In this document: positions 1 through 64,000 of the stretch, piece after piece
Numbering within the stretch: the first letter of the stretch is position 1
How the letters are laid out: each line of letters opens with the position of its first letter
Assembly: GCF_000337775.1 (NCBI RefSeq)
Contig: NZ_AOLQ01000031.1
Coordinates: 1 to 64,000, forward strand
DNA from: Haloarcula vallismortis ATCC 29715
GTDB lineage: Archaea; Halobacteriota; Halobacteria; Halobacteriales; Haloarculaceae
Length of the DNA: 64,000 nucleotides
Reading direction: 5' to 3'
Made by a program: the position numbers and the translations under genes
The notes under the pieces: model-generated
The model's input: the letters and a program-made list of their open reading frames with translations, nothing else
Told to the model about the DNA's origin: nothing
Database searches by the model: none

Positions 1-17
1 CCATATCCCATCGCCGT

Positions 18-30
18 CCCACACTTAAGG
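18..30 (-). promoter_or_regulatory. rRNA spacer promoter (TATA-like box)
   Basis: On the minus strand this reads CCTTAAGTGTGGG, nearly identical to the boxes of the three promoters upstream of the 16S gene. It lies between tRNA-Ala and the 23S gene, which should begin beyond the left edge. Spacer promoters of this kind are known in halobacterial rRNA operons. Initiation would fall about 25 nt downstream, at or just past position 1. Confidence 0.65.
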
Positions 31-57
31 GGCACGGTTCGGGGCTGGCACGTCGTA

Positions 58-129
58 TGGACCCACTGGGATTTGAACCCAGGGCCTCCGCCTTGCAAAG
101 GCGGCGCTCTCCCGCTGAGCTATGGGCCC
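58..129 (-). tRNA. tRNA-Ala (UGC)
   Basis: A 72-nt cloverleaf on the minus strand has a 7-bp acceptor stem GGGCCCA/TGGGTCC, a D-arm with AGCTCAGCGGGAGAGC, anticodon TGC in the loop CTTTGCAAA, and T-arm CTGGGTTCAAATCCCAG. The third acceptor pair is G3:U70, the identity element of alanine tRNAs. The discriminator base is A and no CCA is encoded. It lies in the 16S-23S spacer, its usual place in haloarchaeal rRNA operons, so it is co-transcribed with 16S. Confidence 0.97.
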
Positions 130-146
130 GGCAGATCCGCACGGTT

Positions 147-196
147 GTTAGCCCTGATAGTTCATAGGTGCCCGGTCGACGGAGTTCTCGAACACC
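147..196 (-). other. 16S processing stem, 3' strand (bulge-helix-bulge)
   Basis: Positions 147-163 pair perfectly with 1810-1826 (17 bp), 167-170 (ggtg) with 1806-1809 (cacc), 171-182 with 1791-1802 (one G-U pair), and 187-196 with 1776-1785. Bases 164-166 form a 3-nt bulge on this strand and 1803-1805 a 3-nt bulge on the other, separated by exactly 4 bp. This is the canonical bulge-helix-bulge cleaved by the archaeal splicing endonuclease, whose gene endA lies at 9807-10832. Confidence 0.9.
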
Positions 197-234
197 GAAA
201 GGTGGGTCAGGCCAGAGGCCTGATCCCGATCAGT

Positions 235-1706
<1,472 letters not shown>

Positions 1707-1740
1707 GTATCCCGGCACAATGCCGGGGGGTTAGGCGGGA

Positions 1741-1763
1741 TCACACCCATATAATGGGTGTGG
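1741..1763 (-). repeat. rRNA leader hairpin
   Basis: The sequence cacacccat-ataatgggtgtg is a near-perfect inverted repeat inside the 16S precursor, within the loop closed by the processing stem. Two more inverted repeats lie further upstream in the leader: gattcca/tggaatc (1831-1865) and ctcgaagcc/ggcttcgag (1894-1919). They probably shape the pre-rRNA leader; no specific function can be read from sequence. Confidence 0.6.
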
Positions 1764-1775
1764 TCGCTATCGAAG

Positions 1776-1826
1776 GGTGTTCGAGGACACCCGTCGACCG
1801 AGTGTCACCGAACTATCAGGGCTAAC
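1776..1826 (-). other. 16S processing stem, 5' strand (bulge-helix-bulge)
   Basis: This is the 5' partner of the stem at 147-196, lying in the transcribed leader about 70-120 nt upstream of mature 16S. The outer 17-bp arm is 1810-1826, the central 4-bp helix is 1806-1809, the 3-nt bulge is 1803-1805, and the inner arm continues through 1791-1802. A separate small hairpin (cccggc/gccggg) sits at about 1711-1726, next to the 16S 5' end. Confidence 0.9.
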
Positions 1827-2008
1827 ATCAGATTCCATCTTGACGGCGGACCGCAGGGGTGGAATCCTCATTTCTTCGGACCTGATCATTGTCTCGAAGC
1901 CATCATAAAGGCTTCGAGTTTCGTTGGCGAGTCGGTCCCGCCTGGCCCGTGTCGGCAGGGGTTCGATGCCCCGACCGAACGTCGTTCGCGTTCATTCCGA
2001 ACACCCTG

Positions 2009-2020
2009 TTACACTTAAGG
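2009..2020 (-). promoter_or_regulatory. rRNA promoter nearest 16S
   Basis: The minus strand reads CCTTAAGTGTAA, followed about 20 nt downstream by TTCGGAATGAACGCGAA (1986-2002), which probably contains the start site. It is one of three copies of a repeated promoter unit and the closest to 16S. Confidence 0.85.
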
Positions 2021-2088
2021 GCATCGGATCATAGCCCGCGTCGAACCGCACGACGCGAGCGACCTTCGCGTTCATTCCGAGCGCCCTA

Positions 2089-2100
2089 TTACACTTAAGG
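2089..2100 (-). promoter_or_regulatory. rRNA promoter, middle copy
   Basis: This has the same CCTTAAGTGTAA box as the copy at 2009-2020, exactly 80 bp further upstream, with the same flanks: gcatcgg on one side and cgcgttcattccga on the other. The 80-bp spacing and near identity show a duplicated promoter unit. Confidence 0.85.
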
Positions 2101-2173
2101 GCATCGGAACGAGTGCGTTCGTTCGGGGGGCGTCGCCCCCTGACCGCGTTCGCATTTCATTCCGATGAGTGAG

Positions 2174-2185
2174 CCACACTTAACC
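2174..2185 (-). promoter_or_regulatory. rRNA promoter, distal copy
   Basis: The minus strand reads GGTTAAGTGTGG, again followed by a TCGGAATGAAATGCGAA start region (2147-2164). It diverges more from the other two. A GC-rich palindrome (ggggggcgtcgcccccc, near 2126-2141) separates it from the middle promoter. Confidence 0.75.
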
Positions 2186-2369
2186 CCGTCGAAGGAAGTC
2201 GCCTGCGAGACAGAATTACACGGGTGTGGGTGTCCCACACGTGTACAAACGGAGAGTTCGGCTCACAGGACAGCAGTGACTGAGAAACTGGTACCATCGC
2301 TCGCGCGCATGTGAGCGCGCGACCGGGCATCGTCACACGAGAAGCAACCGAAAATGTCGGGACCGCGGC

Positions 2370-2678
2370 CTAGATTTCGTCTAGGTGTTCGACGCCCTGC
2401 TTCGAGACGTTCCCTTTCGTGATGTCGCCGGGCATCCAGTCGGGTTTGTCGTCCGGTGCCTCCTCGACCCATGCCCACGCTTCGTAGATATGGACCTTGT
2501 GAGTCCCCTTTTCCCGTAGTCGTATCTCCTCAGGGTCAGCCTGATCTTCACCATCTGCGGGTTCAAGTCGACGTGCTGCCTTCAGTGCAGCCTGTCGAGG
2601 TGTTCCGCCCGAGAAGACGCTCGATTCGTCACCGTCTTCGCGCAGTGCGAAGTTGCGCTTGTCACTGTCGGGTGCCAT
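2370..2678 (-). CDS. mc1: Non-histone chromosomal protein MC1
   Basis: This is a 102-residue small DNA-binding protein that bends and compacts DNA in haloarchaea and methanogens. The family core is plain: KRNFALREDGDESSVFSGG near residues 7-25, PRQAALKAARRL at 28-38, then a K-H-IYEAWAWVEE segment at 61-73 and a Lys-containing C-terminus (ITKGNVSKQGV). The reading frame stays open 30 codons further upstream, but Met at 2678 matches the family N-terminus. A TATA box at 2720-2727 lies about 45 nt upstream of it and excludes the longer start. It stands alone between the rRNA operon and pyrD. Confidence 0.93.
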   Translation of the reverse strand: MAPDSDKRNFALREDGDESSVFSGGTPRQAALKAARRLEPADGEDQADPEEIRLREKGTHKVHIYEAWAWVEEAPDDKPDWMPGDITKGNVSKQGVEHLDEI

Positions 2679-2719
2679 GGATTTCACCGCTCCATGCCAA
2701 TTCAGCACATGGCAGAACA

Positions 2720-2727
2720 TAAATATA
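2720..2727 (-). promoter_or_regulatory. TATA box of the MC1 gene
   Basis: The minus strand reads TATATTTA in a GGGG-TATATTTATG context, about 45 nt before the start codon at 2678, giving a 5' leader of roughly 20 nt. Confidence 0.65.
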
Positions 2728-2882
2728 CCCCCCAATCCGCCCTCCGTCAGGGGGTGGTTTTTATACACTGGTTCCGTCGCGTGACGCTTCGACCCTCCAA
2801 ACCGACCGATTCAAGCCGAATATTCGGGCTGGAATCGTCACGCGCGTTCGAAACCGCCAGCCAGCGACCGGCGGCACGGTAG

Positions 2883-2894
2883 ACTTAAGTGTAT
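2883..2894 (+). promoter_or_regulatory. TATA-like box of the AbrB-like gene, rRNA-promoter type
   Basis: The sequence acttaagtgtat lies about 35 nt before the start codon at 2926. Its core CTTAAGTGT is the same as in the three rRNA promoters at 2009-2185, which is unusual for a protein gene in this window. Confidence 0.6.
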
Positions 2895-2925
2895 CCTGCA
2901 GTGAAGTGCGGAGTAGGATAGCGCG

Positions 2926-3123
2926 ATGGTGCGAAAGAAGAAGCTCAGCCCGAGTGGCGCCAAAGATGAGGACGGCGAGTACCACAACGTACATATCAAC
3001 ATTCACGAGGACGAGCTGGCCGTCGCCGGGATGGAGATCGGCGACGAAGTGTTCGTTCGCGTCCGCGATAACAAGATTATTATCCAGAAAGCCGACCCCG
3101 AAGAGGTCGAACACGACTTTTGA
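2926..3123 (+). CDS. AbrB/SpoVT-like small protein
   Basis: This 65-residue acidic protein has a basic N-terminus (MVRKKKLSPSG). It is followed by a pattern typical of AbrB/MazE swapped-hairpin folds: NVHINIHEDELAVAGMEIGD (about 21-40), then DEVFVRVRDNKIIIQKA. Proteins of this fold usually bind DNA as dimers, sometimes as antitoxins, but no toxin gene lies beside it. It is probably transcribed with pyrD, which begins 105 nt downstream on the same strand. Its promoter box is the same type as those of the rRNA operon. The fold is inferred from pattern; the target is unknown. Confidence 0.72.
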   Translation: MVRKKKLSPSGAKDEDGEYHNVHINIHEDELAVAGMEIGDEVFVRVRDNKIIIQKADPEEVEHDF

Positions 3124-3228
3124 GGCACCATCGACGGTGACACAGTGCCACTGGGCGGGGCTATTGGGACCAACGCCCGATATCGGTCGTTCACCACCGT
3201 TCCTCGAGCCAACCGGAACACCCACACA

Positions 3229-4281
3229 ATGAGACCCTACGATATCGCGAAACCACTCCTGTTTTCACTGCCAGCAGAGACCGCTAACCGGAGCGTCCAC
3301 CGACTGCTGGAGACAGTCGACGGAACGCGGGTCGCCGACGTGATGGCCGACCGCTACACCGTCGCTGACGACCGACTCGCAGTGGAAGCGTTCGGCTACA
3401 CGTTCGACAACCCCGTCGGCGTCGCCGCCGGCTTCGACAAAAATGCCACCATCCCCGAAGCGTTGGCCTCACTCGGCTTCGGCTTCGCCGAAGTCGGCGG
3501 TGTCACTGCCGAGCCACAGACCGGGAACGCTCGCCCGCGGATGTTCCGGCTCAGGGAGGACGAGGCAATCATTAATCGGATGGGGCTGAACAACGACGGA
3601 GCCATCGTCATCGGCGAGCGGCTGAAAAACGTCGACGCGCCGTTCCCGATCGGCGTCAACATCGCCAAGACGGAACACGTCGGAACAGACGAGGCTCCCG
3701 ACGACTACCGGACCACGTACGAACACGTCGCCGAAGGCGGGGACTTCTTCGTCGTCAACGTCTCCTGTCCCAACTCGGAAGGATTCGAGGAGCTCCAGAA
3801 CCGCGACGCGATGGAGGCCATCCTCGGCGAGTTGCAGGACGCGGGCGCGGCCCCGCTGCTCGTGAAGCTCTCGCCGGACCTCCCCGAGCCGGCAGTCGAG
3901 GACGCGCTGGACATAGTGACCGAACTCGGTCTAGACGGCGTCGTCGCGACGAACACGACGACGGAACGGCCAGCCAGCCTACGCTCGCCAAATGCCGTCG
4001 AGACCGGCGGCCTCTCGGGCAAGCCAATTGAGAACGAGGCGACCGAGATGGTCAGGTTCGTCGCCGAACGGGTCGACGTACCCGTCGTCGGCGTCGGCGG
4101 CGTCTCGACGCCGGAGGGCGCGTACAGAAAGATCCGCGCCGGGGCCTCGCTCGTCCAGCTGTACACCGGCCTAGTCTACCGCGGTCCGTCCATCGCCCGC
4201 GAAATCAACGAGGGGCTGCTGGACCTGCTCACAGAGGACGGCTTCGACTCTGTCGAGGACGCCGTCGGCGCGGACCTATAA
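3229..4281 (+). CDS. pyrD: Dihydroorotate dehydrogenase (quinone-type, class 2)
   Basis: This 350-residue FMN enzyme oxidises dihydroorotate to orotate in pyrimidine synthesis, passing electrons to membrane quinone. The N-terminal 30 residues (KPLLFSLPAETANRSVHRLL) match the membrane-associating helices of class 2 enzymes. FMN and substrate motifs follow: NPVGVAAGFDKNA (61-73), NRMGLNNDGA (116-125), VNVSCPN (176-182) and GVGGVSTPEGAYRKI in the last quarter. Residue 180 in the NVSCPN motif is Cys, whereas the E. coli class 2 enzyme has Ser at the catalytic base; Cys is the class 1 choice. Met at 3229 fits the family length; a 28-codon upstream extension lacks family features. Confidence 0.94.
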   Translation: MRPYDIAKPLLFSLPAETANRSVHRLLETVDGTRVADVMADRYTVADDRLAVEAFGYTFDNPVGVAAGFDKNATIPEALASLGFGFAEVGGVTAEPQTGNARPRMFRLREDEAIINRMGLNNDGAIVIGERLKNVDAPFPIGVNIAKTEHVGTDEAPDDYRTTYEHVAEGGDFFVVNVSCPNSEGFEELQNRDAMEAILGELQDAGAAPLLVKLSPDLPEPAVEDALDIVTELGLDGVVATNTTTERPASLRSPNAVETGGLSGKPIENEATEMVRFVAERVDVPVVGVGGVSTPEGAYRKIRAGASLVQLYTGLVYRGPSIAREINEGLLDLLTEDGFDSVEDAVGADL

Positions 4282-4320
4282 CTGGCGAATCGTGAATTAC
4301 GCTTGCGGCAAACTAGCGGT

Positions 4321-4446
4321 ATGGCTGCCACTCCCCGCACCCACCACATCCTCGCCTTGGACGACCGCTTTCTCGCGTGGCTCCTCGACAGACTACTCGT
4401 CAGTGCGAAACCGACGAAGCAGACACGACAAAACCGAGCGACGTAG
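4321..4446 (+). CDS. Possible small protein, 41 residues
   Basis: An ATG at 4321 opens a 41-codon frame (MAATPRTHHILALDDRFLAW...) ending in TAG at 4446, in the space between pyrD and the 3' end of pheT. The middle is weakly amphipathic (LDDRFLAWLLDRLL) and the end is basic. I recognise no family, and the basic tail is atypical for a haloarchaeal protein, so it may be chance. Confidence 0.25.
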   Translation: MAATPRTHHILALDDRFLAWLLDRLLVSAKPTKQTRQNRAT

Positions 4447-4497
4447 AGTATGTGTTCCGAACGGCAAGTAGAACAAAGCGGAGAGAGCCGTCGGCCG

Positions 4498-6249
4498 CTA
4501 TTCTAGCGCGTCCAGCCGGAACTCGAACGCCGCTACAGGCAGTTCCAGATCGTGTTCGACGAGCACCTTCGGATGAATCTCGCCGATAACGCCGACCGAC
4601 TCACCGTCGAGGACTACTTCGGCGGCGCGGCCGTCGATGAACGACGGATGCGTGGTCGGCGGCGTTTCGAGGTCCTTGTCGAAGGCGTCCGCGAGCGCCT
4701 GCAGGCGGGCCTTGGCGTCCTCGTAGGAGGCGTCTGTCCGCGCGAGCGCGGCAGCGACGGTGCGGTGTTCGGCGACACCGGTGTTCTCGGAGTCGTCGAG
4801 ACCCGCGGCCAGCCCGATCTCGGCGAGGTCCTGCGGGTAGCTCCGGTGGGTGTTGCTCTCGAGCACCATCATGATCGAGGGGAGCGCCCACGTCCGGAGG
4901 ATGGTGTAGTCCTCGCTGTAGGGTTCCTGTATGGTGATTGGGTCGGCCAAGCCGACGGCGTCGGCGGCCTGCTCATCGGTCCCCGGGACCGGCAGCCCCA
5001 TCCGCTCGAAGTTCTCGACCTCGTTTATCATGTGGAAGTTCAGCAGGTCCTCGAAGCCCAAGCCGACGAGTGCGTCCCGAGCGGCGTCCTCCAGTCTGGA
5101 CCGTTCGTGGCGGCCGCCGACCGTCGATACGTCGGGATAGGTCGGTTCGAGGCTGTTGAACCCGAGCGCCCGGCCGATGTCGTCGATGATATCGAGCGGG
5201 TGGATGACGTCGACGCGGTAGGGCGGAACCTCAACCTCGTAGGCCACGCCGGCATCGGATTCCGTCTCGGTCGCATCGAGGCCGGCACGCTCGGCGTAGT
5301 CAATGACCTCGCGGCTGTCCAGCGAGACGCCGAGGATGGATTCGATGCGGTCGTGTGTAACCGTCTTCGTCCGTACCGAGAAGTCCGGCCGCTCCAGGGT
5401 CTTACCGGCGTACTCACCGGGCGCATCGTCGGCGTAGGACACGTCGACCCTCTCGACCTGGCCGCCGCGGGCGGCGAGCGCGTAGCAGACGATGTTACAC
5501 ATGTGATCGATGGTCCACTGGTCGGTCCCGGTCATCTCGATGAACAGGTCCCGGGAGTCAACGCTGACCTCGGTCCGGCGGCCGTTGATGACCGGTGGGA
5601 ACGAGAACAGGCCGATGGCGTCGTAGATGGCCGGCACACGGTCGAAGTCAGCCACGAGGTCGCCGTAGGTCTGGCCGGTCTCGTGGGACGCCATGACCTC
5701 GCTGGGGGTCATCTCCGCGTCGGCGTCCAGCGGCACGAACGTCGCCTCGTCGGGGTCGGCGCTGGTGTAGGTGATTGACTTGCCGGTCTCACCGGTGGCG
5801 GAGTCGCCTTTCAGCATCGTGAGGTCGTGGACCCCAATCGCGCCTTTCGCCCGCTTGCGCCCCATCGTCGCGTGAAGCTTCTCCTGAAGCTGGATGAGCG
5901 ACTCCAGTGCAGCCTCGTCCATATCCAGACCGCGGACGATAGCGCCGGTGACGTACGGGCGCTCGTCGGGCTGATCCTCGACCTCGATAGTCCAGTCGGC
6001 GCTGTTCGTGTTGGGAACCTCGACCCCGCGGTCGTCGCCGTAGTGGTAGCGCAGCGACCGCGCGACGCCTTCGACGGAGAGGCGGTCGAGTCGGTCCGGC
6101 GCGAACTCCAGTTGGAACTCGTCGTCCTCGGTCCAGCCCTCGAACTCAAGGCCGAGGTCGAACAGGTCCGACTTGAGTTCGTCGTCGTCTTTCTCGTCGT
6201 GGCCGGTCAGATACCGCAGTTCGTCCGGGTCGACATCGACGACCGGCAT
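4498..6249 (-). CDS. pheT: Phenylalanyl-tRNA synthetase beta subunit
   Basis: This 583-residue chain is the beta subunit of the (alpha-beta)2 enzyme that charges tRNA-Phe. It has the short archaeal/eukaryotic architecture rather than the ~800-residue bacterial form. The start MPVVDVDPDELRYLTGHDEKD is typical of the archaeal subunit. Visible landmarks are PYVTGAIVRGLDMDE (about 98-112), the B5-like segment PYRVDVIHPLDIIDDIGRAL near 335, and the catalytic-like domain with NFHMINEVENFERMG and the C-terminal GVIGEIHPKVLVEHDLELP. Its ATG overlaps the pheS stop by one base (TAATG), implying translational coupling and equal output of the two subunits. Confidence 0.97.
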   Translation of the reverse strand: MPVVDVDPDELRYLTGHDEKDDDELKSDLFDLGLEFEGWTEDDEFQLEFAPDRLDRLSVEGVARSLRYHYGDDRGVEVPNTNSADWTIEVEDQPDERPYVTGAIVRGLDMDEAALESLIQLQEKLHATMGRKRAKGAIGVHDLTMLKGDSATGETGKSITYTSADPDEATFVPLDADAEMTPSEVMASHETGQTYGDLVADFDRVPAIYDAIGLFSFPPVINGRRTEVSVDSRDLFIEMTGTDQWTIDHMCNIVCYALAARGGQVERVDVSYADDAPGEYAGKTLERPDFSVRTKTVTHDRIESILGVSLDSREVIDYAERAGLDATETESDAGVAYEVEVPPYRVDVIHPLDIIDDIGRALGFNSLEPTYPDVSTVGGRHERSRLEDAARDALVGLGFEDLLNFHMINEVENFERMGLPVPGTDEQAADAVGLADPITIQEPYSEDYTILRTWALPSIMMVLESNTHRSYPQDLAEIGLAAGLDDSENTGVAEHRTVAAALARTDASYEDAKARLQALADAFDKDLETPPTTHPSFIDGRAAEVVLDGESVGVIGEIHPKVLVEHDLELPVAAFEFRLDALE

Positions 6250-7760
6250 TAGCGCATCACCTCCGTCTCCCGCAGCAGTTCAAGGTCACACAGCGTCCCG
6301 TGCACGTCGCGGATGTCTTCGAAGCCGTACATAAGCATGAGTAGTCGTTCGAGCGAGAGGCCCCACGCCATCACGTCACAGTCAACCCCAAGGGGCGTGA
6401 GCACCTCGTCGCGGAAGATTCCGGAGTTGCCGACCTCGACGACCTCGCCGGTCTCGGGGTGGGTGCCGAACAGCTCGAAGCTCGGCTCCGTGTAGGGGTT
6501 GTAATGGGGCTTGAACTCCAGGTCGGTGATGCCGAACTGCTCGTAGAACTCCGTGAAGGTGCCCATCAGGTCCCGCACAGAGAGGTCCTCGGCCATCACC
6601 CACCCCTCGATCTGGAAGAACTCCAGCAGGTGGGTCGGGTCAAGCGTGTCGTTGCGGTACACCTTTTCGACGCTGAAGTAGCGTTCGGGCGGGTCGAGTT
6701 CGCCGACCTGATGGCCCGAGAGATAGCGCATCGACAGCGAGGTGGTGTGACCGCGCAGGTCCATCCCGCGGGCGATGTCCTCGGTCCACGGCGAGTGATA
6801 CCCCTCGCCGTCGGGGCCGACGCCCTCCTTGTGTGCCGAGCGGACCCGTTCGACGAGGTCCGGGGGGAGGTGGCCGATCTCCTCGGGTTCCTCCAGAGCG
6901 AACTGGTCCCAGTGGGTCCGGGCCGGGTGGTCCTGGGGCATGAACAGGCAGTCGTTGATCCAGAACTGCGCGTCGGCGTGGGGGCCTTCCATCTCCGAAA
7001 AGCCCATGCCGACGAGCGTGTCCTTCACGCGGTTGGCCGTCTGGCGGAGGATATGCTCCTTGCCGTGGCTCACGTCCTCGGCGTCGGCCTCGACGTTGTA
7101 CTCGGTGAAGGCCACGTCTTCCCACTCGCCGCTCGTGAGCAGCTCGGGGGTGAGCTGGTCGACGGTCTCGGCGGCTTCGACGCCCTCCATCAGCGCGGTG
7201 ACGCCGTCGTCAGTGAGTTGGATCGAACGAACAGTCTCCTCGCGGAGGTCGACGAGTCCACGCCGCGCAAGCTGGTCGAGCGCGTCCGCGTCGGCGTCTT
7301 CGACGCGTCCGTCGGCGACGGCTTCCAGCGCCAGCATTTCAGGGTCGGAGCCGGGGTCCGCGTCGGCGTTAGCCGTGATTTCGCCGCTGTCGATATCGCC
7401 GTAGGCCTTGCGAGCGTAGTTCGAGAGCGCGATGTCGACCGCGCCGCCTTCAAGACCGGATGCGCCGATGACCTGTCCCATCTGGACCGGGGCGTCAGCC
7501 GCGCCAGCGTCGATAGCGGCCTCGTAGAGGTCCTGTTCGGGCAGACTCTCCCGAACATACCGGTCGCCTTCCTCAGTCAGTTCGTAGTGTTCCAGCGTCT
7601 CCTCGGAGACGGCAAGCAGTCCGTCAGCTTCGAGTTCGAACGCCGCTCTGGTGGCCGCTTCCGGCTTGAGGTCAGCCTCCGCAGCCACGTCGTCGATGCG
7701 CCTGTCTTCCTGTGCGTCGGCGGCCTGCAGGACGGCCACCTGTGCCTGTGGTCGTTTCAT
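6249..7760 (-). CDS. pheS: Phenylalanyl-tRNA synthetase alpha subunit
   Basis: This 503-residue catalytic subunit activates phenylalanine and transfers it to tRNA-Phe. The N-terminal ~200 residues are the winged-helix repeats of archaeal/eukaryotic PheS. The class II core follows, with YRNDTLDPTHLLEFFQIEGW (motif 2), the Phe pocket segment PYTEPSFELFGTHPETGE, and motif 3 GLSLERLLMLMYGFEDIRD near the C-terminus. The start MKRPQAQVAVLQAADAQ matches the family N-terminus. The gene is separated from its TATA box (7978-7987) by about 220 nt of leader, which holds a short Phe-rich ORF at 7876-7956 and hairpins. Such a leader suggests control by phenylalanine supply (inference). Confidence 0.97.
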   Translation of the reverse strand: MKRPQAQVAVLQAADAQEDRRIDDVAAEADLKPEAATRAAFELEADGLLAVSEETLEHYELTEEGDRYVRESLPEQDLYEAAIDAGAADAPVQMGQVIGASGLEGGAVDIALSNYARKAYGDIDSGEITANADADPGSDPEMLALEAVADGRVEDADADALDQLARRGLVDLREETVRSIQLTDDGVTALMEGVEAAETVDQLTPELLTSGEWEDVAFTEYNVEADAEDVSHGKEHILRQTANRVKDTLVGMGFSEMEGPHADAQFWINDCLFMPQDHPARTHWDQFALEEPEEIGHLPPDLVERVRSAHKEGVGPDGEGYHSPWTEDIARGMDLRGHTTSLSMRYLSGHQVGELDPPERYFSVEKVYRNDTLDPTHLLEFFQIEGWVMAEDLSVRDLMGTFTEFYEQFGITDLEFKPHYNPYTEPSFELFGTHPETGEVVEVGNSGIFRDEVLTPLGVDCDVMAWGLSLERLLMLMYGFEDIRDVHGTLCDLELLRETEVMR

Positions 7761-7842
7761 ACGGGTGTCTCGGTCTTGTGGGGATAACCGCGGGTCGCTC
7801 AGTTAACGGTTCTCACTTCCCGCTCGCGGTTTCGTCCGAGGA

Positions 7843-7856
7843 GCGTCTCTCGACGC
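7843..7856 (-). promoter_or_regulatory. Hairpin in the pheST leader RNA
   Basis: The minus-strand RNA contains GCGUC-GAGA-GACGC, a 5-bp stem with a stable GNRA-type tetraloop, 20 nt after the stop of the leader ORF. A second inverted repeat, AACCGCG/CGCGGUU (7825-7831 with 7786-7792), ends 26 nt before the pheS start codon. These are candidate regulatory structures; no U-tract terminator is obvious. Confidence 0.45.
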
Positions 7857-7875
7857 CGTCGAAGTCCACGCGCGG

Positions 7876-7956
7876 TCAGGGAGCGAAAAAGAAGCCGAAC
7901 CCCGGACAGTCTGGTGGCTGGCGAGCAACAGCGGCACAGTGGGATTCGGATGCCAT
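7876..7956 (-). CDS. Phe-rich leader peptide upstream of pheST (candidate)
   Basis: The minus-strand ATG at 7956 opens a 26-codon ORF ending in TGA at 7876. The C-terminal end reads DCPGFGFFFAP: four of the last seven codons are Phe (TTC, TTC, TTT, TTC). A TATA box (TTTATATTC) at 7978-7987 places the transcript start within a few bases of this ATG, so the ORF would be the first, near-leaderless reading frame of the pheST mRNA. Hairpins follow between it and pheS. E. coli pheST is controlled by the Phe-rich PheM leader peptide through attenuation; the layout here is analogous, but the sequence is unrelated. That it is translated and regulatory is inference. Confidence 0.55.
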   Translation of the reverse strand: MASESHCAAVARQPPDCPGFGFFFAP

Positions 7957-7977
7957 GTCTGAGCGGTTGTGACTGGT

Positions 7978-7987
7978 GAATATAAAC
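7978..7987 (-). promoter_or_regulatory. TATA box of the pheST operon
   Basis: The minus strand reads CGTTTATATTCACC. The box centre lies about 27 nt before the A of the leader ORF ATG at 7956, so the leader ORF, not pheS (7760), sits at the transcript 5' end. Confidence 0.7.
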
Positions 7988-8035
7988 GTTGTGCGTGTAC
8001 TTCTCTCGACACGAGAAGGGGTCTCGGCCCGGTTC

Positions 8036-9685
8036 TTAGTCCGCGCTCGTCGGCGCGCGGTCGGAGTCGAGATCGATGTCGAGCTCGTCGAGCTTGTCCG
8101 CCCACTCCTCGCGTTTCTCCTGATGGTCTTCGAGGAACTCGGCCATCAGTTCGGCGGCCTGCTCCTTGCAGCCGCCACAGAGCCGTTCGCCGCCGACGCA
8201 CTCGTCGTACACTTCCTTGGCGAACTCGTCGTCGTCGCCCGACAGCAGGTACGCGTACAGTTCGTACACCGGGCACTCGTCAGCCTTCCCGCCCTTCTCG
8301 CGCTGTTCCTCGGCCGTGGAGCGGCCGCCAGTGGTCGCCGACTTGACTTTGTCGTAGCCGTCCTCCGGGTCGTCCAGCAGGGAGATGTGCGAGGCCGGAA
8401 TCGAGGAGGACATCTTGCCGCCGGTGAGGCCGGTCATGAACCGATGGTAGATAGACGACGGTGGCTGGAAGCCGTAGCCGCCGTTGTCGAGTTCGACCTG
8501 CCGGGCCAGTTCCTCGGCCTCAGCGTGGTCCAGGTCGAACGTGTCGATGTGTTCGTCATACACCCGCTTCTCCCCGTCGATAGTCTCGATGAGCGCCTCG
8601 AAGGCCTCGGCAGTCGCGTTGCGGTCGAGGAACCGGGTGCGGGGGCGAAGCGGTTCTTTCCCTGCCTCGTCGAGTTTGGCGACGACGGACTCGCGGGCGT
8701 CGGCGGGCGCTGGCTGGTGGTCGCGCAGCCAGTCGGCGGCCTCGCCACAGCGGGGCCGGTCTGGCTCCTCGGCGTACTCCTCGCGGGCGTCGTAGGCCTG
8801 CCGGAGCAGCGTCCGTTCAACAGCGTCGGCCTCGAAACTGGCGAAGGCCTCCGTCACGCCGAAGTACCGCATCCGCGCGGCGAGGTCTCGCGCCAGCCGC
8901 ATGTGCGGGTCTTGGTCCGGACCGACGGGGATAACCGTCGGCTTCGGCCCATCCAGTTGCGGGTAGAGGATGTCGGCCATCTGTGTGACGACCGACTGCA
9001 TGTGGGAGACATCCGTCTCGCCGTCGAAGTCGTAGATGGCCTGCAGCTCCGAGAAGTTCGCCTCCGCGCCGAGTTCGAACGCGAGGTCCTGCACTTCACG
9101 GTTATCCGACTGACGGTACAGTGTGCCCTCATCGGGGTCGAAACCGAGCGCAAGCAGCGAGAGGATGTAGTTCGTCGCGTGCTCGTCGATTTCGTCCCAC
9201 GAAAGCCCGCGGGCGCTGTGGGCTTCGAGGTCCGCGATGAGCGCGAACGCGTCCCCGCCCTGCTGTTGGTGCCAGATGATCTCGTCGAAGACGAGCTTGT
9301 GGCCGATGTGCGGGTCGCCGGTCGGCATGAACCCCGACAGCGCGGCGAAGGGGTCGTCGTTGCGCATCGCCTCGGCGACGGGTCGGTAGTCCCGGTGGCC
9401 GAAGATGACGCCTCGCCGCATCAGGTAGTGCGGGTTGGGGACTTCGGGCAAGACCTCGTCGAACGCTTCGATGCCGAACTGCTCAAACAGCTTGCGGTAG
9501 TCGGCGATGGTCGATGAGCCCCACGGGTCGAGCGTCGCCTCGTCAGCGCCTTCGGCCTCGGTGCCGCCGTCCGGAAGCACCGGCTCGTCGACGGCGCGAG
9601 TGTCGGACTCCCGCCACTCTCCGCCCGACTGGCGGCGGTCCTCGTCGGGCGATGCGTCGTCGTGATGGGAGTCGTCCGTTGTCAT
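8036..9685 (-). CDS. trpS: Tryptophanyl-tRNA synthetase
   Basis: This 549-residue class I synthetase charges tRNA-Trp. It is of the long archaeal/eukaryotic type. A very acidic extension of about 50 residues precedes the catalytic domain. The HIGH signature is PTGDPHIGHK (121-130), the tRNA/ATP loop is GGKMSSS in the second half, and GPDQDPHMRLARD is the family ATP/Trp segment. The C-terminal part has a Cys cluster (DECVGGERLCGGCKEQ) seen in archaeal TrpRS. I chose Met at 9685 over a GTG nine codons upstream. It lies directly downstream of endA, which fits biology: haloarchaeal pre-tRNA-Trp carries an intron that EndA removes. Confidence 0.95.
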   Translation of the reverse strand: MTTDDSHHDDASPDEDRRQSGGEWRESDTRAVDEPVLPDGGTEAEGADEATLDPWGSSTIADYRKLFEQFGIEAFDEVLPEVPNPHYLMRRGVIFGHRDYRPVAEAMRNDDPFAALSGFMPTGDPHIGHKLVFDEIIWHQQQGGDAFALIADLEAHSARGLSWDEIDEHATNYILSLLALGFDPDEGTLYRQSDNREVQDLAFELGAEANFSELQAIYDFDGETDVSHMQSVVTQMADILYPQLDGPKPTVIPVGPDQDPHMRLARDLAARMRYFGVTEAFASFEADAVERTLLRQAYDAREEYAEEPDRPRCGEAADWLRDHQPAPADARESVVAKLDEAGKEPLRPRTRFLDRNATAEAFEALIETIDGEKRVYDEHIDTFDLDHAEAEELARQVELDNGGYGFQPPSSIYHRFMTGLTGGKMSSSIPASHISLLDDPEDGYDKVKSATTGGRSTAEEQREKGGKADECPVYELYAYLLSGDDDEFAKEVYDECVGGERLCGGCKEQAAELMAEFLEDHQEKREEWADKLDELDIDLDSDRAPTSAD

Positions 9686-9779
9686 GGATGTGCTCGGCTC
9701 GCGGTGAGCCACGTTACAGGTGCTTTGGTTCCGGTCGGCGCAAAAAGGGTTCGTTTCCGAGCGCCGCCCGCGAGACGGT

Positions 9780-9798
9780 CGCGGGCTCTGACCCCGCG
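9780..9798 (-). terminator. Hairpin between endA and trpS
   Basis: CGCGGG and CCCGCG pair around a 7-nt loop, just after the endA stop codon at 9807. There is no strong U-tract, so it may be a weak terminator or processing site. Confidence 0.35.
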
Positions 9799-9806
9799 TG
9801 CGCCAC

Positions 9807-10832
9807 TCAGGGCGTCAGTCGCTCGACGGCTATCCACTCGATACTGTCGCTATCGGTACCTTCACCGCCGCTATCTGCCGTTAGCGCAAACATCATCGTC
9901 TTCCGGACGCCGTGGGCCAGGCGCACGTCCAGCGCGAGGTCCCGCGGCTCGAATCGGTGGCCGGCCGGCAACACCCGAACCAGAAGCTCCGAGTGACCCA
10001 AGTTCTCGGCGCTCTCGACGTCGGCGTAGGTCCGGAAGTCAGCGCCGAACTTGAACCCAGTCTTCGGGGCGACGCCACTCCCTCGCAGGGCCGCATAGAC
10101 AGCCAGCCGGCGGTCGAATCGGTCACCTTCGACCTCGCGGCCGCGCTCGACGACGGCGGCGGCCCCGCCCTCAACCGTGAGCAGTCCCTCCCGGGCGAGA
10201 TAGGCGGCCTCGACGAGCGAGAGCTGGACCGCGCCTTCGTCGTCGAGTCGCTGGCCGTAGAACGCCTGTTCGTACAGCTCCGCCGGCGGTTCCCAGCACA
10301 CCACCCGCTCTTCCAGCAGTTCGCCCTCCGTTGTCGGGACGACAGCGTCGCTGGTCCCCGCAACGTCGCGCCGCTCGGTGTCGAGATAGGTCACTTCACT
10401 CTCCTCGTCGACGACCGCCAGCACGCAGTTGCCCAGACCGGTGGCTCCAACGGTGTCGCGCTCACCGACGACCCGGACGCGATAGGCCACCTCGTTGTCC
10501 CACGGCCCCTTACCGCGGGGGTAGACCACGAAGTCCGTGCCTGCGGCGTCGTCGACCCATCCCTCGCGGGCCGGCGTGAGGTAGAAGCCGCGGTCCCGGA
10601 GGTCTTTGTAGACGGCGAAGGCGACCTCAGAGACGGCCGCCGACCCGAGAAACGCCCGGAAATCCATCCCGTCGATGCTCTCAATATCCCCACGGTAGAG
10701 GAGGTGTGCGGCCTCCACCGGAGCCAGGTCGATGTCGCCGTTTCGGACCTTCCCGTACCCGCGCGAGTCGTAGAACCGCTCGCGCGCCTCGTAGCCGGCC
10801 CGCACGACATCACCGTCGAGCGTCAGTTCCAT
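9807..10832 (-). CDS. endA: tRNA-splicing endonuclease
   Basis: This 341-residue enzyme cuts bulge-helix-bulge RNA in pre-tRNA and pre-rRNA. It has two tandem copies of the fold, as in haloarchaeal enzymes that act as dimers of fused units. The N-terminal half is an inactive copy and the C-terminal half carries the catalytic triad: Tyr269 (DFRTYADVES), His280 (LGHSELLVRV) and Lys311 (GVRKTMMFAL). The spacings 11 and 31 match the family closely. Met at 10832 (MELTLDGDVVRAG) fits; the frame is open 77 codons further but that stretch is not protein-like. It precedes trpS on the same strand and probably also processes the 16S stem at 147-196/1776-1826. Confidence 0.93.
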   Translation of the reverse strand: MELTLDGDVVRAGYEARERFYDSRGYGKVRNGDIDLAPVEAAHLLYRGDIESIDGMDFRAFLGSAAVSEVAFAVYKDLRDRGFYLTPAREGWVDDAAGTDFVVYPRGKGPWDNEVAYRVRVVGERDTVGATGLGNCVLAVVDEESEVTYLDTERRDVAGTSDAVVPTTEGELLEERVVCWEPPAELYEQAFYGQRLDDEGAVQLSLVEAAYLAREGLLTVEGGAAAVVERGREVEGDRFDRRLAVYAALRGSGVAPKTGFKFGADFRTYADVESAENLGHSELLVRVLPAGHRFEPRDLALDVRLAHGVRKTMMFALTADSGGEGTDSDSIEWIAVERLTP

Positions 10833-10914
10833 GCTCTGACGTGGCCCCCGCGGCGACAAAGCCCCTGCGGGTCCGAACCGGGAGCGAAGGTGGACGGGTG
10901 TGGAGGGTGAGTGC

Positions 10915-11637
10915 TCACTCCCGTTGTGTGCATGAACTGTCCAGACACCGCGTTCCGCCGGCGGTTTCGAACAGCGGCAGGCCACAGTCACAGTGACCGA
11001 CGACGACGCCGGACGGCATCGAGAAGCCGGTGTCACAGTCGGGGTAGTGCTCACAGCCGGCAAGCAGGCCGCCCCGGCGGAGAATCAGCAGGTCGCCGTC
11101 GCAGTCCGGACAGTCCCATTCGCGGTCAAAGGCCGCGGTGACAGCGTCGTCTAGTGAGTCACAGTCCCGGTCGAGACACAGTTCGAACGCCCGCCCACGT
11201 TCCACCCGAAGCGTAGGGAGTCTACAGTCGTCACAGCGGCCGCCAGTAACTGCGGCATCGCTCGGAATCCCGTAAGCGGCGTCACAGCCGGTACAGGTGA
11301 CCTCACTCCGGGTGCGGACCAGCGTCCCGGCGCAGTCAGGGCACTCGCGCACTGGAACGCCGGCGTTCGAGGCCGGATAGCGACCACTGCCGTGTTCCTC
11401 GTGAGTGACCACCCGGAGAAGTTCATCACCGTCGCGGGCGGTCACCGCTCCGTCGTCGATAGTGACGCTTTCAGCGCGGGTGAGCCACGCGACCGGCTGA
11501 TATCCCTCGGCATCGTGAACGAGAACAGTGTTGTCCGGTTTGATGACGACAAGCACGTCGCCGCGTTGCTCCCGCTCGCGGGTTCCCTCGAATACGGTCG
11601 TACACTCACCAGCTATCACACGGGTTCCGTCGTGCAT
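10915..11637 (-). CDS. NucS N-terminal-like domain fused to topoisomerase-type zinc ribbons
   Basis: This is a 240-residue protein. Residues 1-80 (GDVLVVIKPDNTVLVHDAEG, then QPVAWLTRAESVTI) resemble the N-terminal DNA-binding domain of NucS at 41807-42526, down to the Lys-Pro-Asp/Val-His pattern. The rest contains four Cys4 ribbons: CPDC...CTGC, CDDC...CLDRDC, CPDC...CEHYPDC, and CDC...CLDSSC. These resemble the C-terminal zinc fingers of type IA topoisomerases. The NucS nuclease motif is absent, so it should bind single-stranded or branched DNA without cutting it (inference). It is upstream of endA on the same strand with 82 nt between. Met at 11637 was chosen because the preceding 38 codons look non-coding. 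Confidence 0.78.
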   Translation of the reverse strand: MHDGTRVIAGECTTVFEGTREREQRGDVLVVIKPDNTVLVHDAEGYQPVAWLTRAESVTIDDGAVTARDGDELLRVVTHEEHGSGRYPASNAGVPVRECPDCAGTLVRTRSEVTCTGCDAAYGIPSDAAVTGGRCDDCRLPTLRVERGRAFELCLDRDCDSLDDAVTAAFDREWDCPDCDGDLLILRRGGLLAGCEHYPDCDTGFSMPSGVVVGHCDCGLPLFETAGGTRCLDSSCTQRE

Positions 11638-11755
11638 GGGCCGACCTGACCGTGCTCCGGTATTTAAACCCTCAGACGGTGGACGGGGCTTCACAGAGTG
11701 GTCGTCAGTGCCGGAGTCGGAACAGCCAAAGCCGTCGGCGAGTGACAGCAAGGCA

Positions 11756-12412
11756 ATGAGTGAACCACCGGTCGGGGTCTGTTTCGATATGGACGGCGTG
11801 CTCGTCCAGTCCGAAGATTACTGGGTCCGTGCCCAGCGCGATGATATCCTCCCGACAGCCGCACCGAACGATGACATCCCGCTCTCGGCAATTACCGGTC
11901 GGAACTACCGGGAGGTGTATCCGGATCTGGACGGCGAATACGACCTCGAAATCAGCCGCGAGGCGTTCGAGGAGCTGTTCGAGGAGCACGGGGAGCGGAT
12001 CTACGGCAACGAGGCGACGTTCCTCGATGGGGCGCACGAACTGCTTGACGAGCTGCGGGAGGCCGGCGTGGCGCTAGCGCTGACGACCTCCGCACCGTGG
12101 GCCTGGATCGACGTGGCCGACGAGCGCTTCGACCTCCTCTCGAAGTTCGACGTTGCGATCAGCGCAAACGACATCGACGGCCCCGGTAAGCCGGAACCGG
12201 ACATCTACGAGCAGGGCGCGGCGGAGTTGGGCGTCGCGCCCGGAGACTGCTGGGCGGTCGAGGACTCCACCGCGGGCGCACGCGCCGCCGTCGCCGCCGG
12301 GATGACGACCGTCGGGTTCCGTGGCGACGGCGACGAGACGGATCTTTCGATGGTGCACGAGATCGCGGACGACGCTACGACACTGCGCGAGGTACTGTTA
12401 GGCGGTGTATAA
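11756..12412 (+). CDS. HAD-superfamily phosphatase
   Basis: This 218-residue protein has the four HAD motifs: FDMDGVLVQSE (10-20, nucleophile Asp11 and acid/base Asp13), the Thr of LALTTSAPWAW, Lys in GPGKPEPDIY, and the acidic pair in CWAVEDSTAG. A helical cap is inserted after motif I. The pattern is that of the beta-phosphoglucomutase/phosphoglycolate phosphatase branch, so it should hydrolyse or move phosphate on a small sugar phosphate; the substrate cannot be told from sequence. It is divergent from the zinc-ribbon gene, sharing a 118-nt intergenic space. Met at 11756 is supported by the conserved motif starting just after it. Confidence 0.86.
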   Translation: MSEPPVGVCFDMDGVLVQSEDYWVRAQRDDILPTAAPNDDIPLSAITGRNYREVYPDLDGEYDLEISREAFEELFEEHGERIYGNEATFLDGAHELLDELREAGVALALTTSAPWAWIDVADERFDLLSKFDVAISANDIDGPGKPEPDIYEQGAAELGVAPGDCWAVEDSTAGARAAVAAGMTTVGFRGDGDETDLSMVHEIADDATTLREVLLGGV

Positions 12413-12583
12413 CAGCCGACTATCTGTGCGGAGTGAGGAAGACAGACTCAGCAGCGGTGCGTAATGCTCACCGAGACAGGATTGAGCCAGAAACCGTCTG
12501 GTGGTAGTGCGGTGTGCAGGCGTTCGAGAGCAGCAAAACAGTGTACAGAATGCCAGCGTGGAGGGGAGGAAGACCCGGCCAGG

Positions 12584-12823
12584 TCAGGCAGGGTCACCGT
12601 ATCCACGGCCCGCGAGGAGGCCGAAGACGTTGAGGGCAACGACACCCACGAAGATGAGGAAGCTCTGACTGTCCAGCCCGCCCAGCAGCAGCGGCGGATA
12701 TGCCAGTGGTGTGATGATAGCCAGCCAGAACGCCATGAACTGCAGGGGACGAGTGAGTGATCGGAGGGTGACGCTACTGGGGGCGGCTTCCATCGGGGAA
12801 CGGAAGGGCGATGCACTGGACAT
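12584..12823 (-). CDS. Small two-helix membrane protein
   Basis: This 79-residue protein has two hydrophobic segments, about 27-49 (PLQFMAFWLAIITPLAYPPLLL) and 53-71 (QSFLIFVGVVALNVFGLLAG), joined by a short Gly-Asp turn and ending in a short polar tail. I do not recognise a named family. The frame is open further upstream, but a TATA box at 12862-12869 predicts transcription from about 12840, leaving Met at 12823 as the first usable start. It lies between the HAD gene (convergent) and the helicase (same strand, upstream). Confidence 0.68.
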   Translation of the reverse strand: MSSASPFRSPMEAAPSSVTLRSLTRPLQFMAFWLAIITPLAYPPLLLGGLDSQSFLIFVGVVALNVFGLLAGRGYGDPA

Positions 12824-12861
12824 TGTGGGCTTCCTCAGTTCTTCGTAAGAACCCATACCCC

Positions 12862-12869
12862 CATATAAA
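12862..12869 (-). promoter_or_regulatory. TATA box of the small membrane protein gene
   Basis: The minus strand reads GTTTATATGG about 40 nt before the start at 12823. It decides the start because Met at 12856 would lie upstream of the transcript. Confidence 0.6.
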
Positions 12870-13028
12870 CGCCAGACCCTTGAGGAGAATTCGTACTCTT
12901 TTCGGAATGGTAACCGGATTTCAGCACCTTTCAGCGATATTTCACGGATTGGTATAACGCTTCGAAAGACGTTTATAAATTTTATCGAGCGGTCTGAGAG
13001 TGTTTCAGAGCAGTAGCCGAAGCGGCAG

Positions 13029-15527
13029 TTATCGGACAAGCACGGACCGGGTTTCGGTAATCGTCGGGAGCGGCAGCGCGGGGAACGCGACCTCGACGGT
13101 GAACGTGAGTTCCTCCGCGTCCGCGCCGAAGACGGCTACCGGAAGCGTGGCTTCGCCGAGATACGACGGCTTGGCGGTCATCTCACGACCGTTAACCGTA
13201 ACACGCAGGCCCGCACGGGCACTGCCGCCGGTGTTCCTGACCGTTACCTCCCGCATATCGTTGTCGCCGGGCGCGATAGTCTCGGGGAAATCGCCCCAGT
13301 CGATAGAGACGACGGGGAGGTCCCGCGCGTTCGCGAGCACCTGTTCGGCGACACCATCGGAGAGTCCGGCACGGACGAGACCGTCTTCGCCGGCTTCGAC
13401 CACGTCGGCGGGCGAGGAGAGCCCCGCAGCGGCGAGTTTGCCAGCGCGACCGCTGGCGACGCCGTCGATGGCCGTCAACCCGACCGCGTCAGCACTGATG
13501 CCGTGTTCGACTCTGGCCTCAACGCGACAGGCGAGATTCGCGTAGCGGGCTGGTCCCAACGTGTCGACGAATTCCCGCATCGCCGCGAGCAGGCGAAGGG
13601 CATTCTGCCGGATAACCCACGCGTCGCTTTTGAGTTCCGTCGGCGTCGTCCCGGTCATGCCCGAACGGAGGATGGCCAGCACCTTGCGCTGGCCGGCGTC
13701 GAGGCTCTCGTCCACGCTGTCACCCAGAACGGCGTGGACAGCGTCCTCCTCATCAGACCGGGCGCTGACGCTGTCGAACTCGGTTGCACCCGCCACCGCA
13801 GTCAGCAGGTCGTCCGCGTCGACGGTGACCCCGGAGTCGGGGTCAGCAGCCTCCTGACAGCGCTCGGCGACGTCCGCGAACCGGCGCGCAGTCGAAAGCC
13901 GGAGGTAGAACTTCGACGCCAACTGGCCCAGCCGCGTCGGTTCGACGTTGAGGCCGTCCTGTTCGACAAACCCCTCATCGACGAGCGCTGAAAGCGTATC
14001 GCTGACCCGACTCCGGAGGTCGCTACCAGCGTCGTACTTGTCAGGGGCCGACTGTGAGCGGGCATAGTAGAAGGTCGTCGCGAGCCAGTCCATCACGTCG
14101 TCCACGTCGTCGATGGTCCCGAGCGCAATCTCGGCGTTCAGGTGGGCGTCGAGTTCCGCCGCGAGCCGGGACTCGATCTCCTTCCCGTCCCGGAGCAGGC
14201 GGCGGTACTTGTCGGCGTCCGAGCGGTCACAGACCACCCAGGCATAGCCCATGTCGTCGTAGCCGGGCCGGCCCGCGCGGCCGAGCATCTGGAGCACGTC
14301 GAGCGGGCTCATGTCGACCTCGCCCTCCAGCGGGTCGTGGAGTTTGGTGTCGCGGATGACGACACAGCGAGCGGGGAGGTTTACACCCCACGCCAGCGTC
14401 GACGTCGAGAACAGGAGCTGAATCTTGCCCTGCTTGAACCACTGCTCAATCTTATTTTTGTCCTCGCGTGCGAGACCAGCGTGGTGGAAGCCGACGCCGT
14501 CCAGCACTGACTGGCGGAGCGTGTCGTTCGAGAGGTCGGCGGCGTCGTTGTGGAAATCGTAGTCCCCGCGTGCGCCCATCGGAATGTCGCGCTCGACAAT
14601 TTCGTCGCGGGCCTTCTTTGCTGCCTGTACCGTGTCCTGACGCGAAGAGACAAACACGAGCGCCTGCCCCTCCTCGCAGATGTGTGGCTCGGCGAGATCA
14701 AGCGCCCGGTAGAGCCGGCGGTACTTGTCGGCGAAGGCGTTCTCGCCGTGGGAATACGTCTTCACGTCGGCGTTCAGCGGCACGGGCCGGTACTCCTCGC
14801 CGAAGGCGAAGGTCGTTTTGTCGGGCGCGTCGAGCCAGTCAGCCACGTCGTCGATGTTCGGCATCGTCGCCGACAGCGCCACCACGCGCGGGTCACAGAG
14901 CCGGCGGAGTCGCGAGACAGTGACTTCGAGCACCGCCCCCCGTCGGTCTGAGTCAAGCAGGTGGACCTCGTCGATGACACAGCAGTCCACGTCAGTGATG
15001 AAGGAGTAGCGGCTGGTCTCGTGTTTCCGGGTGGCCGAATCGGCCTTTTCCGGTGTCATCACGAGAATATCCGCCCGCTCGGCGCGGCGAGGGTTCAGGT
15101 CCCGCTCGCCGGTGACGACGTAGACAGAGTACCCCAGCTCCTCGAACCGCTCCCACTCGCTCTCCTTCTCGTTGGTGAGCGCGCGAAGCGGCGCGAGAAA
15201 CAGCGCGGTCCCGTCCTCGGCGAGCGTTTTGCAGATGGCCAGTTCGGCCAGCGCCGTCTTCCCGCTGGCCGTCGGCGCGCTGACGACGACGTTGTCGTCG
15301 CGGTTCAGCAGGGCCGGCAGGGCCGCCGACTGCATCCGGTTGAACTCCTCGAAGGGAAAGGCATCGGCAAAGTCGGGGAGCACCTCCGCGACCGCCACAG
15401 TCGGCTCGCTGTCGGTTCGGGATGGCACGTCACAGTCGCAGTTCCGCGACGGCAAAGGCGTTTCTATGGGGGAGCGAAAGTGCATGAGCGAGGCCATGTG
15501 TTTCAGGGCCACGGTGTGGCTGCTCAT
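13029..15527 (-). CDS. Ski2/Hel308-like ATP-dependent helicase
   Basis: This superfamily 2 helicase has about 832 residues. In order: Q-motif region FPFEEFNRMQ, Walker A SAPTASGKT (about 83-91), DEVH box (CCVIDEVHLLD), SATMPN (motif III), helicase C-terminal domain with GFHHAGL and QMLGRAGRPGYDDMG (motif VI), a winged-helix region, and a Sec63/Brr2-like C-terminal module with a helix-hairpin-helix and a beta-sandwich end. Relatives unwind or remodel branched DNA (Hel308) or RNA (Ski2); which applies here is open. The start is uncertain: Met at 15527, 15497 and 15485 are all possible, and I used the first after the putative promoter. It diverges from the methyltransferase at 15586. Confidence 0.9.
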   Translation of the reverse strand: MSSHTVALKHMASLMHFRSPIETPLPSRNCDCDVPSRTDSEPTVAVAEVLPDFADAFPFEEFNRMQSAALPALLNRDDNVVVSAPTASGKTALAELAICKTLAEDGTALFLAPLRALTNEKESEWERFEELGYSVYVVTGERDLNPRRAERADILVMTPEKADSATRKHETSRYSFITDVDCCVIDEVHLLDSDRRGAVLEVTVSRLRRLCDPRVVALSATMPNIDDVADWLDAPDKTTFAFGEEYRPVPLNADVKTYSHGENAFADKYRRLYRALDLAEPHICEEGQALVFVSSRQDTVQAAKKARDEIVERDIPMGARGDYDFHNDAADLSNDTLRQSVLDGVGFHHAGLAREDKNKIEQWFKQGKIQLLFSTSTLAWGVNLPARCVVIRDTKLHDPLEGEVDMSPLDVLQMLGRAGRPGYDDMGYAWVVCDRSDADKYRRLLRDGKEIESRLAAELDAHLNAEIALGTIDDVDDVMDWLATTFYYARSQSAPDKYDAGSDLRSRVSDTLSALVDEGFVEQDGLNVEPTRLGQLASKFYLRLSTARRFADVAERCQEAADPDSGVTVDADDLLTAVAGATEFDSVSARSDEEDAVHAVLGDSVDESLDAGQRKVLAILRSGMTGTTPTELKSDAWVIRQNALRLLAAMREFVDTLGPARYANLACRVEARVEHGISADAVGLTAIDGVASGRAGKLAAAGLSSPADVVEAGEDGLVRAGLSDGVAEQVLANARDLPVVSIDWGDFPETIAPGDNDMREVTVRNTGGSARAGLRVTVNGREMTAKPSYLGEATLPVAVFGADAEELTFTVEVAFPALPLPTITETRSVLVR

Positions 15528-15585
15528 TGGGGCTGTCCCACATTCCTGCCCAAAGATTAACTCAGCCGGCTGACAGTGCGCAAGC

Positions 15586-16419
15586 ATGCCTATCAGCGAC
15601 CCTGAGGACTATTACGACGAGAACAGCCAGAGCGAGTGGGACCGCCTGACGGCCACGCTGCACGGGCAGCTAGAGTGGACGGGGACCGTTGCACAGCTCG
15701 AAGCGACCCTCCCCGAGGCGGGACACGTCCTCGACGTGGGCGGCGGCGCTGGTCGGTACGCCGTCTGGCTGGCCGAACAGGGGTACGATGTCACGCTCGT
15801 TGATCCCAGCAGGGGCCAGCGAGCTATCGCACGGGAGAAAATCGCCGAACACGGGCACGAAGGGCAGGTGACCGTCGGGGCGGGCGACGTACGCGACCTC
15901 GGGTTTGACCGGGACGCGTTCGACGCGACGCTGTGTCTGGGTGGGCCGCTCTCGCACGTGCTCGACGCCGGCGAACGGGCGGCCGCCGTGCGGGAACTCC
16001 GCCGGGTAACAAAAGCTGGGGGTCCAGTGTTCGCGTCCGTTATGGGGCGGCTCAACTGGCTCGTTCTCTCACTTGTCGGCGAGTCCGAACACCTCACGGA
16101 TGCGGCCGAACTCGCCCAGACAGGCGATTACGACCGTCAGTTCGTGGCCCAATCCGGGCACGACGCGGCGTTCACAGAGACACACTTTTTCCGCGCCGCC
16201 GAGTTTGAGGCGCTGTTAGAGGCGAATGGATTGACCATCGAGACGCTGGTCGGACTGGAAGGACTGGCGTCAGTGCTCGCCGCCGCCCCACTCCGGCAGA
16301 CGGCTGACGAACTATCAGCAGACGAACGGGCCGGTGTTCAGGCGCTCGTAGACGAACTCCGCGAGGATCGGACTGCCGTAGACATGTCTGCACACATGCT
16401 TGCCGTCTGTCGTGTGTGA
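15586..16419 (+). CDS. Class I SAM-dependent methyltransferase
   Basis: This 277-residue protein has a Rossmann methyltransferase core: motif I VLDVGGGAGRYAVWLAEQG (about 48-66), the acidic end of strand 2 in VTLVDPS, and a post-motif DATLCLGGPLSHVLD. It is a general UbiE/COQ5-like fold, and nothing identifies the substrate. The C-terminal third (EFEALLEANGLTIETLVGLEGLAS) is the usual late strand region. It is divergent from the helicase gene with about 58 nt between starts, so the two may share a regulatory region. Confidence 0.85.
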   Translation: MPISDPEDYYDENSQSEWDRLTATLHGQLEWTGTVAQLEATLPEAGHVLDVGGGAGRYAVWLAEQGYDVTLVDPSRGQRAIAREKIAEHGHEGQVTVGAGDVRDLGFDRDAFDATLCLGGPLSHVLDAGERAAAVRELRRVTKAGGPVFASVMGRLNWLVLSLVGESEHLTDAAELAQTGDYDRQFVAQSGHDAAFTETHFFRAAEFEALLEANGLTIETLVGLEGLASVLAAAPLRQTADELSADERAGVQALVDELREDRTAVDMSAHMLAVCRV

Positions 16420-16574
16420 GCCGGCAACGCGGACAGTTGGGTGGGCACTCGCAAGTGCGCGGGTGGTTGTTAGTTCGATTCGGCCGCCGGACCAGCCGAT
16501 TGTCCGTCCGGACGCTACGCGGGAAACCACGCGACCCCCGCACGTTTTTGACCGGGCGAACCTAACTCCGAGTA

Positions 16575-17504
16575 ATGAGTCGTTCGCGCAAGCCTGACTG
16601 GCTGAAGATGCGGCCACCGTCGGGCGAGCGGTTCACCGACATCAAGCAGTCGCTCCGGGATCGGAACCTCAACACGGTCTGTGAGGAAGCCAACTGCCCC
16701 AACCTCGGGGAGTGCTGGAGCGGGCGTGACGGCCCGGGAACAGCGACGTTCATGCTGATGGGCGACCGTTGTTCGCGGGGCTGTAACTTCTGTGACGTGG
16801 AGACGGGCGGGATGGACCCGCTAGACGCCGACGAGCCACAGCAGGTGGCCGACGCCGTCGCGGAGATCGGGCTGGACTACGTGGTGCTGACCAGCGTCGA
16901 CCGCGACGACCTGCCCGATCAGGGCGCGGGCCACTTCGCCGAGACGATCCGGGCCATCAAAGAGCGTGACTCGTCAATCCTGGTCGAGTGTCTCATTCCC
17001 GATTTCCAGGGCGAGTCGGACCTCATCCGGAAAATCATCGACGCCGACCCGGACGTTATCGCCCATAACATCGAGACGGTCGACCGCCTCCAGTGGCCGG
17101 TTCGGGACCGCCGGGCAGGGTACGAGCAGTCCCTCTCGGTGCTTCGGCAGGTCGACCGCGAAAGCGACTGTTACAGCAAGACCAGCCTGATGCTGGGCGT
17201 CGGCGAGTACGCCCACGAAGTGTACCAGACGCTGTCGGACCTCCGACAGGCCGGCGTCGACGTAGTGACGTTCGGCCAGTATCTCCAGCCCTCCCGCTCA
17301 CATCTGGAGGTCTCGGAGTACGTCCATCCCGACGCCTTCGACACCTGGCAGCAGGTCGCCGAAGCGGAGTTCGACTTCCTGTATTGTGCCTCGGGACCGA
17401 TGGTCCGGTCGTCCTATCGTGCCGGTGAACTGTTCGTCGAGAGCGTCCTGCGTGAGGGTCAGAGTGCAGACGAGGCGCGGGCGGAAGTTCGTGCGAACGA
17501 CTGA
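16575..17504 (+). CDS. lipA: Lipoyl synthase
   Basis: This 309-residue radical-SAM enzyme inserts two sulfur atoms into octanoyl groups on target proteins to make lipoyl groups. Both iron-sulfur motifs are present: the auxiliary cluster CEEANCPNLGEC (Cys36, 41, 47) and the radical-SAM cluster CSRGCNFC (Cys66, 70, 73). Typical downstream motifs include VVLTSVDRDDLPDQGA and TKTSLMLG-like KTSLMLGVGE. It is immediately followed, on the same strand, by the E1-E2-E3 genes of a 2-oxoacid dehydrogenase complex whose E2 needs lipoate, so the context agrees with the call. A 172-nt gap before E1alpha suggests a separate promoter there. Confidence 0.96.
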   Translation: MSRSRKPDWLKMRPPSGERFTDIKQSLRDRNLNTVCEEANCPNLGECWSGRDGPGTATFMLMGDRCSRGCNFCDVETGGMDPLDADEPQQVADAVAEIGLDYVVLTSVDRDDLPDQGAGHFAETIRAIKERDSSILVECLIPDFQGESDLIRKIIDADPDVIAHNIETVDRLQWPVRDRRAGYEQSLSVLRQVDRESDCYSKTSLMLGVGEYAHEVYQTLSDLRQAGVDVVTFGQYLQPSRSHLEVSEYVHPDAFDTWQQVAEAEFDFLYCASGPMVRSSYRAGELFVESVLREGQSADEARAEVRAND

Positions 17505-17663
17505 TACGTCGGAGTTATCGGTGATAAATTAGGTAGAATTAAAGCCGACTTAGAATTGCTGAAACACCCATATTTTCAGTAATACCCACGTCGGATACAT
17601 TCTGTAGCGCCGCGAAAGCTCTAAACGTAGTGCGAGTGAACAGTCGTCGTATGCCACTTCGAG

Positions 17664-17668
17664 GGAGG
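17664..17668 (+). promoter_or_regulatory. Shine-Dalgarno site of the E1 alpha gene
   Basis: GGAGG lies 8 nt before the ATG at 17677 and matches the CCTCC 3' end of the 16S rRNA in this window. Most starts here are near-leaderless or lack such a site, so this supports the chosen start. An ATG at 17651 opens a 9-codon ORF that ends over the start codon (ATGA). Confidence 0.6.
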
Positions 17669-17676
17669 CGGTTTCT

Positions 17677-18783
17677 ATGAGTGTCCTCCAGCGCGACCCA
17701 ACAGATAAGGTACAGATTCTCGATGAAGACGGGACGGTGGTCGACGGCGCAACAGTGCCGGACCTCTCTGACGACGAACTGGTGAAGATGTACCGACATC
17801 TGAAACTCGGCCGGCACTTCGACCAGCGGGCGGTGAGTTTGCAACGACAGGGTCGGATGGGGACCTACCCCCCAATGTCGGGACAGGAAGCCTCGCAAGT
17901 CGGTAGTGCCTTGGCCCTGCGAGACGGCGACTGGGCCTTCCCAAGCTACCGGGAGCATCTCGCCATGTATGTCAAAGGGTGGCCGTTGTCCGATGACCTG
18001 CTGTACTGGATGGGGTCCGAGGCAGGGAATTCGCCGCCGGAAGACGTACAGGCGTTCTCGTTTGCGGTCCCGATTGCGACACAGATTCCGCACGCGACCG
18101 GAGCCGCGTGGGCATCGAAGCTCAAAGGCGATGACACCGCTGCCCTCGTGTACTTCGGGGACGGTGCGACCTCCGAGGGCGACTTTCACGAAGGACTGAA
18201 CTTCGCGGGCGTGTTCGACGTGCCAGCGGTGTTTTTCTGTAACAACAACCAGTGGGCGATTTCGGTCCCGCGGGAGCGCCAGACGGCCAGCGAGACGCTC
18301 GCCCAGAAGGCCAACGCCTACGGCTTCGACGGCGTGCAAGTCGATGGAATGGACCCGCTGGCGGTGTATCAGGTGACTCGTGAGGCCGTCGAGAAGGCTC
18401 ACGACCCGCCCGAGGATGGGCTTCGACCGACGATGATCGAGGCCGTGCAGTACCGCTTCGGTGCGCACACGACTGCTGACGACCCGTCGGTGTACCGCGA
18501 CGACAGCGAGGTCGAACACTGGAAGCAGAAAGACCCCATCCCGCGGATGGAGGCATTCCTCAGAGACCAAGGCCTGCTCGACGACGAGCGGGTCGACGCC
18601 ATCGACGAATCGGTGCAGGAGGAGGTCGCCACAGCCATCGACGAGGCTGAGGCGACCGAGCGACCGAAACCGGAAGAGATGTTCGCTGACGTGTACGCGG
18701 AGATGCCACAGCGACTCGAACAGCAACTGGACTACCTCGAAGAACTGCGCGAGCGACACGGCGACGAGGTGCTACTGGAATGA
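17677..18783 (+). CDS. 2-oxoacid dehydrogenase E1 component, alpha subunit
   Basis: This 368-residue protein carries the thiamine diphosphate site of the E1 heterotetramer. The signature begins [20 protein letters not shown] and ends with the [10 protein letters not shown] element, and the phosphorylation-loop-like segment [17 protein letters not shown] follows. The [20 protein letters not shown] region is typical of the family. The complex decarboxylates pyruvate or a branched-chain 2-oxoacid and passes the acyl group to lipoyl-E2. Haloarchaea oxidise pyruvate mainly with ferredoxin oxidoreductase, and related haloarchaeal complexes have been linked to other 2-oxoacids, so the substrate is uncertain. 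Its stop overlaps the E1 beta start (ATGA). Confidence 0.93.
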
Positions 18784-19778
18784 GTACACAGGACGCAGAC
18801 ACACAGAGTTTGACGCTCGTACAGGCCGTCCGTGACGGGCTCTACGGCGAGATGGAGCGAAACGAAGACGTGGTCGTAATGGGTGAAGACGTCGGGAAGA
18901 ACGGCGGCGTCTTCCGGGCGACACAGGGACTTCACGAGGAGTTCGGTGACCAGCGAGTCATCGACACGCCGCTCGCGGAGGCCGGCATCGTCGGAACGGC
19001 CATCGGCATGGCCGCTTACGGGCTTCGACCGGTGCCGGAGATGCAGTTCTCCGGGTTCATGTACCCCGCGTTCGACCAGATTGTCAGCCACGCCGCCCGG
19101 CTTCGGAACAGGAGTCGCGGCCGGTACAACTGTCCGCTCACCGTTCGCGCGCCCTACGGCGGCGGCATCCGTGCGCCGGAACACCACTCCGAATCCAAGG
19201 AGGCGTTCTACGTCCACGAGGCGGGACTGAAGGTGGTCGTCCCCTCGACGCCAAAGGAGACCAAAGGACTGCTCACGGCGGCTATCCGTGACCCGGACCC
19301 CGTCATCTTCCTCGAACCGAAGCTCATCTACCGGTCGTTCCGCGAGGAGGTCCCCGACGACCCCTACACCGTCGAACTGGGCACGGCAAAGACCCGGCGG
19401 GAAGGGACTGACGTGTCCGTGTTCACCTGGGGCGCGATGGCACAGCCGACAGTCGAGGCCGCCGAAGAGCTGGCCGAGGAGGGCATCGACGCCGAAGTGA
19501 TAGACCTGCGAACGCTGTCGCCAATGGACACCGACGCGATTGTCGAGTCATTCAAGAAGACCGGGCGAGCGGCCGTCGTCCACGAAGCGCCCAAAACCGG
19601 TGGGCTGGCCGGCGAGATTATCGCCACCATTCAAGAGGAAGTCCTGCTGTATCAGGAGGCCCCGGTCACGCGGGTGACGGGCTTCGACGTACCCTACCCG
19701 CTGTACGCTCTAGAGGACTACTACCTCCCCGAACCCGCCCGCATCAAAGACGGTATCAGAGAGGCAGTCGAGTTCTGA
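18780..19778 (+). CDS. 2-oxoacid dehydrogenase E1 component, beta subunit
   Basis: This 332-residue transketolase-like subunit contains [37 protein letters not shown] (thiamine-pyrophosphate pocket), [20 protein letters not shown] and the conserved [19 protein letters not shown] near the C-terminus. The [27 protein letters not shown] segment is nearly diagnostic of pyruvate/branched-chain E1 beta. The start overlaps the E1 alpha stop by four bases, so the two subunits are translationally coupled. E2 starts three bases after its stop. Confidence 0.95.
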
Positions 19779-19781
19779 CAT

Positions 19782-21410
19782 ATGTTTGAATTTAATCTCC
19801 CGGACCTCGGTGAGGGGGTCGCAGAGGGTGAGGTGCTGACCTGGCACGTCTCGCCCGGCGACACCGTCACCGAGGACCAGGTCCTCGCAGAAGTTGAGAC
19901 CGACAAGGCCGCCGTCGACGTACCGTCGCCGGTCAACGGCATCGTACGGGAACTGCACGCCGAAGTCGGCGAGATGGTCCAGACCGGCGAGGTGCTCATC
20001 ACCATCGAGGAAGAGGGCGACGCCGAAGCGGCCGACGCGGCGGCTGGCAGTTCGGAGGGTGCCGAATCGGCAGAAGCCGATACAGCGCAGACCGATAGCG
20101 ATGCAGGCGAAACCACAGCGGTCGATACGTCGGACCAGTCGGACGCCAGCACGGCCGACGGTCGTGTATTTGCCTCCCCGAGCGTACGTCGACTCGCCCG
20201 TGAGAAGGGGGTCGATATCGCGGCCGTCGATGGCAGCGGGCCGGGCGGCCGCGTCACCGAGGGAGATGTCGAGGCGGCCACGACAGCAGCCGGCGAGACG
20301 ACTGACAGTGACGAGAGCCCTACGTCGGTTGTCTCGAAGGCGTCCGACGACGGGGACGGCCCGACCACAGTAGTTTCGCAAGTCGACGATGCGGGCGACA
20401 CAGACGACGGAGGCGCTGTCAAGTCTGTCTCCGGGGACGGACAGGCGGCGGCCAGTCGCGACCAGACGCTGGCGACGCCGGCCACCAGAAAAGCCGCCCG
20501 CGAGCTCGACGTGAACATCGACGCTGTCCCGACCGACCAGACGCGGGACGGCCAGCCCTACGTCGACGAGGCGGCCGTTCGGACGTACGCGGAGGCACAG
20601 CAGGCCGCACAGGCGGCCGATGCCGAAGCCATCAGCGACGAAGGAGGCGCAACAGGGACGGCGGCCGAGGCGGGCGGCGCTAGAGCCGAAGCGACGGCCG
20701 TTGAGACAGGTGGCGGCGAGCGCCGCGAGCCGTACCGCGGCGTCCGTCGGTCCATCGGCGAGCAGATGGCTCGCTCCCGCCGAGAGGTGCCCCACGCGAC
20801 CCACCACGATCAGGTCGTCGTATCCGGCCTCGTTGAGGCCCGTGAGCGACTCGCGCCACTCGCCGAGGAGCGCGATGTCACGCTGACGTATACGCCCTTT
20901 GTAGTGAAATGCGTCGCCGCAGCGCTGGAGCAGCACCCGGTACTCAATACGGCGCTGGACACCGAAAACGAGGAAATCGTCTACAGGGACGTTCACAACA
21001 TCGGCGTGGCGGCAGCGACCGACCACGGACTGGTCGTCCCGGTTGTCAACGACGTGGACGGGAAGGGGCTGGTCAAACTCGCCGACGAGATCAACGACCT
21101 CGTCGGGCGGGCACGCGAGCGCGACATCGAGCGGTCGGAGATGCAGGGCGGGACGTTCACCGTCACGAACTTCGGCGTCATCGGCGGGGAGTACGCCAGT
21201 CCGATCATCAACGTCCCAGAAACAGCGATTCTCGGCATCGGGGCGCTGAAAGAGCGCCCGGTTGCCGAAGACGGCGAAGTCGTCGCGAAACCCACGCTCC
21301 CGCTCTCGCTTGCAATCGACCACCGCGTCATCGACGGGGCCGACGCCGCGCGCTTCGTCAACACGCTCAAAGAGTATCTAACGGACCCAACGCGACTCCT
21401 GCTGGAGTAG
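19782..21410 (+). CDS. Dihydrolipoamide acyltransferase (E2) with two subunit-binding domains
   Basis: This is the 542-residue core of the complex. An N-terminal lipoyl domain (1-80) has the lipoylated Lys42 in ETDKAAVDVPSP. After an acidic Ala/Glu linker comes a peripheral subunit-binding domain (about 130-165, ASPSVRRLAREKGVDIAAVDGSGPGGRVTEGDV). A second linker is followed by a second, similar domain (about 231-271, ATPATRKAARELDVNIDAV). The catalytic acetyltransferase domain (about 316-542) carries HRVIDG with His514 and Asp518. Most E2 chains have one subunit-binding domain, so the pair is unusual. It transfers the acyl group from E1 to CoA. Confidence 0.95.
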   Translation: MFEFNLPDLGEGVAEGEVLTWHVSPGDTVTEDQVLAEVETDKAAVDVPSPVNGIVRELHAEVGEMVQTGEVLITIEEEGDAEAADAAAGSSEGAESAEADTAQTDSDAGETTAVDTSDQSDASTADGRVFASPSVRRLAREKGVDIAAVDGSGPGGRVTEGDVEAATTAAGETTDSDESPTSVVSKASDDGDGPTTVVSQVDDAGDTDDGGAVKSVSGDGQAAASRDQTLATPATRKAARELDVNIDAVPTDQTRDGQPYVDEAAVRTYAEAQQAAQAADAEAISDEGGATGTAAEAGGARAEATAVETGGGERREPYRGVRRSIGEQMARSRREVPHATHHDQVVVSGLVEARERLAPLAEERDVTLTYTPFVVKCVAAALEQHPVLNTALDTENEEIVYRDVHNIGVAAATDHGLVVPVVNDVDGKGLVKLADEINDLVGRARERDIERSEMQGGTFTVTNFGVIGGEYASPIINVPETAILGIGALKERPVAEDGEVVAKPTLPLSLAIDHRVIDGADAARFVNTLKEYLTDPTRLLLE

Positions 21411-21461
21411 CCCCCTGCGCAACCGAAACCGAAACAAGTCGCTGGAGCGACAGGAGACGTA

Positions 21462-21860
21462 ATGCCCTCCGCGAGAGACACATGGATCTGGTACGGATTA
21501 GCCGCGCTGTTCGTCCTGTCGCCGGTGTGTGTAGCCCTCTCACAGATGTCAATGCGACTGTTCATTTCGGCCACCTCAACGGGGGAGGTGAATGCCGGTA
21601 CGTCCCTCGGCATGTTCGCCCTGACTGTGCTCACAAACTGGGCGGCGGTGCTGTTCAGCGTCCTTCTCACAGTCGGCCTCTTCCTCGATAGTCGGCGGCT
21701 CCGGCGGACCGATGGGGGCTGGCAGCCGACGCCGCTGTATGCGCTCGCCGGCATCGTCCACGGGGTGGGGTCGACACTGCTCGCAGCGTTTGCGGTGTCG
21801 GTACCGGTCATGGGGTACTACCTGTATCGGCGGCGCAGGCGAGACACGACAGCGAGGTGA
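21462..21860 (+). CDS. Membrane protein within the 2-oxoacid dehydrogenase cluster
   Basis: This 132-residue protein has four hydrophobic segments: TWIWYGLAALFVLSPVCVAL, the NAGTSLGMFALTVLTNWAAVLF region, LLTVGLFLDSRRL, and YALAGIVHGVGSTLLAAFAVSVPVMGYYLY. It ends in a run of Arg (YRRRRRDTTAR), so the C-terminus should face the cytoplasm. I recognise no family. It sits between E2 and E3 on the same strand, with 51 nt before it and 39 nt after it, so it is probably co-transcribed with the complex genes. A functional link is possible but unproven. Confidence 0.75.
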   Translation: MPSARDTWIWYGLAALFVLSPVCVALSQMSMRLFISATSTGEVNAGTSLGMFALTVLTNWAAVLFSVLLTVGLFLDSRRLRRTDGGWQPTPLYALAGIVHGVGSTLLAAFAVSVPVMGYYLYRRRRRDTTAR

Positions 21861-21899
21861 AGGGCGATAGCTTTTCACGGACCCGGACGAGGCACCGCT

Positions 21900-23318
21900 A
21901 TGGTCGTCGGAGATGTCACGACGGGAACGGAACTGCTTGTTATCGGCGGCGGTCCGGGCGGCTACGTCGCCGCGATCCGGGGCGCACAGCTGGGACTGGA
22001 TACGACGCTTGTCGAGCGGGACGCCTACGGCGGGACCTGCCTGAACCACGGCTGTATCCCCTCGAAAGCGCTCATCTCGGCCTCCGACGTGGCCCACGAT
22101 GCCCGGCAGGCCGAGTCGATGGGCGTGTTCGCGGACCCGGCCGTCGACATGGCCGGGATGACAGAGTGGAAAGACGGCGTCGTCACACGGCTGACACGCG
22201 GCGTCGAGTCGCTGTGTAAGAGTGCTGGCGTCAATCTGATTGAGGGGACCGCCGAGTTCGTCGACGACGGGACGGTCCGGGTCGCCCATGGCGGCGAGGG
22301 GCAGGGCTCAGAATCGCTGTCGTTCGAACACGCTGTCATTGCAACGGGGAGCCGGCCGATGGCAGTCCCGGGCTTCGAGTTTGACGGCGAGCATATCCTC
22401 TCCTCGAAGGACGCGCTCGCACTCGAATCGGTCCCCGAAAAGCTGCTCGTCGTCGGGGCGGGCTACATCGGTATGGAGCTCTCGACGGTGTTCGCAAAGC
22501 TGGGTGCGGAAGTCACCGTCGTGGAAATGCTCGATGACGTGTTGCCCGGCTACGAGGACGACATCGCGGCGGTCGTCCGCGACCGCGCCGAGGAGCTGGG
22601 GATCGATTTCAACTTCGGCGAGGCGGCCGACGACTGGGAGGAGACAGACGAGGGCATTCGCGTCCAGACCGTCAACGAAGACGACGCAATCACCGAGTAT
22701 AACGCCGAGAAATGCCTGGTCGCGGTCGGCCGAGAGCCGGTCACGGACACACTTGCGCTGGAGAACATTGACCTCCAGACGGACGAGAACGGATGCCTCC
22801 CGACTGACGACCAGTGCCGAACTGCGTTCGAATCGGTGTTCGCCGTCGGAGACGTGGCAGGCGAACCGATGCTTGCCCACAAGGCGATGGCCGAGGGTGA
22901 AGTTGCCGCGGAAGCCGCCGCCGGTGAGCCGGCCGCGTTCGATCATCAGGCGATTCCGGCGGCAGTGTTTACCGACCCCGAAATCGCCACCGTCGGCATG
23001 ACAGAGAGCGAAGCCGAGGCGGCGGGCTTTGCCCCAGTCGTCGGGCAGATGCCGCTACGAGCTAACGGCCGCGCGCTCACCGTCAACGAGAAGGACGGGT
23101 TCGTCCGCGTCGTCGCCGACGCCGACGAGGAGTTCCTGCTCGGGGCCCAGATCGTCGGCCCGGAGGCGTCAGAGCTCATCGCCGAACTCGGGCTGGGCAT
23201 CGAGATGGGTGCGCGGCTCGAAGACATCGCTGGAACGATTCACACGCATCCGACGCTCTCCGAGGCAGTCCACGAGGCGGCCGCGGCCGCTCGCGGCGAG
23301 GCCATTCATACGCAGTGA
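21900..23318 (+). CDS. lpdA: Dihydrolipoyl dehydrogenase (E3)
   Basis: This 472-residue flavoprotein reoxidises the dihydrolipoyl group of E2 and reduces NAD. FAD binding is shown by LLVIGGGPGGYVAAIRGAQLG. The redox-active disulfide is Cys47/Cys52 in GGTCLNHGCIPSKAL. The NAD domain has VVGAGYIGMELSTVFAKLGAEVTVVE. The C-terminal interface has the catalytic HTHPTLSEAVHEA with the active-site His and Glu. Length and order match the family. It completes the E1-E2-E3 operon, as in other haloarchaea where the genes are contiguous. The start is the first Met of the frame, MVVGDVTTG. Confidence 0.96.
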   Translation: MVVGDVTTGTELLVIGGGPGGYVAAIRGAQLGLDTTLVERDAYGGTCLNHGCIPSKALISASDVAHDARQAESMGVFADPAVDMAGMTEWKDGVVTRLTRGVESLCKSAGVNLIEGTAEFVDDGTVRVAHGGEGQGSESLSFEHAVIATGSRPMAVPGFEFDGEHILSSKDALALESVPEKLLVVGAGYIGMELSTVFAKLGAEVTVVEMLDDVLPGYEDDIAAVVRDRAEELGIDFNFGEAADDWEETDEGIRVQTVNEDDAITEYNAEKCLVAVGREPVTDTLALENIDLQTDENGCLPTDDQCRTAFESVFAVGDVAGEPMLAHKAMAEGEVAAEAAAGEPAAFDHQAIPAAVFTDPEIATVGMTESEAEAAGFAPVVGQMPLRANGRALTVNEKDGFVRVVADADEEFLLGAQIVGPEASELIAELGLGIEMGARLEDIAGTIHTHPTLSEAVHEAAAAARGEAIHTQ

Positions 23319-23458
23319 AATCGTTCCGGGGCGGTTCGTGAGGGGTCAGTAAACACAACTCAATCGGTGTTCACAGACAGCGAATCTGAATCTTGCGCCG
23401 TGCAAAAAGGTTATATCGCGGATTGAGTAAACTCCCGGTAGACAGGAACCGGTAACGT

Positions 23459-24088
23459 ATGTCTACTGATTCACAGCCCGACGACACCATCGCTCAGGCG
23501 ATCATTTCAGGGTCGACCTACGAGCGACTCCGCTACGAACGCCATTCGTATCTCAGACAGACCGTGCCACGGACGCTTGCGCTCCAGAGCGCCCTGCTCG
23601 GCGCGCTGGCACTGTTGTTACCGATCTACGGTCTGTATCCGGACAGCACCGCAGCGTATCTCCCATCGGTCGATCCCGCCGTCGCCTCGCCGAAGGTACT
23701 GTTGCTCGGGCTGTTCGGCGGGGTCCTGGAGCTTTTCGGTGCGATGTTGCTCGTCGGCTCAGTCCTCTACCGGGTCCGGCTCGCTCCGCTGACTGAGCGA
23801 CAGGCACATGCGGCCCTCAACGCTGAGGACTTCGCGCGGTACGTCGGGCTCGGGACGGGCGGCCTGGCCATCGGCATTTCGCTTTGCCTGTTCGCTGTGG
23901 GGCTGGGCGGCGGTGACGCAGTGTCCGCATACATCGCGTTCACAGGTCGAAACCCGCTCGTTGACTCCGGGTTCGGCCTGTCGGTTGCGACCGTCTCGCT
24001 GCTCGCCTTCGTCGCCAGCGTGACAGTTTTTTACGCCTCGCGATATCTCCTCGTTCACCTCGCGCTGTTCCATCTTAGCGAGGAGTAA
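23459..24088 (+). CDS. Membrane protein, unknown function
   Basis: This 209-residue protein has a short acidic cytoplasmic N-terminus followed by about four membrane segments: LALQSALLGALALLLPIYGLY, KVLLLGLFGGVLELFGAMLLVGSVLY, YVGLGTGGLAIGISLCLFAVGLGGG, and LSVATVSLLAFVASVTVFYASRYLLVH. No named motif is visible. A TATA-like ggttatatcg lies about 45-50 nt upstream, so it is probably not in the E3 operon. The next gene is a separate aldo/keto reductase. Confidence 0.7.
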   Translation: MSTDSQPDDTIAQAIISGSTYERLRYERHSYLRQTVPRTLALQSALLGALALLLPIYGLYPDSTAAYLPSVDPAVASPKVLLLGLFGGVLELFGAMLLVGSVLYRVRLAPLTERQAHAALNAEDFARYVGLGTGGLAIGISLCLFAVGLGGGDAVSAYIAFTGRNPLVDSGFGLSVATVSLLAFVASVTVFYASRYLLVHLALFHLSEE

Positions 24089-24171
24089 GCTGGCAGTGCG
24101 AGGCGTTGACAGTAGCAGCACCGGCTGTAACATGCGCGGCTGTTTTCAGGGGTGCGGACGACCGTGTTCAT

Positions 24172-25011
24172 ATGGTCACAAACGAGAGTGACACCTTCGA
24201 TATCGGCGGGGAACTCACCGTTCACCGGCTCGGCTTCGGCGCGATGCGGCTCACCGGCGAGGACATCATCGGAAAACCGGACGATGAATCCGAGGCCCGC
24301 GCGGTGCTGGAGCGGGCGGTCGAACTCGGCGTCGATTTCATCGACACGGCGGACTCGTACGGCCCGGGCGTCTCCGAACGGCTCATCGGCGAGGCACTGG
24401 ACACCGAGCGTGAGGACCTCGTCATCGCGACGAAGGGCGGCCTGCTCCGCAACACCGACGCCGACTGGCTGGCCCACGGCGACCCGGACTACCTCCGCAA
24501 CGCACAACTGTGCTCGCGGGACCGACTGCGGATGGACCCCATCGACCTGTATCAGTACCACCGGCCGGACCCTGACACGCCGTTCGAGGACTCGATACAC
24601 GCACTCGCCGAGATGAAAGACGAGGGGCTGATCCGCCACGTCGGCGTCTCGAACGTCTCCGTCGAGCAACTGGACCGCGCCCGCGATATCGTCGACATCG
24701 CGACGGTCCAGAACCAGTACAACGTCGCCCACCGCGACGACGAGGACGTGCTGGAAGCCTGCGAGGAGTACGGTATCGGCTTCATCCCGTGGTTCCCGCT
24801 GGGCGCTGGCGACCTTGACGGCGTCGACGGTATCGACGAGATAGCTCAGCGCAACGACGCCACGCCCTACCAGATTGCGCTGGCGTGGCTACTGGGTCAT
24901 TCGGACGTGACGCTGCCGATTCCTGGCACGAGCAGCCTCGACCACCTCGAACAGAACGTCGCCGCAAGCGCCATCGACCTGACCGACGAGGAACTGGCGC
25001 GGTTGTCCTGA
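24172..25011 (+). CDS. Aldo/keto reductase
   Basis: This 279-residue (alpha/beta)8-barrel NAD(P)H-dependent oxidoreductase has VHRLGFGAMRLTGED (first strand), the catalytic Asp/Tyr in FIDTADSYGPGVSE, Lys in VIATKGG, His in DLYQYHRPDPDTP, and the GVSN element IRHVGVSNVSVEQLD. The class is that of AKR11/AKR13-type enzymes acting on small carbonyls; the substrate is unknown. Met at 24172 starts just before the first strand; the longer frame is not needed. There are three AKR genes in this window (also 45938 and 54211), all different. Confidence 0.9.
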   Translation: MVTNESDTFDIGGELTVHRLGFGAMRLTGEDIIGKPDDESEARAVLERAVELGVDFIDTADSYGPGVSERLIGEALDTEREDLVIATKGGLLRNTDADWLAHGDPDYLRNAQLCSRDRLRMDPIDLYQYHRPDPDTPFEDSIHALAEMKDEGLIRHVGVSNVSVEQLDRARDIVDIATVQNQYNVAHRDDEDVLEACEEYGIGFIPWFPLGAGDLDGVDGIDEIAQRNDATPYQIALAWLLGHSDVTLPIPGTSSLDHLEQNVAASAIDLTDEELARLS

Positions 25012-25086
25012 ACTACGGTAGACCGCAACGCGACAGCGCTTGCCGATGACCACCGTTCTTTTGGTTCCTACCGCTGTACCCCGGGT

Positions 25087-25902
25087 ATGACCACTGTTAC
25101 CCTGGGTCCTGAGGGGACCTACTCCCACCGCGCCGCACAGGCAGTCACCGACGACGAAATCGGCTTCTCTGAGTCAGTGACCGCCATCGTCGAGGCGGTC
25201 GCGGAGGGCGAGGCCGAGCGTGGTGTCGTTCCCGTCGAAAACAGCATCGAAGGCTCCGTCACGGAATCACTCGACGCTTTCGCGGAGTACGATATCGCCG
25301 TCGTCGAGGAGATCATCACGCCCATCCGTCACGCCCTGCTCGCACAGGACGACTCCTTCTCGTTGGTGGCCAGCCACGCACAGGCGCTGGCACAGTGTCG
25401 CGGCTGGCTCGACGAGCACTACCCTGGCGTCAATGTGGAGGCCGTCGCATCGACCGCCCGCGGCGTCGAGCGCGCCCGCGCCGACGCGGACATCGCCGCT
25501 ATCGGTCACCCAGAAAACGCGACCAACGGCACCGAACTGAAGGTGCTCGCCGAGGACATTCAGGACCGGTCTTCGAACGCGACCCGCTTCGTCGTCGTTG
25601 CCCCGACAGGCGAGCGCAGCGAGGCCGGCGGGAAGAGTTCCTTCATTGTCTATCCCGACGTTGACTACCCCGGCCTGTTGCTCGAACTGCTGGAGCCCTT
25701 CGCCGACCGCGATATCAACCTCACCCGCGTCGAGTCCCGGCCAAGCGGCGAGCGACTGGGCGACTACGTCTTCCACATCGACATCTCGGCGGGGCTGTAC
25801 GAGCAGCGCACGCAGGCGGCACTCACCGATATCGAGGAGATCGCCGAGAAGGGCTGGGTCCGCCGGCTTGGATCGTACGACTCGCGGACGGTCGTCAACT
25901 GA
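25087..25902 (+). CDS. pheA: Prephenate dehydratase
   Basis: This 271-residue monofunctional enzyme turns prephenate into phenylpyruvate in Phe synthesis. The N-terminal catalytic domain begins TLGPEGTYSHRAAQAV and includes VPVENSIEGSVTESLD and the signature SSNATRFVVV. The C-terminal ACT domain (about 195-271) contains DINLTRVESRPSGERLGDYVFH, where Phe normally binds and inhibits. There is no fused chorismate mutase domain. In haloarchaea this is a stand-alone gene. The 75-nt upstream region has a 14-codon ORF (25046-25090) ending over the pheA ATG, but it has no Phe codons. Confidence 0.95.
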   Translation: MTTVTLGPEGTYSHRAAQAVTDDEIGFSESVTAIVEAVAEGEAERGVVPVENSIEGSVTESLDAFAEYDIAVVEEIITPIRHALLAQDDSFSLVASHAQALAQCRGWLDEHYPGVNVEAVASTARGVERARADADIAAIGHPENATNGTELKVLAEDIQDRSSNATRFVVVAPTGERSEAGGKSSFIVYPDVDYPGLLLELLEPFADRDINLTRVESRPSGERLGDYVFHIDISAGLYEQRTQAALTDIEEIAEKGWVRRLGSYDSRTVVN

Positions 25903-25964
25903 GCCGGTGGGACATCGCCGACCGCGGTTCAAGCGTTAAGTTCCGGGCACGTGTACCCCCGCGT

Positions 25965-26372
25965 ATGTCAGATCGCGATCCGTTCAGCGAAATCGAGCGC
26001 GCGTTCGATATGCTGGGAGAGCAGTTCGGCGTCGACATGGGCGCTGTCCCGGTCGACGTCGTCGACGAGGGCGACGCCTTCGTCGTCCACGCAGACCTGC
26101 CCGGCTACGACAGCGAGGACATCGACGTCCAGCTCGTCGAGGAACGGGAGCTCACCATCAGCGCTACGTCAAGCCAGGAGCAAGAATCGAGCGACGGCCA
26201 GTACGTCCAGCGCGAGCGCCGCCAGCAGTCACTGAGCCGGTCGGTCCGCCTCCCCGAAGCCGTCGATGACGAGGGGACTACTGCGAGCTACGATGACGGC
26301 GTCCTCACGGTCCGGCTGGCGAAGGTCGTACACAGCGAGGACGACGACGGCACAGATATCCCAGTGAACTGA
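25965..26372 (+). CDS. Hsp20-type small heat shock protein
   Basis: This 135-residue protein has a short N-terminus (FSEIERAFDMLGEQFG), then an alpha-crystallin domain: DVVDEGDAFVVHADLPGY, EDIDVQLVEERELTISA, the loop region rich in Gln/Ser, SLSRSVRLPEAVDDEGTTAS and YDDGVLTVRLAK. These are the conserved A-x-x-x-DGVL elements. It should prevent aggregation of unfolded proteins as an oligomer. The peroxiredoxin gene follows two bases after its stop, so both may be co-transcribed in stress response (inference). Confidence 0.9.
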   Translation: MSDRDPFSEIERAFDMLGEQFGVDMGAVPVDVVDEGDAFVVHADLPGYDSEDIDVQLVEERELTISATSSQEQESSDGQYVQRERRQQSLSRSVRLPEAVDDEGTTASYDDGVLTVRLAKVVHSEDDDGTDIPVN

Positions 26373-26374
26373 CG

Positions 26375-26827
26375 ATGGTGCTCGAACCCGGCACGGACGT
26401 GCCGACAATCAGAGCGACGAACCAGCGCGGCGACGCGGTCCAGCCAAGCTTCGAGCAGCCGACGGTACTGTACTTCTATCCGGCGGACGACACCCCTGGC
26501 TGTACGACAGAGGCTGCACAGTTCGAGGAACATGCACAGCGGTTCGCGGACGCCGGCGTCTCGGTGTACGGCGTCTCGACGGACGGGGTGGAGAGCCATC
26601 GTGACTTTGCCGAGGCCAACGACATCAGCTTCGACCTGCTGGCCGACCCCGAAGGGCGGCTCTGTGAGGCCTTCGACGTGCCGCTCGTCGACGGGCGGAG
26701 CCAGCGGACGACGTACATCATCGCAAACGGGCGTGTCGTCGGCGTCTACGAACGGGTCGCTCCCGATGGGCACGCGACGAACATCTTCGAAGATCTTGTC
26801 GACACCGGCGTTATCGCTGTCGAGTAA
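26375..26827 (+). CDS. Peroxiredoxin, BCP/PrxQ type
   Basis: This 150-residue thiol peroxidase reduces hydroperoxides. The active site is Cys43 in the motif PADDTPGCTTEAAQFEEH. A second Cys97 lies in EGRLCEAF; the usual PrxQ partner five residues after the first Cys is absent (Ala-Ala-Gln), so the mechanism would be 1-Cys or use Cys97. The fold is otherwise complete (VYGVSTDGVESHRDFAE, TTYIIANGRVVGVYE). It begins 2 nt after the hsp20 stop, suggesting a two-gene stress operon. Confidence 0.92.
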   Translation: MVLEPGTDVPTIRATNQRGDAVQPSFEQPTVLYFYPADDTPGCTTEAAQFEEHAQRFADAGVSVYGVSTDGVESHRDFAEANDISFDLLADPEGRLCEAFDVPLVDGRSQRTTYIIANGRVVGVYERVAPDGHATNIFEDLVDTGVIAVE

Positions 26828-26850
26828 ATAGTCAGCAAGCGGTCAGCAGG

Positions 26851-26875
26851 CGACACCAGCCCGTAGCTGGCGTCG
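26851..26875. terminator. Inverted repeat between convergent genes
   Basis: cgacaccagc (26851-26860) and gctggcgtcg (26866-26875) pair with one wobble around a 5-nt loop. It sits in the 53-nt gap between the peroxiredoxin and leuS genes, which converge. A shared terminator is a reasonable reading. Confidence 0.4.
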
Positions 26876-26880
26876 ACAGG

Positions 26881-29559
26881 CTATTCTTCGATATCGATAG
26901 CCGGGCGGCCCGGTCCGGCCTTGCCGACGAGGTCGGGGTCTGCCTCCTCGGGACCCTGAACGACGACGTCAGCGCCGAACTCCCGTTCGACGAGCCACGC
27001 GGCCCGTTCGAGCGCGTCCTGTTCGCGCTCGGGCGGTAGTTGCTCGTCCAGCGACTGTGCGCGGCCAGCCAGTTCCTTGGCGAAGTCCGCGGCCGCCTCG
27101 CCCTGCTCGCGCAGGTCCTCGTCCTGCATGACAGTGCCGACGACGTTGCCGTCGGCGTTTCGGGCGAGGTCGAGGACACGATGCTTCCACTCCGGCGCGA
27201 CCGCGAGCGTGATAGTCTGTGGGTCCTCGATGCCGACCGTGTCGACGATGTCGCGGATGTCCTCGCGGGTGTTCTCGACCAGTTGGCGCTCCGTCTCGTA
27301 GTCTTCGGGGGCCTCGGCTGCCGGCCACTCGGCCTCCGCGAGGAGGTCGTCGTGGCCCAGTTCGGCCCACATCTCCTCGGCGGCGTGGGGGGCGACCGGG
27401 GCGAGCAGCTTCGCCGCCGTCGCCAGCCCGCGCTCGAAGGTGTCGGCGTCGGGGTCGGTGGCTTCCTGATACCGGCGCAGCAGCGACACCAGCTCTCGCA
27501 CAGCTTGCAGCGCGTGGTTGAACCGGAAGTCCTCGAACTCCGCCGTCGCGTTCGCGGCGGTGGCATCGATTTCACGGGCGACGTAGTCGGCGATGTCGCC
27601 CCCGTCCGTCGTGGTCCCTGCCTCATCATCCGCGTACTCCGAGACCAGCGTGTACACGTTCTGGAGGAAGCTGTGGGCGGACTGGACGCCTTCGGGACTC
27701 CAGGCGAACTCCTTCTCGGGCTGGGCGGCTTCCATGATGAACAGCCGGGCCGTATCGGCCCCGTACTCCTCGATGATGCGCTGCGGTGAGACGCCGTTGC
27801 CCAGGCTCTTGGACATCTTGTTGCCGTCCTCGCCCAGCACCATCCCCTGGTTCGTGAGGTTGGTGAACGGTTCGCGGACGCCGTCGACCATGTCGAGGTC
27901 GTCCAGCACTTTGGTGAAGAAGCGGGCGTACAGCAGGTGCATCACAGCGTGTTCGATGCCGCCGACGTACTGGTCGACCGGCATCCAGTCGCTGGCCCGC
28001 TCGGTGTCGAAGGGAGCGTCGTCCATTTCCGGCGAGGTGTAGCGCAGGAAGTACCACGAGGAGTCGACGAAGGTGTCCATCGTGTCCGTCTCCCGCACCG
28101 CGTCGGCCCCGCAGTCGGGACAGTCGACGTTTTTCCACTCCTCAGCGGCGTCTAGCGGGTTCCCGGTGGTGTGAACGAACTCCGGTAGTTCGACGGGGAG
28201 GTCCTCGTCGGGGACCTCGACGTAGCCACAGTCCTCGCAGTGGATCATCGGAATCGGGGTGCCCCAGTAGCGCTGGCGGGAGATGCCCCAGTCCCGGAGA
28301 TTGTACTCCGTGCGGTGTTCGCCGTCGAACGCCTCGACGAAGCGGTCGCGAGCCTCGGCGCTCTCCAGTCCGTCGAACTCGCCGCTGTTGACCAACAGGC
28401 CGTCCTCGGGATAGGCCGCTTCCTGCACGTCGATGTCCTCGGGATCTGCGTCGGCGTCTTCGGTCGGTTCGACGACCTGCACGATGTCGATGTCGTGGTG
28501 CGTAGCGAACTCGTGGTCACGCTCGTCGTGGGCCGGCACGGCGTACAGCGCGCCGGTCCCCACGTCGGTCAGCACGTAGTCGGCGACGTAGACCGGAATC
28601 TCCTCGCCGGTGGCGGGGTTTTGGGCGTACTCGCCGGTGAACACGCCGGAGGTCACGTCGAGGTCGTCCTCGTCTGCGTCCTCGGCCATCTCGATGTACT
28701 CGGCGACTTCGTCGTTGTCCGCGGCGATTTCCTGCGCGACAGGGTGGCCCGGGGCCAGCGAGAAGAAGGTCGCCCCGTGGATGGTGTCCAGCCGGGTCGT
28801 GAAGATGTCGACCTCGCCGTAGTCGCCGACCTCGAAGGCGACGCTCGCGCCCTCCTGCTTGCCGATCCAGTTGCGCTGCATCTCCCGGACGTTGTTCGGC
28901 CAGCCGTCGAGGCCGTCGAGTGACTCCAGCAGTTCCTCGGCGTAGTCGGTGATGGTGAAGAACCACTGGTCCATCTCGCGGGCCTCGATGGGCGTGTCAC
29001 ACCGCCAGCAGAGTTCGTCCTCACCCTCGACCTGCTCGTCGGCCAGCACTGTCTCACAGGAAGGACACCAGTTCAGTTCGGCGGCCTGTCGCTCGACCAG
29101 GCCTTCCTCGCGGAACTGTTTGAACAGCCACTGGTTCCACTGGTAGTACTCCGGCTCACAGGTCGCGAGTTCGCGGTCCCAGTCGTAGCCAAAGCCCATC
29201 TCCGTGAGCTGGTCGCGCATCGAGTCGATGCACTGCATCGTCCAGTCCCGTGGGTTGGTGTCCCGTTCCTCGGCGGCGTTCTCCGCCGGGAGGCCAAAGG
29301 AGTCCCAGCCCATCGGATGAAGGACGCTCTCGCCACGCATCCGCTCGAAACGGGCGTAGGCGTCCGTGATAGTGTAGTTCCGGACGTGGCCCATGTGAAG
29401 GCTTCCGGAGGTGTAGGGAAACATCGCCAGAACGTACTCCGGGTCGGTCTCGTCGTCGTCGATCCGGAACACGTCGGCCTCGTCCCACGTGCGCTGCCAC
29501 CGAGGTTCGATCTCCGTGTGATCGAACCCCCGCTCGCGTTCCTCACCGGTCGTAGTCAT
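26881..29559 (-). CDS. leuS: Leucyl-tRNA synthetase
   Basis: This 892-residue class I enzyme charges tRNA-Leu and proofreads. HMGH of the HIGH motif is at 55-58 (SGSLHMGHVRNY). The zinc/insert region has a Cys pair (CPSCETVLADEQVEGEDELCWRC), the CP1 editing domain has residues of the family (TRLDTIHGATFF), and KMSKS occurs in EDGNKMSKSLGNGVSPQ. The C-terminal anticodon-binding domain ends in VLDLARNADGNVVGTVMQDEDL and a short acidic tail. The gene is bacterial-like in layout. Start at 29559 is supported by a TATA box at 29588-29594, giving a very short leader. Confidence 0.97.
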   Translation of the reverse strand: MTTTGEERERGFDHTEIEPRWQRTWDEADVFRIDDDETDPEYVLAMFPYTSGSLHMGHVRNYTITDAYARFERMRGESVLHPMGWDSFGLPAENAAEERDTNPRDWTMQCIDSMRDQLTEMGFGYDWDRELATCEPEYYQWNQWLFKQFREEGLVERQAAELNWCPSCETVLADEQVEGEDELCWRCDTPIEAREMDQWFFTITDYAEELLESLDGLDGWPNNVREMQRNWIGKQEGASVAFEVGDYGEVDIFTTRLDTIHGATFFSLAPGHPVAQEIAADNDEVAEYIEMAEDADEDDLDVTSGVFTGEYAQNPATGEEIPVYVADYVLTDVGTGALYAVPAHDERDHEFATHHDIDIVQVVEPTEDADADPEDIDVQEAAYPEDGLLVNSGEFDGLESAEARDRFVEAFDGEHRTEYNLRDWGISRQRYWGTPIPMIHCEDCGYVEVPDEDLPVELPEFVHTTGNPLDAAEEWKNVDCPDCGADAVRETDTMDTFVDSSWYFLRYTSPEMDDAPFDTERASDWMPVDQYVGGIEHAVMHLLYARFFTKVLDDLDMVDGVREPFTNLTNQGMVLGEDGNKMSKSLGNGVSPQRIIEEYGADTARLFIMEAAQPEKEFAWSPEGVQSAHSFLQNVYTLVSEYADDEAGTTTDGGDIADYVAREIDATAANATAEFEDFRFNHALQAVRELVSLLRRYQEATDPDADTFERGLATAAKLLAPVAPHAAEEMWAELGHDDLLAEAEWPAAEAPEDYETERQLVENTREDIRDIVDTVGIEDPQTITLAVAPEWKHRVLDLARNADGNVVGTVMQDEDLREQGEAAADFAKELAGRAQSLDEQLPPEREQDALERAAWLVEREFGADVVVQGPEEADPDLVGKAGPGRPAIDIEE

Positions 29560-29587
29560 GATATCGGAACATCCGGCAGCGACCGTG

Positions 29588-29594
29588 CTATACC
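29588..29594 (-). promoter_or_regulatory. TATA-like box of leuS
   Basis: The minus strand reads AAAGGTATAGC about 30 nt before the leuS start codon, implying a leader of a few bases. There is no room for a leader peptide here. Confidence 0.45.
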
Positions 29595-29710
29595 TTTCCC
29601 TTCGGGAGGCTACCGGGATCCGGCGTGCGAGCGCCGAGCCGAGCAGGCGCGACGCCGGGGAGGATGTCAGTACAGAGCGGTAGCGTCGCCACAGGTCGAG
29701 GGGTCGCCCG

Positions 29711-31102
29711 CTATGCCTGACAATCGACGTTTCCGATGTCGAACCGAGCGCCGCCCGACTCGCTCTCTGACATAGATATCGTCCAGCCGTGGTCTGCGGC
29801 GACTCGACGGGCGACGTAGAGTCCGAACCCGGTGTTCTCTGGGACGGCAGTGTGGCCCGCGTCAAACACGCGGTCCGGTGGTTCGACATCGATACCCGGA
29901 CCGTCATCGGCGACGAAGAAGCCGTCGGCCGTCGTGCCGACGGTGACAGTGACCGACGGTCCAGCGTGTTCGAGCGCGTTCTGGAACAGTATCTGGAGCA
30001 GTAGCCCGGCGGATTCCTGATCGGCGACAATACGGGTGTCCCCGTCGAACGTCAGGCGCGCCTCGCTGTCGGCGAGCGTGTCCCACACCTCTCGACTGAG
30101 ACGAGAGAGCCACACGTGTGTTTGCTTCGGGATCTGCTCGATCTCGTCGTGCTGGACAGACCCACCCGGATCGCTCGTGGAGAGTTCGACCACGGTATCG
30201 ATAATCGCAGAGATCTGGGAGAGCGACTCCTCGATGTCTGCGGTCGGGCCGTCGCAGTCGGCCAGTTCTTCGAGTCGGCCGTATGCGATCTGGAGTTCGT
30301 TTCGAAGCTCGTGAGACGCCACGAGCGCGACTTTCACCATCCGTTCGTTCTGGCGGCGAAATGCGTGTTCGCGGAGCTTTCGCTCGGTGATGTCCTGGGT
30401 GTGCCCGACGATACCCTGGACGTCCCCGGTGGAATCGTACCACGGCATCTTGCGGGTGCGGACGTACGACGCGTCGAGGTCGAGGAACTCCTCTACTTCG
30501 ATCTGGTCCGTGTCTTCCTCGATGACGTCCAGTTCATCACGCAGGGCCGCTTTTGCGTGTTCATCAGCCAGTTCCGGGACTTCGACATCGGTGAGGCCGA
30601 GTCGGTCAGTCGGCTCGTTGAACCCCCGACCCAGCAGGACGTGTCGGGCCTGCTCGTCTTTCGCGTACAGGTGATCTGGCATCTCGTTGAACAACGAGAG
30701 CAACAGCGTCTCCATCGGGGACGGTGGGCGTCCGGCAACAGTCGGTGGCTCAGCGTCGAGACAGTCTCGAACGGCCTCGGCGACGGCATCTTCGAGGTGT
30801 GTCGACGACTCGACAGCCGTCACGTCGAGAGCATCCGAAACCGCCGCCGGGTCCGCTCCGGCGACGATCACCGGCAGGTCGGGAAACAGCTTTCTGACGC
30901 CGTACGCGATATCAGCTCCGGACTGGTCGTCGACTGTTTCGGGCAGAACGAGCGCGTGGAACGCCGAATGGGTGAGCGTGTCAAAGAGGTCTGTGACGTC
31001 CGGCAGTTGCGTGATCGACGCCGGCGTCTCGGCGAGGGCGGATTCGAGCGTCGCTGTATCCAGCCCATCAGTCGTGACGACTAAGACAGGTTTGCTACCC
31101 AT
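29711..31102 (-). CDS. PAS-containing sensor histidine kinase with degenerate receiver domain
   Basis: This 463-residue soluble kinase starts with a receiver-like domain (1-115), but the phospho-accepting Asp position is Leu-Pro (FHALVLPET near 48-56), so it cannot be phosphorylated there. A PAS domain (about 135-245) follows with a QGIVGHTQDITERK end, then a dimerisation/phosphotransfer segment VASHELRNELQIAYGRLEEL with His264, and an ATPase domain with the ILFQNALEHAG (N box) and DDGPGI (G1). Halobacterial kinases commonly have this layout. No partner response regulator is adjacent. Met at 31102 fits; the frame extends 81 codons upstream without domain features. Confidence 0.88.
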   Translation of the reverse strand: MGSKPVLVVTTDGLDTATLESALAETPASITQLPDVTDLFDTLTHSAFHALVLPETVDDQSGADIAYGVRKLFPDLPVIVAGADPAAVSDALDVTAVESSTHLEDAVAEAVRDCLDAEPPTVAGRPPSPMETLLLSLFNEMPDHLYAKDEQARHVLLGRGFNEPTDRLGLTDVEVPELADEHAKAALRDELDVIEEDTDQIEVEEFLDLDASYVRTRKMPWYDSTGDVQGIVGHTQDITERKLREHAFRRQNERMVKVALVASHELRNELQIAYGRLEELADCDGPTADIEESLSQISAIIDTVVELSTSDPGGSVQHDEIEQIPKQTHVWLSRLSREVWDTLADSEARLTFDGDTRIVADQESAGLLLQILFQNALEHAGPSVTVTVGTTADGFFVADDGPGIDVEPPDRVFDAGHTAVPENTGFGLYVARRVAADHGWTISMSESESGGARFDIGNVDCQA

Positions 31103-31336
31103 GGTGCGTTCCCAGTGAGCGTACTGTTGCGTGTGACGGATAGTCACTGTTTCGGGCGTTTCGACAGTCAACAGTGATTCAGGGCAGACAGTGTGGTGGT
31201 TTGGCCGAACACTCAAGCAGCGGGTGGACCGGGTCAGCACAGGCGAAACGAGAGCGTTCGAATCAGCAGTAGCGGAGTCCGAGAGAGCGGCTCCCCACAC
31301 AAGATTTTTGTCGGACTCGGAAGGTGTCAGGAGTGT

Positions 31337-31522
31337 ATGGTACACTGCCCTGATTGTGAGACCTCGCTCGAAACGGCCGACGACATCGAGTTCGTCGAAG
31401 TGGACGCTGTTACCGGGTTCATCAAGGCCTCCAAGCGGTTTTACACTGCGAACTGCGCAACGTGCGGTGTGACTATCGGGAGCGGCGTCGCTGGCGCGAA
31501 GTCTAACGGAGGTGCGGCCTGA
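31337..31522 (+). CDS. Small zinc-ribbon protein, first of tandem pair
   Basis: This 61-residue protein has two Cys pairs: MVHCPDCET at the N-terminus and ANCATCGVTIGSG, spaced about 40 residues, with DDIEFVEVDAVTGFIKASKRFYTA between. It is a likely single zinc site. The 55-residue next gene (31522-31689) is a close duplicate of the same layout. The TGA stop shares a base with the next ATG (TGATG). I know no function. The gene is divergent from the histidine kinase, 234 nt away. Confidence 0.82.
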   Translation: MVHCPDCETSLETADDIEFVEVDAVTGFIKASKRFYTANCATCGVTIGSGVAGAKSNGGAA

Positions 31523-31689
31523 TGGTTCACTGTCCAGAGTGCGACGCGGAGATGGCCGACCCGGACGACGTGGAGTTCCTCGACATGGAATCGACGACCG
31601 GCTTCTTTACGGCCTCTAAACGCTTCTACCTCGTGGCCTGTGATAACTGCGGGGCCGCCATCGGCAGCGGCGTCGCCGGTGCCAAGTAG
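31522..31689 (+). CDS. Small zinc-ribbon protein, second of tandem pair
   Basis: This 55-residue protein starts MVHCPECDAEMADPDDVEFLD and contains ACDNCGAAIGSGVAGAK. It resembles its upstream neighbour throughout: the CPxC pair, D-D-x-E-F, TTGFFTASKRFY, the second Cys pair and the GSGVAGAK end. It overlaps that gene's stop codon by one base, so translation is likely coupled. The frame ends in TAG at 31689. The conserved T-G-F-x-x-A-S-K-R-F-Y block suggests a binding surface rather than just metal coordination (inference). Confidence 0.8.
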   Translation: MVHCPECDAEMADPDDVEFLDMESTTGFFTASKRFYLVACDNCGAAIGSGVAGAK

Positions 31690-31732
31690 CCGCCGGGCCT
31701 AGGCTTATACACGTCTCAGTGCAAGAGAACGT

Positions 31733-31951
31733 ATGTCGAAATCACCTGACGACGACACGAAGGACAGCGGACGGCTGCCGGCACCGCTCCGGTCGGTCAC
31801 GCCGGGGACGCGTAGCGGTCCCAACGAGGGCATGGATATGATCGGCTGGGGCATGCTCGCCGGCCTGCTCGTCCTGCTTTTCCCGCTCCTGCCGTTTATC
31901 GTCATCGTCTGGGGCATCTCGAAGGTCACGGACGCCCTCACGCCCTCGTAA
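31733..31951 (+). CDS. Small one- to two-helix membrane protein
   Basis: This 72-residue protein has a polar, charged N-terminal half (SKSPDDDTKDSGRLPAPLRS) and a C-terminal hydrophobic stretch, about 38-65 (IGWGMLAGLLVLLFPLLPFIVIVWGISKV). I think it belongs to a small haloarchaeal DUF family of about this length, but I cannot name it with certainty. Its TAA stop abuts, with no base between, the stop codon of the convergent enzyme gene at 31952. Confidence 0.72.
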   Translation: MSKSPDDDTKDSGRLPAPLRSVTPGTRSGPNEGMDMIGWGMLAGLLVLLFPLLPFIVIVWGISKVTDALTPS

Positions 31952-32947
31952 TCAGGTCGCGTCGGTGTCGACCAGCGGGAACGCCGTCCCGTCGCCGTCG
32001 GCGCTCGCGTTCTCGTAGACGACATGGGCAGTGGCCACGTCCTGGATGGCTAGCCCTGTCGAGTCGAATACGGTGATGCCGTCGTCGTCGGTCCGCCCCG
32101 AGAGTTTGCCGGCGACGATATCGCCGAGTTCCCCATAGAGGTCGCTGTCGGTCAGGACGCCCTCGCCCCACGGGACGTTGATTTCACCGGAGTGGGTACA
32201 CTGTTCGTAGTTGTCGATGACGACTTTCGCGTCAAGGAGCGTGCGCTCGTCGTGTTCTTGCTTGCCGGCGGCGTCGGCCCCGATAGCGTTGACATGGGTT
32301 CGCTCGCCGAGCCATTCTCGGTCCACGATGGGTGATTCGACGGGTGTAATCGTCGACAACACGTCACAGCCGGCGGCGTCTTCGATGCTACCCGCCCGGA
32401 CGTCGAACCGGTCGGTAAAGGCGTCGACGAACGTCTGCTGTTTCTCCGCGTTCTGGTCAGCAACGACCACCGTCTCGATGTCCCGGACCGACGAGATGGC
32501 TTCCAGTTGCGTGTGGGCCTGCGTGCCGGCCCCGACCAGTCCGAGCGAGTCCGCGTCCTCGACGGCAAGGTGGTCGGTGGCGACCGCCGCGGCCGCCCCG
32601 GTCCGCAGGCGCGTCAGGACAGTGCCGTCCATCACGGCCAGCGGGAACGCCGTCTCCGGGTCCGAGTAGATGAGCGTCCCGAGGACGGTCGGCAGGTCGT
32701 GGTCGCGGGGATTGTCCAGATGGACGTTGACCCACTTGACCGCGGCGGCGTCCCACGTCTCCGCGTTGACGTAGGCCGGCATCGACCTGAAGTCGCCGTT
32801 GTACTGCGGCAGGTCGATGTAGGACTTGGCCGGCATAATGGTGTTCTCCCTGGCATCGGCGGCGAAAGCCGCGGCAACCGCGTCGATGACTGCCGGCATC
32901 GCCGCGTGGTCCTCGACCGCGTCCGCGCCGAGAAGCAGCGTCTGCAT
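31952..32947 (-). CDS. Ornithine cyclodeaminase/alanine dehydrogenase family protein
   Basis: This 331-residue protein of the OCD/mu-crystallin family binds NAD(P) through SLGLVGAGTQAHTQLEAISSV, with the acidic end of strand 2 given as VVVADQNAEK. Substrate-side residues of the family are seen in KWVNVHLDNP and PLAVMDGTVLTRLRTGAAAA. The C-terminal segment is ITVFDSTGLAIQDVATA, also diagnostic. Members reduce or cyclise amino acids (alanine, ornithine, proline-like imines); which one applies here is not decided. It converges with the small membrane protein gene with zero bases between stops. Confidence 0.9.
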   Translation of the reverse strand: MQTLLLGADAVEDHAAMPAVIDAVAAAFAADARENTIMPAKSYIDLPQYNGDFRSMPAYVNAETWDAAAVKWVNVHLDNPRDHDLPTVLGTLIYSDPETAFPLAVMDGTVLTRLRTGAAAAVATDHLAVEDADSLGLVGAGTQAHTQLEAISSVRDIETVVVADQNAEKQQTFVDAFTDRFDVRAGSIEDAAGCDVLSTITPVESPIVDREWLGERTHVNAIGADAAGKQEHDERTLLDAKVVIDNYEQCTHSGEINVPWGEGVLTDSDLYGELGDIVAGKLSGRTDDDGITVFDSTGLAIQDVATAHVVYENASADGDGTAFPLVDTDAT

Positions 32948-33023
32948 ACAAAATATTGGGACTCGGTAGCACTTATACCTCCGCCGTCACAGGGGTTATA
33001 TCACCACACGACCAGACACCGGT

Positions 33024-33887
33024 ATGCGTCGCGGGGCGGCGATTGCCGCGGTCTGTCTCTGTCTGCTGAGCGCCGGGTGTGCCGGTCTGTTCGGGGGCGA
33101 GACGACCGCCAGGGAGACAGTGACACCAGCTCCGGTCCCGACTGCTGACGGACCGACGAGTCCGGCACAGCGTGCTCCGGGCGTCGTCGGCAACCGCGTC
33201 GTCAACCCTCCCGCGCTCGGCCGCGCCCACGTCAGCCAGCTCTCGAACACCTCCTATCGAGTCCACCACACCAGAACCGTCATGAACGGGAGCGGCTTGC
33301 ACAGGCGCGTCCGGACCCGTGCCAGTATTAGCGCGGGCTACGGGTCGTACACAGCCACTCGAACGATATCCGGACAGAGTGTGACACCCCGTGAGATCCA
33401 CAGTACGTGGCGGGACGGCCGTGCGCTCAGGCGGACGACCGTCAACGGGTCGACGGCGACGGCGGTGGTCGCGGACAGCCGCGGTATCGGTGGCCCACCG
33501 CGCTCACCCCGGGCCGCACTGTTCTTCGAACCCACGTTCAACGCGCGTGTCATAGCGCTGTTTTCCGCCACCAACATCACATCCATCCGCCCCGGCGATG
33601 AGGTCATCAAGCAACTGTACGGGGTTTCGCTGTATCGCGTCAAGGGAACCGGGTCAACCGACGACAGCGCGGTTGCCACCCATCCCGTCGACCGCGTGAC
33701 GAATGTCTCCCTCTCGGCGACCGTGACGCCAAGCGGCATCGTTCGGAGCTACGCGCTCCAGTACACGGCAGTCAACGGAACCGATACCCACCGAGTGACC
33801 GAGATTCTCCGCTACAGCGACCTCGGGACGACCGACGTGGTGTTCGAGGACCAACGCCACCGAAACCAAACAACGCGACCCGATTGA
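33024..33887 (+). CDS. Putative lipoprotein
   Basis: This 287-residue secreted protein has a basic start, a hydrophobic segment and a lipobox (LLSAGC) with Cys19 at the expected acylation site. A Thr/Pro-rich linker (about 28-50, TTARETVTPAPVPTADGPTSP) follows, then a folded domain with repeated beta-strand patterns and many Asn-X-Ser/Thr sequons (NGSG, NVSL, NGTD). The domain ends LGTTDVVFEDQRHRNQT. I recall a haloarchaeal DUF with this lipoprotein layout but cannot confirm its number. It is likely anchored outside the membrane; no substrate or partner can be read. Confidence 0.82.
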   Translation: MRRGAAIAAVCLCLLSAGCAGLFGGETTARETVTPAPVPTADGPTSPAQRAPGVVGNRVVNPPALGRAHVSQLSNTSYRVHHTRTVMNGSGLHRRVRTRASISAGYGSYTATRTISGQSVTPREIHSTWRDGRALRRTTVNGSTATAVVADSRGIGGPPRSPRAALFFEPTFNARVIALFSATNITSIRPGDEVIKQLYGVSLYRVKGTGSTDDSAVATHPVDRVTNVSLSATVTPSGIVRSYALQYTAVNGTDTHRVTEILRYSDLGTTDVVFEDQRHRNQTTRPD

Positions 33888-34185
33888 TGCGACCGACGGC
33901 TGGCCGCCGTCAGATGCGCTCCAAAACGGAGAGCGGCCCCACCCGCTGTCACCAGTCCGTCCCACCAAACGGACTGGGACAATCGATACTCTGCAGAGAG
34001 ATACCTAACTGTTCCTCCAGTTTCACGTCTCGATATCGACGGTATCACCGCGTCTCCGTCGCCGTGAGAAACTGAACGGAACCGGCCAAAATATCGTCTG
34101 CAAGTCGTCAATGCGTCGAAGCACGCCCAGCGGGGCTGCTTCGGGGTTTGTTCAGAAAGGCTTCTTCAAGTCAGCTACGTTGCTC

Positions 34186-34337
34186 GCGGGTCATTCAGTT
34201 CCCCGCTCGGCCTTACCCTGCTCGCGTGTCGCTACGCTCCCGCTCGCTCGTTCGGAGGTCTCCCTCCGGTCGACCGCCTGACTCACGGGCTTCGCCCGTT
34301 CGTCTTTCCGAGGTTCTTCGCGTTGCTCAGAACCTCG
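34186..34337. terminator. Cluster of four hairpins downstream of the thermosome gene
   Basis: Perfect inverted repeats lie at 34309-34317/34329-34337 (cgaggttct/agaacctcg), 34285-34290/34294-34299 (acgggc/gcccgt), 34253-34258/34263-34268 (cggagg/cctccg) and 34186-34190/34202-34206 (gcggg/cccgc). The first begins right after the thermosome stop codon. They probably form the end of a strong transcript. I see no coding gene in 33888-34338. Confidence 0.55.
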
Positions 34338-34338
34338 C

Positions 34339-36018
34339 TTACATCATGCCGCCCATACCGCCGCCCATGCCGCCCATACCGCCAGGGGCGCCACCGGGGC
34401 CGCCGGGGCCGCCTTCGTCGCCGCCGGAGGTGGAGAGCTCACCAGCAGCGATGATGTCGTCGATCTTCAGGACCAGATTCGCGGCCTCTGCAGCCGAGGA
34501 GATTGCCTGTCGCTTGGCGTGGGCTGGCTCGACAACGCCGGTGTCGAGCGTGTTCTCGACATCACCGGAGAAGACGTTCAGGCCGGCGCTGACATCGCCG
34601 TCCTCGTGGGCGGCGCGCAGGTCGACCAGCGTGTCGATGCTGTCGAGACCAGCGTTCTCGGCGAGCGTGCGCGGGATGATCTCCAGCGCGTCGGCGAAGG
34701 ACTCGATAGCGAGCTGTTCGCGGCCTTCAACGCTGTCAGCGTAATCGCGGAGCCGGCGGGCGACTTCCACTTCGGGTGCGCCGCCGCCACCGAGGACGCT
34801 GCCGTTAGCGACGGTGGACGCGACGACGTCGAGCGCGTCCGTGACGCCGCGTTCGAGTTCGTCGACGACGTGGTCGGTCGAGCCACGGAGCAGGAGCGTG
34901 ACGCCGTGGGCCTCGTCGCCGCTGCCCTCAACGTAGAACAGGCCTTCGGCGTCGTCGCGGGTGACGGAGCCGTGACCGAGGTCCTCCGCGGTCGCGGAGT
35001 CGAGGTCCGAGACGATGCGAGCGCCGAGAACTTCCTTGAGGAACTCGATGTCGGACTTCTTGGCGCGGCGAACGGCCAGGATGCCCTTCTCGGCGAGATA
35101 GTGCTGGGCCATGTCGTCGATGCCCTTCTGACAGAAGACGACATCAGCACCGGTGTCCGCAATCTGGTCGACCATCTCTTCGAGCTGTGCTTCTTCCTTG
35201 TCGAGGAAGTTCTGGAGCTGGCTCGGGTCGTCGACGGAAAGCTGGGCGTCGACTTCGGTTTCGTCGAGTTCGATGGCTGTGTCGACGAGCAGGACGTCGG
35301 CGTCGTCGACTTCGGTCGGCATCTCCTCATGAACCGGGTCCTTGTCGATGACCGCGCCTTCGAGGAGTTCGGAGTTGCCGGCAGAGCTGCCGGTCTGGGT
35401 CTCGATGTTGAGGTATTCGAGGTCAGCGATGACGGAGCCGTCCTCGGCCTCGACGGTTACAGCGTTGACCGCGTCGACGATGAGCTGGGCGAGCAGCTCC
35501 TTGTTGAGCTCTGCGCCCTTGCCCGTCATCGAGGTTTCGGCGACCTTCTTCAGGAGTTCCTCGTCGTCGGGATCGACTTCCGTGGCGATGTCGTCGAGTT
35601 CGTCCTTGGCCTGCGTGGCGGCCATGTTGAACCCTTTGATGATCGCCGTCGGGTGGATGTCCTGTTCGAGGAGGTCCTCGGCGTTCTTGAGGAGTTCGCC
35701 TGCGATGGCGACGGCGGAGGTGGTACCGTCACCGGCCTCGTCTTCCTGTGTCTCGGCGACCTCGACAATCATCGAGGCTGTCGGGTTGTCGATGTCCATC
35801 TCCGTGAGGATGGTGACGCCGTCGTTGGTGACGGTGACGTCACCCATCGAGGAGACGAGCATCTTGTCCATTCCCTTCGGCCCGAGCGTCGAGCGTACTG
35901 ACTCGGCGACCGCGCGAGCGGCCGAGATGTTGTGTTCCTGTGCAGACTTGTCCTTCATCCGCTGGGAGTCCTCTCCCAGGATGATCATCGGCTGGCCCTG
36001 CATCTGGCGTTGGCTCAT
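34339..36018 (-). CDS. thsA: Thermosome subunit (group II chaperonin)
   Basis: This 559-residue ATP-driven folding machine subunit assembles into two stacked rings. The equatorial domain has MIILGEDSQRMKDKSAQEHN, TLGPKGMDKMLV (45-56), NDGVTIL (65-71) and GDGTTSAVAIAG (96-107), all ATP-site motifs. Intermediate and apical domains follow (VDDADVLLVDTAIELDETE, RRAKKSDIEFLKEVLGARI). The C-terminus is a run of Gly-Gly-Met repeats that projects into the cavity. The TATA box TTTTATATAG (36044-36053) lies about 30 nt upstream, so the mRNA is near-leaderless. Met at 36018 is the natural start; another Met two codons upstream is possible. It is heat-inducible in relatives. Confidence 0.97.
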   Translation of the reverse strand: MSQRQMQGQPMIILGEDSQRMKDKSAQEHNISAARAVAESVRSTLGPKGMDKMLVSSMGDVTVTNDGVTILTEMDIDNPTASMIVEVAETQEDEAGDGTTSAVAIAGELLKNAEDLLEQDIHPTAIIKGFNMAATQAKDELDDIATEVDPDDEELLKKVAETSMTGKGAELNKELLAQLIVDAVNAVTVEAEDGSVIADLEYLNIETQTGSSAGNSELLEGAVIDKDPVHEEMPTEVDDADVLLVDTAIELDETEVDAQLSVDDPSQLQNFLDKEEAQLEEMVDQIADTGADVVFCQKGIDDMAQHYLAEKGILAVRRAKKSDIEFLKEVLGARIVSDLDSATAEDLGHGSVTRDDAEGLFYVEGSGDEAHGVTLLLRGSTDHVVDELERGVTDALDVVASTVANGSVLGGGGAPEVEVARRLRDYADSVEGREQLAIESFADALEIIPRTLAENAGLDSIDTLVDLRAAHEDGDVSAGLNVFSGDVENTLDTGVVEPAHAKRQAISSAAEAANLVLKIDDIIAAGELSTSGGDEGGPGGPGGAPGGMGGMGGGMGGMM

Positions 36019-36043
36019 AATCAAGCGAAGATTGCATGTGGTT

Positions 36044-36053
36044 CTATATAAAA
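36044..36053 (-). promoter_or_regulatory. TATA box of the thermosome gene
   Basis: The minus strand reads CTTTTATATAGAACC, a strong consensus TATA box about 30 nt before the start codon at 36018. Confidence 0.75.
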
Positions 36054-36192
36054 GTAGGGGTTATGGGCTGCTCGGTGCTTACCCGTTGACGCAATCAGAA
36101 CGGGTGAAACCACCCGACTGAGGAGGTACTGACCACTAACAGTGGTAGCTGTTGGCACGCCCCATCAGGGCAGCGGCGGGCTGTTTATATAT

Positions 36193-36582
36193 TCACTCGA
36201 CGGGTTCGGTCCAGTGGACCGTGACCGACCCGACGACGAAAGCGTCCTTCGAGTCGGTGTCGCGTCGGAACTGCATCGTGTTCTCACCGAGATGGAGTCG
36301 CTCGGGCGCAATCGTATCCATCCAGAGCTGCCAGCCCTCGCCCGGCGCAATGTCGAACCCCGACAGCGGTTCGCCGTTGACGACGATTTCGTGGTCGAAA
36401 TCCTCGACGTCGTAGACCTGCATCTGCACGTACGGGTCCGCCGGCGACGCGGTCGGGAGGTCAAAGGTAACTGGGTCGGTCGCATCGCCGGTGTATTCAG
36501 CCCAGGGCACGTCGAGCGAATCCGCCGACGGGCCGAGGTGCTGCTGGAACTGACAAAGCGCATAGTTGGCGCGACGTGACAT
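36193..36582 (-). CDS. Haloarchaeal conserved protein, beta-rich
   Basis: This 129-residue acidic protein reads like a lectin- or carbohydrate-binding-like beta sandwich: FDLPTASPADPYVQMQVYDV, DHEIVVNGEPLSGFDIAPGEGWQLWMDTI and ERLHLGENTMQFRRD. The repeated N-G-x-P-L and G-E-N patterns resemble galactose-binding domains (inference). I recall a DUF of this length in haloarchaea but not its exact number. It stands alone between the thermosome (174 nt) and the methyltransferase (divergent). Confidence 0.7.
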   Translation of the reverse strand: MSRRANYALCQFQQHLGPSADSLDVPWAEYTGDATDPVTFDLPTASPADPYVQMQVYDVEDFDHEIVVNGEPLSGFDIAPGEGWQLWMDTIAPERLHLGENTMQFRRDTDSKDAFVVGSVTVHWTEPVE

Positions 36583-36718
36583 AGTAAACTGATTGTACGG
36601 CTGTCATAAAAAGCAGTACCCAACCGATAGAGCCCTGTTCGGTCCCCGTGTCGCTGGCCGGGAGATGTAGTCACACGGTGGCGGTAAATTGATTCGCATC
36701 TGTCACGATTGCAGTAGT

Positions 36719-37468
36719 ATGCATCCCGCGAAGGAATTTTTCGACACATGGGCGGACTTCTACGATACCGACCAGCAGGCACAGGACATCGGAGACGTGT
36801 CGTTCTATGTCGATATAGCGTGTGAGGCCGACGGCCCGGTACTTGAGGCCGGCTGTGGAACCGGCCGCATCTATCTCGAACTACTGCGTGCCGGCGTGGA
36901 CGCGGACGGGTTTGACATCTCTGAAAGCATGCTAGCAGTGCTGGAGGCGAAGGCCGCCGAGGAGGGACTTTCGCCGTCGGTCTGGGAGGACGACATGACC
37001 GAGTTCGACCCCAGACGGGAGTACGACCTCGTCATCATCCCGTTTCGCACCTTCCTCCATAACACCACGCTGGCGAGCCAGCGGGCCGCGCTCCGGAACA
37101 TCTACGACGCACTCGCGCCGGGCGGACAGCTCGTGCTCAACGCCTTTGTTCCGGCTTTCGACCGTATCTGCGAGACATACGGCGAGCCGGAAACCACGAC
37201 CACGACCCGAGACGACGAAGAGTTCGTCGTAACGGACCTGACAGTCATCGAGGACGAGCCGGAGCAGATAATCAGGGTGGAGCGGACAGTCGAACGGGAT
37301 GGCGACATCGTTCGGGAGGGGATCTTCCGGCTGTCGCTCATCACGAAAAACGAGTTCGAACTGTTGTTCGAGGTGACTGGGTGGAGCGAATGGACGTGTT
37401 ACGGCGGCTTCGACTGGGACCCACTTGAGGACGGGTCCCACGAGATGGTCTGGGTTGTCGAGAAGTGA
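36719..37468 (+). CDS. Class I SAM-dependent methyltransferase
   Basis: This 249-residue protein has motif I VLEAGCGTGRIYLELLRAGV, the acidic residue of strand 2 in DGFDISESMLAVLEAK, and motif IV DLVIIPFRTFLHNTT. The last third, with EGIFRLSLITKNEFELLFEVTGWSEW, is a common substrate-side region for small-molecule methyltransferases. The substrate is unknown. Start was chosen at Met 36719 (MHPAKEFFDTWADFYD), which matches the family opening; the frame is open 10 codons upstream. After this gene there is a 332-nt stretch with no supported gene until mutS. Confidence 0.84.
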   Translation: MHPAKEFFDTWADFYDTDQQAQDIGDVSFYVDIACEADGPVLEAGCGTGRIYLELLRAGVDADGFDISESMLAVLEAKAAEEGLSPSVWEDDMTEFDPRREYDLVIIPFRTFLHNTTLASQRAALRNIYDALAPGGQLVLNAFVPAFDRICETYGEPETTTTTRDDEEFVVTDLTVIEDEPEQIIRVERTVERDGDIVREGIFRLSLITKNEFELLFEVTGWSEWTCYGGFDWDPLEDGSHEMVWVVEK

Positions 37469-37800
37469 TATCGGGTCAGTCTACTCTTTTTCCTACGGCT
37501 GACCTGAGGGGAGCCTGAACCGCGAATCTATCGACGACAGCCAAGCTGACCTCCAGAGTAAACGCGATGACAGCGGCGTCGGTGGCTTTCGCGGCGATAT
37601 CGAGTAGCGGCTCCATCGGCTTGCAGAGGGGACAGCTGGTGGTTCTGTGTCCGCATGTTCGTGCTCTCGATACGCGCTGTGGAGGAAAGAGCCCCTGACT
37701 GAATACGTGTCCCATCGGACGGCAGGAGATTCGGTGCCACGATTGGGCAACAGAACAGGAGAGCGGAGCGCCTATCAGGAGTCGGCTGTTGCCAACAGCT

Positions 37801-40638
37801 ATGGACGCTGCGCTTGGCCCGCCCGAGCAGATGGCCGAGCTCGAGGAGGAGCTGACGCCGATGATGGCACAGTACTACGAGCTGTGCCGACAGTACGACG
37901 ACGCGCTGGTCCTCTTTCAGGTCGGGGACTTCTACGAGGCCTTCTGTGCGGCCGCACAGCGGGTCGCCCGGCTGTGTGAGATTACGCTGACCCAGCGCGA
38001 GGACTCTACCGGCGAGTACCCGATGGCCGGCATCCCCATCGACAATGCCGAGTCCTACGTCGAGACGCTGCTGGACGCGGGCTACCGGGTCGCCATCGCC
38101 GACCAGGTCGAGGACCCCGACGAGGTCAGCGGCGTAGTCGAGCGGGCGGTGACGCGGATCGTCACGCCCGGCACACTCACCGAGAGCGAACTGCTGGGCG
38201 GGGCGGACAACAACTACGTCGCCGCCCTGACCGAAGGTGAGCGGTACGGGCTGGCGCTGCTGGACGTGTCGACCGGGGACTGCTACGCCACGAGCGTCGG
38301 CTCTGAGAACGCCGTCGCCGATGAACTCAGCCGGTTCGGGCCGGCGGAGGCAATCGTCGGCCCCGAGGTCGACGTGGACCGGGACGCCGTCTTCGGCCCG
38401 GCCTGTCTGGTGACGCGCTACGACGCGGACGCCTTCGCCCGGGAGCGCGCCGCAGACCGCGTGGGACAGTACTTCGGCCCGCCGGAGCGCCTGCTCGCCG
38501 GCGACGCGGAGATCCGGGCCTGTGGCGGCCTGCTGGCCTATGCTGAGTACACCCGCGGCAGCAGCGGCGCGGTCGGCCCCGACGGCGAGCCGGTCGACCC
38601 CGACGTGGACCCCGCCGGCACGCTCGACTACCTCAATCACCTCACGCGCTACGACCCGCGAGAATACATGCTGCTGGACGCCGTCGCCGTCGAGAGCCTC
38701 GAACTGTTCGAACGGCGCTCGGTGCGGGGTCACGAGAACCGCACGCTCGTGGATACGGTCGACGAGACGGCGTGTGCGCTGGGGCGGCGGAAACTGACCG
38801 ACTGGCTCCGCCGGCCGCTGCTTGACGCCGACCGCATCGAGGCCCGCCACGGCGCGGTCGCGGAACTCCAGCGCGATCCCGCGACCCGCGAATCGCTCGC
38901 CGACCTACTCGCGGAGGTGTACGACCTCGAACGGCTCATCTCACGGGTCTCACGCGGCCGGGCGAACGCACGGGACCTCCGGTCGCTCGCCGCCACGCTG
39001 TCTGTCGTCCCGGATATCCGGGACCAGCTCGCAGACGCTGACGCCCGCCTGCTCGCGGATCTGCACGCCACGCTGGACCCGCTAGCTGAGACTCGCGAGG
39101 AAATCGAGGCGGCGATCCGCACGGACCCGCCACAGCAGGTGACCGAGGGCGGCGTCATCAGCGAGGGCTACGACGAGGAACTGGACCGGCTGCGCTCGAC
39201 CGAGCAGTCTGGCAAGCAGTGGATCGACGACCTCGAAGCAAGCGAGCGCGAGCGCACCGGCATCGACTCGCTCAAGGTCGGCCACAACTCGGTGCATGGC
39301 TACTACATCGAGGTGACCAACGCCAACCTCGATTCCGTCCCCAAGGACTACCAGCGCCGCCAGACGCTGAAAAACAGCGAGCGCTACTACACACCGGAAC
39401 TCAAGGAACACGAGGAGGAGATTCTGCGCGCCGAGAGCGCGGCCGACGACCTGGAGTACGACCTGTTCTGTGCGGTCCGGGACGAGGTGGCCGGCGAGGC
39501 CGAGCGCGTACAGGCACTGGCAGACCGACTGGCCCGCCTCGACGTGCTGGTCTCTTTCGCCGAGGTCGCGGCGCAGTACGATTACTGCCGACCGACCGTC
39601 GGGAGCGACGGCATCGATATCACCGCCGGCCGACACCCCGTCGTCGAGCGCACAGAGGACGCCTTCGTCCCGAACGATACACACCTCGGGAGCGGTCCAG
39701 TGCCAGAAAGCGGAGACGGAAGCGGCGACGGCGTCGCCGCGGACGATATACAGCCCTTCCTCGCTGTCGTCACGGGACCAAACATGAGCGGGAAGTCGAC
39801 GTACATGCGCCAGGTCGCACTGATTTGCTTACTGGCACAGGCCGGCGGCTTCGTCCCTGCGAAGGCGGCCGACCTCCCGATTCTCGACCGGGTGTTCACC
39901 CGCGTCGGGGCCAGCGACGACATCGCGGGCGGCCGCTCGACGTTCATGATAGAGATGACCGAACTGGCGACGATTCTGGACGCGGCCACGGCCGATTCGC
40001 TGGTCCTGCTGGACGAGGTGGGACGGGGCACGTCGACGGCCGACGGGCTGGCTATCGCCCGCGCCGTCACGGAGTTCCTCCACGACGAGGTCGGCGCGTA
40101 CACGCTGTTTGCGACCCACCACCACGACCTGACCGCCGTCGCCGCCGACCTGTCCGGCGCGACCAACCGCCACTTCGAGACCAGCCGCGAGGACGGCGAC
40201 GTGGCGTTCGACCACGAACTCGCGCCCGGTCCCGCGGCGGCCTCCTACGGCGTCGAGGTGGCGAGCATGGCCGGCGTGCCCGAATCCGTCGTCGAGCGCT
40301 CGCGGGACCTGCTGGGGGACGCCGAGGCGGCCGACGGGGACGAGCGGAATACCGGCGGAGCGGCAGCCGATGCCGGCGCAGATTCGACGGGGACGGTAAC
40401 GAGTGAGGTGGCGGGGAACGGGGCAACGGCGGAGAACGGAGCGATGGCAGAGAATGGGGCGGCGGCCGGCGAGACGGCGACGGACGGCCACCGCGAGGCG
40501 CGACGGACGAACGGTACCGAGGTCGAGGGAGAACCTCCGGAGTCAGTGACGGCGCAGTTGGCCTCCCTCGACGTGGCGACGATGACGCCGATAGAGGCGA
40601 TGAACGCGCTCGCGGCTCTGCAGGACCGGGTCGAATAA
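37801..40638 (+). CDS. mutS: DNA mismatch repair protein MutS
   Basis: This 945-residue mismatch-recognition ATPase has the N-terminal domain with [20 protein letters not shown] (the F-x-E mismatch wedge), connector and lever domains, and the clamp region [21 protein letters not shown]. The ATPase has Walker [10 protein letters not shown] (about 659-667), signature [12 protein letters not shown] and [19 protein letters not shown] (Walker B). The C-terminal tail after the ATPase holds a low-complexity stretch repeating NGA and AEN units, then a helix-turn-helix that closes the family ([14 protein letters not shown]). A TTG four codons upstream is an alternative start. It converges with the regulator at 40642, with three bases between. 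Confidence 0.96.
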
Positions 40639-40641
40639 CGG

Positions 40642-41352
40642 TCAGTTGCCGTCGGCCAGTTCCTCGTGCGGGCAGGCGAACATGGCCGCGACGAGTTTCT
40701 CCTCGGCGGCTCGCAGGTGCTTGTGGAGCGTCGGCTCCGAGATGTCGAGCCGGTCGGCCAGGTCGGCGGCCGTCGCCTCGCGGGGCCAGCCGTAGTACCC
40801 CGATTCGTGGGCCGTCTCAAGGACTTCCCGCTGGCGGTCGGTCAGCGTTTCGGTGAGGGCGGCATCGTGCCGGAACCCGAACAGCGGCACGATAGATTCG
40901 CGGTGCTGTTTCGCGGCGAGTTTGGCGTTGGAATGAACCGAGAGGAACTCCTCGATAACCGCCGCTGTCTCTGTCTGACTCGGTACGTCGGCCACGACAG
41001 TCCCTTGGCCGTCGACGCCCCTGGCCGTCTGTGGCACCGCACCGGCGTCCGCGAGCGAGACAATCGGACAGCTGTGCTGGACATCTATCTCGACGAGCCC
41101 GCCGTTGCTGGTGCGGTCAAGCACCCGCCCCTCGCACTGGACCGTCTCCTCGGCGAGATCGACAAGCCGGTGGGGCTGAGCACCCTCGATTGAGAAAAAC
41201 TCCGCATACGTGTCGTCCGTCTGCGGGAGGCATTTCTCGAGAATTACGGAACACGATTCGGCTTCAGATATCGATACAAACGGGTACGTCCCATCAGAAA
41301 GTTCAAACTCAACGCGTGTCACCGGCCGACCGTCACCGGGCTGTTGAGACAT
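40642..41352 (-). CDS. HTH-10 (bacterio-opsin activator-like) transcription regulator
   Basis: This 236-residue protein has a C-terminal HTH-10 domain: LTDRQREVLETAHESGYYGWPREATAADLADRLDISEPTLHKHLRAAEEKLV, with the characteristic Y-Y-x-x-P-R and T-L-H-K-H-L elements. The N-terminal ~180 residues resemble the Bat-type input domain (QCEGRVLDRTSNGGLVEIDV, RESIVPLFGFRHD) with no PAS or GAF cofactor motif visible. Such regulators respond to light, oxygen or metabolites in haloarchaea. It is divergent from the HalOD1 gene at 41474, with 121 nt between, and may control it (inference). Start at 41352 is chosen over an upstream Met 13 codons away. Confidence 0.87.
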   Translation of the reverse strand: MSQQPGDGRPVTRVEFELSDGTYPFVSISEAESCSVILEKCLPQTDDTYAEFFSIEGAQPHRLVDLAEETVQCEGRVLDRTSNGGLVEIDVQHSCPIVSLADAGAVPQTARGVDGQGTVVADVPSQTETAAVIEEFLSVHSNAKLAAKQHRESIVPLFGFRHDAALTETLTDRQREVLETAHESGYYGWPREATAADLADRLDISEPTLHKHLRAAEEKLVAAMFACPHEELADGN

Positions 41353-41473
41353 ACACGGCTGTACACTGTTCTCTATGATGAATGTTGGCATGAAACGTCA
41401 TTCAGCGTTCATCATGCTAGCCATACTGAATTTTACTACCTGAGAATGTATCTACGGTGAGGGACAGAGACCT

Positions 41474-41725
41474 GTGTCTGGAATATCACCACCCGTTATA
41501 GAGGCGCACGATAGCGACCGCTCCGTCGTCACCACGGTCGTACAGGCCGTGGCGGCCACGGAGGGGCGACCGACCGAGGACCTCCCACCGCTGGGCGAGA
41601 CAATCAATCCAGATGCACTGACGGCGTGCATCACCGATTCGAACACCGACGGCCACGTCGCGTTCGATTACAGCGGTCACCGCGTGGTCGTCGATACCGA
41701 CGGGACAGTCACCGTAGACGGATAG
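41474..41725 (+). CDS. Stand-alone HalOD1 output-domain protein
   Basis: This 83-residue protein begins with GTG and matches the HalOD1 pattern: SVVTTVVQAVAATEGRPTEDLPPLGETINPDALTACI and then HVAFDYSGHRVVVDTDGTVTV. The L-P-P-L and N-P-D-A-L elements and the final V-x-V-D-x-D-G-T-V strand are typical. The domain is otherwise found at the ends of haloarchaeal sensor proteins or alone; its role is not known. It is divergent from the Bat-like regulator, which suggests shared control. Confidence 0.78.
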   Translation: MSGISPPVIEAHDSDRSVVTTVVQAVAATEGRPTEDLPPLGETINPDALTACITDSNTDGHVAFDYSGHRVVVDTDGTVTVDG

Positions 41726-41806
41726 CCCGCGGTCCATGCCCGGACGGTACAATAACTGGCGCGGTCAGTTCATCGACACGCCCACGTCGCCGGACCGAGA
41801 CAGCAG

Positions 41807-42526
41807 TCACGGCGGTTCGAGCGAGACGAACTCCAGTCCCTTCTCGGCGAGCAACTGGCGCGCCCGGTCGGTCACCGACGGGGCCACGAGGATGCCACGG
41901 ACCTCGGTCTCGGCGTGCAGGTCACGCTTCAGAGCGTCGACATACCGACCCAGCTGGCCGACCGCGTCGGGACCCACGCGGCGGCGTTTGAGCTCCAGAA
42001 CCGTCGTCCGGCCCTCGGCATCCTCGCCGTAGATGTCGACCGCGCCGGCGGGAGTCTCGCGTTCGGTCGCAAGCGGGGTAAAGCCCGACTCGACCAGCGC
42101 CGGCTCGTCGAGAATTCGGTCCTTCAGGTCGGCCTCCGTCCCCGTGAGCGCGAGGTCTTTGGAGTCCGTCACGTCGAAGGCGGCGGCGTGGGCGACCATC
42201 TCGAAGACCACCTCCAGCGATTCTTCGGGGGACGACCGCGTGGAGCGAACGACCAGCGAGCCGTCATCGACGCTGACGCTGTGCTCACACCCCGGCGGCT
42301 GCCAGTTCACCGGCTGTTGGCCCTCGTCAGTGTGGACCAGCGCGGCCCCGTCGGGCTTGAGCATCACGTGGCGGTCGCCAAGCCCCAGCGAACTGGCCGC
42401 TCGCCCCTCGTACTCGACCGTACAGGTGCCCACGAGCGTCACCAGTGCGTCGCGGTCGGTGGCCCGCGACGCGAGGTCCAGCGCGTCCGCGGGGTCGGGG
42501 TAGGTCAGCGTCTCGACGGCAGTCAC
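41807..42526 (-). CDS. nucS: Endonuclease NucS/EndoMS
   Basis: This 239-residue nuclease cuts both strands at mismatches or single-stranded flaps in archaea. The N-terminal DNA-binding domain (1-110) has VTLVGTCTVEYEGRAASSLG and DRHVMLKPDGAALVHTDEG. The C-terminal nuclease domain has the catalytic set Asp164, Glu178 and Lys180 in GAVDIYGE-x-x-x-LELKRR, as in the Pyrococcus enzyme. It lies 1.2 kb from the mutS stop, so two independent mismatch-handling routes are adjacent. A zinc-ribbon protein with a similar N-terminal domain is encoded at 10915-11637. Confidence 0.93.
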   Translation of the reverse strand: MTAVETLTYPDPADALDLASRATDRDALVTLVGTCTVEYEGRAASSLGLGDRHVMLKPDGAALVHTDEGQQPVNWQPPGCEHSVSVDDGSLVVRSTRSSPEESLEVVFEMVAHAAAFDVTDSKDLALTGTEADLKDRILDEPALVESGFTPLATERETPAGAVDIYGEDAEGRTTVLELKRRRVGPDAVGQLGRYVDALKRDLHAETEVRGILVAPSVTDRARQLLAEKGLEFVSLEPP

Positions 42527-42535
42527 GGATGGCGA

Positions 42536-42973
42536 TTAGCGGTCCCCGCGTAAAAAGGACGCGTCGTCGAGGCAGTGGACGGACGAAGCGCGGTTTCGGA
42601 GCGACGTGAGCAGGGCACGCCGGACAGTCGCCGGGTCACAGCCGTCGCTGTCGAGAGCGCGACAGGCCTCGTCTTTACGCTCGACCCACCACCGCCGGAA
42701 CGCATCGGGGTCGGCAGTGCGGGCGAGGACAACGTCGTCGAGGTCCGACAGCGTCGGGTCGAGCCAGCAGACGACGTAGGTCCGGACCGCCCCGTCGAGT
42801 ACGACCAACTGGTCGTAGGTGGCATCGATGACAGTGCGGGCAGCCGACGCTGTCAGGCCAGTCCCGAGCGGCCGAGACTGGGCGATAGGGTCGGCGCCGA
42901 CGCCCCAGTGTGCGATTCGGCAGTCGTAGCGGCCGTCGGGACGGGCGACAGCCACGAGCGTTCGACGGCCCAT
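42536..42973 (-). CDS. Haloarchaeal conserved protein, DUF6735-like
   Basis: This 145-residue protein opens MGRRTLVAVARPDGRYDCRIAHWG, with VIDATYDQLVVLDGAVRTYVVCWLDPT and an RRWWVERKDE segment that looks like a short beta-alpha fold. I recall this N-terminal pattern from a haloarchaeal DUF (6735), with moderate certainty. It stops 10 nt before nucS starts on the same strand, so the two are probably co-transcribed; no enzymatic motif is visible. Confidence 0.68.
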   Translation of the reverse strand: MGRRTLVAVARPDGRYDCRIAHWGVGADPIAQSRPLGTGLTASAARTVIDATYDQLVVLDGAVRTYVVCWLDPTLSDLDDVVLARTADPDAFRRWWVERKDEACRALDSDGCDPATVRRALLTSLRNRASSVHCLDDASFLRGDR

Positions 42974-43157
42974 CAGGGACCACCGAGCGTGTAAGCGGGC
43001 ATGGATACCCCTGGCTGCGTGGTCCTATTTGAACGCTGGCCCACAGGACACCCCTTGCTCCGCACTCAGAACGGGAAACGGCTCCAGACCCGTCGAAATC
43101 ATCGCCCATTGGTAACCCGGCACAACCCTCAAGTAGTACGTTCACGTACCGTTACAT

Positions 43158-43445
43158 ATGATGGTGAGCGAGTGGCTCTACGGCGCAATCGCGCTTCTCG
43201 TGGGGCTCCACGTCCTGACCATGCTGTACGCGTACCGGCACCGGGGTGACCCGGCCGGGGCGACCGGGCAGGGCGACGCTGAAGGGCGCCGTGGCAGCGC
43301 CATCGACGACAGCACTGAATCCATCGACTGTCCCCACTGCGGGGCGAGAAACGAGCAGGACTATCAGTTCTGCCGGCAGTGCGTCGCCGACCTGACGAGC
43401 GGTAGCCCACAGCGCCAGCCGACGGACCGAAGCCAGCCGTACTGA
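43158..43445 (+). CDS. Membrane-anchored zinc-ribbon protein
   Basis: This 95-residue protein has one N-terminal membrane helix (about 5-25, EWLYGAIALLVGLHVLTMLYAY), a low-complexity Gly/Asp linker, and a C-terminal zinc ribbon DCPHCGARNEQDYQFCRQCVADL with two CxxC pairs. The ribbon matches short haloarchaeal zinc-ribbon families that hang from the membrane. Met at 43158 and the Met directly after it are both possible starts. The tail is Gln/Arg-rich (SPQRQPTDRSQPY). Confidence 0.78.
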   Translation: MMVSEWLYGAIALLVGLHVLTMLYAYRHRGDPAGATGQGDAEGRRGSAIDDSTESIDCPHCGARNEQDYQFCRQCVADLTSGSPQRQPTDRSQPY

Positions 43446-43554
43446 GACCGTTGCAGGGCTGGGGTCGAAACGGCCGGTCTGAGCGTTGCTATCGGCCAAA
43501 GGATTTATTTCTACGAAGAAATATTTGAATATACTGTCACGAACGGGGTGGACA

Positions 43555-44850
43555 ATGGGGAACATCATAGACCTGCAGTCCGCTGACCGGCCGGAGATAT
43601 TCGACCGGGCGAACACCGACGGGCTGTTCGGGCGCAAGCGCCGCCTTCAGCGGCCGCTGGGGCAGTATCTCCGGGAGGCAGAGACGCCGAGCTATCTCGC
43701 GTCCAACGACCGGTCCGGCGTCATCGCTGCCCAGAGGGACAGCGGGTCGCTCACGCCGGCCGGCGACTACCGCGCGTATCTGCTCGCAACGACCGTTCGA
43801 GTCCTGTTCGTCGTCGGCGACGACGACAGCGACCGGACTATCTCACTTCCCCACGAAGACATCGTTGCTGTACACTGTACGTCGGGACTCCGCACGTCGA
43901 CACTCGAAATCGTCACCATCGACGAAGACCGCTGGGCGTTCGAGTGCAAGGGCGACCTGACGCCGGTTCGGTCGTTCGTCGACGAAGCCACACAGGTCTG
44001 GACGCGCACGCTAACCGAACTTGACCGGGCAGAGTCCGCGGTCGAGGCTGCTCTGGCGGCACTGGAGACGACAGACCTCGAGACAGCAGCGACGCATATC
44101 ACGGCCGCACAGGAAGCGCTCGACAACGGGCGCGAGCGAGTCGAAGCACTGGGGGAGGGAGCAAGAGCGGCCATCGATGGACGCCTCCAGTCGACGCAAA
44201 CACGGATTGACACCTGCCAGCGCCGACGCCACGTCGACGCTGGCGATGAGCACCGCGACACAGCCCGCCGCGCGTGGGAGAACCGGGCGTACGAACGGGC
44301 CGCGGACGCGTACGCACAGGCCGGCGTCGAGTACGAGCGAGCGCTGGCTGTAACGGCATCGGAGCCGCCCACAGAACTCATCAGGGACGCTCGAAACGCA
44401 GTCGAAGCGGAGTACACCGAACTCCTGTCAGCCCCAGTCGACGCGGCGCAGGTGGCTGCAAGCGCGGCCAGAGCAACGGCAGACCCGGCGAAGCGAGCGA
44501 GACATTGGGAGGACGCGCTCGACCGATACCGAACGGCGTACGAGCTGGACTGGGGCCGTGACCGCCGCTTCGACGGCAACCGGGCGTCGCTCCGACAGGC
44601 GCTCGCGGACATCGCCGTCGAACTGGTCGATGCACATCGTGAGGCGGGACGACAGGCGCTACAGGAGACCGGCGACGAGTCAGAGCGAGAGCCGTCCGGG
44701 ACCGCGTGTGACAGCGCGGCGGCACACTTCGAGCGCGCACGTCAAATTGCCACCGAGCTTGTGCCCGACAGACGCGAGCCGCCGGCAGACGAACTGGCCG
44801 CCGTATCCGGACAGGGAGCCAGCGTCGAGGCAGAGCAGAAAGGTCGGTAA
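43555..44850 (+). CDS. PH-like domain protein with long helical region
   Basis: This is a 431-residue acidic, cytoplasmic protein. Residues about 30-155 resemble a PH-like fold of the YokE type: PSYLASNDRSGVIAAQRDS, YRAYLLATTVRVLFVVGDDDSDRTISLPHEDIVAV, and DEDRWAFECKGDL. The rest is a long helical, Ala/Glu/Arg-rich stretch with regular heptad-like spacing and repeats such as YERAADAYAQAGVEYERALA, typical of TPR or coiled coil. No enzymatic motif is visible. Start at 43555 was chosen since the frame upstream is AT-rich and holds a TATA-like atatttgaatatac. Confidence 0.72.
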   Translation: MGNIIDLQSADRPEIFDRANTDGLFGRKRRLQRPLGQYLREAETPSYLASNDRSGVIAAQRDSGSLTPAGDYRAYLLATTVRVLFVVGDDDSDRTISLPHEDIVAVHCTSGLRTSTLEIVTIDEDRWAFECKGDLTPVRSFVDEATQVWTRTLTELDRAESAVEAALAALETTDLETAATHITAAQEALDNGRERVEALGEGARAAIDGRLQSTQTRIDTCQRRRHVDAGDEHRDTARRAWENRAYERAADAYAQAGVEYERALAVTASEPPTELIRDARNAVEAEYTELLSAPVDAAQVAASAARATADPAKRARHWEDALDRYRTAYELDWGRDRRFDGNRASLRQALADIAVELVDAHREAGRQALQETGDESEREPSGTACDSAAAHFERARQIATELVPDRREPPADELAAVSGQGASVEAEQKGR

Positions 44851-44880
44851 TTGTTTATCAGCGGGGAGCCGGGTATCGGT

Positions 44881-45864
44881 ATGCGCTTTGGGATTATTTC
44901 AACGGCAAAAATCGCACGCAAGGACGTGATTCCGGGCATCCAGAAGTCGGACCACACGGTCGCGGCGATCAGCTCCAGAACTCGAGACCGCGCCAGCGAG
45001 GTAGCTGACGACCTCGGTATCGACAGTGTCTTCGGCGACTACGAGACGATGTTCGCCGAGGCGGACATTGACGCGGTGTACAACCCACTTCCGAACGCGC
45101 TCCACGCCGAGTGGAGCCAGCGAGCCGCCGACCACGGGCTCGACGTGCTCTGTGAGAAGCCACTGACAGTCGACACTGCCGGGGCGGTGGACCTCTTCGA
45201 CTACTGTGCCAAACAGGGCGTCACGCTGATGGAAGCGTTCATGTATCAGTTCCACCCGCGGACCCGGCGGGCCAGGGAAATCGTCGAAAACGAACTGGGC
45301 GAGGTACACACCGTCGACGCATCGTTCAAATTCGCGCTCTCGGATTCCGAGGATATCCGTCTGGACCCGGAGCTGGCCGGTGGGAGCCTGATGGACGTGG
45401 GCTGTTACGCTGTCAGCGCGGCCCGGGGCTTCCTCGGCGAGCCGGACCGCGCGTTCGCCCACAGTCGGGATTCCCGGGACAGCGGCGTCGATACGAACCT
45501 CAGCGGCGTCCTCTCGTACGACGACGGGCGGGCCGCCTCGATTTCCTGTGGATTCGACGGACCGAGACGGGAGTACTACCGGGTCGAGGCCGACGACGGC
45601 TGGCTCGAAGCGCCGAACTGCTTCGGCCCGGATCACGACCAGTCTGTCTCGCTGACCTACAGCGTCGACGGCCGCGAGGTCACCGAGACGTTCGACCCGG
45701 TGGACCACTATCAGCTGCAAGTCGAGGCGTTCGCGGACGCCGTCGAGAGCGGCGAAACGCCGCCAATCAACCGCGCCGAGACGCTGGGGAACATGCGCGC
45801 CATGGACGCGCTGGCCCGGAGCGCGGACACCGGCCAGCCGGTCGACATCACCAGTCCCGAGTGA
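44881..45864 (+). CDS. Gfo/Idh/MocA-family NAD(P)-dependent oxidoreductase (possible D-xylose dehydrogenase)
   Basis: This 327-residue protein has a dinucleotide-binding start (MRFGIISTAKIARKDVIPGI), EADIDAVYNPLPNALHAEW, the catalytic-Lys motif VLCEKPLTVD, and AGGSLMDVGCYAVSAARGF, all typical of the family. It resembles the D-xylose 1-dehydrogenase described from Haloarcula, but the substrate is not proven by sequence alone. Met at 44881 starts the Rossmann fold; the longer frame (44851) adds 10 residues. The PH-domain gene ends just upstream and an aldo/keto reductase follows on the same strand. Confidence 0.85.
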   Translation: MRFGIISTAKIARKDVIPGIQKSDHTVAAISSRTRDRASEVADDLGIDSVFGDYETMFAEADIDAVYNPLPNALHAEWSQRAADHGLDVLCEKPLTVDTAGAVDLFDYCAKQGVTLMEAFMYQFHPRTRRAREIVENELGEVHTVDASFKFALSDSEDIRLDPELAGGSLMDVGCYAVSAARGFLGEPDRAFAHSRDSRDSGVDTNLSGVLSYDDGRAASISCGFDGPRREYYRVEADDGWLEAPNCFGPDHDQSVSLTYSVDGREVTETFDPVDHYQLQVEAFADAVESGETPPINRAETLGNMRAMDALARSADTGQPVDITSPE

Positions 45865-45937
45865 AACGTAAACCGGACGCGTGCCGCGACACGCCGGGCG
45901 CGAAACGGTTTTGACTGCGGCGGATGAGGCACGTACT

Positions 45938-46777
45938 GTGACACCCCCAACAGTGACGCTTCCGAGTGGTGACGAGCTACCGATGGTTGGCGTCGGGACG
46001 TGGGACATCGACGGTGCTACCGTTCAGGAATCGGTTCAAGCTGGGCTCGACGCGGGTTACGCCCACGTCGACACCGCCGAAGGCTACCGGAACGAGGCCG
46101 AAATCGGCGAGGCCCTGGCCGACTACGACCGCGAGGACGTGTTCCTCACGTCGAAGGTGCTGCCCAAGCATCTCGACTACGAGTCCGTCATCGAGGCCTG
46201 CGAGGCGTCGCTCGACCGCCTCGGAACCGATTATCTCGACCTGTATCTCGTCCACTGGCCCAACCCCGCGACCTCCATCCGTGAGACGATGAACGCGATG
46301 GCCACACTCCACGATCAGGGGAAGATTCGCAACGTCGGCGTCTCGAACTTCAACGCGTACCAGCTCGGGGCCGCCCAGCACGTCGCCGACGTGCCCATCG
46401 CCGTCAACCAGATCGAGTACCATCCCTGGAACACGCAGGACCAGGTCGTCGAGTTCTGCCGTGATACCGACACTGTCGTCGAGGCGGCCGCGCCCCTCGG
46501 TCGAACAGAGGTCTTCGCCGACGATGTCATTCAGGACTTGGCAGAGAAATACGACACGTCGCCGGCTCAGATCGTCCTGAAGTGGGCAGTCGAGAACGGC
46601 GTGGTTGTCCTGCCGAAGTCCTCCTCGCCCGAACACGTCCGGCAGAACTTCGACCTGTTCGACTGGGAACTCGATGCCGCCGACCACGAGCGCATCGATG
46701 CCATCGAACGCGAACAGGCGGTCTACGACACCGGTGTCTACGACTGGAGCAACGACACCTACGGAATCTCCCACTAG
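45938..46777 (+). CDS. Aldo/keto reductase (AKR5-like)
   Basis: This 279-residue barrel enzyme has TLPSGDELPMVGVGTWDIDG, catalytic Asp/Tyr in HVDTAEGYRNEAEIGEAL, Lys in VFLTSKVLPKH, His in LYLVHWPNPATS, and GVSNFNAYQLGAAQH. The VNQIEYHPWNTQDQ and LPKSSSPEHVRQNFDLFDWEL segments match 2,5-diketogluconate-type reductases. GTG at 45938 (TPPTVTLPSGDEL) fits the family N-terminus; a GTG 19 codons upstream is possible. It follows the Gfo/Idh gene with 73 nt between and is followed by a small membrane gene six bases later. Confidence 0.9.
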   Translation: MTPPTVTLPSGDELPMVGVGTWDIDGATVQESVQAGLDAGYAHVDTAEGYRNEAEIGEALADYDREDVFLTSKVLPKHLDYESVIEACEASLDRLGTDYLDLYLVHWPNPATSIRETMNAMATLHDQGKIRNVGVSNFNAYQLGAAQHVADVPIAVNQIEYHPWNTQDQVVEFCRDTDTVVEAAAPLGRTEVFADDVIQDLAEKYDTSPAQIVLKWAVENGVVVLPKSSSPEHVRQNFDLFDWELDAADHERIDAIEREQAVYDTGVYDWSNDTYGISH

Positions 46778-46783
46778 GTCCCG

Positions 46784-46969
46784 ATGGTCGAACCGCCCGC
46801 ACTGGACCGCTGGGACGCCACGGCCGCGGCGAGCATCGCCGTCTTGCTCGTCGTGGCATACGTTCTGATTCCCGACCCGACAGTCCAGTACGGGACGTGG
46901 CTAGTTGTCTTTTGCATCTGGATGGCCTGGTTCGTCTTTTTCGGTGCCAAATGGTTATACGGCCCCTAG
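46784..46969 (+). CDS. Small membrane protein
   Basis: This 61-residue protein has two hydrophobic helices, about 14-30 (AAASIAVLLVVAYVLIP) and 37-58 (YGTWLVVFCIWMAWFVFFGAKWLY), with a Trp-rich second helix. No named family. It begins six bases after the aldo/keto reductase stop and is probably in the same transcript. Confidence 0.7.
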   Translation: MVEPPALDRWDATAAASIAVLLVVAYVLIPDPTVQYGTWLVVFCIWMAWFVFFGAKWLYGP

Positions 46970-47011
46970 AGTGGAGTGTTGAAGCTTTTACTCGATTCCG
47001 TGTCAGCGGAG

Positions 47012-47020
47012 ATTTATTTA
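47012..47020 (+). promoter_or_regulatory. TATA box of the 45-residue protein gene
   Basis: atttattta lies about 28 nt before the ATG at 47044, predicting a leaderless transcript. Confidence 0.6.
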
Positions 47021-47043
47021 CTCCCACTCTCTATACACACCTG

Positions 47044-47181
47044 ATGCCCCGTATCGAAGTCTCGGAAAACCTGTACCGGCAGATCGAGAGCGAAGCCAAC
47101 AACGACGACTTCAACGACACGCTGTGGAAGATGGTGGGCTCCTATCGGCGGACGAACAATCCGGAAGCGGATCAGACGTAA
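47044..47181 (+). CDS. Small VapB-like/ribbon-helix-helix-like protein
   Basis: This is a 45-residue polar protein, MPRIEVSENLYRQIESEAN..., with a beta strand followed by helices, as in small antitoxin-like families of haloarchaea. The start is fixed by a TATA box 28 nt before it. There is no toxin gene next to it (the neighbours are a membrane protein and an amidotransferase). It is within a longer frame from upstream, but that frame overlaps the AKR gene and is not used. Confidence 0.6.
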   Translation: MPRIEVSENLYRQIESEANNDDFNDTLWKMVGSYRRTNNPEADQT

Positions 47182-47353
47182 ACAGACGTATCGCAGTCGT
47201 CGACGACCCGTAGCGAGACAGTTCTGAGTGGTCAGTCGTTCCCGACAGCCGCTGTACCCGAGGACACTTCGACGCCGGTGTCCCGTCACTGTGCGCGGCA
47301 ATCACTGCCGTCGATACGCATATTTTTACGATTTGAGCCGCTGCGTACTGGTA

Positions 47354-48070
47354 ATGAGGCCACGAATCGCCCTGCTGAACGCAGCCCACGACGGCGACGA
47401 CAATCGCCGGAACTTCCGGCGGGAACTCGATGCCGACCTCGTGGAATACGACGTGACCGAGCGCGAACTGCCCGACACCTTCGCGTTCGACGGCTGTCTG
47501 GTCACAGGCAGTCGCGCGTCGGTCTACTGGGACGACCCATGGATCCGCGATCTCGAATCCTGGGTCACGGACGCAGTCGACCGCGATATCGCGTTCCTGG
47601 GCGTCTGTTTCGGCCACCAGTTGCTCGCACATGCGCTCGGCGGCACCGTCGAGCCGATGGACGAGTACGAGATCGGCTACCGGACGGTCGACCACGACGG
47701 CGAGAACGAACTGCTCGCCGGCGTCGACGAGTCGTTCACTGTCTTTACGACGCACTCGGACCGCGTCGCCGAGGTGCCACCTGGCGCGACCACATTCGCC
47801 GAGAACGACTACGGCATCCACGGGTTCCGGAAGGAGAACGTCTTCTCGGTGCAGTTCCACCCCGAGTACGACCCTGAGACGGCCAAGACAGTGACGAAGG
47901 GCAAGGACGACCAGCTCGCCGACGAGCGCATCGAAGCGGTACTGGACGGCGTCACTGACGAGAACTACCGCGCCGCCTGCGAGGCCAAGCGGCTGTTCGA
48001 CAACTTCACGGAGTTCGCTGTGCGTCACGCAGGTGATAGGACGGGCGCCACCGCTGCCGCCGACGACTAA
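47354..48070 (+). CDS. Type 1 glutamine amidotransferase
   Basis: This 238-residue protein has the class I amidotransferase triad: Cys85 in FLGVCFGHQLLA, and His169/Glu171 in SVQFHPEYD. The first half has CLVTGSRASVYWDDPWI. It is not fused to a synthase domain and looks like the stand-alone GMP-synthase-like amidotransferases common in haloarchaea, whose substrates are mostly unknown. Met at 47354 is supported by a TATA-like catatttttac about 30 nt upstream. The cupin gene converges with it. Confidence 0.87.
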   Translation: MRPRIALLNAAHDGDDNRRNFRRELDADLVEYDVTERELPDTFAFDGCLVTGSRASVYWDDPWIRDLESWVTDAVDRDIAFLGVCFGHQLLAHALGGTVEPMDEYEIGYRTVDHDGENELLAGVDESFTVFTTHSDRVAEVPPGATTFAENDYGIHGFRKENVFSVQFHPEYDPETAKTVTKGKDDQLADERIEAVLDGVTDENYRAACEAKRLFDNFTEFAVRHAGDRTGATAAADD

Positions 48071-48093
48071 CCTATCGAAGTCGCTGTTACCGG

Positions 48094-48570
48094 TCAGGTG
48101 AACCGGCCCGTCTCGGCGTCACATTCTGCACAGCGTGTCACCAGCGCGTCCCGATTATCAGTCATCTCGACGTAGTTGTGCGTGCGGCCGCCGCAGTCCT
48201 CACAGTGCCGGAGCATGTCCGTATCGCCCATTTCCTGTGGTGCGCCGAGCGCAAGCGCGACGACGCGCTCGTCGCCCTCGTTGCAGCCGCGTTGCCACTC
48301 ACCGGGACCGAAGCGGATAGCCTCGCCAGCACCGACGGACACGTCGCCGTCCTCCGTTTCAAACGTCGCTGTACCCGACTGGACGAGAAACACTTCTTCC
48401 TGATCCGGATGGCGGTGGTAGCCAAAGCCGAAGGATTCGCCGGGAGCCAGTTCATAGTAATTCAACGCGATATCGTCGGTGCCGAGTGGGCCGGCGAGCG
48501 CCCGCTTGACCGACGCCGGCCCCATCCGCGATTCGACGGCGTCGATGCTGACTTTCTCCATAGTTGCCAT
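48094..48570 (-). CDS. Cupin-domain protein with C-terminal zinc ribbon
   Basis: This 158-residue protein has a cupin barrel (about 30-110): NYYELAPGESFGFGYHRHPDQEEVFLVQSG, with His-x-His and Glu metal ligands, and SVGAGEAIRFGPGEWQRG. A short C-terminal zinc ribbon follows, with CEDCGG...RCAEC, about 120-153. Small-molecule binding or dioxygenase roles are common for such cupins; the ligand is unknown. Met at 48570 or three codons later are both possible. Confidence 0.82.
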   Translation of the reverse strand: MATMEKVSIDAVESRMGPASVKRALAGPLGTDDIALNYYELAPGESFGFGYHRHPDQEEVFLVQSGTATFETEDGDVSVGAGEAIRFGPGEWQRGCNEGDERVVALALGAPQEMGDTDMLRHCEDCGGRTHNYVEMTDNRDALVTRCAECDAETGRFT

Positions 48571-48653
48571 GTGCGGCGGACAGTCCTTAATCGTTAGTCA
48601 GGGTAGGGCCCGCGGAGACGCGCCACAGCAAAAGCACGAAAACAGCGCGTCAG

Positions 48654-48818
48654 TCACTCGCGTCGGTCGATATCGAGTTCTTCGTCGAGATCTTCGAGCC
48701 AGTCGGCGTCCTCCAGTTCCGCCATCTGTTCACGGAAGTGCGTCTTGCAGACACCGACCTTGACGCCGTCGTTCTCGACGGCGATGTCGGCTTCACGGTC
48801 GCAGTAGTGACACTGCAT
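48654..48818 (-). CDS. Small Cys-rich protein, DUF6757-like
   Basis: This 54-residue protein starts MQCHYCDREADIAVENDGVK and contains VGVCKTHFREQMAELEDADW, then an acidic tail. Cys3/Cys6 and Cys24/His27 give a likely zinc site. I recall this as haloarchaeal DUF6757, with fair confidence. It sits between the cupin and PHP genes on the same strand, 54 nt after the PHP gene's stop. Confidence 0.72.
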   Translation of the reverse strand: MQCHYCDREADIAVENDGVKVGVCKTHFREQMAELEDADWLEDLDEELDIDRRE

Positions 48819-48872
48819 ATCTAAGGGTTAGTCCCCGACAGCATTGAACCCTCGGGTTCCGTCTGCCGGTTG

Positions 48873-49649
48873 TCAGACATTGAGCGCTGTTTCGACCCGG
48901 TTCCAGGCAGTCGTATCCAGACCGGTGTTGCCCAGTGTCTCGCCGTGGGCGTCACTACCGCCCGTCGGAACAAGGTCGTATCGCTCGATAGCGTCGTCAA
49001 CGAGGCTGGCGTCGACCGCGCGGCCGTAGGGATACCACCGTTCGACAGCGTTGAGCGAGTCACACCGGGACAGCGCGGCCGCCGTATCAGGGTATCTGAA
49101 CGGGTGAGCGAGGCCGACGAGCCCGCACGCATCCGAGAGAACTGCACAGCCGCGCTCGAAGGACGGGACCTCTCGAGGGACGTAGCAGGGACAGTCGTCG
49201 CCGATGAGTTCGTTGAACGCGGACTGGAAAGTGTACTCGGACGCCTCGGCGATGGCGCGGGCAATGTGGGGGCGACCGAGGCCGTCGCGTGGCTCAACGG
49301 GCAGCGACACGCTCAGGCGGTCCTCAACACGTTCGATGATGCGCGCGCCGCGCTCGCGGCGGTTCCGCTGGATGCGCTCACACTCGGCCCGAAGTTCGTC
49401 GGTCGGGTCGACGCCGTAGCCCAGCAGGTCCAGCCGCTGAGTCTCAGTTTCGACGCGAAGCTCGATACCGTGGAGAAGCGTCACACCGTCGCGCTCGGTG
49501 ACAGGACCGTCGAGTGTAGGCTGGAGCCGGTCGTGGTCCGTAACAGCAACAACCTCAACGCCCGCTTGTTTCGCGGCGGGCGGGACCTCGTCGAGAGAGA
49601 GCGTCCCGTCAGAGCGGGTCGTGTGTACGTGCAAGTCAGCAACGACCAT
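48873..49649 (-). CDS. PHP-domain phosphoesterase
   Basis: This 258-residue metal-dependent enzyme has the PHP motifs LHVHTTRSDGTLS (8-20), AVTDHDRLQPTL, the GIELRVETETQRLDLLGYG segment, LVGLAHPFRYPDTAAAL and GGSDAHGETLGN (ligands of two or three metals). Members hydrolyse phosphoesters such as RNA fragments or nucleotides (like the RNase AM/YciV group) or histidinol phosphate; this N-terminal pattern fits the RNase AM-like group best, but specificity is not shown. The divergent gene at 49796 is separated by 146 nt. Confidence 0.88.
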   Translation of the reverse strand: MVVADLHVHTTRSDGTLSLDEVPPAAKQAGVEVVAVTDHDRLQPTLDGPVTERDGVTLLHGIELRVETETQRLDLLGYGVDPTDELRAECERIQRNRRERGARIIERVEDRLSVSLPVEPRDGLGRPHIARAIAEASEYTFQSAFNELIGDDCPCYVPREVPSFERGCAVLSDACGLVGLAHPFRYPDTAAALSRCDSLNAVERWYPYGRAVDASLVDDAIERYDLVPTGGSDAHGETLGNTGLDTTAWNRVETALNV

Positions 49650-49795
49650 ACAATAGCCACAATCCCCAGCAGGAAGCCGCTTCCGGCTAAATCATGAGTC
49701 GTGGACACACGAGACGTGAGTTCCTTATACGCATTAAGGGATATTATGATTATCTATAGTGAAGGTTTATTAGGAACCATGAACTTTCGATAGGT

Positions 49796-50083
49796 ATGCG
49801 AATGCTAAGCAACGCAACGGACGCCTTCCAATCGTACGACTACCCGGTTTCCGCCGAAGAAATCATCGAGGGCGACGGCGACATGGAACTCGAATTGCCA
49901 AACGGCACCGAGCGGCTGGGTGACGCGCTCAGCCGGTCGGCCCCGGAAACCTTCGAAAGCGCGGAAGACGCCGAGTTCGCGGCGTTCTCGGGCGTGTCGA
50001 GCAAGGCCATCGGCCGGAAGGGCTACTCCGACCGCGACCCGATCTGCATGGGCGAAGACGGGCCGGACCAGGTCTCCTTCTAA
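49796..50083 (+). CDS. Small haloarchaeal protein, DUF5789-like
   Basis: This 95-residue acidic protein contains FQSYDYPVSAEEIIEGDGDMELELPNGTERLGDALSRSAPETFESAEDAEFAAFSGVSSKAIGRKGYSDRDP in pieces that I recall from haloarchaeal DUF5789 family members (Y-P-x-x-x-x-E, E-L-P-N-G-x-E, K-A-I-G-R-K-G-Y-S-D-R). The function is unknown. A TATA box (gtttatta, about 49764-49771) sits some 28 nt before the ATG, so the mRNA should be leaderless. Confidence 0.75.
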   Translation: MRMLSNATDAFQSYDYPVSAEEIIEGDGDMELELPNGTERLGDALSRSAPETFESAEDAEFAAFSGVSSKAIGRKGYSDRDPICMGEDGPDQVSF

Positions 50084-50195
50084 CGGCCTAGAACGGCCTG
50101 CAGTCACCCCAGCTCTGGACGGATTTTCCGTCTTTTCGTTTTTTACGCAGGTGAGCAGCAGCGCTATCGCTGTCGGTGAGTGAACACACCAGAAG

Positions 50196-50606
50196 CTACC
50201 GGTCGAGAAAGTCCGGCTTGTCGACGGCGTCAGTGCTGTCGATGGACTGCCTGTCCAGCAATTCTGAGGAGTCGAGCGCCGACGGCAGGCCGTCGCGACC
50301 GCCGGTCGGCAGGTCGTCTTCGTCGATGTAGGTCTTCTCGCCGTTAATCAGGTCGGCCCAGAGAGCGTCCCGGTCAACACTGGTCGTCTCCGCCGCTTCC
50401 TTCGCTTCGTTGCGACCTTCGTCGTACGCGAGTTCGACCATACTTTTGTGGTACGCCGAGTTCATCTCGGCGTAAATGGCTTCGAGCTCTTCACGGTTGA
50501 ACTCCCCAAGGCGCTCGGCGACGCCGATAGCGTATGCCCGGTCGGTAGCTTCGTCTTTGTCGAGAGCGTCCCAGTCAGTGCCGAACTCACGCTCGTAGCG
50601 GCTCAT
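50196..50606 (-). CDS. Partner protein of the KaiC-like ATPase, unknown function
   Basis: This 136-residue acidic helical protein, SRYEREFGTDWDALDKDEAT..., has a REELEAIYAEMNSAYHKSMVELAYDEGRNEAKE segment and an Asp/Ser-rich tail. I recognise no family. Its ATG overlaps the TGA stop of the KaiC-like gene (ATGA), so it is translationally coupled to it, and a joint function is likely (inference). Confidence 0.72.
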   Translation of the reverse strand: MSRYEREFGTDWDALDKDEATDRAYAIGVAERLGEFNREELEAIYAEMNSAYHKSMVELAYDEGRNEAKEAAETTSVDRDALWADLINGEKTYIDEDDLPTGGRDGLPSALDSSELLDRQSIDSTDAVDKPDFLDR

Positions 50607-51316
50607 GTCTCCACTTTCATATCAGGGTTGACCCGTAATCCCGCGTCAGAAAAGGAGATTTCACGGATGTCACAGTCGATAGCGGTACCCCGCATCTTGA
50701 TGACCTGAACGCCGCGGGTCATGCTTCCGTTTTCGAGGAAATTGTGGAAGAAAACGACGCCGTGGGCGAGGTAGTGTTCGTCGCTGTAGGAAGACGGGTC
50801 GGTCATCTCGGAGATGAGCAGCGTCGTCGCGTCCGTCTGTTTCAGCGCAGAGAGAAAGCCCGTGATCTCGTCTTCGACGTCGTTCATGAAGTGCTGTAAC
50901 AGCATCGTCGAGTCGATGACGACCCGCTGGATGTCGTTCTGTCTGATGTAGGCGACGAGGCGGTTCGTCAGGCCGCCCTCGCTACCGAACTGCGTGATCG
51001 TTCGTTTCCCGCTCTCGGTGACGAGGTTCAGAAATTGGATGGCGTCGGACTGCATCGCGCGGTCGAAGCCGAAGTCGTAGCCGGCCATGTCCTGCATGAG
51101 CTCCGATTTGGTCTCGTGCATCGTCACGTAGAGGCAGGTCTCACCCTCCTTGACGCCCTGCGTGATGAACTGCGAACAGAAGGTCGTCTTCCCGCTGCCC
51201 GGCGGGCCGCTGACCACGTAGAGACGATTCGGGAGTAAGCCCCCCTCAATGAGTTCGTCGAATCCGGGGACCCCACTAGAGAGACGCATATCAGCTATCT
51301 GAGTCCGTCTGGACAT
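50603..51316 (-). CDS. KaiC-like RecA-superfamily ATPase
   Basis: This 237-residue single-domain ATPase has an N-terminal VPGFDELIEGGLLPNRLYVVSG, Walker A GPPGSGKTT (37-45), the acidic-rich HETKSELMQDMAGYDFG, Walker B RVVIDSTML, and the KaiC-type LISEMTDPSSYSDEHYLAHGVV and IKMRGTAIDCDIREISF ends. Haloarchaeal paralogues of this type occur next to signal-transduction genes and are not clock components as far as known. The downstream gene overlaps it by four bases. A frame-internal Met at residue 10 is an alternative start. Confidence 0.9.
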   Translation of the reverse strand: MSRRTQIADMRLSSGVPGFDELIEGGLLPNRLYVVSGPPGSGKTTFCSQFITQGVKEGETCLYVTMHETKSELMQDMAGYDFGFDRAMQSDAIQFLNLVTESGKRTITQFGSEGGLTNRLVAYIRQNDIQRVVIDSTMLLQHFMNDVEDEITGFLSALKQTDATTLLISEMTDPSSYSDEHYLAHGVVFFHNFLENGSMTRGVQVIKMRGTAIDCDIREISFSDAGLRVNPDMKVET

Positions 51317-51362
51317 ATGCTTTCACATTCTATTTTCACCGGTGATAACTCATTCGGCTGCG

Positions 51363-52070
51363 TCAGCGTTCGATAGCGCTGGGGTGGCTATCGGCCAGTT
51401 CGAGCAGTTGCTCCGTGCCGGCCTCGTCGAACCGCATCGGCCGTCGCCACCACGGCCCTTTCCCCGAGTCGGATGACAACTCCGTAACCAGCTCGTTCGC
51501 ATCGGTGCCGCCGCTCGGCGCTGACAGCGGGATAACTGTGTTGTACAGTTGTGACTCCTCGGCGTTGCCGCGAATGAGAACGCGAGCGTCGAATGGGTCA
51601 CGTTTCACGTGGGCGTTCGAAGAAAACTGGGCCTGTTCCTCGGACGGGAGGTCCCGATACTCGTCGCCGGTCACCGCGTCACGAGCGAGCTGGAAGTGAC
51701 CGACGACGTAGGCCCCCCACTCCGGCGACGCCCAGGCCGGGCGCTCGCCAGCCACTGATAGCGTCGCGTAAAAGAAGAGGTAGTCACCGGCCGACAGTTC
51801 AGAGAGCGGGCCCGCTTTCACCCCGTGTTCGTCGCCGTACGTGTAGCGTTCGCCGCCGGCTTCCGGAAACTCCGGGTCGAAGTGAACCGGCTGATCGGCC
51901 ACCGCGGACACGTCAGTCTGGAGGTCGAGGTCGCCGTAGGTCGGCACAGGCTCGCTGGTCGGTTTCGATTCGGGAATCGGGATGTACTCGAAAGAGCCGT
52001 CGGGAAACAGCGGGCCCCGGAAGCCGGGTTCGTTCGTGTTGGCTCCGATGTTAATGGCGACGCTTCGCAT
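51363..52070 (-). CDS. Nucleotide-modification-associated domain protein (Nmad3-like)
   Basis: This 235-residue protein begins SVAINIGANTNEPGFRGPLF, PDGSFEYIPIPESKPTSEP, with DYLFFYATLSVAGERPAWASPEWGAYVVGHF in the middle. I recognise it as similar to the Nmad3-type domain linked in phages and bacterial islands to modified nucleotides; that family name comes from memory. No partner modification enzyme is adjacent in this window, so its role here is unclear. It is upstream of the KaiC-like gene, which would be read in the opposite sense of dependence (both minus strand, 46 nt apart). Confidence 0.5.
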   Translation of the reverse strand: MRSVAINIGANTNEPGFRGPLFPDGSFEYIPIPESKPTSEPVPTYGDLDLQTDVSAVADQPVHFDPEFPEAGGERYTYGDEHGVKAGPLSELSAGDYLFFYATLSVAGERPAWASPEWGAYVVGHFQLARDAVTGDEYRDLPSEEQAQFSSNAHVKRDPFDARVLIRGNAEESQLYNTVIPLSAPSGGTDANELVTELSSDSGKGPWWRRPMRFDEAGTEQLLELADSHPSAIER

Positions 52071-52136
52071 AGCCGTTGTTGGTCGGTTCCAGAGAAAGGA
52101 CTTCGGTTGCGAAGAAGGGAGATACGCTGTCGGTTC

Positions 52137-53042
52137 CTACTCGCGGTCCGGCGGCGAGAGGTCGCGCTGGAACTCGTCGAACTTGTCGAGGTCGTCGGGG
52201 AGGTCATACGACAGTTGCCGCTCGGCGCGGCGGTCGACGTTCGCCCCCTCAATCGGCTCCGCAACGGACTCCCAGCCGTCCTTGACGGTCAGGGATTTCG
52301 CCGGTGTGCCGGCGGCGATGTGGTGGGCAGGAATGTCCTTCCCGGCGATAGACTTCGCTGCAAGGATGGCGTTTTCTCCGACCTTCACGCCGGCCCGGAC
52401 CATCGAATCGTAGGTCAGGCGCACGTCGTCTTCGATGATGGTGTGGTAGTTGTCAACGTGGGTCTGGTCGACCGCGTCGTGGTCGTGGCTGTAGACGTGG
52501 GTGTCATCAGAGATAGAGACACGGTCGCCGATGGTGAGCTTCCCGCGGTCGTCAAGATGGACATCGTCGTGGACCACGACGTTGTCGCCGATCTCGATGT
52601 TGTGGCCGTAGGTAAAGGAGATGCCCTTGAAGAATCGACAGCCCTCGCCACAGGACTCGAAGAGGTGGTCTGCGAGCATCCGACGGAACCGGAGCGCGAA
52701 CTCGACGTTGTCCGCCATCGGCGTCGCGTCGAACTGCCGCCAGAGCCACTGGAGGTGCTTCGAGCGTTTGAACCGCTCCTCGTCTTTCTCGGCGTAGTAC
52801 TCGCTTTCGAGGGTGGTGTTACAGGGGTCATACCCCTGGAGCCGGACCCGCTCGGCTGGAGAGATATCCGCGCCGTCCTGCCAGCGCTCGTAGGCCTCCC
52901 GGTCGCCGTGGAGGTCGACAAGCACGTCAGTGACAACATCGCAGGTGTCCTCGTCACCGGAAAGGCGTTCGTCGACCTCGTCGATGAACCCCCTGAGCCC
53001 CTCTTCGGCGAGCGGTGGCAGCGACACGTGACGCTTCGTCAT
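52137..53042 (-). CDS. Left-handed beta-helix acyltransferase
   Basis: This 301-residue protein has an N-terminal acidic helical region (1-140), then a hexapeptide-repeat beta helix: FTYGHNIEIGDNVVVHDDVHL, KLTIGDRVSISDDTHVYSHDH, IIEDDVRLTYDSMVRAGVKVGENAILAAKSIAGKDIPAHHIAAGTPA, the last close to CoA-binding maltose/galactoside acetyltransferase loops. It should move an acetyl or other acyl group; substrate unknown. Start at 53042 (MTKRHVSLPPLAEEG) fits; the frame extends upstream 29 codons without support. Confidence 0.85.
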   Translation of the reverse strand: MTKRHVSLPPLAEEGLRGFIDEVDERLSGDEDTCDVVTDVLVDLHGDREAYERWQDGADISPAERVRLQGYDPCNTTLESEYYAEKDEERFKRSKHLQWLWRQFDATPMADNVEFALRFRRMLADHLFESCGEGCRFFKGISFTYGHNIEIGDNVVVHDDVHLDDRGKLTIGDRVSISDDTHVYSHDHDAVDQTHVDNYHTIIEDDVRLTYDSMVRAGVKVGENAILAAKSIAGKDIPAHHIAAGTPAKSLTVKDGWESVAEPIEGANVDRRAERQLSYDLPDDLDKFDEFQRDLSPPDRE

Positions 53043-53172
53043 GTCGAGTACGTGGCCTCGCGGGCAGATAGGGGTTTCCGTTACGTGAAACCTACCCAGC
53101 AACATCCGTGTCACGACACCGTGTAGCACAGCAGCAAGCTACAGTTAAGACGACGCCGTTCCAGACGACGAC

Positions 53173-54186
53173 ATGGTCAGGTCGGACTTCATTATGGAGA
53201 TACGGCGCTACATTGTCAATCCCGCAGAGCGCCGATTGCGAGCGCCGTGGCGGGTCACGGTCTGGGTGTTTCTAGCCGGGTTCAGCCTTATCCTGCTCTC
53301 CGGGGTGGTCGCAGTGGTGTCGTCTGTGGTGCGCATGACGCCAGCGGTTGGAGTCGCACGCCAAATTGCGCTCTTTGCTGCCGGACCCATCGTTGCTGTC
53401 GGGATCGGCTATCTCCTCGATCGACGAACACTCTCTGACTACGGGCTGGGATTCGACCGGCAGTGGTGGCGCGACGCAGCGTTCGGCCTCGCACTCGGGG
53501 TGGGGCTTCCGACGCTCGTCTTGTTTGTCGAACTGGCCGTCGGATTCGTGGAAGCCAGCGTCGCCTTCGCTACTGTCGACAGCGGGCCGCTTCCACTGAC
53601 CGCGTTCGGGCCGCTGGTCGCCATCCTCCTTCTGGGGGCGTTCTTCCTCGTACAGGCAACTGCCGAGGAGGTGCTCGTCCGCGGGTATCTGCTGACGAAC
53701 GCGGCCGAGGGGCTTGCCGGGTGGGTCGGGAAGCGACGCGCGGTCATCGCCGCGACGGCGCTGACAGGCGCGTTGTTCGGTGTCCTCCACTGGACGAACC
53801 CCAGCGCGTCACTACTCAGCGTGACTAACATCACCCTCTACGGCCTCCTGCTCGGTGCGTGCTACGTTCTGACCGGACGGCTCGGTGTCGCCAGCGGCTT
53901 CCATGTGGCGTGGAACTACACGCTGGCACTCCTTGGCTTTCCCGTGAGCGGCCTCCGGATGGGTGTCACCCTGCTCTCGACTGACGCGACCGGCCCGGCG
54001 CTGGTGACCGGCGGCGAGTTCGGCCCCGAAGGCGGACTCATCGCCCTCCCCTTGCTCGGCGTCGGTGGGGCCGCGCTGTACTGGTGGGTCCGCCGCGAGT
54101 ACGGCACGGTCGAACTGCTCGATGCCATCGCCACTCCCGAACTCCGGATTCGGACGCGGTCCGACACCGCAAACCAAGACGGCTAA
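53173..54186 (+). CDS. CPBP-family intramembrane metalloprotease
   Basis: This 337-residue protein has about eight membrane segments and the CPBP (type II CAAX protease-like) motifs: TAEEVLVRGYLLT (motif 1), ALFGVLHWTNPSAS (motif 2) and GFHVAWNYTLALLGF (motif 3). The N-terminal segment is basic. The family cleaves near the C-terminus of prenylated proteins or processes membrane proteins; in archaea the substrates are mostly unknown. It is divergent from the acyltransferase gene. An internal Met seven residues later is another possible start. Confidence 0.87.
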   Translation: MVRSDFIMEIRRYIVNPAERRLRAPWRVTVWVFLAGFSLILLSGVVAVVSSVVRMTPAVGVARQIALFAAGPIVAVGIGYLLDRRTLSDYGLGFDRQWWRDAAFGLALGVGLPTLVLFVELAVGFVEASVAFATVDSGPLPLTAFGPLVAILLLGAFFLVQATAEEVLVRGYLLTNAAEGLAGWVGKRRAVIAATALTGALFGVLHWTNPSASLLSVTNITLYGLLLGACYVLTGRLGVASGFHVAWNYTLALLGFPVSGLRMGVTLLSTDATGPALVTGGEFGPEGGLIALPLLGVGGAALYWWVRREYGTVELLDAIATPELRIRTRSDTANQDG

Positions 54187-54210
54187 GTGGACAGCGCCGC
54201 TACGTCGGAT

Positions 54211-55263
54211 ATGGAATACGCGACACTCGGAAACTCCGGCGTCGAGGTCTCGGAAGTGGGGTTCGGTGCCTGGGTCGTCGGCACGGACTGGTGGGGCGAC
54301 CGGACTCGCGACGATGCTATCGACATGGTCCAGCACGCGCTCGCGGAGGACGTGACGTTTTTCGACACTGGCGACGTGTACGGTCACGGCGACAGCGAAG
54401 AGATCATCGGCGAGGCGCTGGCGGAGCACCGCGACGAGGTGACGGTCTCGACGAAAATCGGCTACGACTTCTACAACAACCCACAGGCCGGCCATGGCGA
54501 GCTCCCGAAGAAGGTCACGCCCGAGTGGGTCCACACCGCCGTCGACCGCTCGCTCGACCGCCTCGGCATGGACCACGTCGAACTCCTGATGCTCCACAAC
54601 GCCAACGTCGACGAGGTCGACGAGGACGTGCTGGAGGCGCTTGACGAACTCCGCGAGGAAGGCAAAGTCGAGGCCATCGGCTGGGCGCTTGGCCCATCTA
54701 TCGGCTGGCTCGCCGAGGGTGACGCCGCCGTGGCGAACGAGTTCGATGCGCTCCAGACCGTCTTCAACCTCTTCGAGCAGACCCCCGGTCAGCACTTCAT
54801 CGACACCATCCGCGAGCAAAACGCCGACACGTCGGTTCTGGCTCGGGTCCCACACTCCTCGGGCCTGCTGAACGAGCAGGTGACTCCCGAGACGGAACTC
54901 GGCAAGGGCGACCACCGCTCGCATAGACCGACCGAGTGGTACGAGACCGGCTGGGAGAAGGTCGAAGAAATCCGGTTCCTCGAACGTGACGGGGCACGGA
55001 CGATGGGACAGGCCGCCATCCAGTGGCTCCTCTACAACGACGAGGTAGCGTCGGTCACGCCGACGTTCCGGACGAACGCCGACATCGACGAGTGGGCCGG
55101 TGCGCCCGACACGCCGCCGCTCAGCGACGAGGAGTACGACCGCGTACAGGACCTCTATCAGGACAACTTCGGCATCGACCGCGACGACGGGATGGACGCC
55201 CTGCGCTCGTCGGTCGGCGGCGCAGACCTCGAAGAGACCGGGATGAAATCAGCGGGCGACTGA
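54211..55263 (+). CDS. Aldo/keto reductase
   Basis: This 350-residue barrel enzyme opens MEYATLGNSGVEVSEVGFGAWVVG, with catalytic Asp/Tyr in FFDTGDVYGHGDSEEII, Lys in VSTKIGYDF, His in LLMLHNANVDE, and the QWLLYNDEVASVTPTFRT C-terminal cofactor loop. It is of the YhdN/YeaE-like class, about 60 residues longer than the one at 24172. Met at 54211 is favoured over a GTG eight codons upstream. Confidence 0.9.
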   Translation: MEYATLGNSGVEVSEVGFGAWVVGTDWWGDRTRDDAIDMVQHALAEDVTFFDTGDVYGHGDSEEIIGEALAEHRDEVTVSTKIGYDFYNNPQAGHGELPKKVTPEWVHTAVDRSLDRLGMDHVELLMLHNANVDEVDEDVLEALDELREEGKVEAIGWALGPSIGWLAEGDAAVANEFDALQTVFNLFEQTPGQHFIDTIREQNADTSVLARVPHSSGLLNEQVTPETELGKGDHRSHRPTEWYETGWEKVEEIRFLERDGARTMGQAAIQWLLYNDEVASVTPTFRTNADIDEWAGAPDTPPLSDEEYDRVQDLYQDNFGIDRDDGMDALRSSVGGADLEETGMKSAGD

Positions 55264-55641
55264 TTTTACGCCGCTCACTCGGTTGTCGCTTTGTCCGAAC
55301 ACCGGGGGTCGGGCACTGGAATCTCCAGTCGACGGTTTACCCTTGGAGAGCATCGACGACCAGACAGCCGTCTGCCGGTTCTCGGCTACTACCCCCCTGT
55401 TTCAACAGGAGATGTATCGCCGTCTTGCGATTGGGGTGGCGAAGTTTCACATTCACCACGGTGCGTCTGACGGCTGCAAGACGCAAGACGGGAGTCGGTT
55501 CGAGATGAAACGAAGGGGTTCGAGGTGCGGGACCAGTCAACATACCAGCTCGGATAAAATCCGTAGCAGGTGTCAAAGACTGGTAGAGGAGCTGATCTGC
55601 AATCAATCGGATCGACGATAGCCGCTACTGCCAGACCCGAC
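55264..55641. other. Intergenic region without supported gene
   Basis: These 378 bases hold one plus-strand frame (55283-55621) with a composition unlike the acidic proteins around it (rich in Arg, Cys, Ser; few Asp/Glu). I see no conserved motif, TATA box or hairpin strong enough to assign a gene or an RNA. It may hold an eroded gene. Confidence 0.5.
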
Positions 55642-56691
55642 CTACTCGTTCAACAGCCCGTCCTCTTCGACACGCATGACGCCTTCGCCGTCCGGGAGGT
55701 TCGGCGCGTCGACGAGTTTGACGATGCGCTTGTTCCCCTTGGACTTGCGGAGGTACATCCGGAACGTGGAGGTGTGGCCGAGGATGTTGCCACCGATGGG
55801 CTGGGTCGGGTCGCCGAAGAAGGAGTCCGGATTCGAGGCGACCTGGTTTGTGACGACGACGGCAGTGTTGTTGAGGTCGCCGACCCGCATCAGGTCGTGG
55901 AGGTGCTTGTTGAGCTTCTGCTGGCGGTCGGCGAGTTCGCCACGGCCGACGTACTCGGCGCGGAAGTGGGCGGTCAGCGAGTCGACAGCGAGCAGGCGAA
56001 CGGGGAACTCCTCGTCCTGACTCTCGCTGGCGATCTCCTGTGCCTTCTCGGCGAGGAGGATCTGGTGGTTGGAGTTGAACGCCTTCGCGACGTGGATCTT
56101 CTCCAGTACGGAGGCGACGAGGTCATCAAGCAGGTCCTCATCGGTCGGGTCTGCGTCGGCCTCCTCCTCGACGATGCCGTGGAGAGTCATCGTATCTGCC
56201 AGTACCTCGTCGTCGAGTCCCTTGACCATCTGTTCGATACGCTCAGGTCGGAACGTGTCCTCGGAGTCGACAAAGATGGCGCTGCCCTCCAGTCCGCCGT
56301 GTTCGGCCGGGAGCTGGACGTTAACCGCGAGCTGGTGGGTCACCTGAGACTTGCCAGCCCCGAACTCACCGTACACCTCGGTGATGGACTGGGTCTCGAC
56401 GCCGCCGCCGAGCAGCTCGTCGACCTCGTCGACGCCCCACGAGAGCTTCCCGATCTGCTCGCGGCGTTCGAGCACCGTCGATCCCGTTTCGAAGCCGCCG
56501 ATATCGGCCGCTTCGCGGGCGGCCTGAATGATGTCAGCTGCCGACGATTCGCCGATGTCGGCCGTGTTCGACAGTTCGCCGGGAGAGGCGACCGCAATTC
56601 CCTGATAGGAGTCGTAGCCGTTGTCTTCGAGTTTCTCTGCTGTCGCCGGACCGACACCCGGCAGCTCTTCGAGGTCCTCACTTGCGGACAT
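55642..56691 (-). CDS. radA: DNA repair and recombination protein RadA
   Basis: This 349-residue RecA/Rad51-family recombinase has an N-terminal helix-hairpin-helix domain ([20 protein letters not shown]), Walker A GEFGAGKS (108-115), the Walker B element [16 protein letters not shown], and [18 protein letters not shown]. It forms the strand-exchange filament in archaea. A TATA box at 56714-56722 puts the transcript start near 56692, so the Met at 56691 would be leaderless; the Met two codons upstream is the alternative. It has no intein. Confidence 0.96.
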
Positions 56692-56713
56692 GGACATGCC
56701 TTGTGCGTCCGGG

Positions 56714-56722
56714 GGTATAAAG
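56714..56722 (-). promoter_or_regulatory. TATA box of radA
   Basis: The minus strand reads GCTTTATACC about 27 nt before the radA ATG at 56691, predicting a leaderless transcript. Confidence 0.65.
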
Positions 56723-56879
56723 CCTCGTTAACACCAGAGTGAAAGTGAAAGTGTGGGACGGCAGCGGTATAGTTCGAGACAGAATCGAGAGGTTTAGATG
56801 GGAAGGAGCGAGTCGTCGGGTTCGTGGGCGTACCGAGAGCTGGAAGAATGTCGGATTCGGTGGCGACCGGGTTCCGGAG

Positions 56880-57317
56880 TCAGTAGTGACCGGTGCCGAT
56901 GTAGACTATCGCACCCAGTCCAGCGAGATACAGCCCGAACAGCACCGTCCCGGGGAGCGGGACGACCCCGTCACCGAATCGCCCGACTACGAAGAGCGTG
57001 AGCGCGATCGCCGAGGGAACGGGGTCGGCCGCAAGCGTCGTAAGGAAGGTCCGGAGCGACCAGTAGGCGTTTTTGACAAGCGAACCCGGAGCGAGGTCAA
57101 CCGACCGGCTATCGTCGGGGTTTTCGGCCAGTTCGAACCCGTCGAGGTCACGCTGGGCGACGGTGTGGATGTCACCGGTGTGGGCGCGACGACCGTCCCC
57201 ATCGGCCACCCGAAGCAGCGTTACCGACTCACTGGCAGTCCCGACCACGCGATAGACGCCGGGCGGAACCCCGTCCGTCGTCGGTCGAAGGTGGTCGTAG
57301 ACGGCGATATCGGCCAT
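56880..57317 (-). CDS. Membrane protein of the htpX-pspAB cluster
   Basis: This 145-residue protein has an N-terminal soluble beta-rich domain of about 80 residues (VYDHLRPTTDGVPPGVYRVVGTA, VTLLRVADGDGRRAHTGDI) and two C-terminal membrane helices (about 90-110, PSAIALTLFVVGRFGD; and 115-138, PGTVLFGLYLAGLGAIVYIG). It starts one base before the stop codon region of the PspAB-like gene (1-nt gap), so they are co-transcribed. I do not recognise a family name. Confidence 0.72.
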   Translation of the reverse strand: MADIAVYDHLRPTTDGVPPGVYRVVGTASESVTLLRVADGDGRRAHTGDIHTVAQRDLDGFELAENPDDSRSVDLAPGSLVKNAYWSLRTFLTTLAADPVPSAIALTLFVVGRFGDGVVPLPGTVLFGLYLAGLGAIVYIGTGHY

Positions 57318-57318
57318 C

Positions 57319-57936
57319 TCACTCCCAGGGGTGGTAGCCGGGGCGGTCGGGCCACAGTGGATACCAGTACTCCTTGTCGTCCTCGACGGTTATTTCGTCG
57401 CTGAGGTTGCTGTCCAGTTTGAACTCCGCAGACGTGTTGCGTTCGTGGCTGTCGTGAGGGTCCGGTGCGAATGGGTAGTACGCGCCGCGACGGAACGAGT
57501 ACACCCAGTAGACGGTCTGGTCGTCGCGCGTGTGCTCGAATGCGAACAGCGCCGCGAGCAGGCGCGACCCGTACCGGCGCTCGACGAGGGTGTCGGCGGC
57601 GAAGTGAATCGACGTGAGCAGGTCCTCGAAGTCGTTGTCGTGGAGCACGACCCACTGGTAGCCGTGGTCGTCGGTCTCGAACGTCGCCCGCGTTCCGGTC
57701 TCGACCATCCCGGCGTCGAGGATGGATTCGACTTCGTCGACGGCGTCCTGAAAGTCCGTGCTATCCACGTCGGCGAAACACAGCGCCGCTTCGGCGGTCG
57801 ACTCGTACCCCAGGTCGGCCTCCATCGTGATGTAGGCGGTACTCATCCCGAACAGGTCATCCGGGTCGGCGTCCCGCGTCGCGTCGGCCTCGGCTTTTAC
57901 CCCGAGAACACTCTTGAGTCCGTCGAGCAATCCCAT
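57319..57936 (-). CDS. PspA-associated protein PspAB-like
   Basis: This 205-residue acidic protein opens MGLLDGLKSVLGVKAEADATRD, with DLFGMSTAYITMEADLGYEST and RYGSRLLAALFAFEHTRDDQTVYWVYSF, which I recall from the PspAB family found next to PspA and HtpX in actinobacteria and some archaea. It would sit in the cytoplasm and support envelope-stress response; that role is inferred from the family and its htpX neighbour. It lies 144 nt downstream of htpX on the same strand. Confidence 0.72.
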   Translation of the reverse strand: MGLLDGLKSVLGVKAEADATRDADPDDLFGMSTAYITMEADLGYESTAEAALCFADVDSTDFQDAVDEVESILDAGMVETGTRATFETDDHGYQWVVLHDNDFEDLLTSIHFAADTLVERRYGSRLLAALFAFEHTRDDQTVYWVYSFRRGAYYPFAPDPHDSHERNTSAEFKLDSNLSDEITVEDDKEYWYPLWPDRPGYHPWE

Positions 57937-58080
57937 ATGACAGTCTCTATGGGCCGGGGACCAAGGTGGTTTGTGTCTCGGCTAGTGGGGATGTTTGTGT
58001 CCGAAGCCACGTTCTTTAATAGCCAGAAAGCCCCGAGACGACACACTCCTTCAGACGCGACAGTCAGAAAGCCGACCGAA

Positions 58081-58959
58081 CTAGCGACCTTCGAGTTCGC
58101 GTTCGAGGTCCTGCAGGCGGTCGATACGCTTCTCGGTCGAGGGGTGGGTGCTGGCCAGCCGGCCGATCCACCCGACGCTGATTGGAATGATGAAGAAGGC
58201 GTTCATCTCCGCCTGATCACGCATATCATCTTTCGGCACCTTGTCCATCCGACCGTCGATTTTCATCAGCGCGTTCGCGAGGGCGGCGGGCTTGCCGGTA
58301 ATCATCGCCCCGCCGCGGTCAGCGGCGTACTCGCGGTAGCGGCTGAGCGTCCGGATCAGGAGGAACGAAACGACCCAGACGACCAGCGAGATGAGGATGG
58401 CGACGATGACCGGGACCTGCTGGCCGCCGCGTTCGCGGCCGCCGCTGAACAGCCAGCCCCACCGGACGATGAGGAAGGCAATTGTCGAGAGGAACGACGC
58501 GATGGTCATCACCATCACGTCGCGGTTCTTGATGTGGGCCAGTTCGTGGGCGATGACGCCCTCCAGTTCGTCCTGGTCCAGTGTGTCCATGATGCCCGTC
58601 GTCACGCAGACGGCCGAGCTACTCTTCGACCGACCGGTGGCGAAGGCGTTGGGCACCCGAGAATCGGCGACGGCGACCTTCGGCTTCGGGAGGTCAGCCT
58701 GCTGGGCCAGGCGGTCGACGGTCCGGTGGAGTTCGGGGTACTCCTCCGGTTCGACCGTTCGAGCCCCCATCGAGTACAGAGCGAGTTTGTCGCTGAAGAA
58801 GAACTGCGCGCCGAGGAACAGTCCCATGACGACGACGATAAGCGCGAGATTGCTGAAATACAGCGTGAGCGCTCCGAGAAAGACGATGTACAGCGCGAAC
58901 AGCAGGAACATCGTCAGGGCCATGCGGCCGCGAAGCCCCCAGTCTGTTTGCCATTCCAT
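58081..58959 (-). CDS. htpX: Zinc metalloprotease HtpX-like
   Basis: This 292-residue M48B membrane protease has two N-terminal membrane helices (about 13-33 and 38-55), a cytoplasmic part with VADSRVPNAFATGRSK (family signature), the HExxH metal site His138-Glu139-His142 in GVIAHELAHIKNRD, and two more helices (about 150-170 and 181-202), followed by the third metal-ligand region RTLSRYREYAADRGGA. It degrades misfolded membrane proteins. The PspAB-like gene and a small membrane protein follow on the same strand, giving a likely envelope-stress operon. Confidence 0.94.
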   Translation of the reverse strand: MEWQTDWGLRGRMALTMFLLFALYIVFLGALTLYFSNLALIVVVMGLFLGAQFFFSDKLALYSMGARTVEPEEYPELHRTVDRLAQQADLPKPKVAVADSRVPNAFATGRSKSSSAVCVTTGIMDTLDQDELEGVIAHELAHIKNRDVMVMTIASFLSTIAFLIVRWGWLFSGGRERGGQQVPVIVAILISLVVWVVSFLLIRTLSRYREYAADRGGAMITGKPAALANALMKIDGRMDKVPKDDMRDQAEMNAFFIIPISVGWIGRLASTHPSTEKRIDRLQDLERELEGR

Positions 58960-59085
58960 ACCTGTCGATAGACGGTCGACACTCTAAAACCTCGCTATCG
59001 TGGGAAAGCGCCACACGGCAGAGCTAAGTGGACCGTCAGCAGGACCTGTCCACACGCATTTACTCTCCGGGCAACAATCGAACCC

Positions 59086-59979
59086 ATGACCGACACAGTC
59101 GTCGTTACTGGTGGGCGCGGGCGTTCCGGGCGCTGGATCTGTGACCACCTCGCCGGCGAGTACCACGTCGTCTGCGTGGACCTGGACCACCCGGGCTGGG
59201 AGGTGCCGCTCCGCGACCACATCGATTTCAGAGCCGTCGACGTGACCAACGGAGCCGAGGTCCGGGACCTGTTCAGCGAGGTCGACCCGGACGCAGTCGT
59301 CCACTGGGCCGCGCTGCCGGCTCCGGAGCAACACGCGGGCACGCGGGTGTTCGATACCAACGTTTCGGCGACGTACAACGTCATCGACGCCGCAGGTCGC
59401 GCTGGCGCAGATGTCGTCTGGGCGTCCTCCGAGAGCGCCTACGGGCTGGCCTTCGCCGAGGAAACGCCGCTGCCGGCGTATCTCCCGATAGACGAGGCCC
59501 ATCCGACCGCGCCGGAGGACCCGTACGGCACGTCGAAGGTGGCCGGCGAGGAAGTGGCGAAGATGGTGGTCCGGCGCGACGGCGTCGACGTGGCCTCGAT
59601 ACGGCCGTCGTGGATTCAGTATCCCAGCGAGTACAACTGCCGGGACGTGGCCACTGGCGACCTCGCCGGCGGCACCGGCAACTGCTGGTCCTACGTCGAC
59701 GTGCGCGACGTGGCGACGGCAGTCGAGGCCGCGCTGGACGCCGACCTCGGCGGGCACGAGGCGTTCAACGTCGCCGCCGCCGAGAACTACGTTGGCCAGC
59801 CGACGGCTGCCCTCGTCGAAGAGCAGTGGGGCGAACTGCCAGCCGAGTGCGAACTGGACGGCGACCAGTCGGCGCTCTCGACGGCGAAAGCACAGGGGCT
59901 GTTGGACTGGGAGCCCGGACACAGGTGGCGTGACGCCGCCGAGGCCGACGTCGACACGCCGACGCTCACGGATGAGTGA
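59086..59979 (+). CDS. NAD(P)-dependent epimerase/dehydratase (extended SDR)
   Basis: This 297-residue protein has the extended-SDR cofactor motif VVVTGGRGRSGRWI (5-18), an acidic strand-2 end (VVCVDLDHPG), DAVVHWAALPAPEQ, the active-site YGTSKVAGEE (Tyr-x-x-x-Lys), and the SYVDVRDVATAVEAAL downstream motif. It acts on a sugar nucleotide or a related small molecule; no more can be said. It is divergent from htpX and followed on the same strand by nmd3. Confidence 0.88.
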   Translation: MTDTVVVTGGRGRSGRWICDHLAGEYHVVCVDLDHPGWEVPLRDHIDFRAVDVTNGAEVRDLFSEVDPDAVVHWAALPAPEQHAGTRVFDTNVSATYNVIDAAGRAGADVVWASSESAYGLAFAEETPLPAYLPIDEAHPTAPEDPYGTSKVAGEEVAKMVVRRDGVDVASIRPSWIQYPSEYNCRDVATGDLAGGTGNCWSYVDVRDVATAVEAALDADLGGHEAFNVAAAENYVGQPTAALVEEQWGELPAECELDGDQSALSTAKAQGLLDWEPGHRWRDAAEADVDTPTLTDE

Positions 59980-60068
59980 GTGCGTGGGAACAGGGCCGGG
60001 CCTACCGGCAGGCCCGGCGGCGGTGGTGGAACACACGGTTTAAACGGTTCAGTACAGTAGGACCGGTA

Positions 60069-61205
60069 ATGAGCCGGTCGGGAGAGTTCTGTCCACGCTG
60101 CGGTGACGAGATACCGGAGGGCACTGACGAGCGCCCGGAGCTTGCGGGGGCCGGCGGTCAACGCAACTCCGAGCACGTCCTCTGTGACGCCTGCTACTTC
60201 GAAGAGTTCGACCTGGTGGACGCCCCCGACACCATCCAGGTCCGGGTCTGTTCGCGGTGTGGTGCGGTCCACAAGGGGAACCGCTGGGTCGACATCGGCG
60301 CGGAGGACTACACCGATATCGCCGTCGAGCAGGTCAGCGAGGCGCTCGGTATCCACGTCGACGCCCAGTCGGTCGCCTGGCAGGTCGCCCCCGAACAGCT
60401 CGACAAGAACAACATCCGGATGCACGCGGAGTTCTCCGGCGTCATCCGCGGGACGCCGGTCACGGAGGAGGTCACCGTCCCCGTCCGCATCTCCCGGCAG
60501 ACGTGCAAGCGCTGCGGGAAGATCGCCGGGGGCTCTTTCGCCAGCATCGTTCAGGTGCGGGCCGACGGCCGCGACCCGACCGACGAGGAGCGCGAGCGCG
60601 CCGAGGAAATCGCAAAAGAGTACATCGCCGCCCGCGAGGAGACCGGCGACCGCAACGCCTTCATCACCGAGACCAAGACCGTCGACGACGGGCTGGACAT
60701 GAAGATCTCGACGAACCAGATGGGGCTGGGTATCGCCAAGCGCATCACCGCCCAGCTCGGCGGCTCCTACTCCGACTCGCGGCGGCTTATCTCCGAGGAC
60801 GAGGACGGCCAGGAGCTGTACCGGATGACCTACGCCGTCCGACTGCCCCGCTATCGACAGGGTGAGGTCATCGACCCGGAGGACGGCGACGGGCCGGTGC
60901 TGGTCCGCTCGGTCCAGGGGAACCTCAAAGGGGTTCGCCTGGCGACCGGCGAGGACTACGAGGCCAGCTTCGAGGAGGGCGAGACGCCCGATGCTCATCG
61001 GCTGGGGTTCCGCGAGGACAGCCAGCAGACCACGCTCGTCGCCGTCGAGGACGAGAGGGCCGTACAGGTCCTCGACCCCGAAACCTTCGAGAGCAAGACC
61101 GTTCCGCGGCCGGACTACCTCGACACCGATGCCGACGAAGTGCCGGTGTTGAAGAGCCACGCCGGGTTGCACGTCCTCCCGGCCGAAACAGACGCCGATG
61201 AGTGA
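60069..61205 (+). CDS. NMD3-family ribosome-biogenesis protein
   Basis: This 378-residue protein is the archaeal form of NMD3, the adaptor of large ribosomal subunits. Zinc-binding Cys pairs are at CPRCGDE (8-14), DACYFE (about 41-46), VCSRCGAVHKG and TCKRCGKIAGG. The rest follows the family in order: RNAFITETKTVDDGLDMKISTNQMGLGIAKRI, then the eL22-like and SH3-like C-terminal regions. The haloarchaeal copy lacks the eukaryotic export signals. It overlaps the downstream taw2 start by eight bases, so the two are tightly coupled. Met at 60069 was chosen over an upstream in-frame start. Confidence 0.9.
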   Translation: MSRSGEFCPRCGDEIPEGTDERPELAGAGGQRNSEHVLCDACYFEEFDLVDAPDTIQVRVCSRCGAVHKGNRWVDIGAEDYTDIAVEQVSEALGIHVDAQSVAWQVAPEQLDKNNIRMHAEFSGVIRGTPVTEEVTVPVRISRQTCKRCGKIAGGSFASIVQVRADGRDPTDEERERAEEIAKEYIAAREETGDRNAFITETKTVDDGLDMKISTNQMGLGIAKRITAQLGGSYSDSRRLISEDEDGQELYRMTYAVRLPRYRQGEVIDPEDGDGPVLVRSVQGNLKGVRLATGEDYEASFEEGETPDAHRLGFREDSQQTTLVAVEDERAVQVLDPETFESKTVPRPDYLDTDADEVPVLKSHAGLHVLPAETDADE

Positions 61206-62289
61206 CGACACGGGAGCGGACGGCCAGCGCCTCGCCGCCGTCGTCGCCAAACCGCGCTCACAGGTTGCTATCGAATCCCTGCGGGCCGAGGGTGTCTACG
61301 ACGATACCAGAAGCGTCACCGAGTGGACCGCAGACAGCGTCGCCGTCCCGGTGACTGCCCCGCCACAGGAGACACAGTGCCGGGAGGTCGTCCGGCAGGT
61401 CGGCGAACGCCGCCTCCGAACGCTCGATGACCACCTCCGGGAACGGGGCTGGAGCGACGAGGAAATCGCCGCCGCACCCAGCTCGTGGGCCGTGCTCGGC
61501 TCCGTCGTGCTGGTCGACATCGGCGACAGCCCCCGGCCAGCGGAAGTCGGCGAGGCGCTGCTGGCGCTTCACGGCGAAGCCGAGACGGTGCTGGCTCGCC
61601 ACGGCATCTCCGGCGAGCACCGCGAACCCAGTGTCGAAGTGATTGCTGGCGATGGCGACACCGAGACAATCCACACCGAACACGGAACCCGGTACGCGAT
61701 GGACCTCGCGGAAGTCATGTTCTCGCCCGGGAACAAGGCCGAGCGGGCACGGATGGGGGATATCGTCAGCGAGGGGCGGGGGACCCGGCCCTCGGGACGG
61801 GCGAGCGGTGAAGCCGCGAGCGAGGACGGCGAGCGTGTGCTGGATATGTTCGCCGGCATCGGCTACTTCACACTCCCGATGGCCCGCGCCGGTGCACACG
61901 TCACTGCCGTCGAGCGCAACCCAACCGCGTTCCGCTTTCTCGTCGAGAACGTCGTGCTGAACGACGTAGACGAGCGGGTCCACCCCTACCGGGCCGACTG
62001 TCGTGATGTCGTCCCGGGCTTTGCCGAGGAGGGGCGGGCCGACCGAGTGGTAATGGGCTACTACGAAGCGCATGAGTATCTCGACAGCGCGCTCGATGCG
62101 CTCGCACCCGGCGGCGTCCTGCACATGCACGAGGCGACGCCGGACGCACTCGTCTTCGACCGGCCCATCGAGCGGCTGGAGGCGGCCGCTTCCGAGGCCG
62201 ACCGAGCGGTCGAGGTGCTGGACACCCGTCGGGTCAAGGAGTACAGCGAGGGCGTCGCACACGTTGTCGTCGACGCACGAGTACGGTAG
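61198..62289 (+). CDS. taw2: Class I SAM-dependent tRNA wybutosine-type enzyme (Taw2-like)
   Basis: This 363-residue protein belongs to the Trm5/Tyw2 group. The motif VLDMFAGIGYFTLPMA (about 214-229), and DRVVMGYYEAHEYLDSAL instead of the Trm5-type N-P-P-x motif, point to Taw2, which attaches the aminocarboxypropyl group of SAM to the guanosine at position 37 of tRNA-Phe. An insertion of about 20 residues (SEGRGTRPSGRASGEAAS) separates the N-terminal part from the core. It starts inside the nmd3 stop region (8-nt overlap). A Trm5-like methyltransferase function is the alternative. Confidence 0.8.
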   Translation: MSDDTGADGQRLAAVVAKPRSQVAIESLRAEGVYDDTRSVTEWTADSVAVPVTAPPQETQCREVVRQVGERRLRTLDDHLRERGWSDEEIAAAPSSWAVLGSVVLVDIGDSPRPAEVGEALLALHGEAETVLARHGISGEHREPSVEVIAGDGDTETIHTEHGTRYAMDLAEVMFSPGNKAERARMGDIVSEGRGTRPSGRASGEAASEDGERVLDMFAGIGYFTLPMARAGAHVTAVERNPTAFRFLVENVVLNDVDERVHPYRADCRDVVPGFAEEGRADRVVMGYYEAHEYLDSALDALAPGGVLHMHEATPDALVFDRPIERLEAAASEADRAVEVLDTRRVKEYSEGVAHVVVDARVR

Positions 62290-62384
62290 GGCGTTTTTAC
62301 TGGAATAGCCGTGGCTTGAGAGTTGTCAGACCACACCCGAAAGGCGGTCGTAACGCCTAATTGGGCGAGTAATCAAGAGTTTGC

Positions 62385-62474
62385 ATGGATACACAGCAGA
62401 TTATCGCCATCATCATGGTCGTCCTGATGGTCGGGTCGTCAGTGGTCTATGGATTAGCCTTCGCCTTCTTCTAA
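62385..62474 (+). CDS. 29-residue membrane microprotein
   Basis: This tiny ORF begins ATG at 62385 and reads MDTQQIIAIIMVVLMVGSSV..., one hydrophobic helix from about residue 5 to the C-terminus, ending AFF. The stop TAA at 62472-62474 overlaps the stop codon of the convergent helicase gene. I recall similar very short hydrophobic proteins in haloarchaeal genomes but cannot name the family. Its length makes it easy to miss in gene calls. Confidence 0.6.
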   Translation: MDTQQIIAIIMVVLMVGSSVVYGLAFAFF

Positions 62475-64000
62475 TCCCAGACGTCCGAAAGCGGATGGTT
62501 GTCGTCACCGGAGCGCGAGCGCGAACGGTTGTGCCGGCGTTTCGTGCCCGAACTGACCGCTGACAGCGCCTGATCCGGTGCGAACCGCGGCAGGTCGGGC
62601 GCTGAGAGGCGGTCGACCTGTGCGCGGAACCAGTCGGGCATATCGTGGTCAGCGCGGTCAAAGAGGTCGAGTAGCGACGAGTCAGCGAGGTACGTCGCGC
62701 CGTAGTCGTCTGGCGCGCGGACGACGCGGCCACAGGCCTGTATGACCGTCCGCAGCGCCGTCCGGTAGTACCAGCCCCACTGGTCGTCTTCGAGTCGGCA
62801 GGCGACGCGTGAGTCTCTAGTGTTGGGGTAGGGAGCCTTGCACAGCACCTGCCAGCGACAGAGGTCACCCTCCAGGTCGAGGGCTTCCTCCATCTTCACC
62901 GAGAGAAAGACGTCGGGGTTGTCGCTGCGCTTCCAGGCGGACAGCGCGCCGTCTCGGCCCTCCTTGTCGTGGGTGCGGACGCGAGCGCCGACGCCAAAGT
63001 CGTCGAGCAACTCCTTCAGTTGCTCCTGAATGGCGTATGAGTGGCAGTGGATTAGTCCCTTCTCGTCGGGATGGTGAGCCATGATACGCACGATGGTTCG
63101 GGCGATGGCCGGTAGCGTGTCGTCGCGGTGCTCGTATGTCATCTTCCCCTGGGCCACGTCGTACAGCGGCCGGTTCTCGACGGGGAAGGTGTGGCCGACC
63201 TCGACGAGCGCGACGTTGCTGGGGTCGAGGCCAACGTTGGCACAGAATGCCTCCTTGTTGAGGATGGTCGCCGACAGCAGGGCGAAGCGGTTACCCCGGT
63301 CCCAGACGGTGTGTTTGAGGTAGCGCTCGGGGTTCATCGGCTTGATCGTCACCGGCGCGTGGTCGCCGTCAGCCTGGTCGACGACCCAGGTCGTCGCGCT
63401 CTCGGTGTCGGTGTAGTCCTCGCGGAACCACCCGAGGTCCTGTCGGAGCGTGTTCAGCGAGTCCCGTTCTGCCACCTCCTCACCGGTCAACTCCGCCTTC
63501 TGTCGCAGTTCCTTCACGCGGCGCTCAGCGAGGTGTTCGACGCGCTCAGTGAAGGCGACGGCCTCGTCTAGCCCGTCGATGTCGGGGACGTCGATGTCGT
63601 GCCACATCGGAATCGTCCCCGGCGAGAGGTCGATGGTGGCGTACATCTCTGCCCACTCGCCCAGACCGTGGGCCTCGTCGATGACAACCACGTCGCGTTT
63701 CCCGAACACGTCGCTGCCGGCAGTCTGCATGAAGTAGGCCAGCGTCATCGCGGCGATGCGGCGGTTCGAGGCGATGGCGCGGTCCGAGAAGTACGGGCAG
63801 CGGTGCTTGACCTGACAGTCAAACTTCCGTTCGCGCACGCACGGGGCCTGATTCACCGGCGTGTCCGTCTCGCCGGGGAGGATGCAGTCGTAATTGTTCT
63901 TCCCGCGGATGACACACAGATCCTCCAGCAGGGCGTCCTCGGCCACGTCGTCTAACTGAGAGACCTGCGGCGTGGTGTAGTAGGCATCGATGACCTGCTC
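62471..64000 (-). CDS. XPD/Rad3-type Fe-S DNA helicase (partial, N-terminus off window)
   Basis: At least 509 residues are visible; the frame runs through the right edge, where the Walker A region should lie. Four Cys of a likely iron-sulfur cluster are seen in LEDLCVIRGKNNYDCILPG and APCVRERKFDCQVKHRCPYF. The DEAH box is VVVIDEAHGLGEWAE, FALLSATIL (motif III-like) follows, and motif VI is QACGRVVRAPDDYGATYLAD. These identify the DinG/XPD/Rad3 family of 5'-3' helicases in repair. The C-terminal tail is basic and Ser-rich (KRRHNRSRSRSGDD). Its stop codon overlaps that of the 29-residue microprotein. Confidence 0.92.
   Translation of the reverse strand, partial: EQVIDAYYTTPQVSQLDDVAEDALLEDLCVIRGKNNYDCILPGETDTPVNQAPCVRERKFDCQVKHRCPYFSDRAIASNRRIAAMTLAYFMQTAGSDVFGKRDVVVIDEAHGLGEWAEMYATIDLSPGTIPMWHDIDVPDIDGLDEAVAFTERVEHLAERRVKELRQKAELTGEEVAERDSLNTLRQDLGWFREDYTDTESATTWVVDQADGDHAPVTIKPMNPERYLKHTVWDRGNRFALLSATILNKEAFCANVGLDPSNVALVEVGHTFPVENRPLYDVAQGKMTYEHRDDTLPAIARTIVRIMAHHPDEKGLIHCHSYAIQEQLKELLDDFGVGARVRTHDKEGRDGALSAWKRSDNPDVFLSVKMEEALDLEGDLCRWQVLCKAPYPNTRDSRVACRLEDDQWGWYYRTALRTVIQACGRVVRAPDDYGATYLADSSLLDLFDRADHDMPDWFRAQVDRLSAPDLPRFAPDQALSAVSSGTKRRHNRSRSRSGDDNHPLSDVWD

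Follow-up and report, generated by a model that had tools for sequence, protein, structure and literature searches.

The 64-kb stretch of Haloarcula vallismortis DNA analysed here, referred to as the window, carries on its minus strand, in this order, trpS, a leader promoter, a 26-codon open reading frame (ORF), a hairpin termed hairpin B, a 14-nt element and the genes pheS and pheT (Table 1). A sequence-only reading of the same DNA had proposed a Phe-rich leader peptide ahead of pheST, and the anatomy that it described was borne out. The ORF ends in GFGFFFAP and has four Phe among its last seven codons, a TATA box stands upstream (in the window ~27 nt ahead of the leader ATG), 115 nt separate the leader stop from the pheS ATG at 7760, and the genes downstream are indeed those of the two phenylalanine--tRNA ligase subunits. 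The proposed GNRA-capped hairpin is real as well, with a GAGA loop in the window, although the GNRA cap is not conserved elsewhere. A second helix (stem A), the internal loop of hairpin B and a Trp-codon counterpart before a class of trpS are additions beyond that reading.

Table 1. Features of the pheST leader region and flanking genes, with positions in the window.
Feature	Position	Strand	Basis
trpS, upstream of the leader	8036-9712	minus	NF008928, E=0
TATA box TTTATA of the leader promoter, CACAACG just before	7981..7986	minus	sequence
Leader ORF, 26 codons, MASESHCAAVARQPPDCPGFGFFFAP; ATG expected to be the transcript 5' end	7876..7956	minus	sequence and conserved relatives
Stem A, 5' arm, CCGAATCCC, codons 3-6	7941..7949	minus	covariation with 3' arm
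Stem A, 3' arm, GGGGTTCGG, Gly-Phe-Gly codons	7895..7903	minus	covariation with 5' arm
Phe codon 20, inside stem A	7897-7899	minus	
Phe codons 22-24, TTC TTT TTC, linker between stem A and hairpin B	7885..7893	minus	conserved Phe, TTC/TTT exchange
Hairpin B: outer stem, internal loop, variable inner stem, GAGA loop	7822..7876	minus	model match and covariation
Hairpin B internal loop TGGAC / CGAAA	7864-7868 / 7830-7834	minus	
Proximal element GAACCGTTAACTGA, upstream of pheS	7799..7812	minus	kept with and without the leader elsewhere
pheS, phenylalanine--tRNA ligase alpha subunit	6249..7760	minus	NF003210, 580 bits, E=4e-174
pheT, phenylalanine--tRNA ligase beta subunit	4498..6249	minus	TIGR00471, 410 bits, E=1e-122

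The leader peptide matched no family in Pfam or NCBIfam. When the 64-kb window was scanned for short ORFs combining a residue cluster with an internal stem, the pheS leader was the only one located behind a TATA box. No Phe leader stands in front of pheA (prephenate dehydratase, PF00800; window positions 25088-25975, plus strand), and no leader of a similar kind was found in the same genome before genes of the families PF00800, PF00425, PF00587, PF00579 and PF00133, a comparison restricted to these chosen genes (pheA, chorismate-binding enzymes and other synthetases) without a whole-genome leader search.

In a tblastn search with the 26-aa peptide, 39 of 146 genomes of the family gave a match, one each, and upstream of pheS in many genera most loci show a short ORF terminating near GFGFFFA. 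A Phe-rich short ORF precedes pheS in 65 of 79 haloarchaeal loci, compared with 0.2% of shuffled loci, a conservation far beyond chance. A profile of the peptide found matches in 126 of 242 Halobacteria genomes (45 of 74 genera); divergent leaders are missed at this sensitivity, and the weakest matches were not inspected singly. Absence of such an ORF from related genomes would have refuted the leader, and this refutation failed. Conservation of the peptide is poor over residues 6-18. In 73 of 80 loci, the promoter box begins at position -30 relative to the leader ATG, whereas a comparable box occurs in only 0.4% of windows within the pheS coding sequence, and a box exactly 30 nt before the ATG matches the expectation for a leaderless transcript. 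Both the leader and hairpin B are missing in 9 of the 79 loci, loci without the leader likewise lacking the hairpin, which indicates that pheST is able to work without them. Hairpin B is present in Halomicrobium katesii (L066) next to a leader ORF that has seemingly decayed, with no ATG at the expected place, and in a MAG (L016) next to one that looks frameshifted; these are possibly recent losses or sequence errors. In four Natrinema loci (L048, L050, L051, L056), the ORF is extended by in-frame insertions or duplications in the stem A loop, with both arms retained.

A study of transcription start sites in Haloferax volcanii listed 16 upstream ORFs (uORFs) in long 5'-UTRs, among them a 26-aa uORF with a pI of 5.9 in the 150-250 nt 5'-UTR of pheS and a 23-aa uORF before the gene of a tryptophan--tRNA ligase, in both cases with no further start at the main gene (PMC4983044, Table 2). 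The uORF before pheS is hence already in print, a point absent from the sequence-only reading; the published list carries no comment on Phe or Trp codons, structure, conservation across Halobacteria, regulation or attenuation (PMC4983044). Several of the Haloferax leaders that we examined have 26 aa, a pI of 5.94 and ~212 nt from the leader ATG to pheS. The printed uORF mass (2772) equals that of none of the species examined, among which H. volcanii itself was not included, and only length, pI and distance, without comparison of the sequences, support equating our leader with the published uORF. The leader is probably cotranscribed with pheS; a transcript start downstream of 7876, which would have spoken against the leader, finds no support in the H. 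volcanii map, which has no start nearer pheS (PMC4983044).

Stem A lies within the ORF and joins codons 3-6 (CCGAAUCCC) to the Gly-Phe-Gly codons (GGGGUUCGG) through 9 pairs. In an anchored scan, this pairing was kept in 98% of cells. In a set of 51 distinct arm pairs, double changes were observed in 35 cells versus 4.1 after shuffling, with none of 500 shuffles as high, and arms slid out of register paired at 62% at most. The pairing also survives large replacements of both arms, as in L022/L028 (CCGGACUCC/GGAGUCCGG) and L060/L064 (GUCGGACG/CGUCCGAC). The glutamate codon in stem A is GAA 73 times and GAG once, while pheS favours GAG, a bias consistent with RNA pairing. Because of this pairing, the conserved N-terminal SE[S/P] is best read as a feature of the RNA and not of the peptide. 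Kinship among the sequences is not fully corrected for in the covariation controls used for either helix.

Hairpin B follows the leader stop; its outer stem and its variable inner stem are separated by a symmetric internal loop (YGGAC/YGAAA). The copy in the window matches our model R1 with 36.5 bits (E=7e-6). Among 18 sequences, 11 of 15 pairs show double changes, with a covariation of 0.514 versus 0.211 after shuffling; the corresponding values for 69 distinct model hits, a set that takes in a few matches outside the pheS leader, were 0.546 versus 0.178. The outer stem is shifted or bulged within Haloarcula and is therefore the weaker part. Nothing credible was obtained with Rfam on the leader region, and the T-box among the Rfam models gave no match up to E=5 at positions 7500-8300; the internal loop does not fit a K-turn, a hammerhead or a T-box. 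Hairpin B was also considered as a common haloarchaeal element, an idea that we rejected: in 21 whole genomes, the pheS site was the best match wherever that match was strong, and the secondary matches that were inspected lie in coding sequence and look like chance. With these helices, the comparison proposed by the sequence-only reading has been carried out, and other Halobacteria carry the conserved short ORF, the clustered Phe codons, the synonymous TTC/TTT changes and the covarying hairpins that it had called for.

Stem A and hairpin B neither overlap nor share an arm, and the anchored all-against-all scan detected no third covarying helix in the leader region. Stem A ends 25-32 nt (SD 1.6) ahead of the hairpin B internal loop, and a gain or loss of one or two codons in the ORF is offset by a hairpin B that lies correspondingly nearer to the stop or further from it (r=-0.68). 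At the level of compared sequences, the ORF with its cognate codons, the position of the promoter and the two helices at a fixed spacing can be regarded as established. Pairing of the Phe tract or of the proximal element with other parts was considered as well, and no convincing covariation was found. Insertions with terminal inverted repeats that resemble small mobile elements lie between hairpin B and pheS in L006/L095 and L104, and between the leader stop and hairpin B in L022.

A leader that appears, from its sequence, to share this design precedes one class of trpS in Halobacteria. In Haloferax and Natronorubrum, plasmid-borne trpS genes are preceded by a 23-aa leader with the pattern MVSTS..CWRW..EVDS.AV, and 30 of 36 loci of the class (L148-L149, L153-L162, L165-L171, L173-L183) carry a W-X-W leader with its own stem A, which spans 8-13 pairs from the start of the ORF to the sequence past the Trp codons. 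Double changes in this stem were found in 17 cells versus 6.2 after shuffling, and 0 of 500 shuffles were as high. A hairpin and a GCUC[A/C]CU motif lie downstream in most loci. In L150, L152, L163 and L164 (some Natrinema, Haloprofundus and related), a short GTG-started ORF has a single Trp codon directly ahead of an early stop; stem A is retained, and the leader seems reduced. The trpS of the window belongs to a different class, and the 64-kb scan found no W-X-W leader before it.

Phe codons before the PheRS genes and Trp codons before a TrpRS gene argue strongly for the sensing of charged tRNA by ribosome stalling, and this is our strongest argument. We propose that the leader is a cis-acting translation sensor that would adjust pheST expression to the amount of charged tRNA-Phe available, which we consider very probable as a whole. 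We are slightly more confident still of the sensing part, in which translation and stalling are inferred, and rate the specific output step well below it, at about even chances. The suggestion of stalling on Phe codons in the sequence-only reading gains support from these comparisons and from the Trp counterpart; stalling and an effect on expression are still inferences, as are the direction of the response and a target in transcription or RNA processing and not in pheS translation. All evidence is comparative, without expression data under Phe limitation, footprints or mapped RNA ends inside the leader.

According to this model, the leaderless transcript would begin at the leader ATG and ribosomes would translate the 26 codons. 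With plentiful Phe-tRNA, they would pass the Phe codons and finish, leaving stem A free to re-form behind them, and a ribosome at the stop would cover the outer stem of hairpin B. With scarce Phe-tRNA, a ribosome would be parked on the Phe codons with the 3' arm of stem A inside it, keeping stem A open, while hairpin B would stay folded. The edge of the ribosome footprint lies ~12 nt beyond the A site, and by inference a ribosome on Phe codon 24 would reach approximately to the stop codon, with stem A open and hairpin B intact. The stalled state would raise pheST expression; most probably, RNA polymerase would be able to transcribe beyond the leader, or the leader would escape cleavage. We favour such control of elongation or of leader cleavage, for which aCPSF1/FttA would be a candidate factor.

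The output might instead be pheS translation, with a stalled ribosome refolding the RNA such that the pheS start becomes exposed, as in erm-type systems. This is a variant of our explanation that differs in the output step only, and for that step we consider it unlikely. It would fit a common transcript of leader and pheS and the lack of a terminator U-tract after hairpin B, where the longest T-run in the next 40 nt is 1-3 in all 80 loci. However, no conserved helix reaching the pheS start was found, including with the 14 nt ahead of the ATG, and the stretch between hairpin B and pheS can be as short as 55 nt or as long as 174 nt (SD 27) and accommodates insertions with inverted repeats (L006, L104). 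The erm-type requirement of a structure hiding the start of the main gene is not met, and the free spacing together with the absence of a conserved helix at the pheS start argues against such hiding.

A terminator-like RNA without codon sensing would require only that stem A and the U-rich tract CUUCUUUUUC terminate or cleave a fixed fraction of transcripts, the Phe codons being a by-product of U-richness. TTT accounts for 27% of the Phe codons in the linker but 5% in pheS, a T-run of at least five is present in 45 of 80 loci, and in archaea aCPSF1 brings about termination together with terminator U-tracts (PMC8716108). Some selection, either for U-rich sequence or for the less common Phe codon, is likely behind the TTT enrichment, which leaves room for a role of a U-tract. 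Against this explanation, 35 of the 80 loci have no T-run of five, and the Trp codons of the trpS leader are not U-rich. Furthermore, of 80 loci, 77, 72 and 72 keep Phe at the three linker positions, TTC and TTT being interchanged, and the replacements (Val, Ser, Thr, Gly, Ala, Pro and single others) are not the CTN/TCN codons (Leu/Ser) expected for a pyrimidine tract. We consider this explanation very unlikely.

An element, GGAACCGNTAACTGA, located ~30-50 nt upstream of the pheS ATG is conserved even in the absence of the leader; it was noted at 7799-7812 in the window and in L037, L053, L062, L073, L077 and L080. Its retention in genomes without the leader rules it out as a partner of the leader RNA, and it is possibly a promoter used in other conditions, or an operator. 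In H. volcanii, no start is listed at a pheS-proximal position (PMC4983044). That the ORF is an independent small protein gene and pheST runs from its own promoter at this element (GAACCGNTAACTGA), as its persistence at loci lacking the leader ORF might suggest, appears highly improbable, given the lack of an additional pheS start in H. volcanii (PMC4983044), the poorly conserved middle of the peptide, the explanation of SE[S/P] by RNA pairing, and the coincidence that would be needed to place Phe before PheRS and Trp before TrpRS.

The proposed translation sensor can be compared with known systems. E. coli pheST (through pheM), trp and pheA are controlled by ribosome-mediated transcription attenuation. 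The haloarchaeal leader resembles them in its short ORF with codons for the amino acid of the downstream enzyme and in RNA helices that adjoin the sensing codons, and pheM shares even the target gene. Clustered cognate codons, as in trp/pheST-type attenuators, are present here (Phe, and Trp in the counterpart), but the anchored scan revealed no mutually exclusive, arm-sharing helices, and none of the 80 loci has an intrinsic terminator of hairpin and U-tract between ORF and gene. Unlike those attenuators, the archaeal leader is leaderless, and its peptide and RNA are unrelated in sequence. The missing U-tract after hairpin B and the lack of a shared arm speak against the leader being a copy of the bacterial mechanism. 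T-box riboswitches of bacterial synthetase genes bind tRNA directly and do not need leader translation; both systems would place aminoacyl-tRNA synthetase genes under the control of tRNA charging, although the haloarchaeal leader has no T-box or other credible Rfam match. The gene of an auxiliary TrpRS in Streptomyces is reportedly controlled by terminator-based, ribosome-mediated attenuation with Trp codons in the leader; the haloarchaeal trpS leader likewise places Trp codons before a TrpRS gene, though the Streptomyces system is bacterial and without known relation. To our knowledge, no case of amino-acid-specific leader-peptide attenuation has been established in archaea, and none was found in the literature, for which only open-licence papers were considered.

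More tentatively, and with somewhat less than even confidence, we suggest that pheST and trpS share a class of tRNA-charging sensors with a logic of its own, in which two helices that do not overlap are arranged such that the position of the ribosome, on the sensing codons or at the stop, would pick the helix that is open. The output would be exerted not by an intrinsic terminator but through an archaeal factor such as FttA/aCPSF1, which would recognise either the hairpin B internal loop or the U-rich linker once exposed. Judged by the published start-site data, H. volcanii apparently carries both leaders, making tests feasible in a standard laboratory strain. If the proposal is true, stalling-based control of synthetase genes arose independently in archaea, with another RNA architecture and in a leaderless leader, and it would offer a clean genetic test of archaeal transcription-translation coupling and of what termination factors sense.
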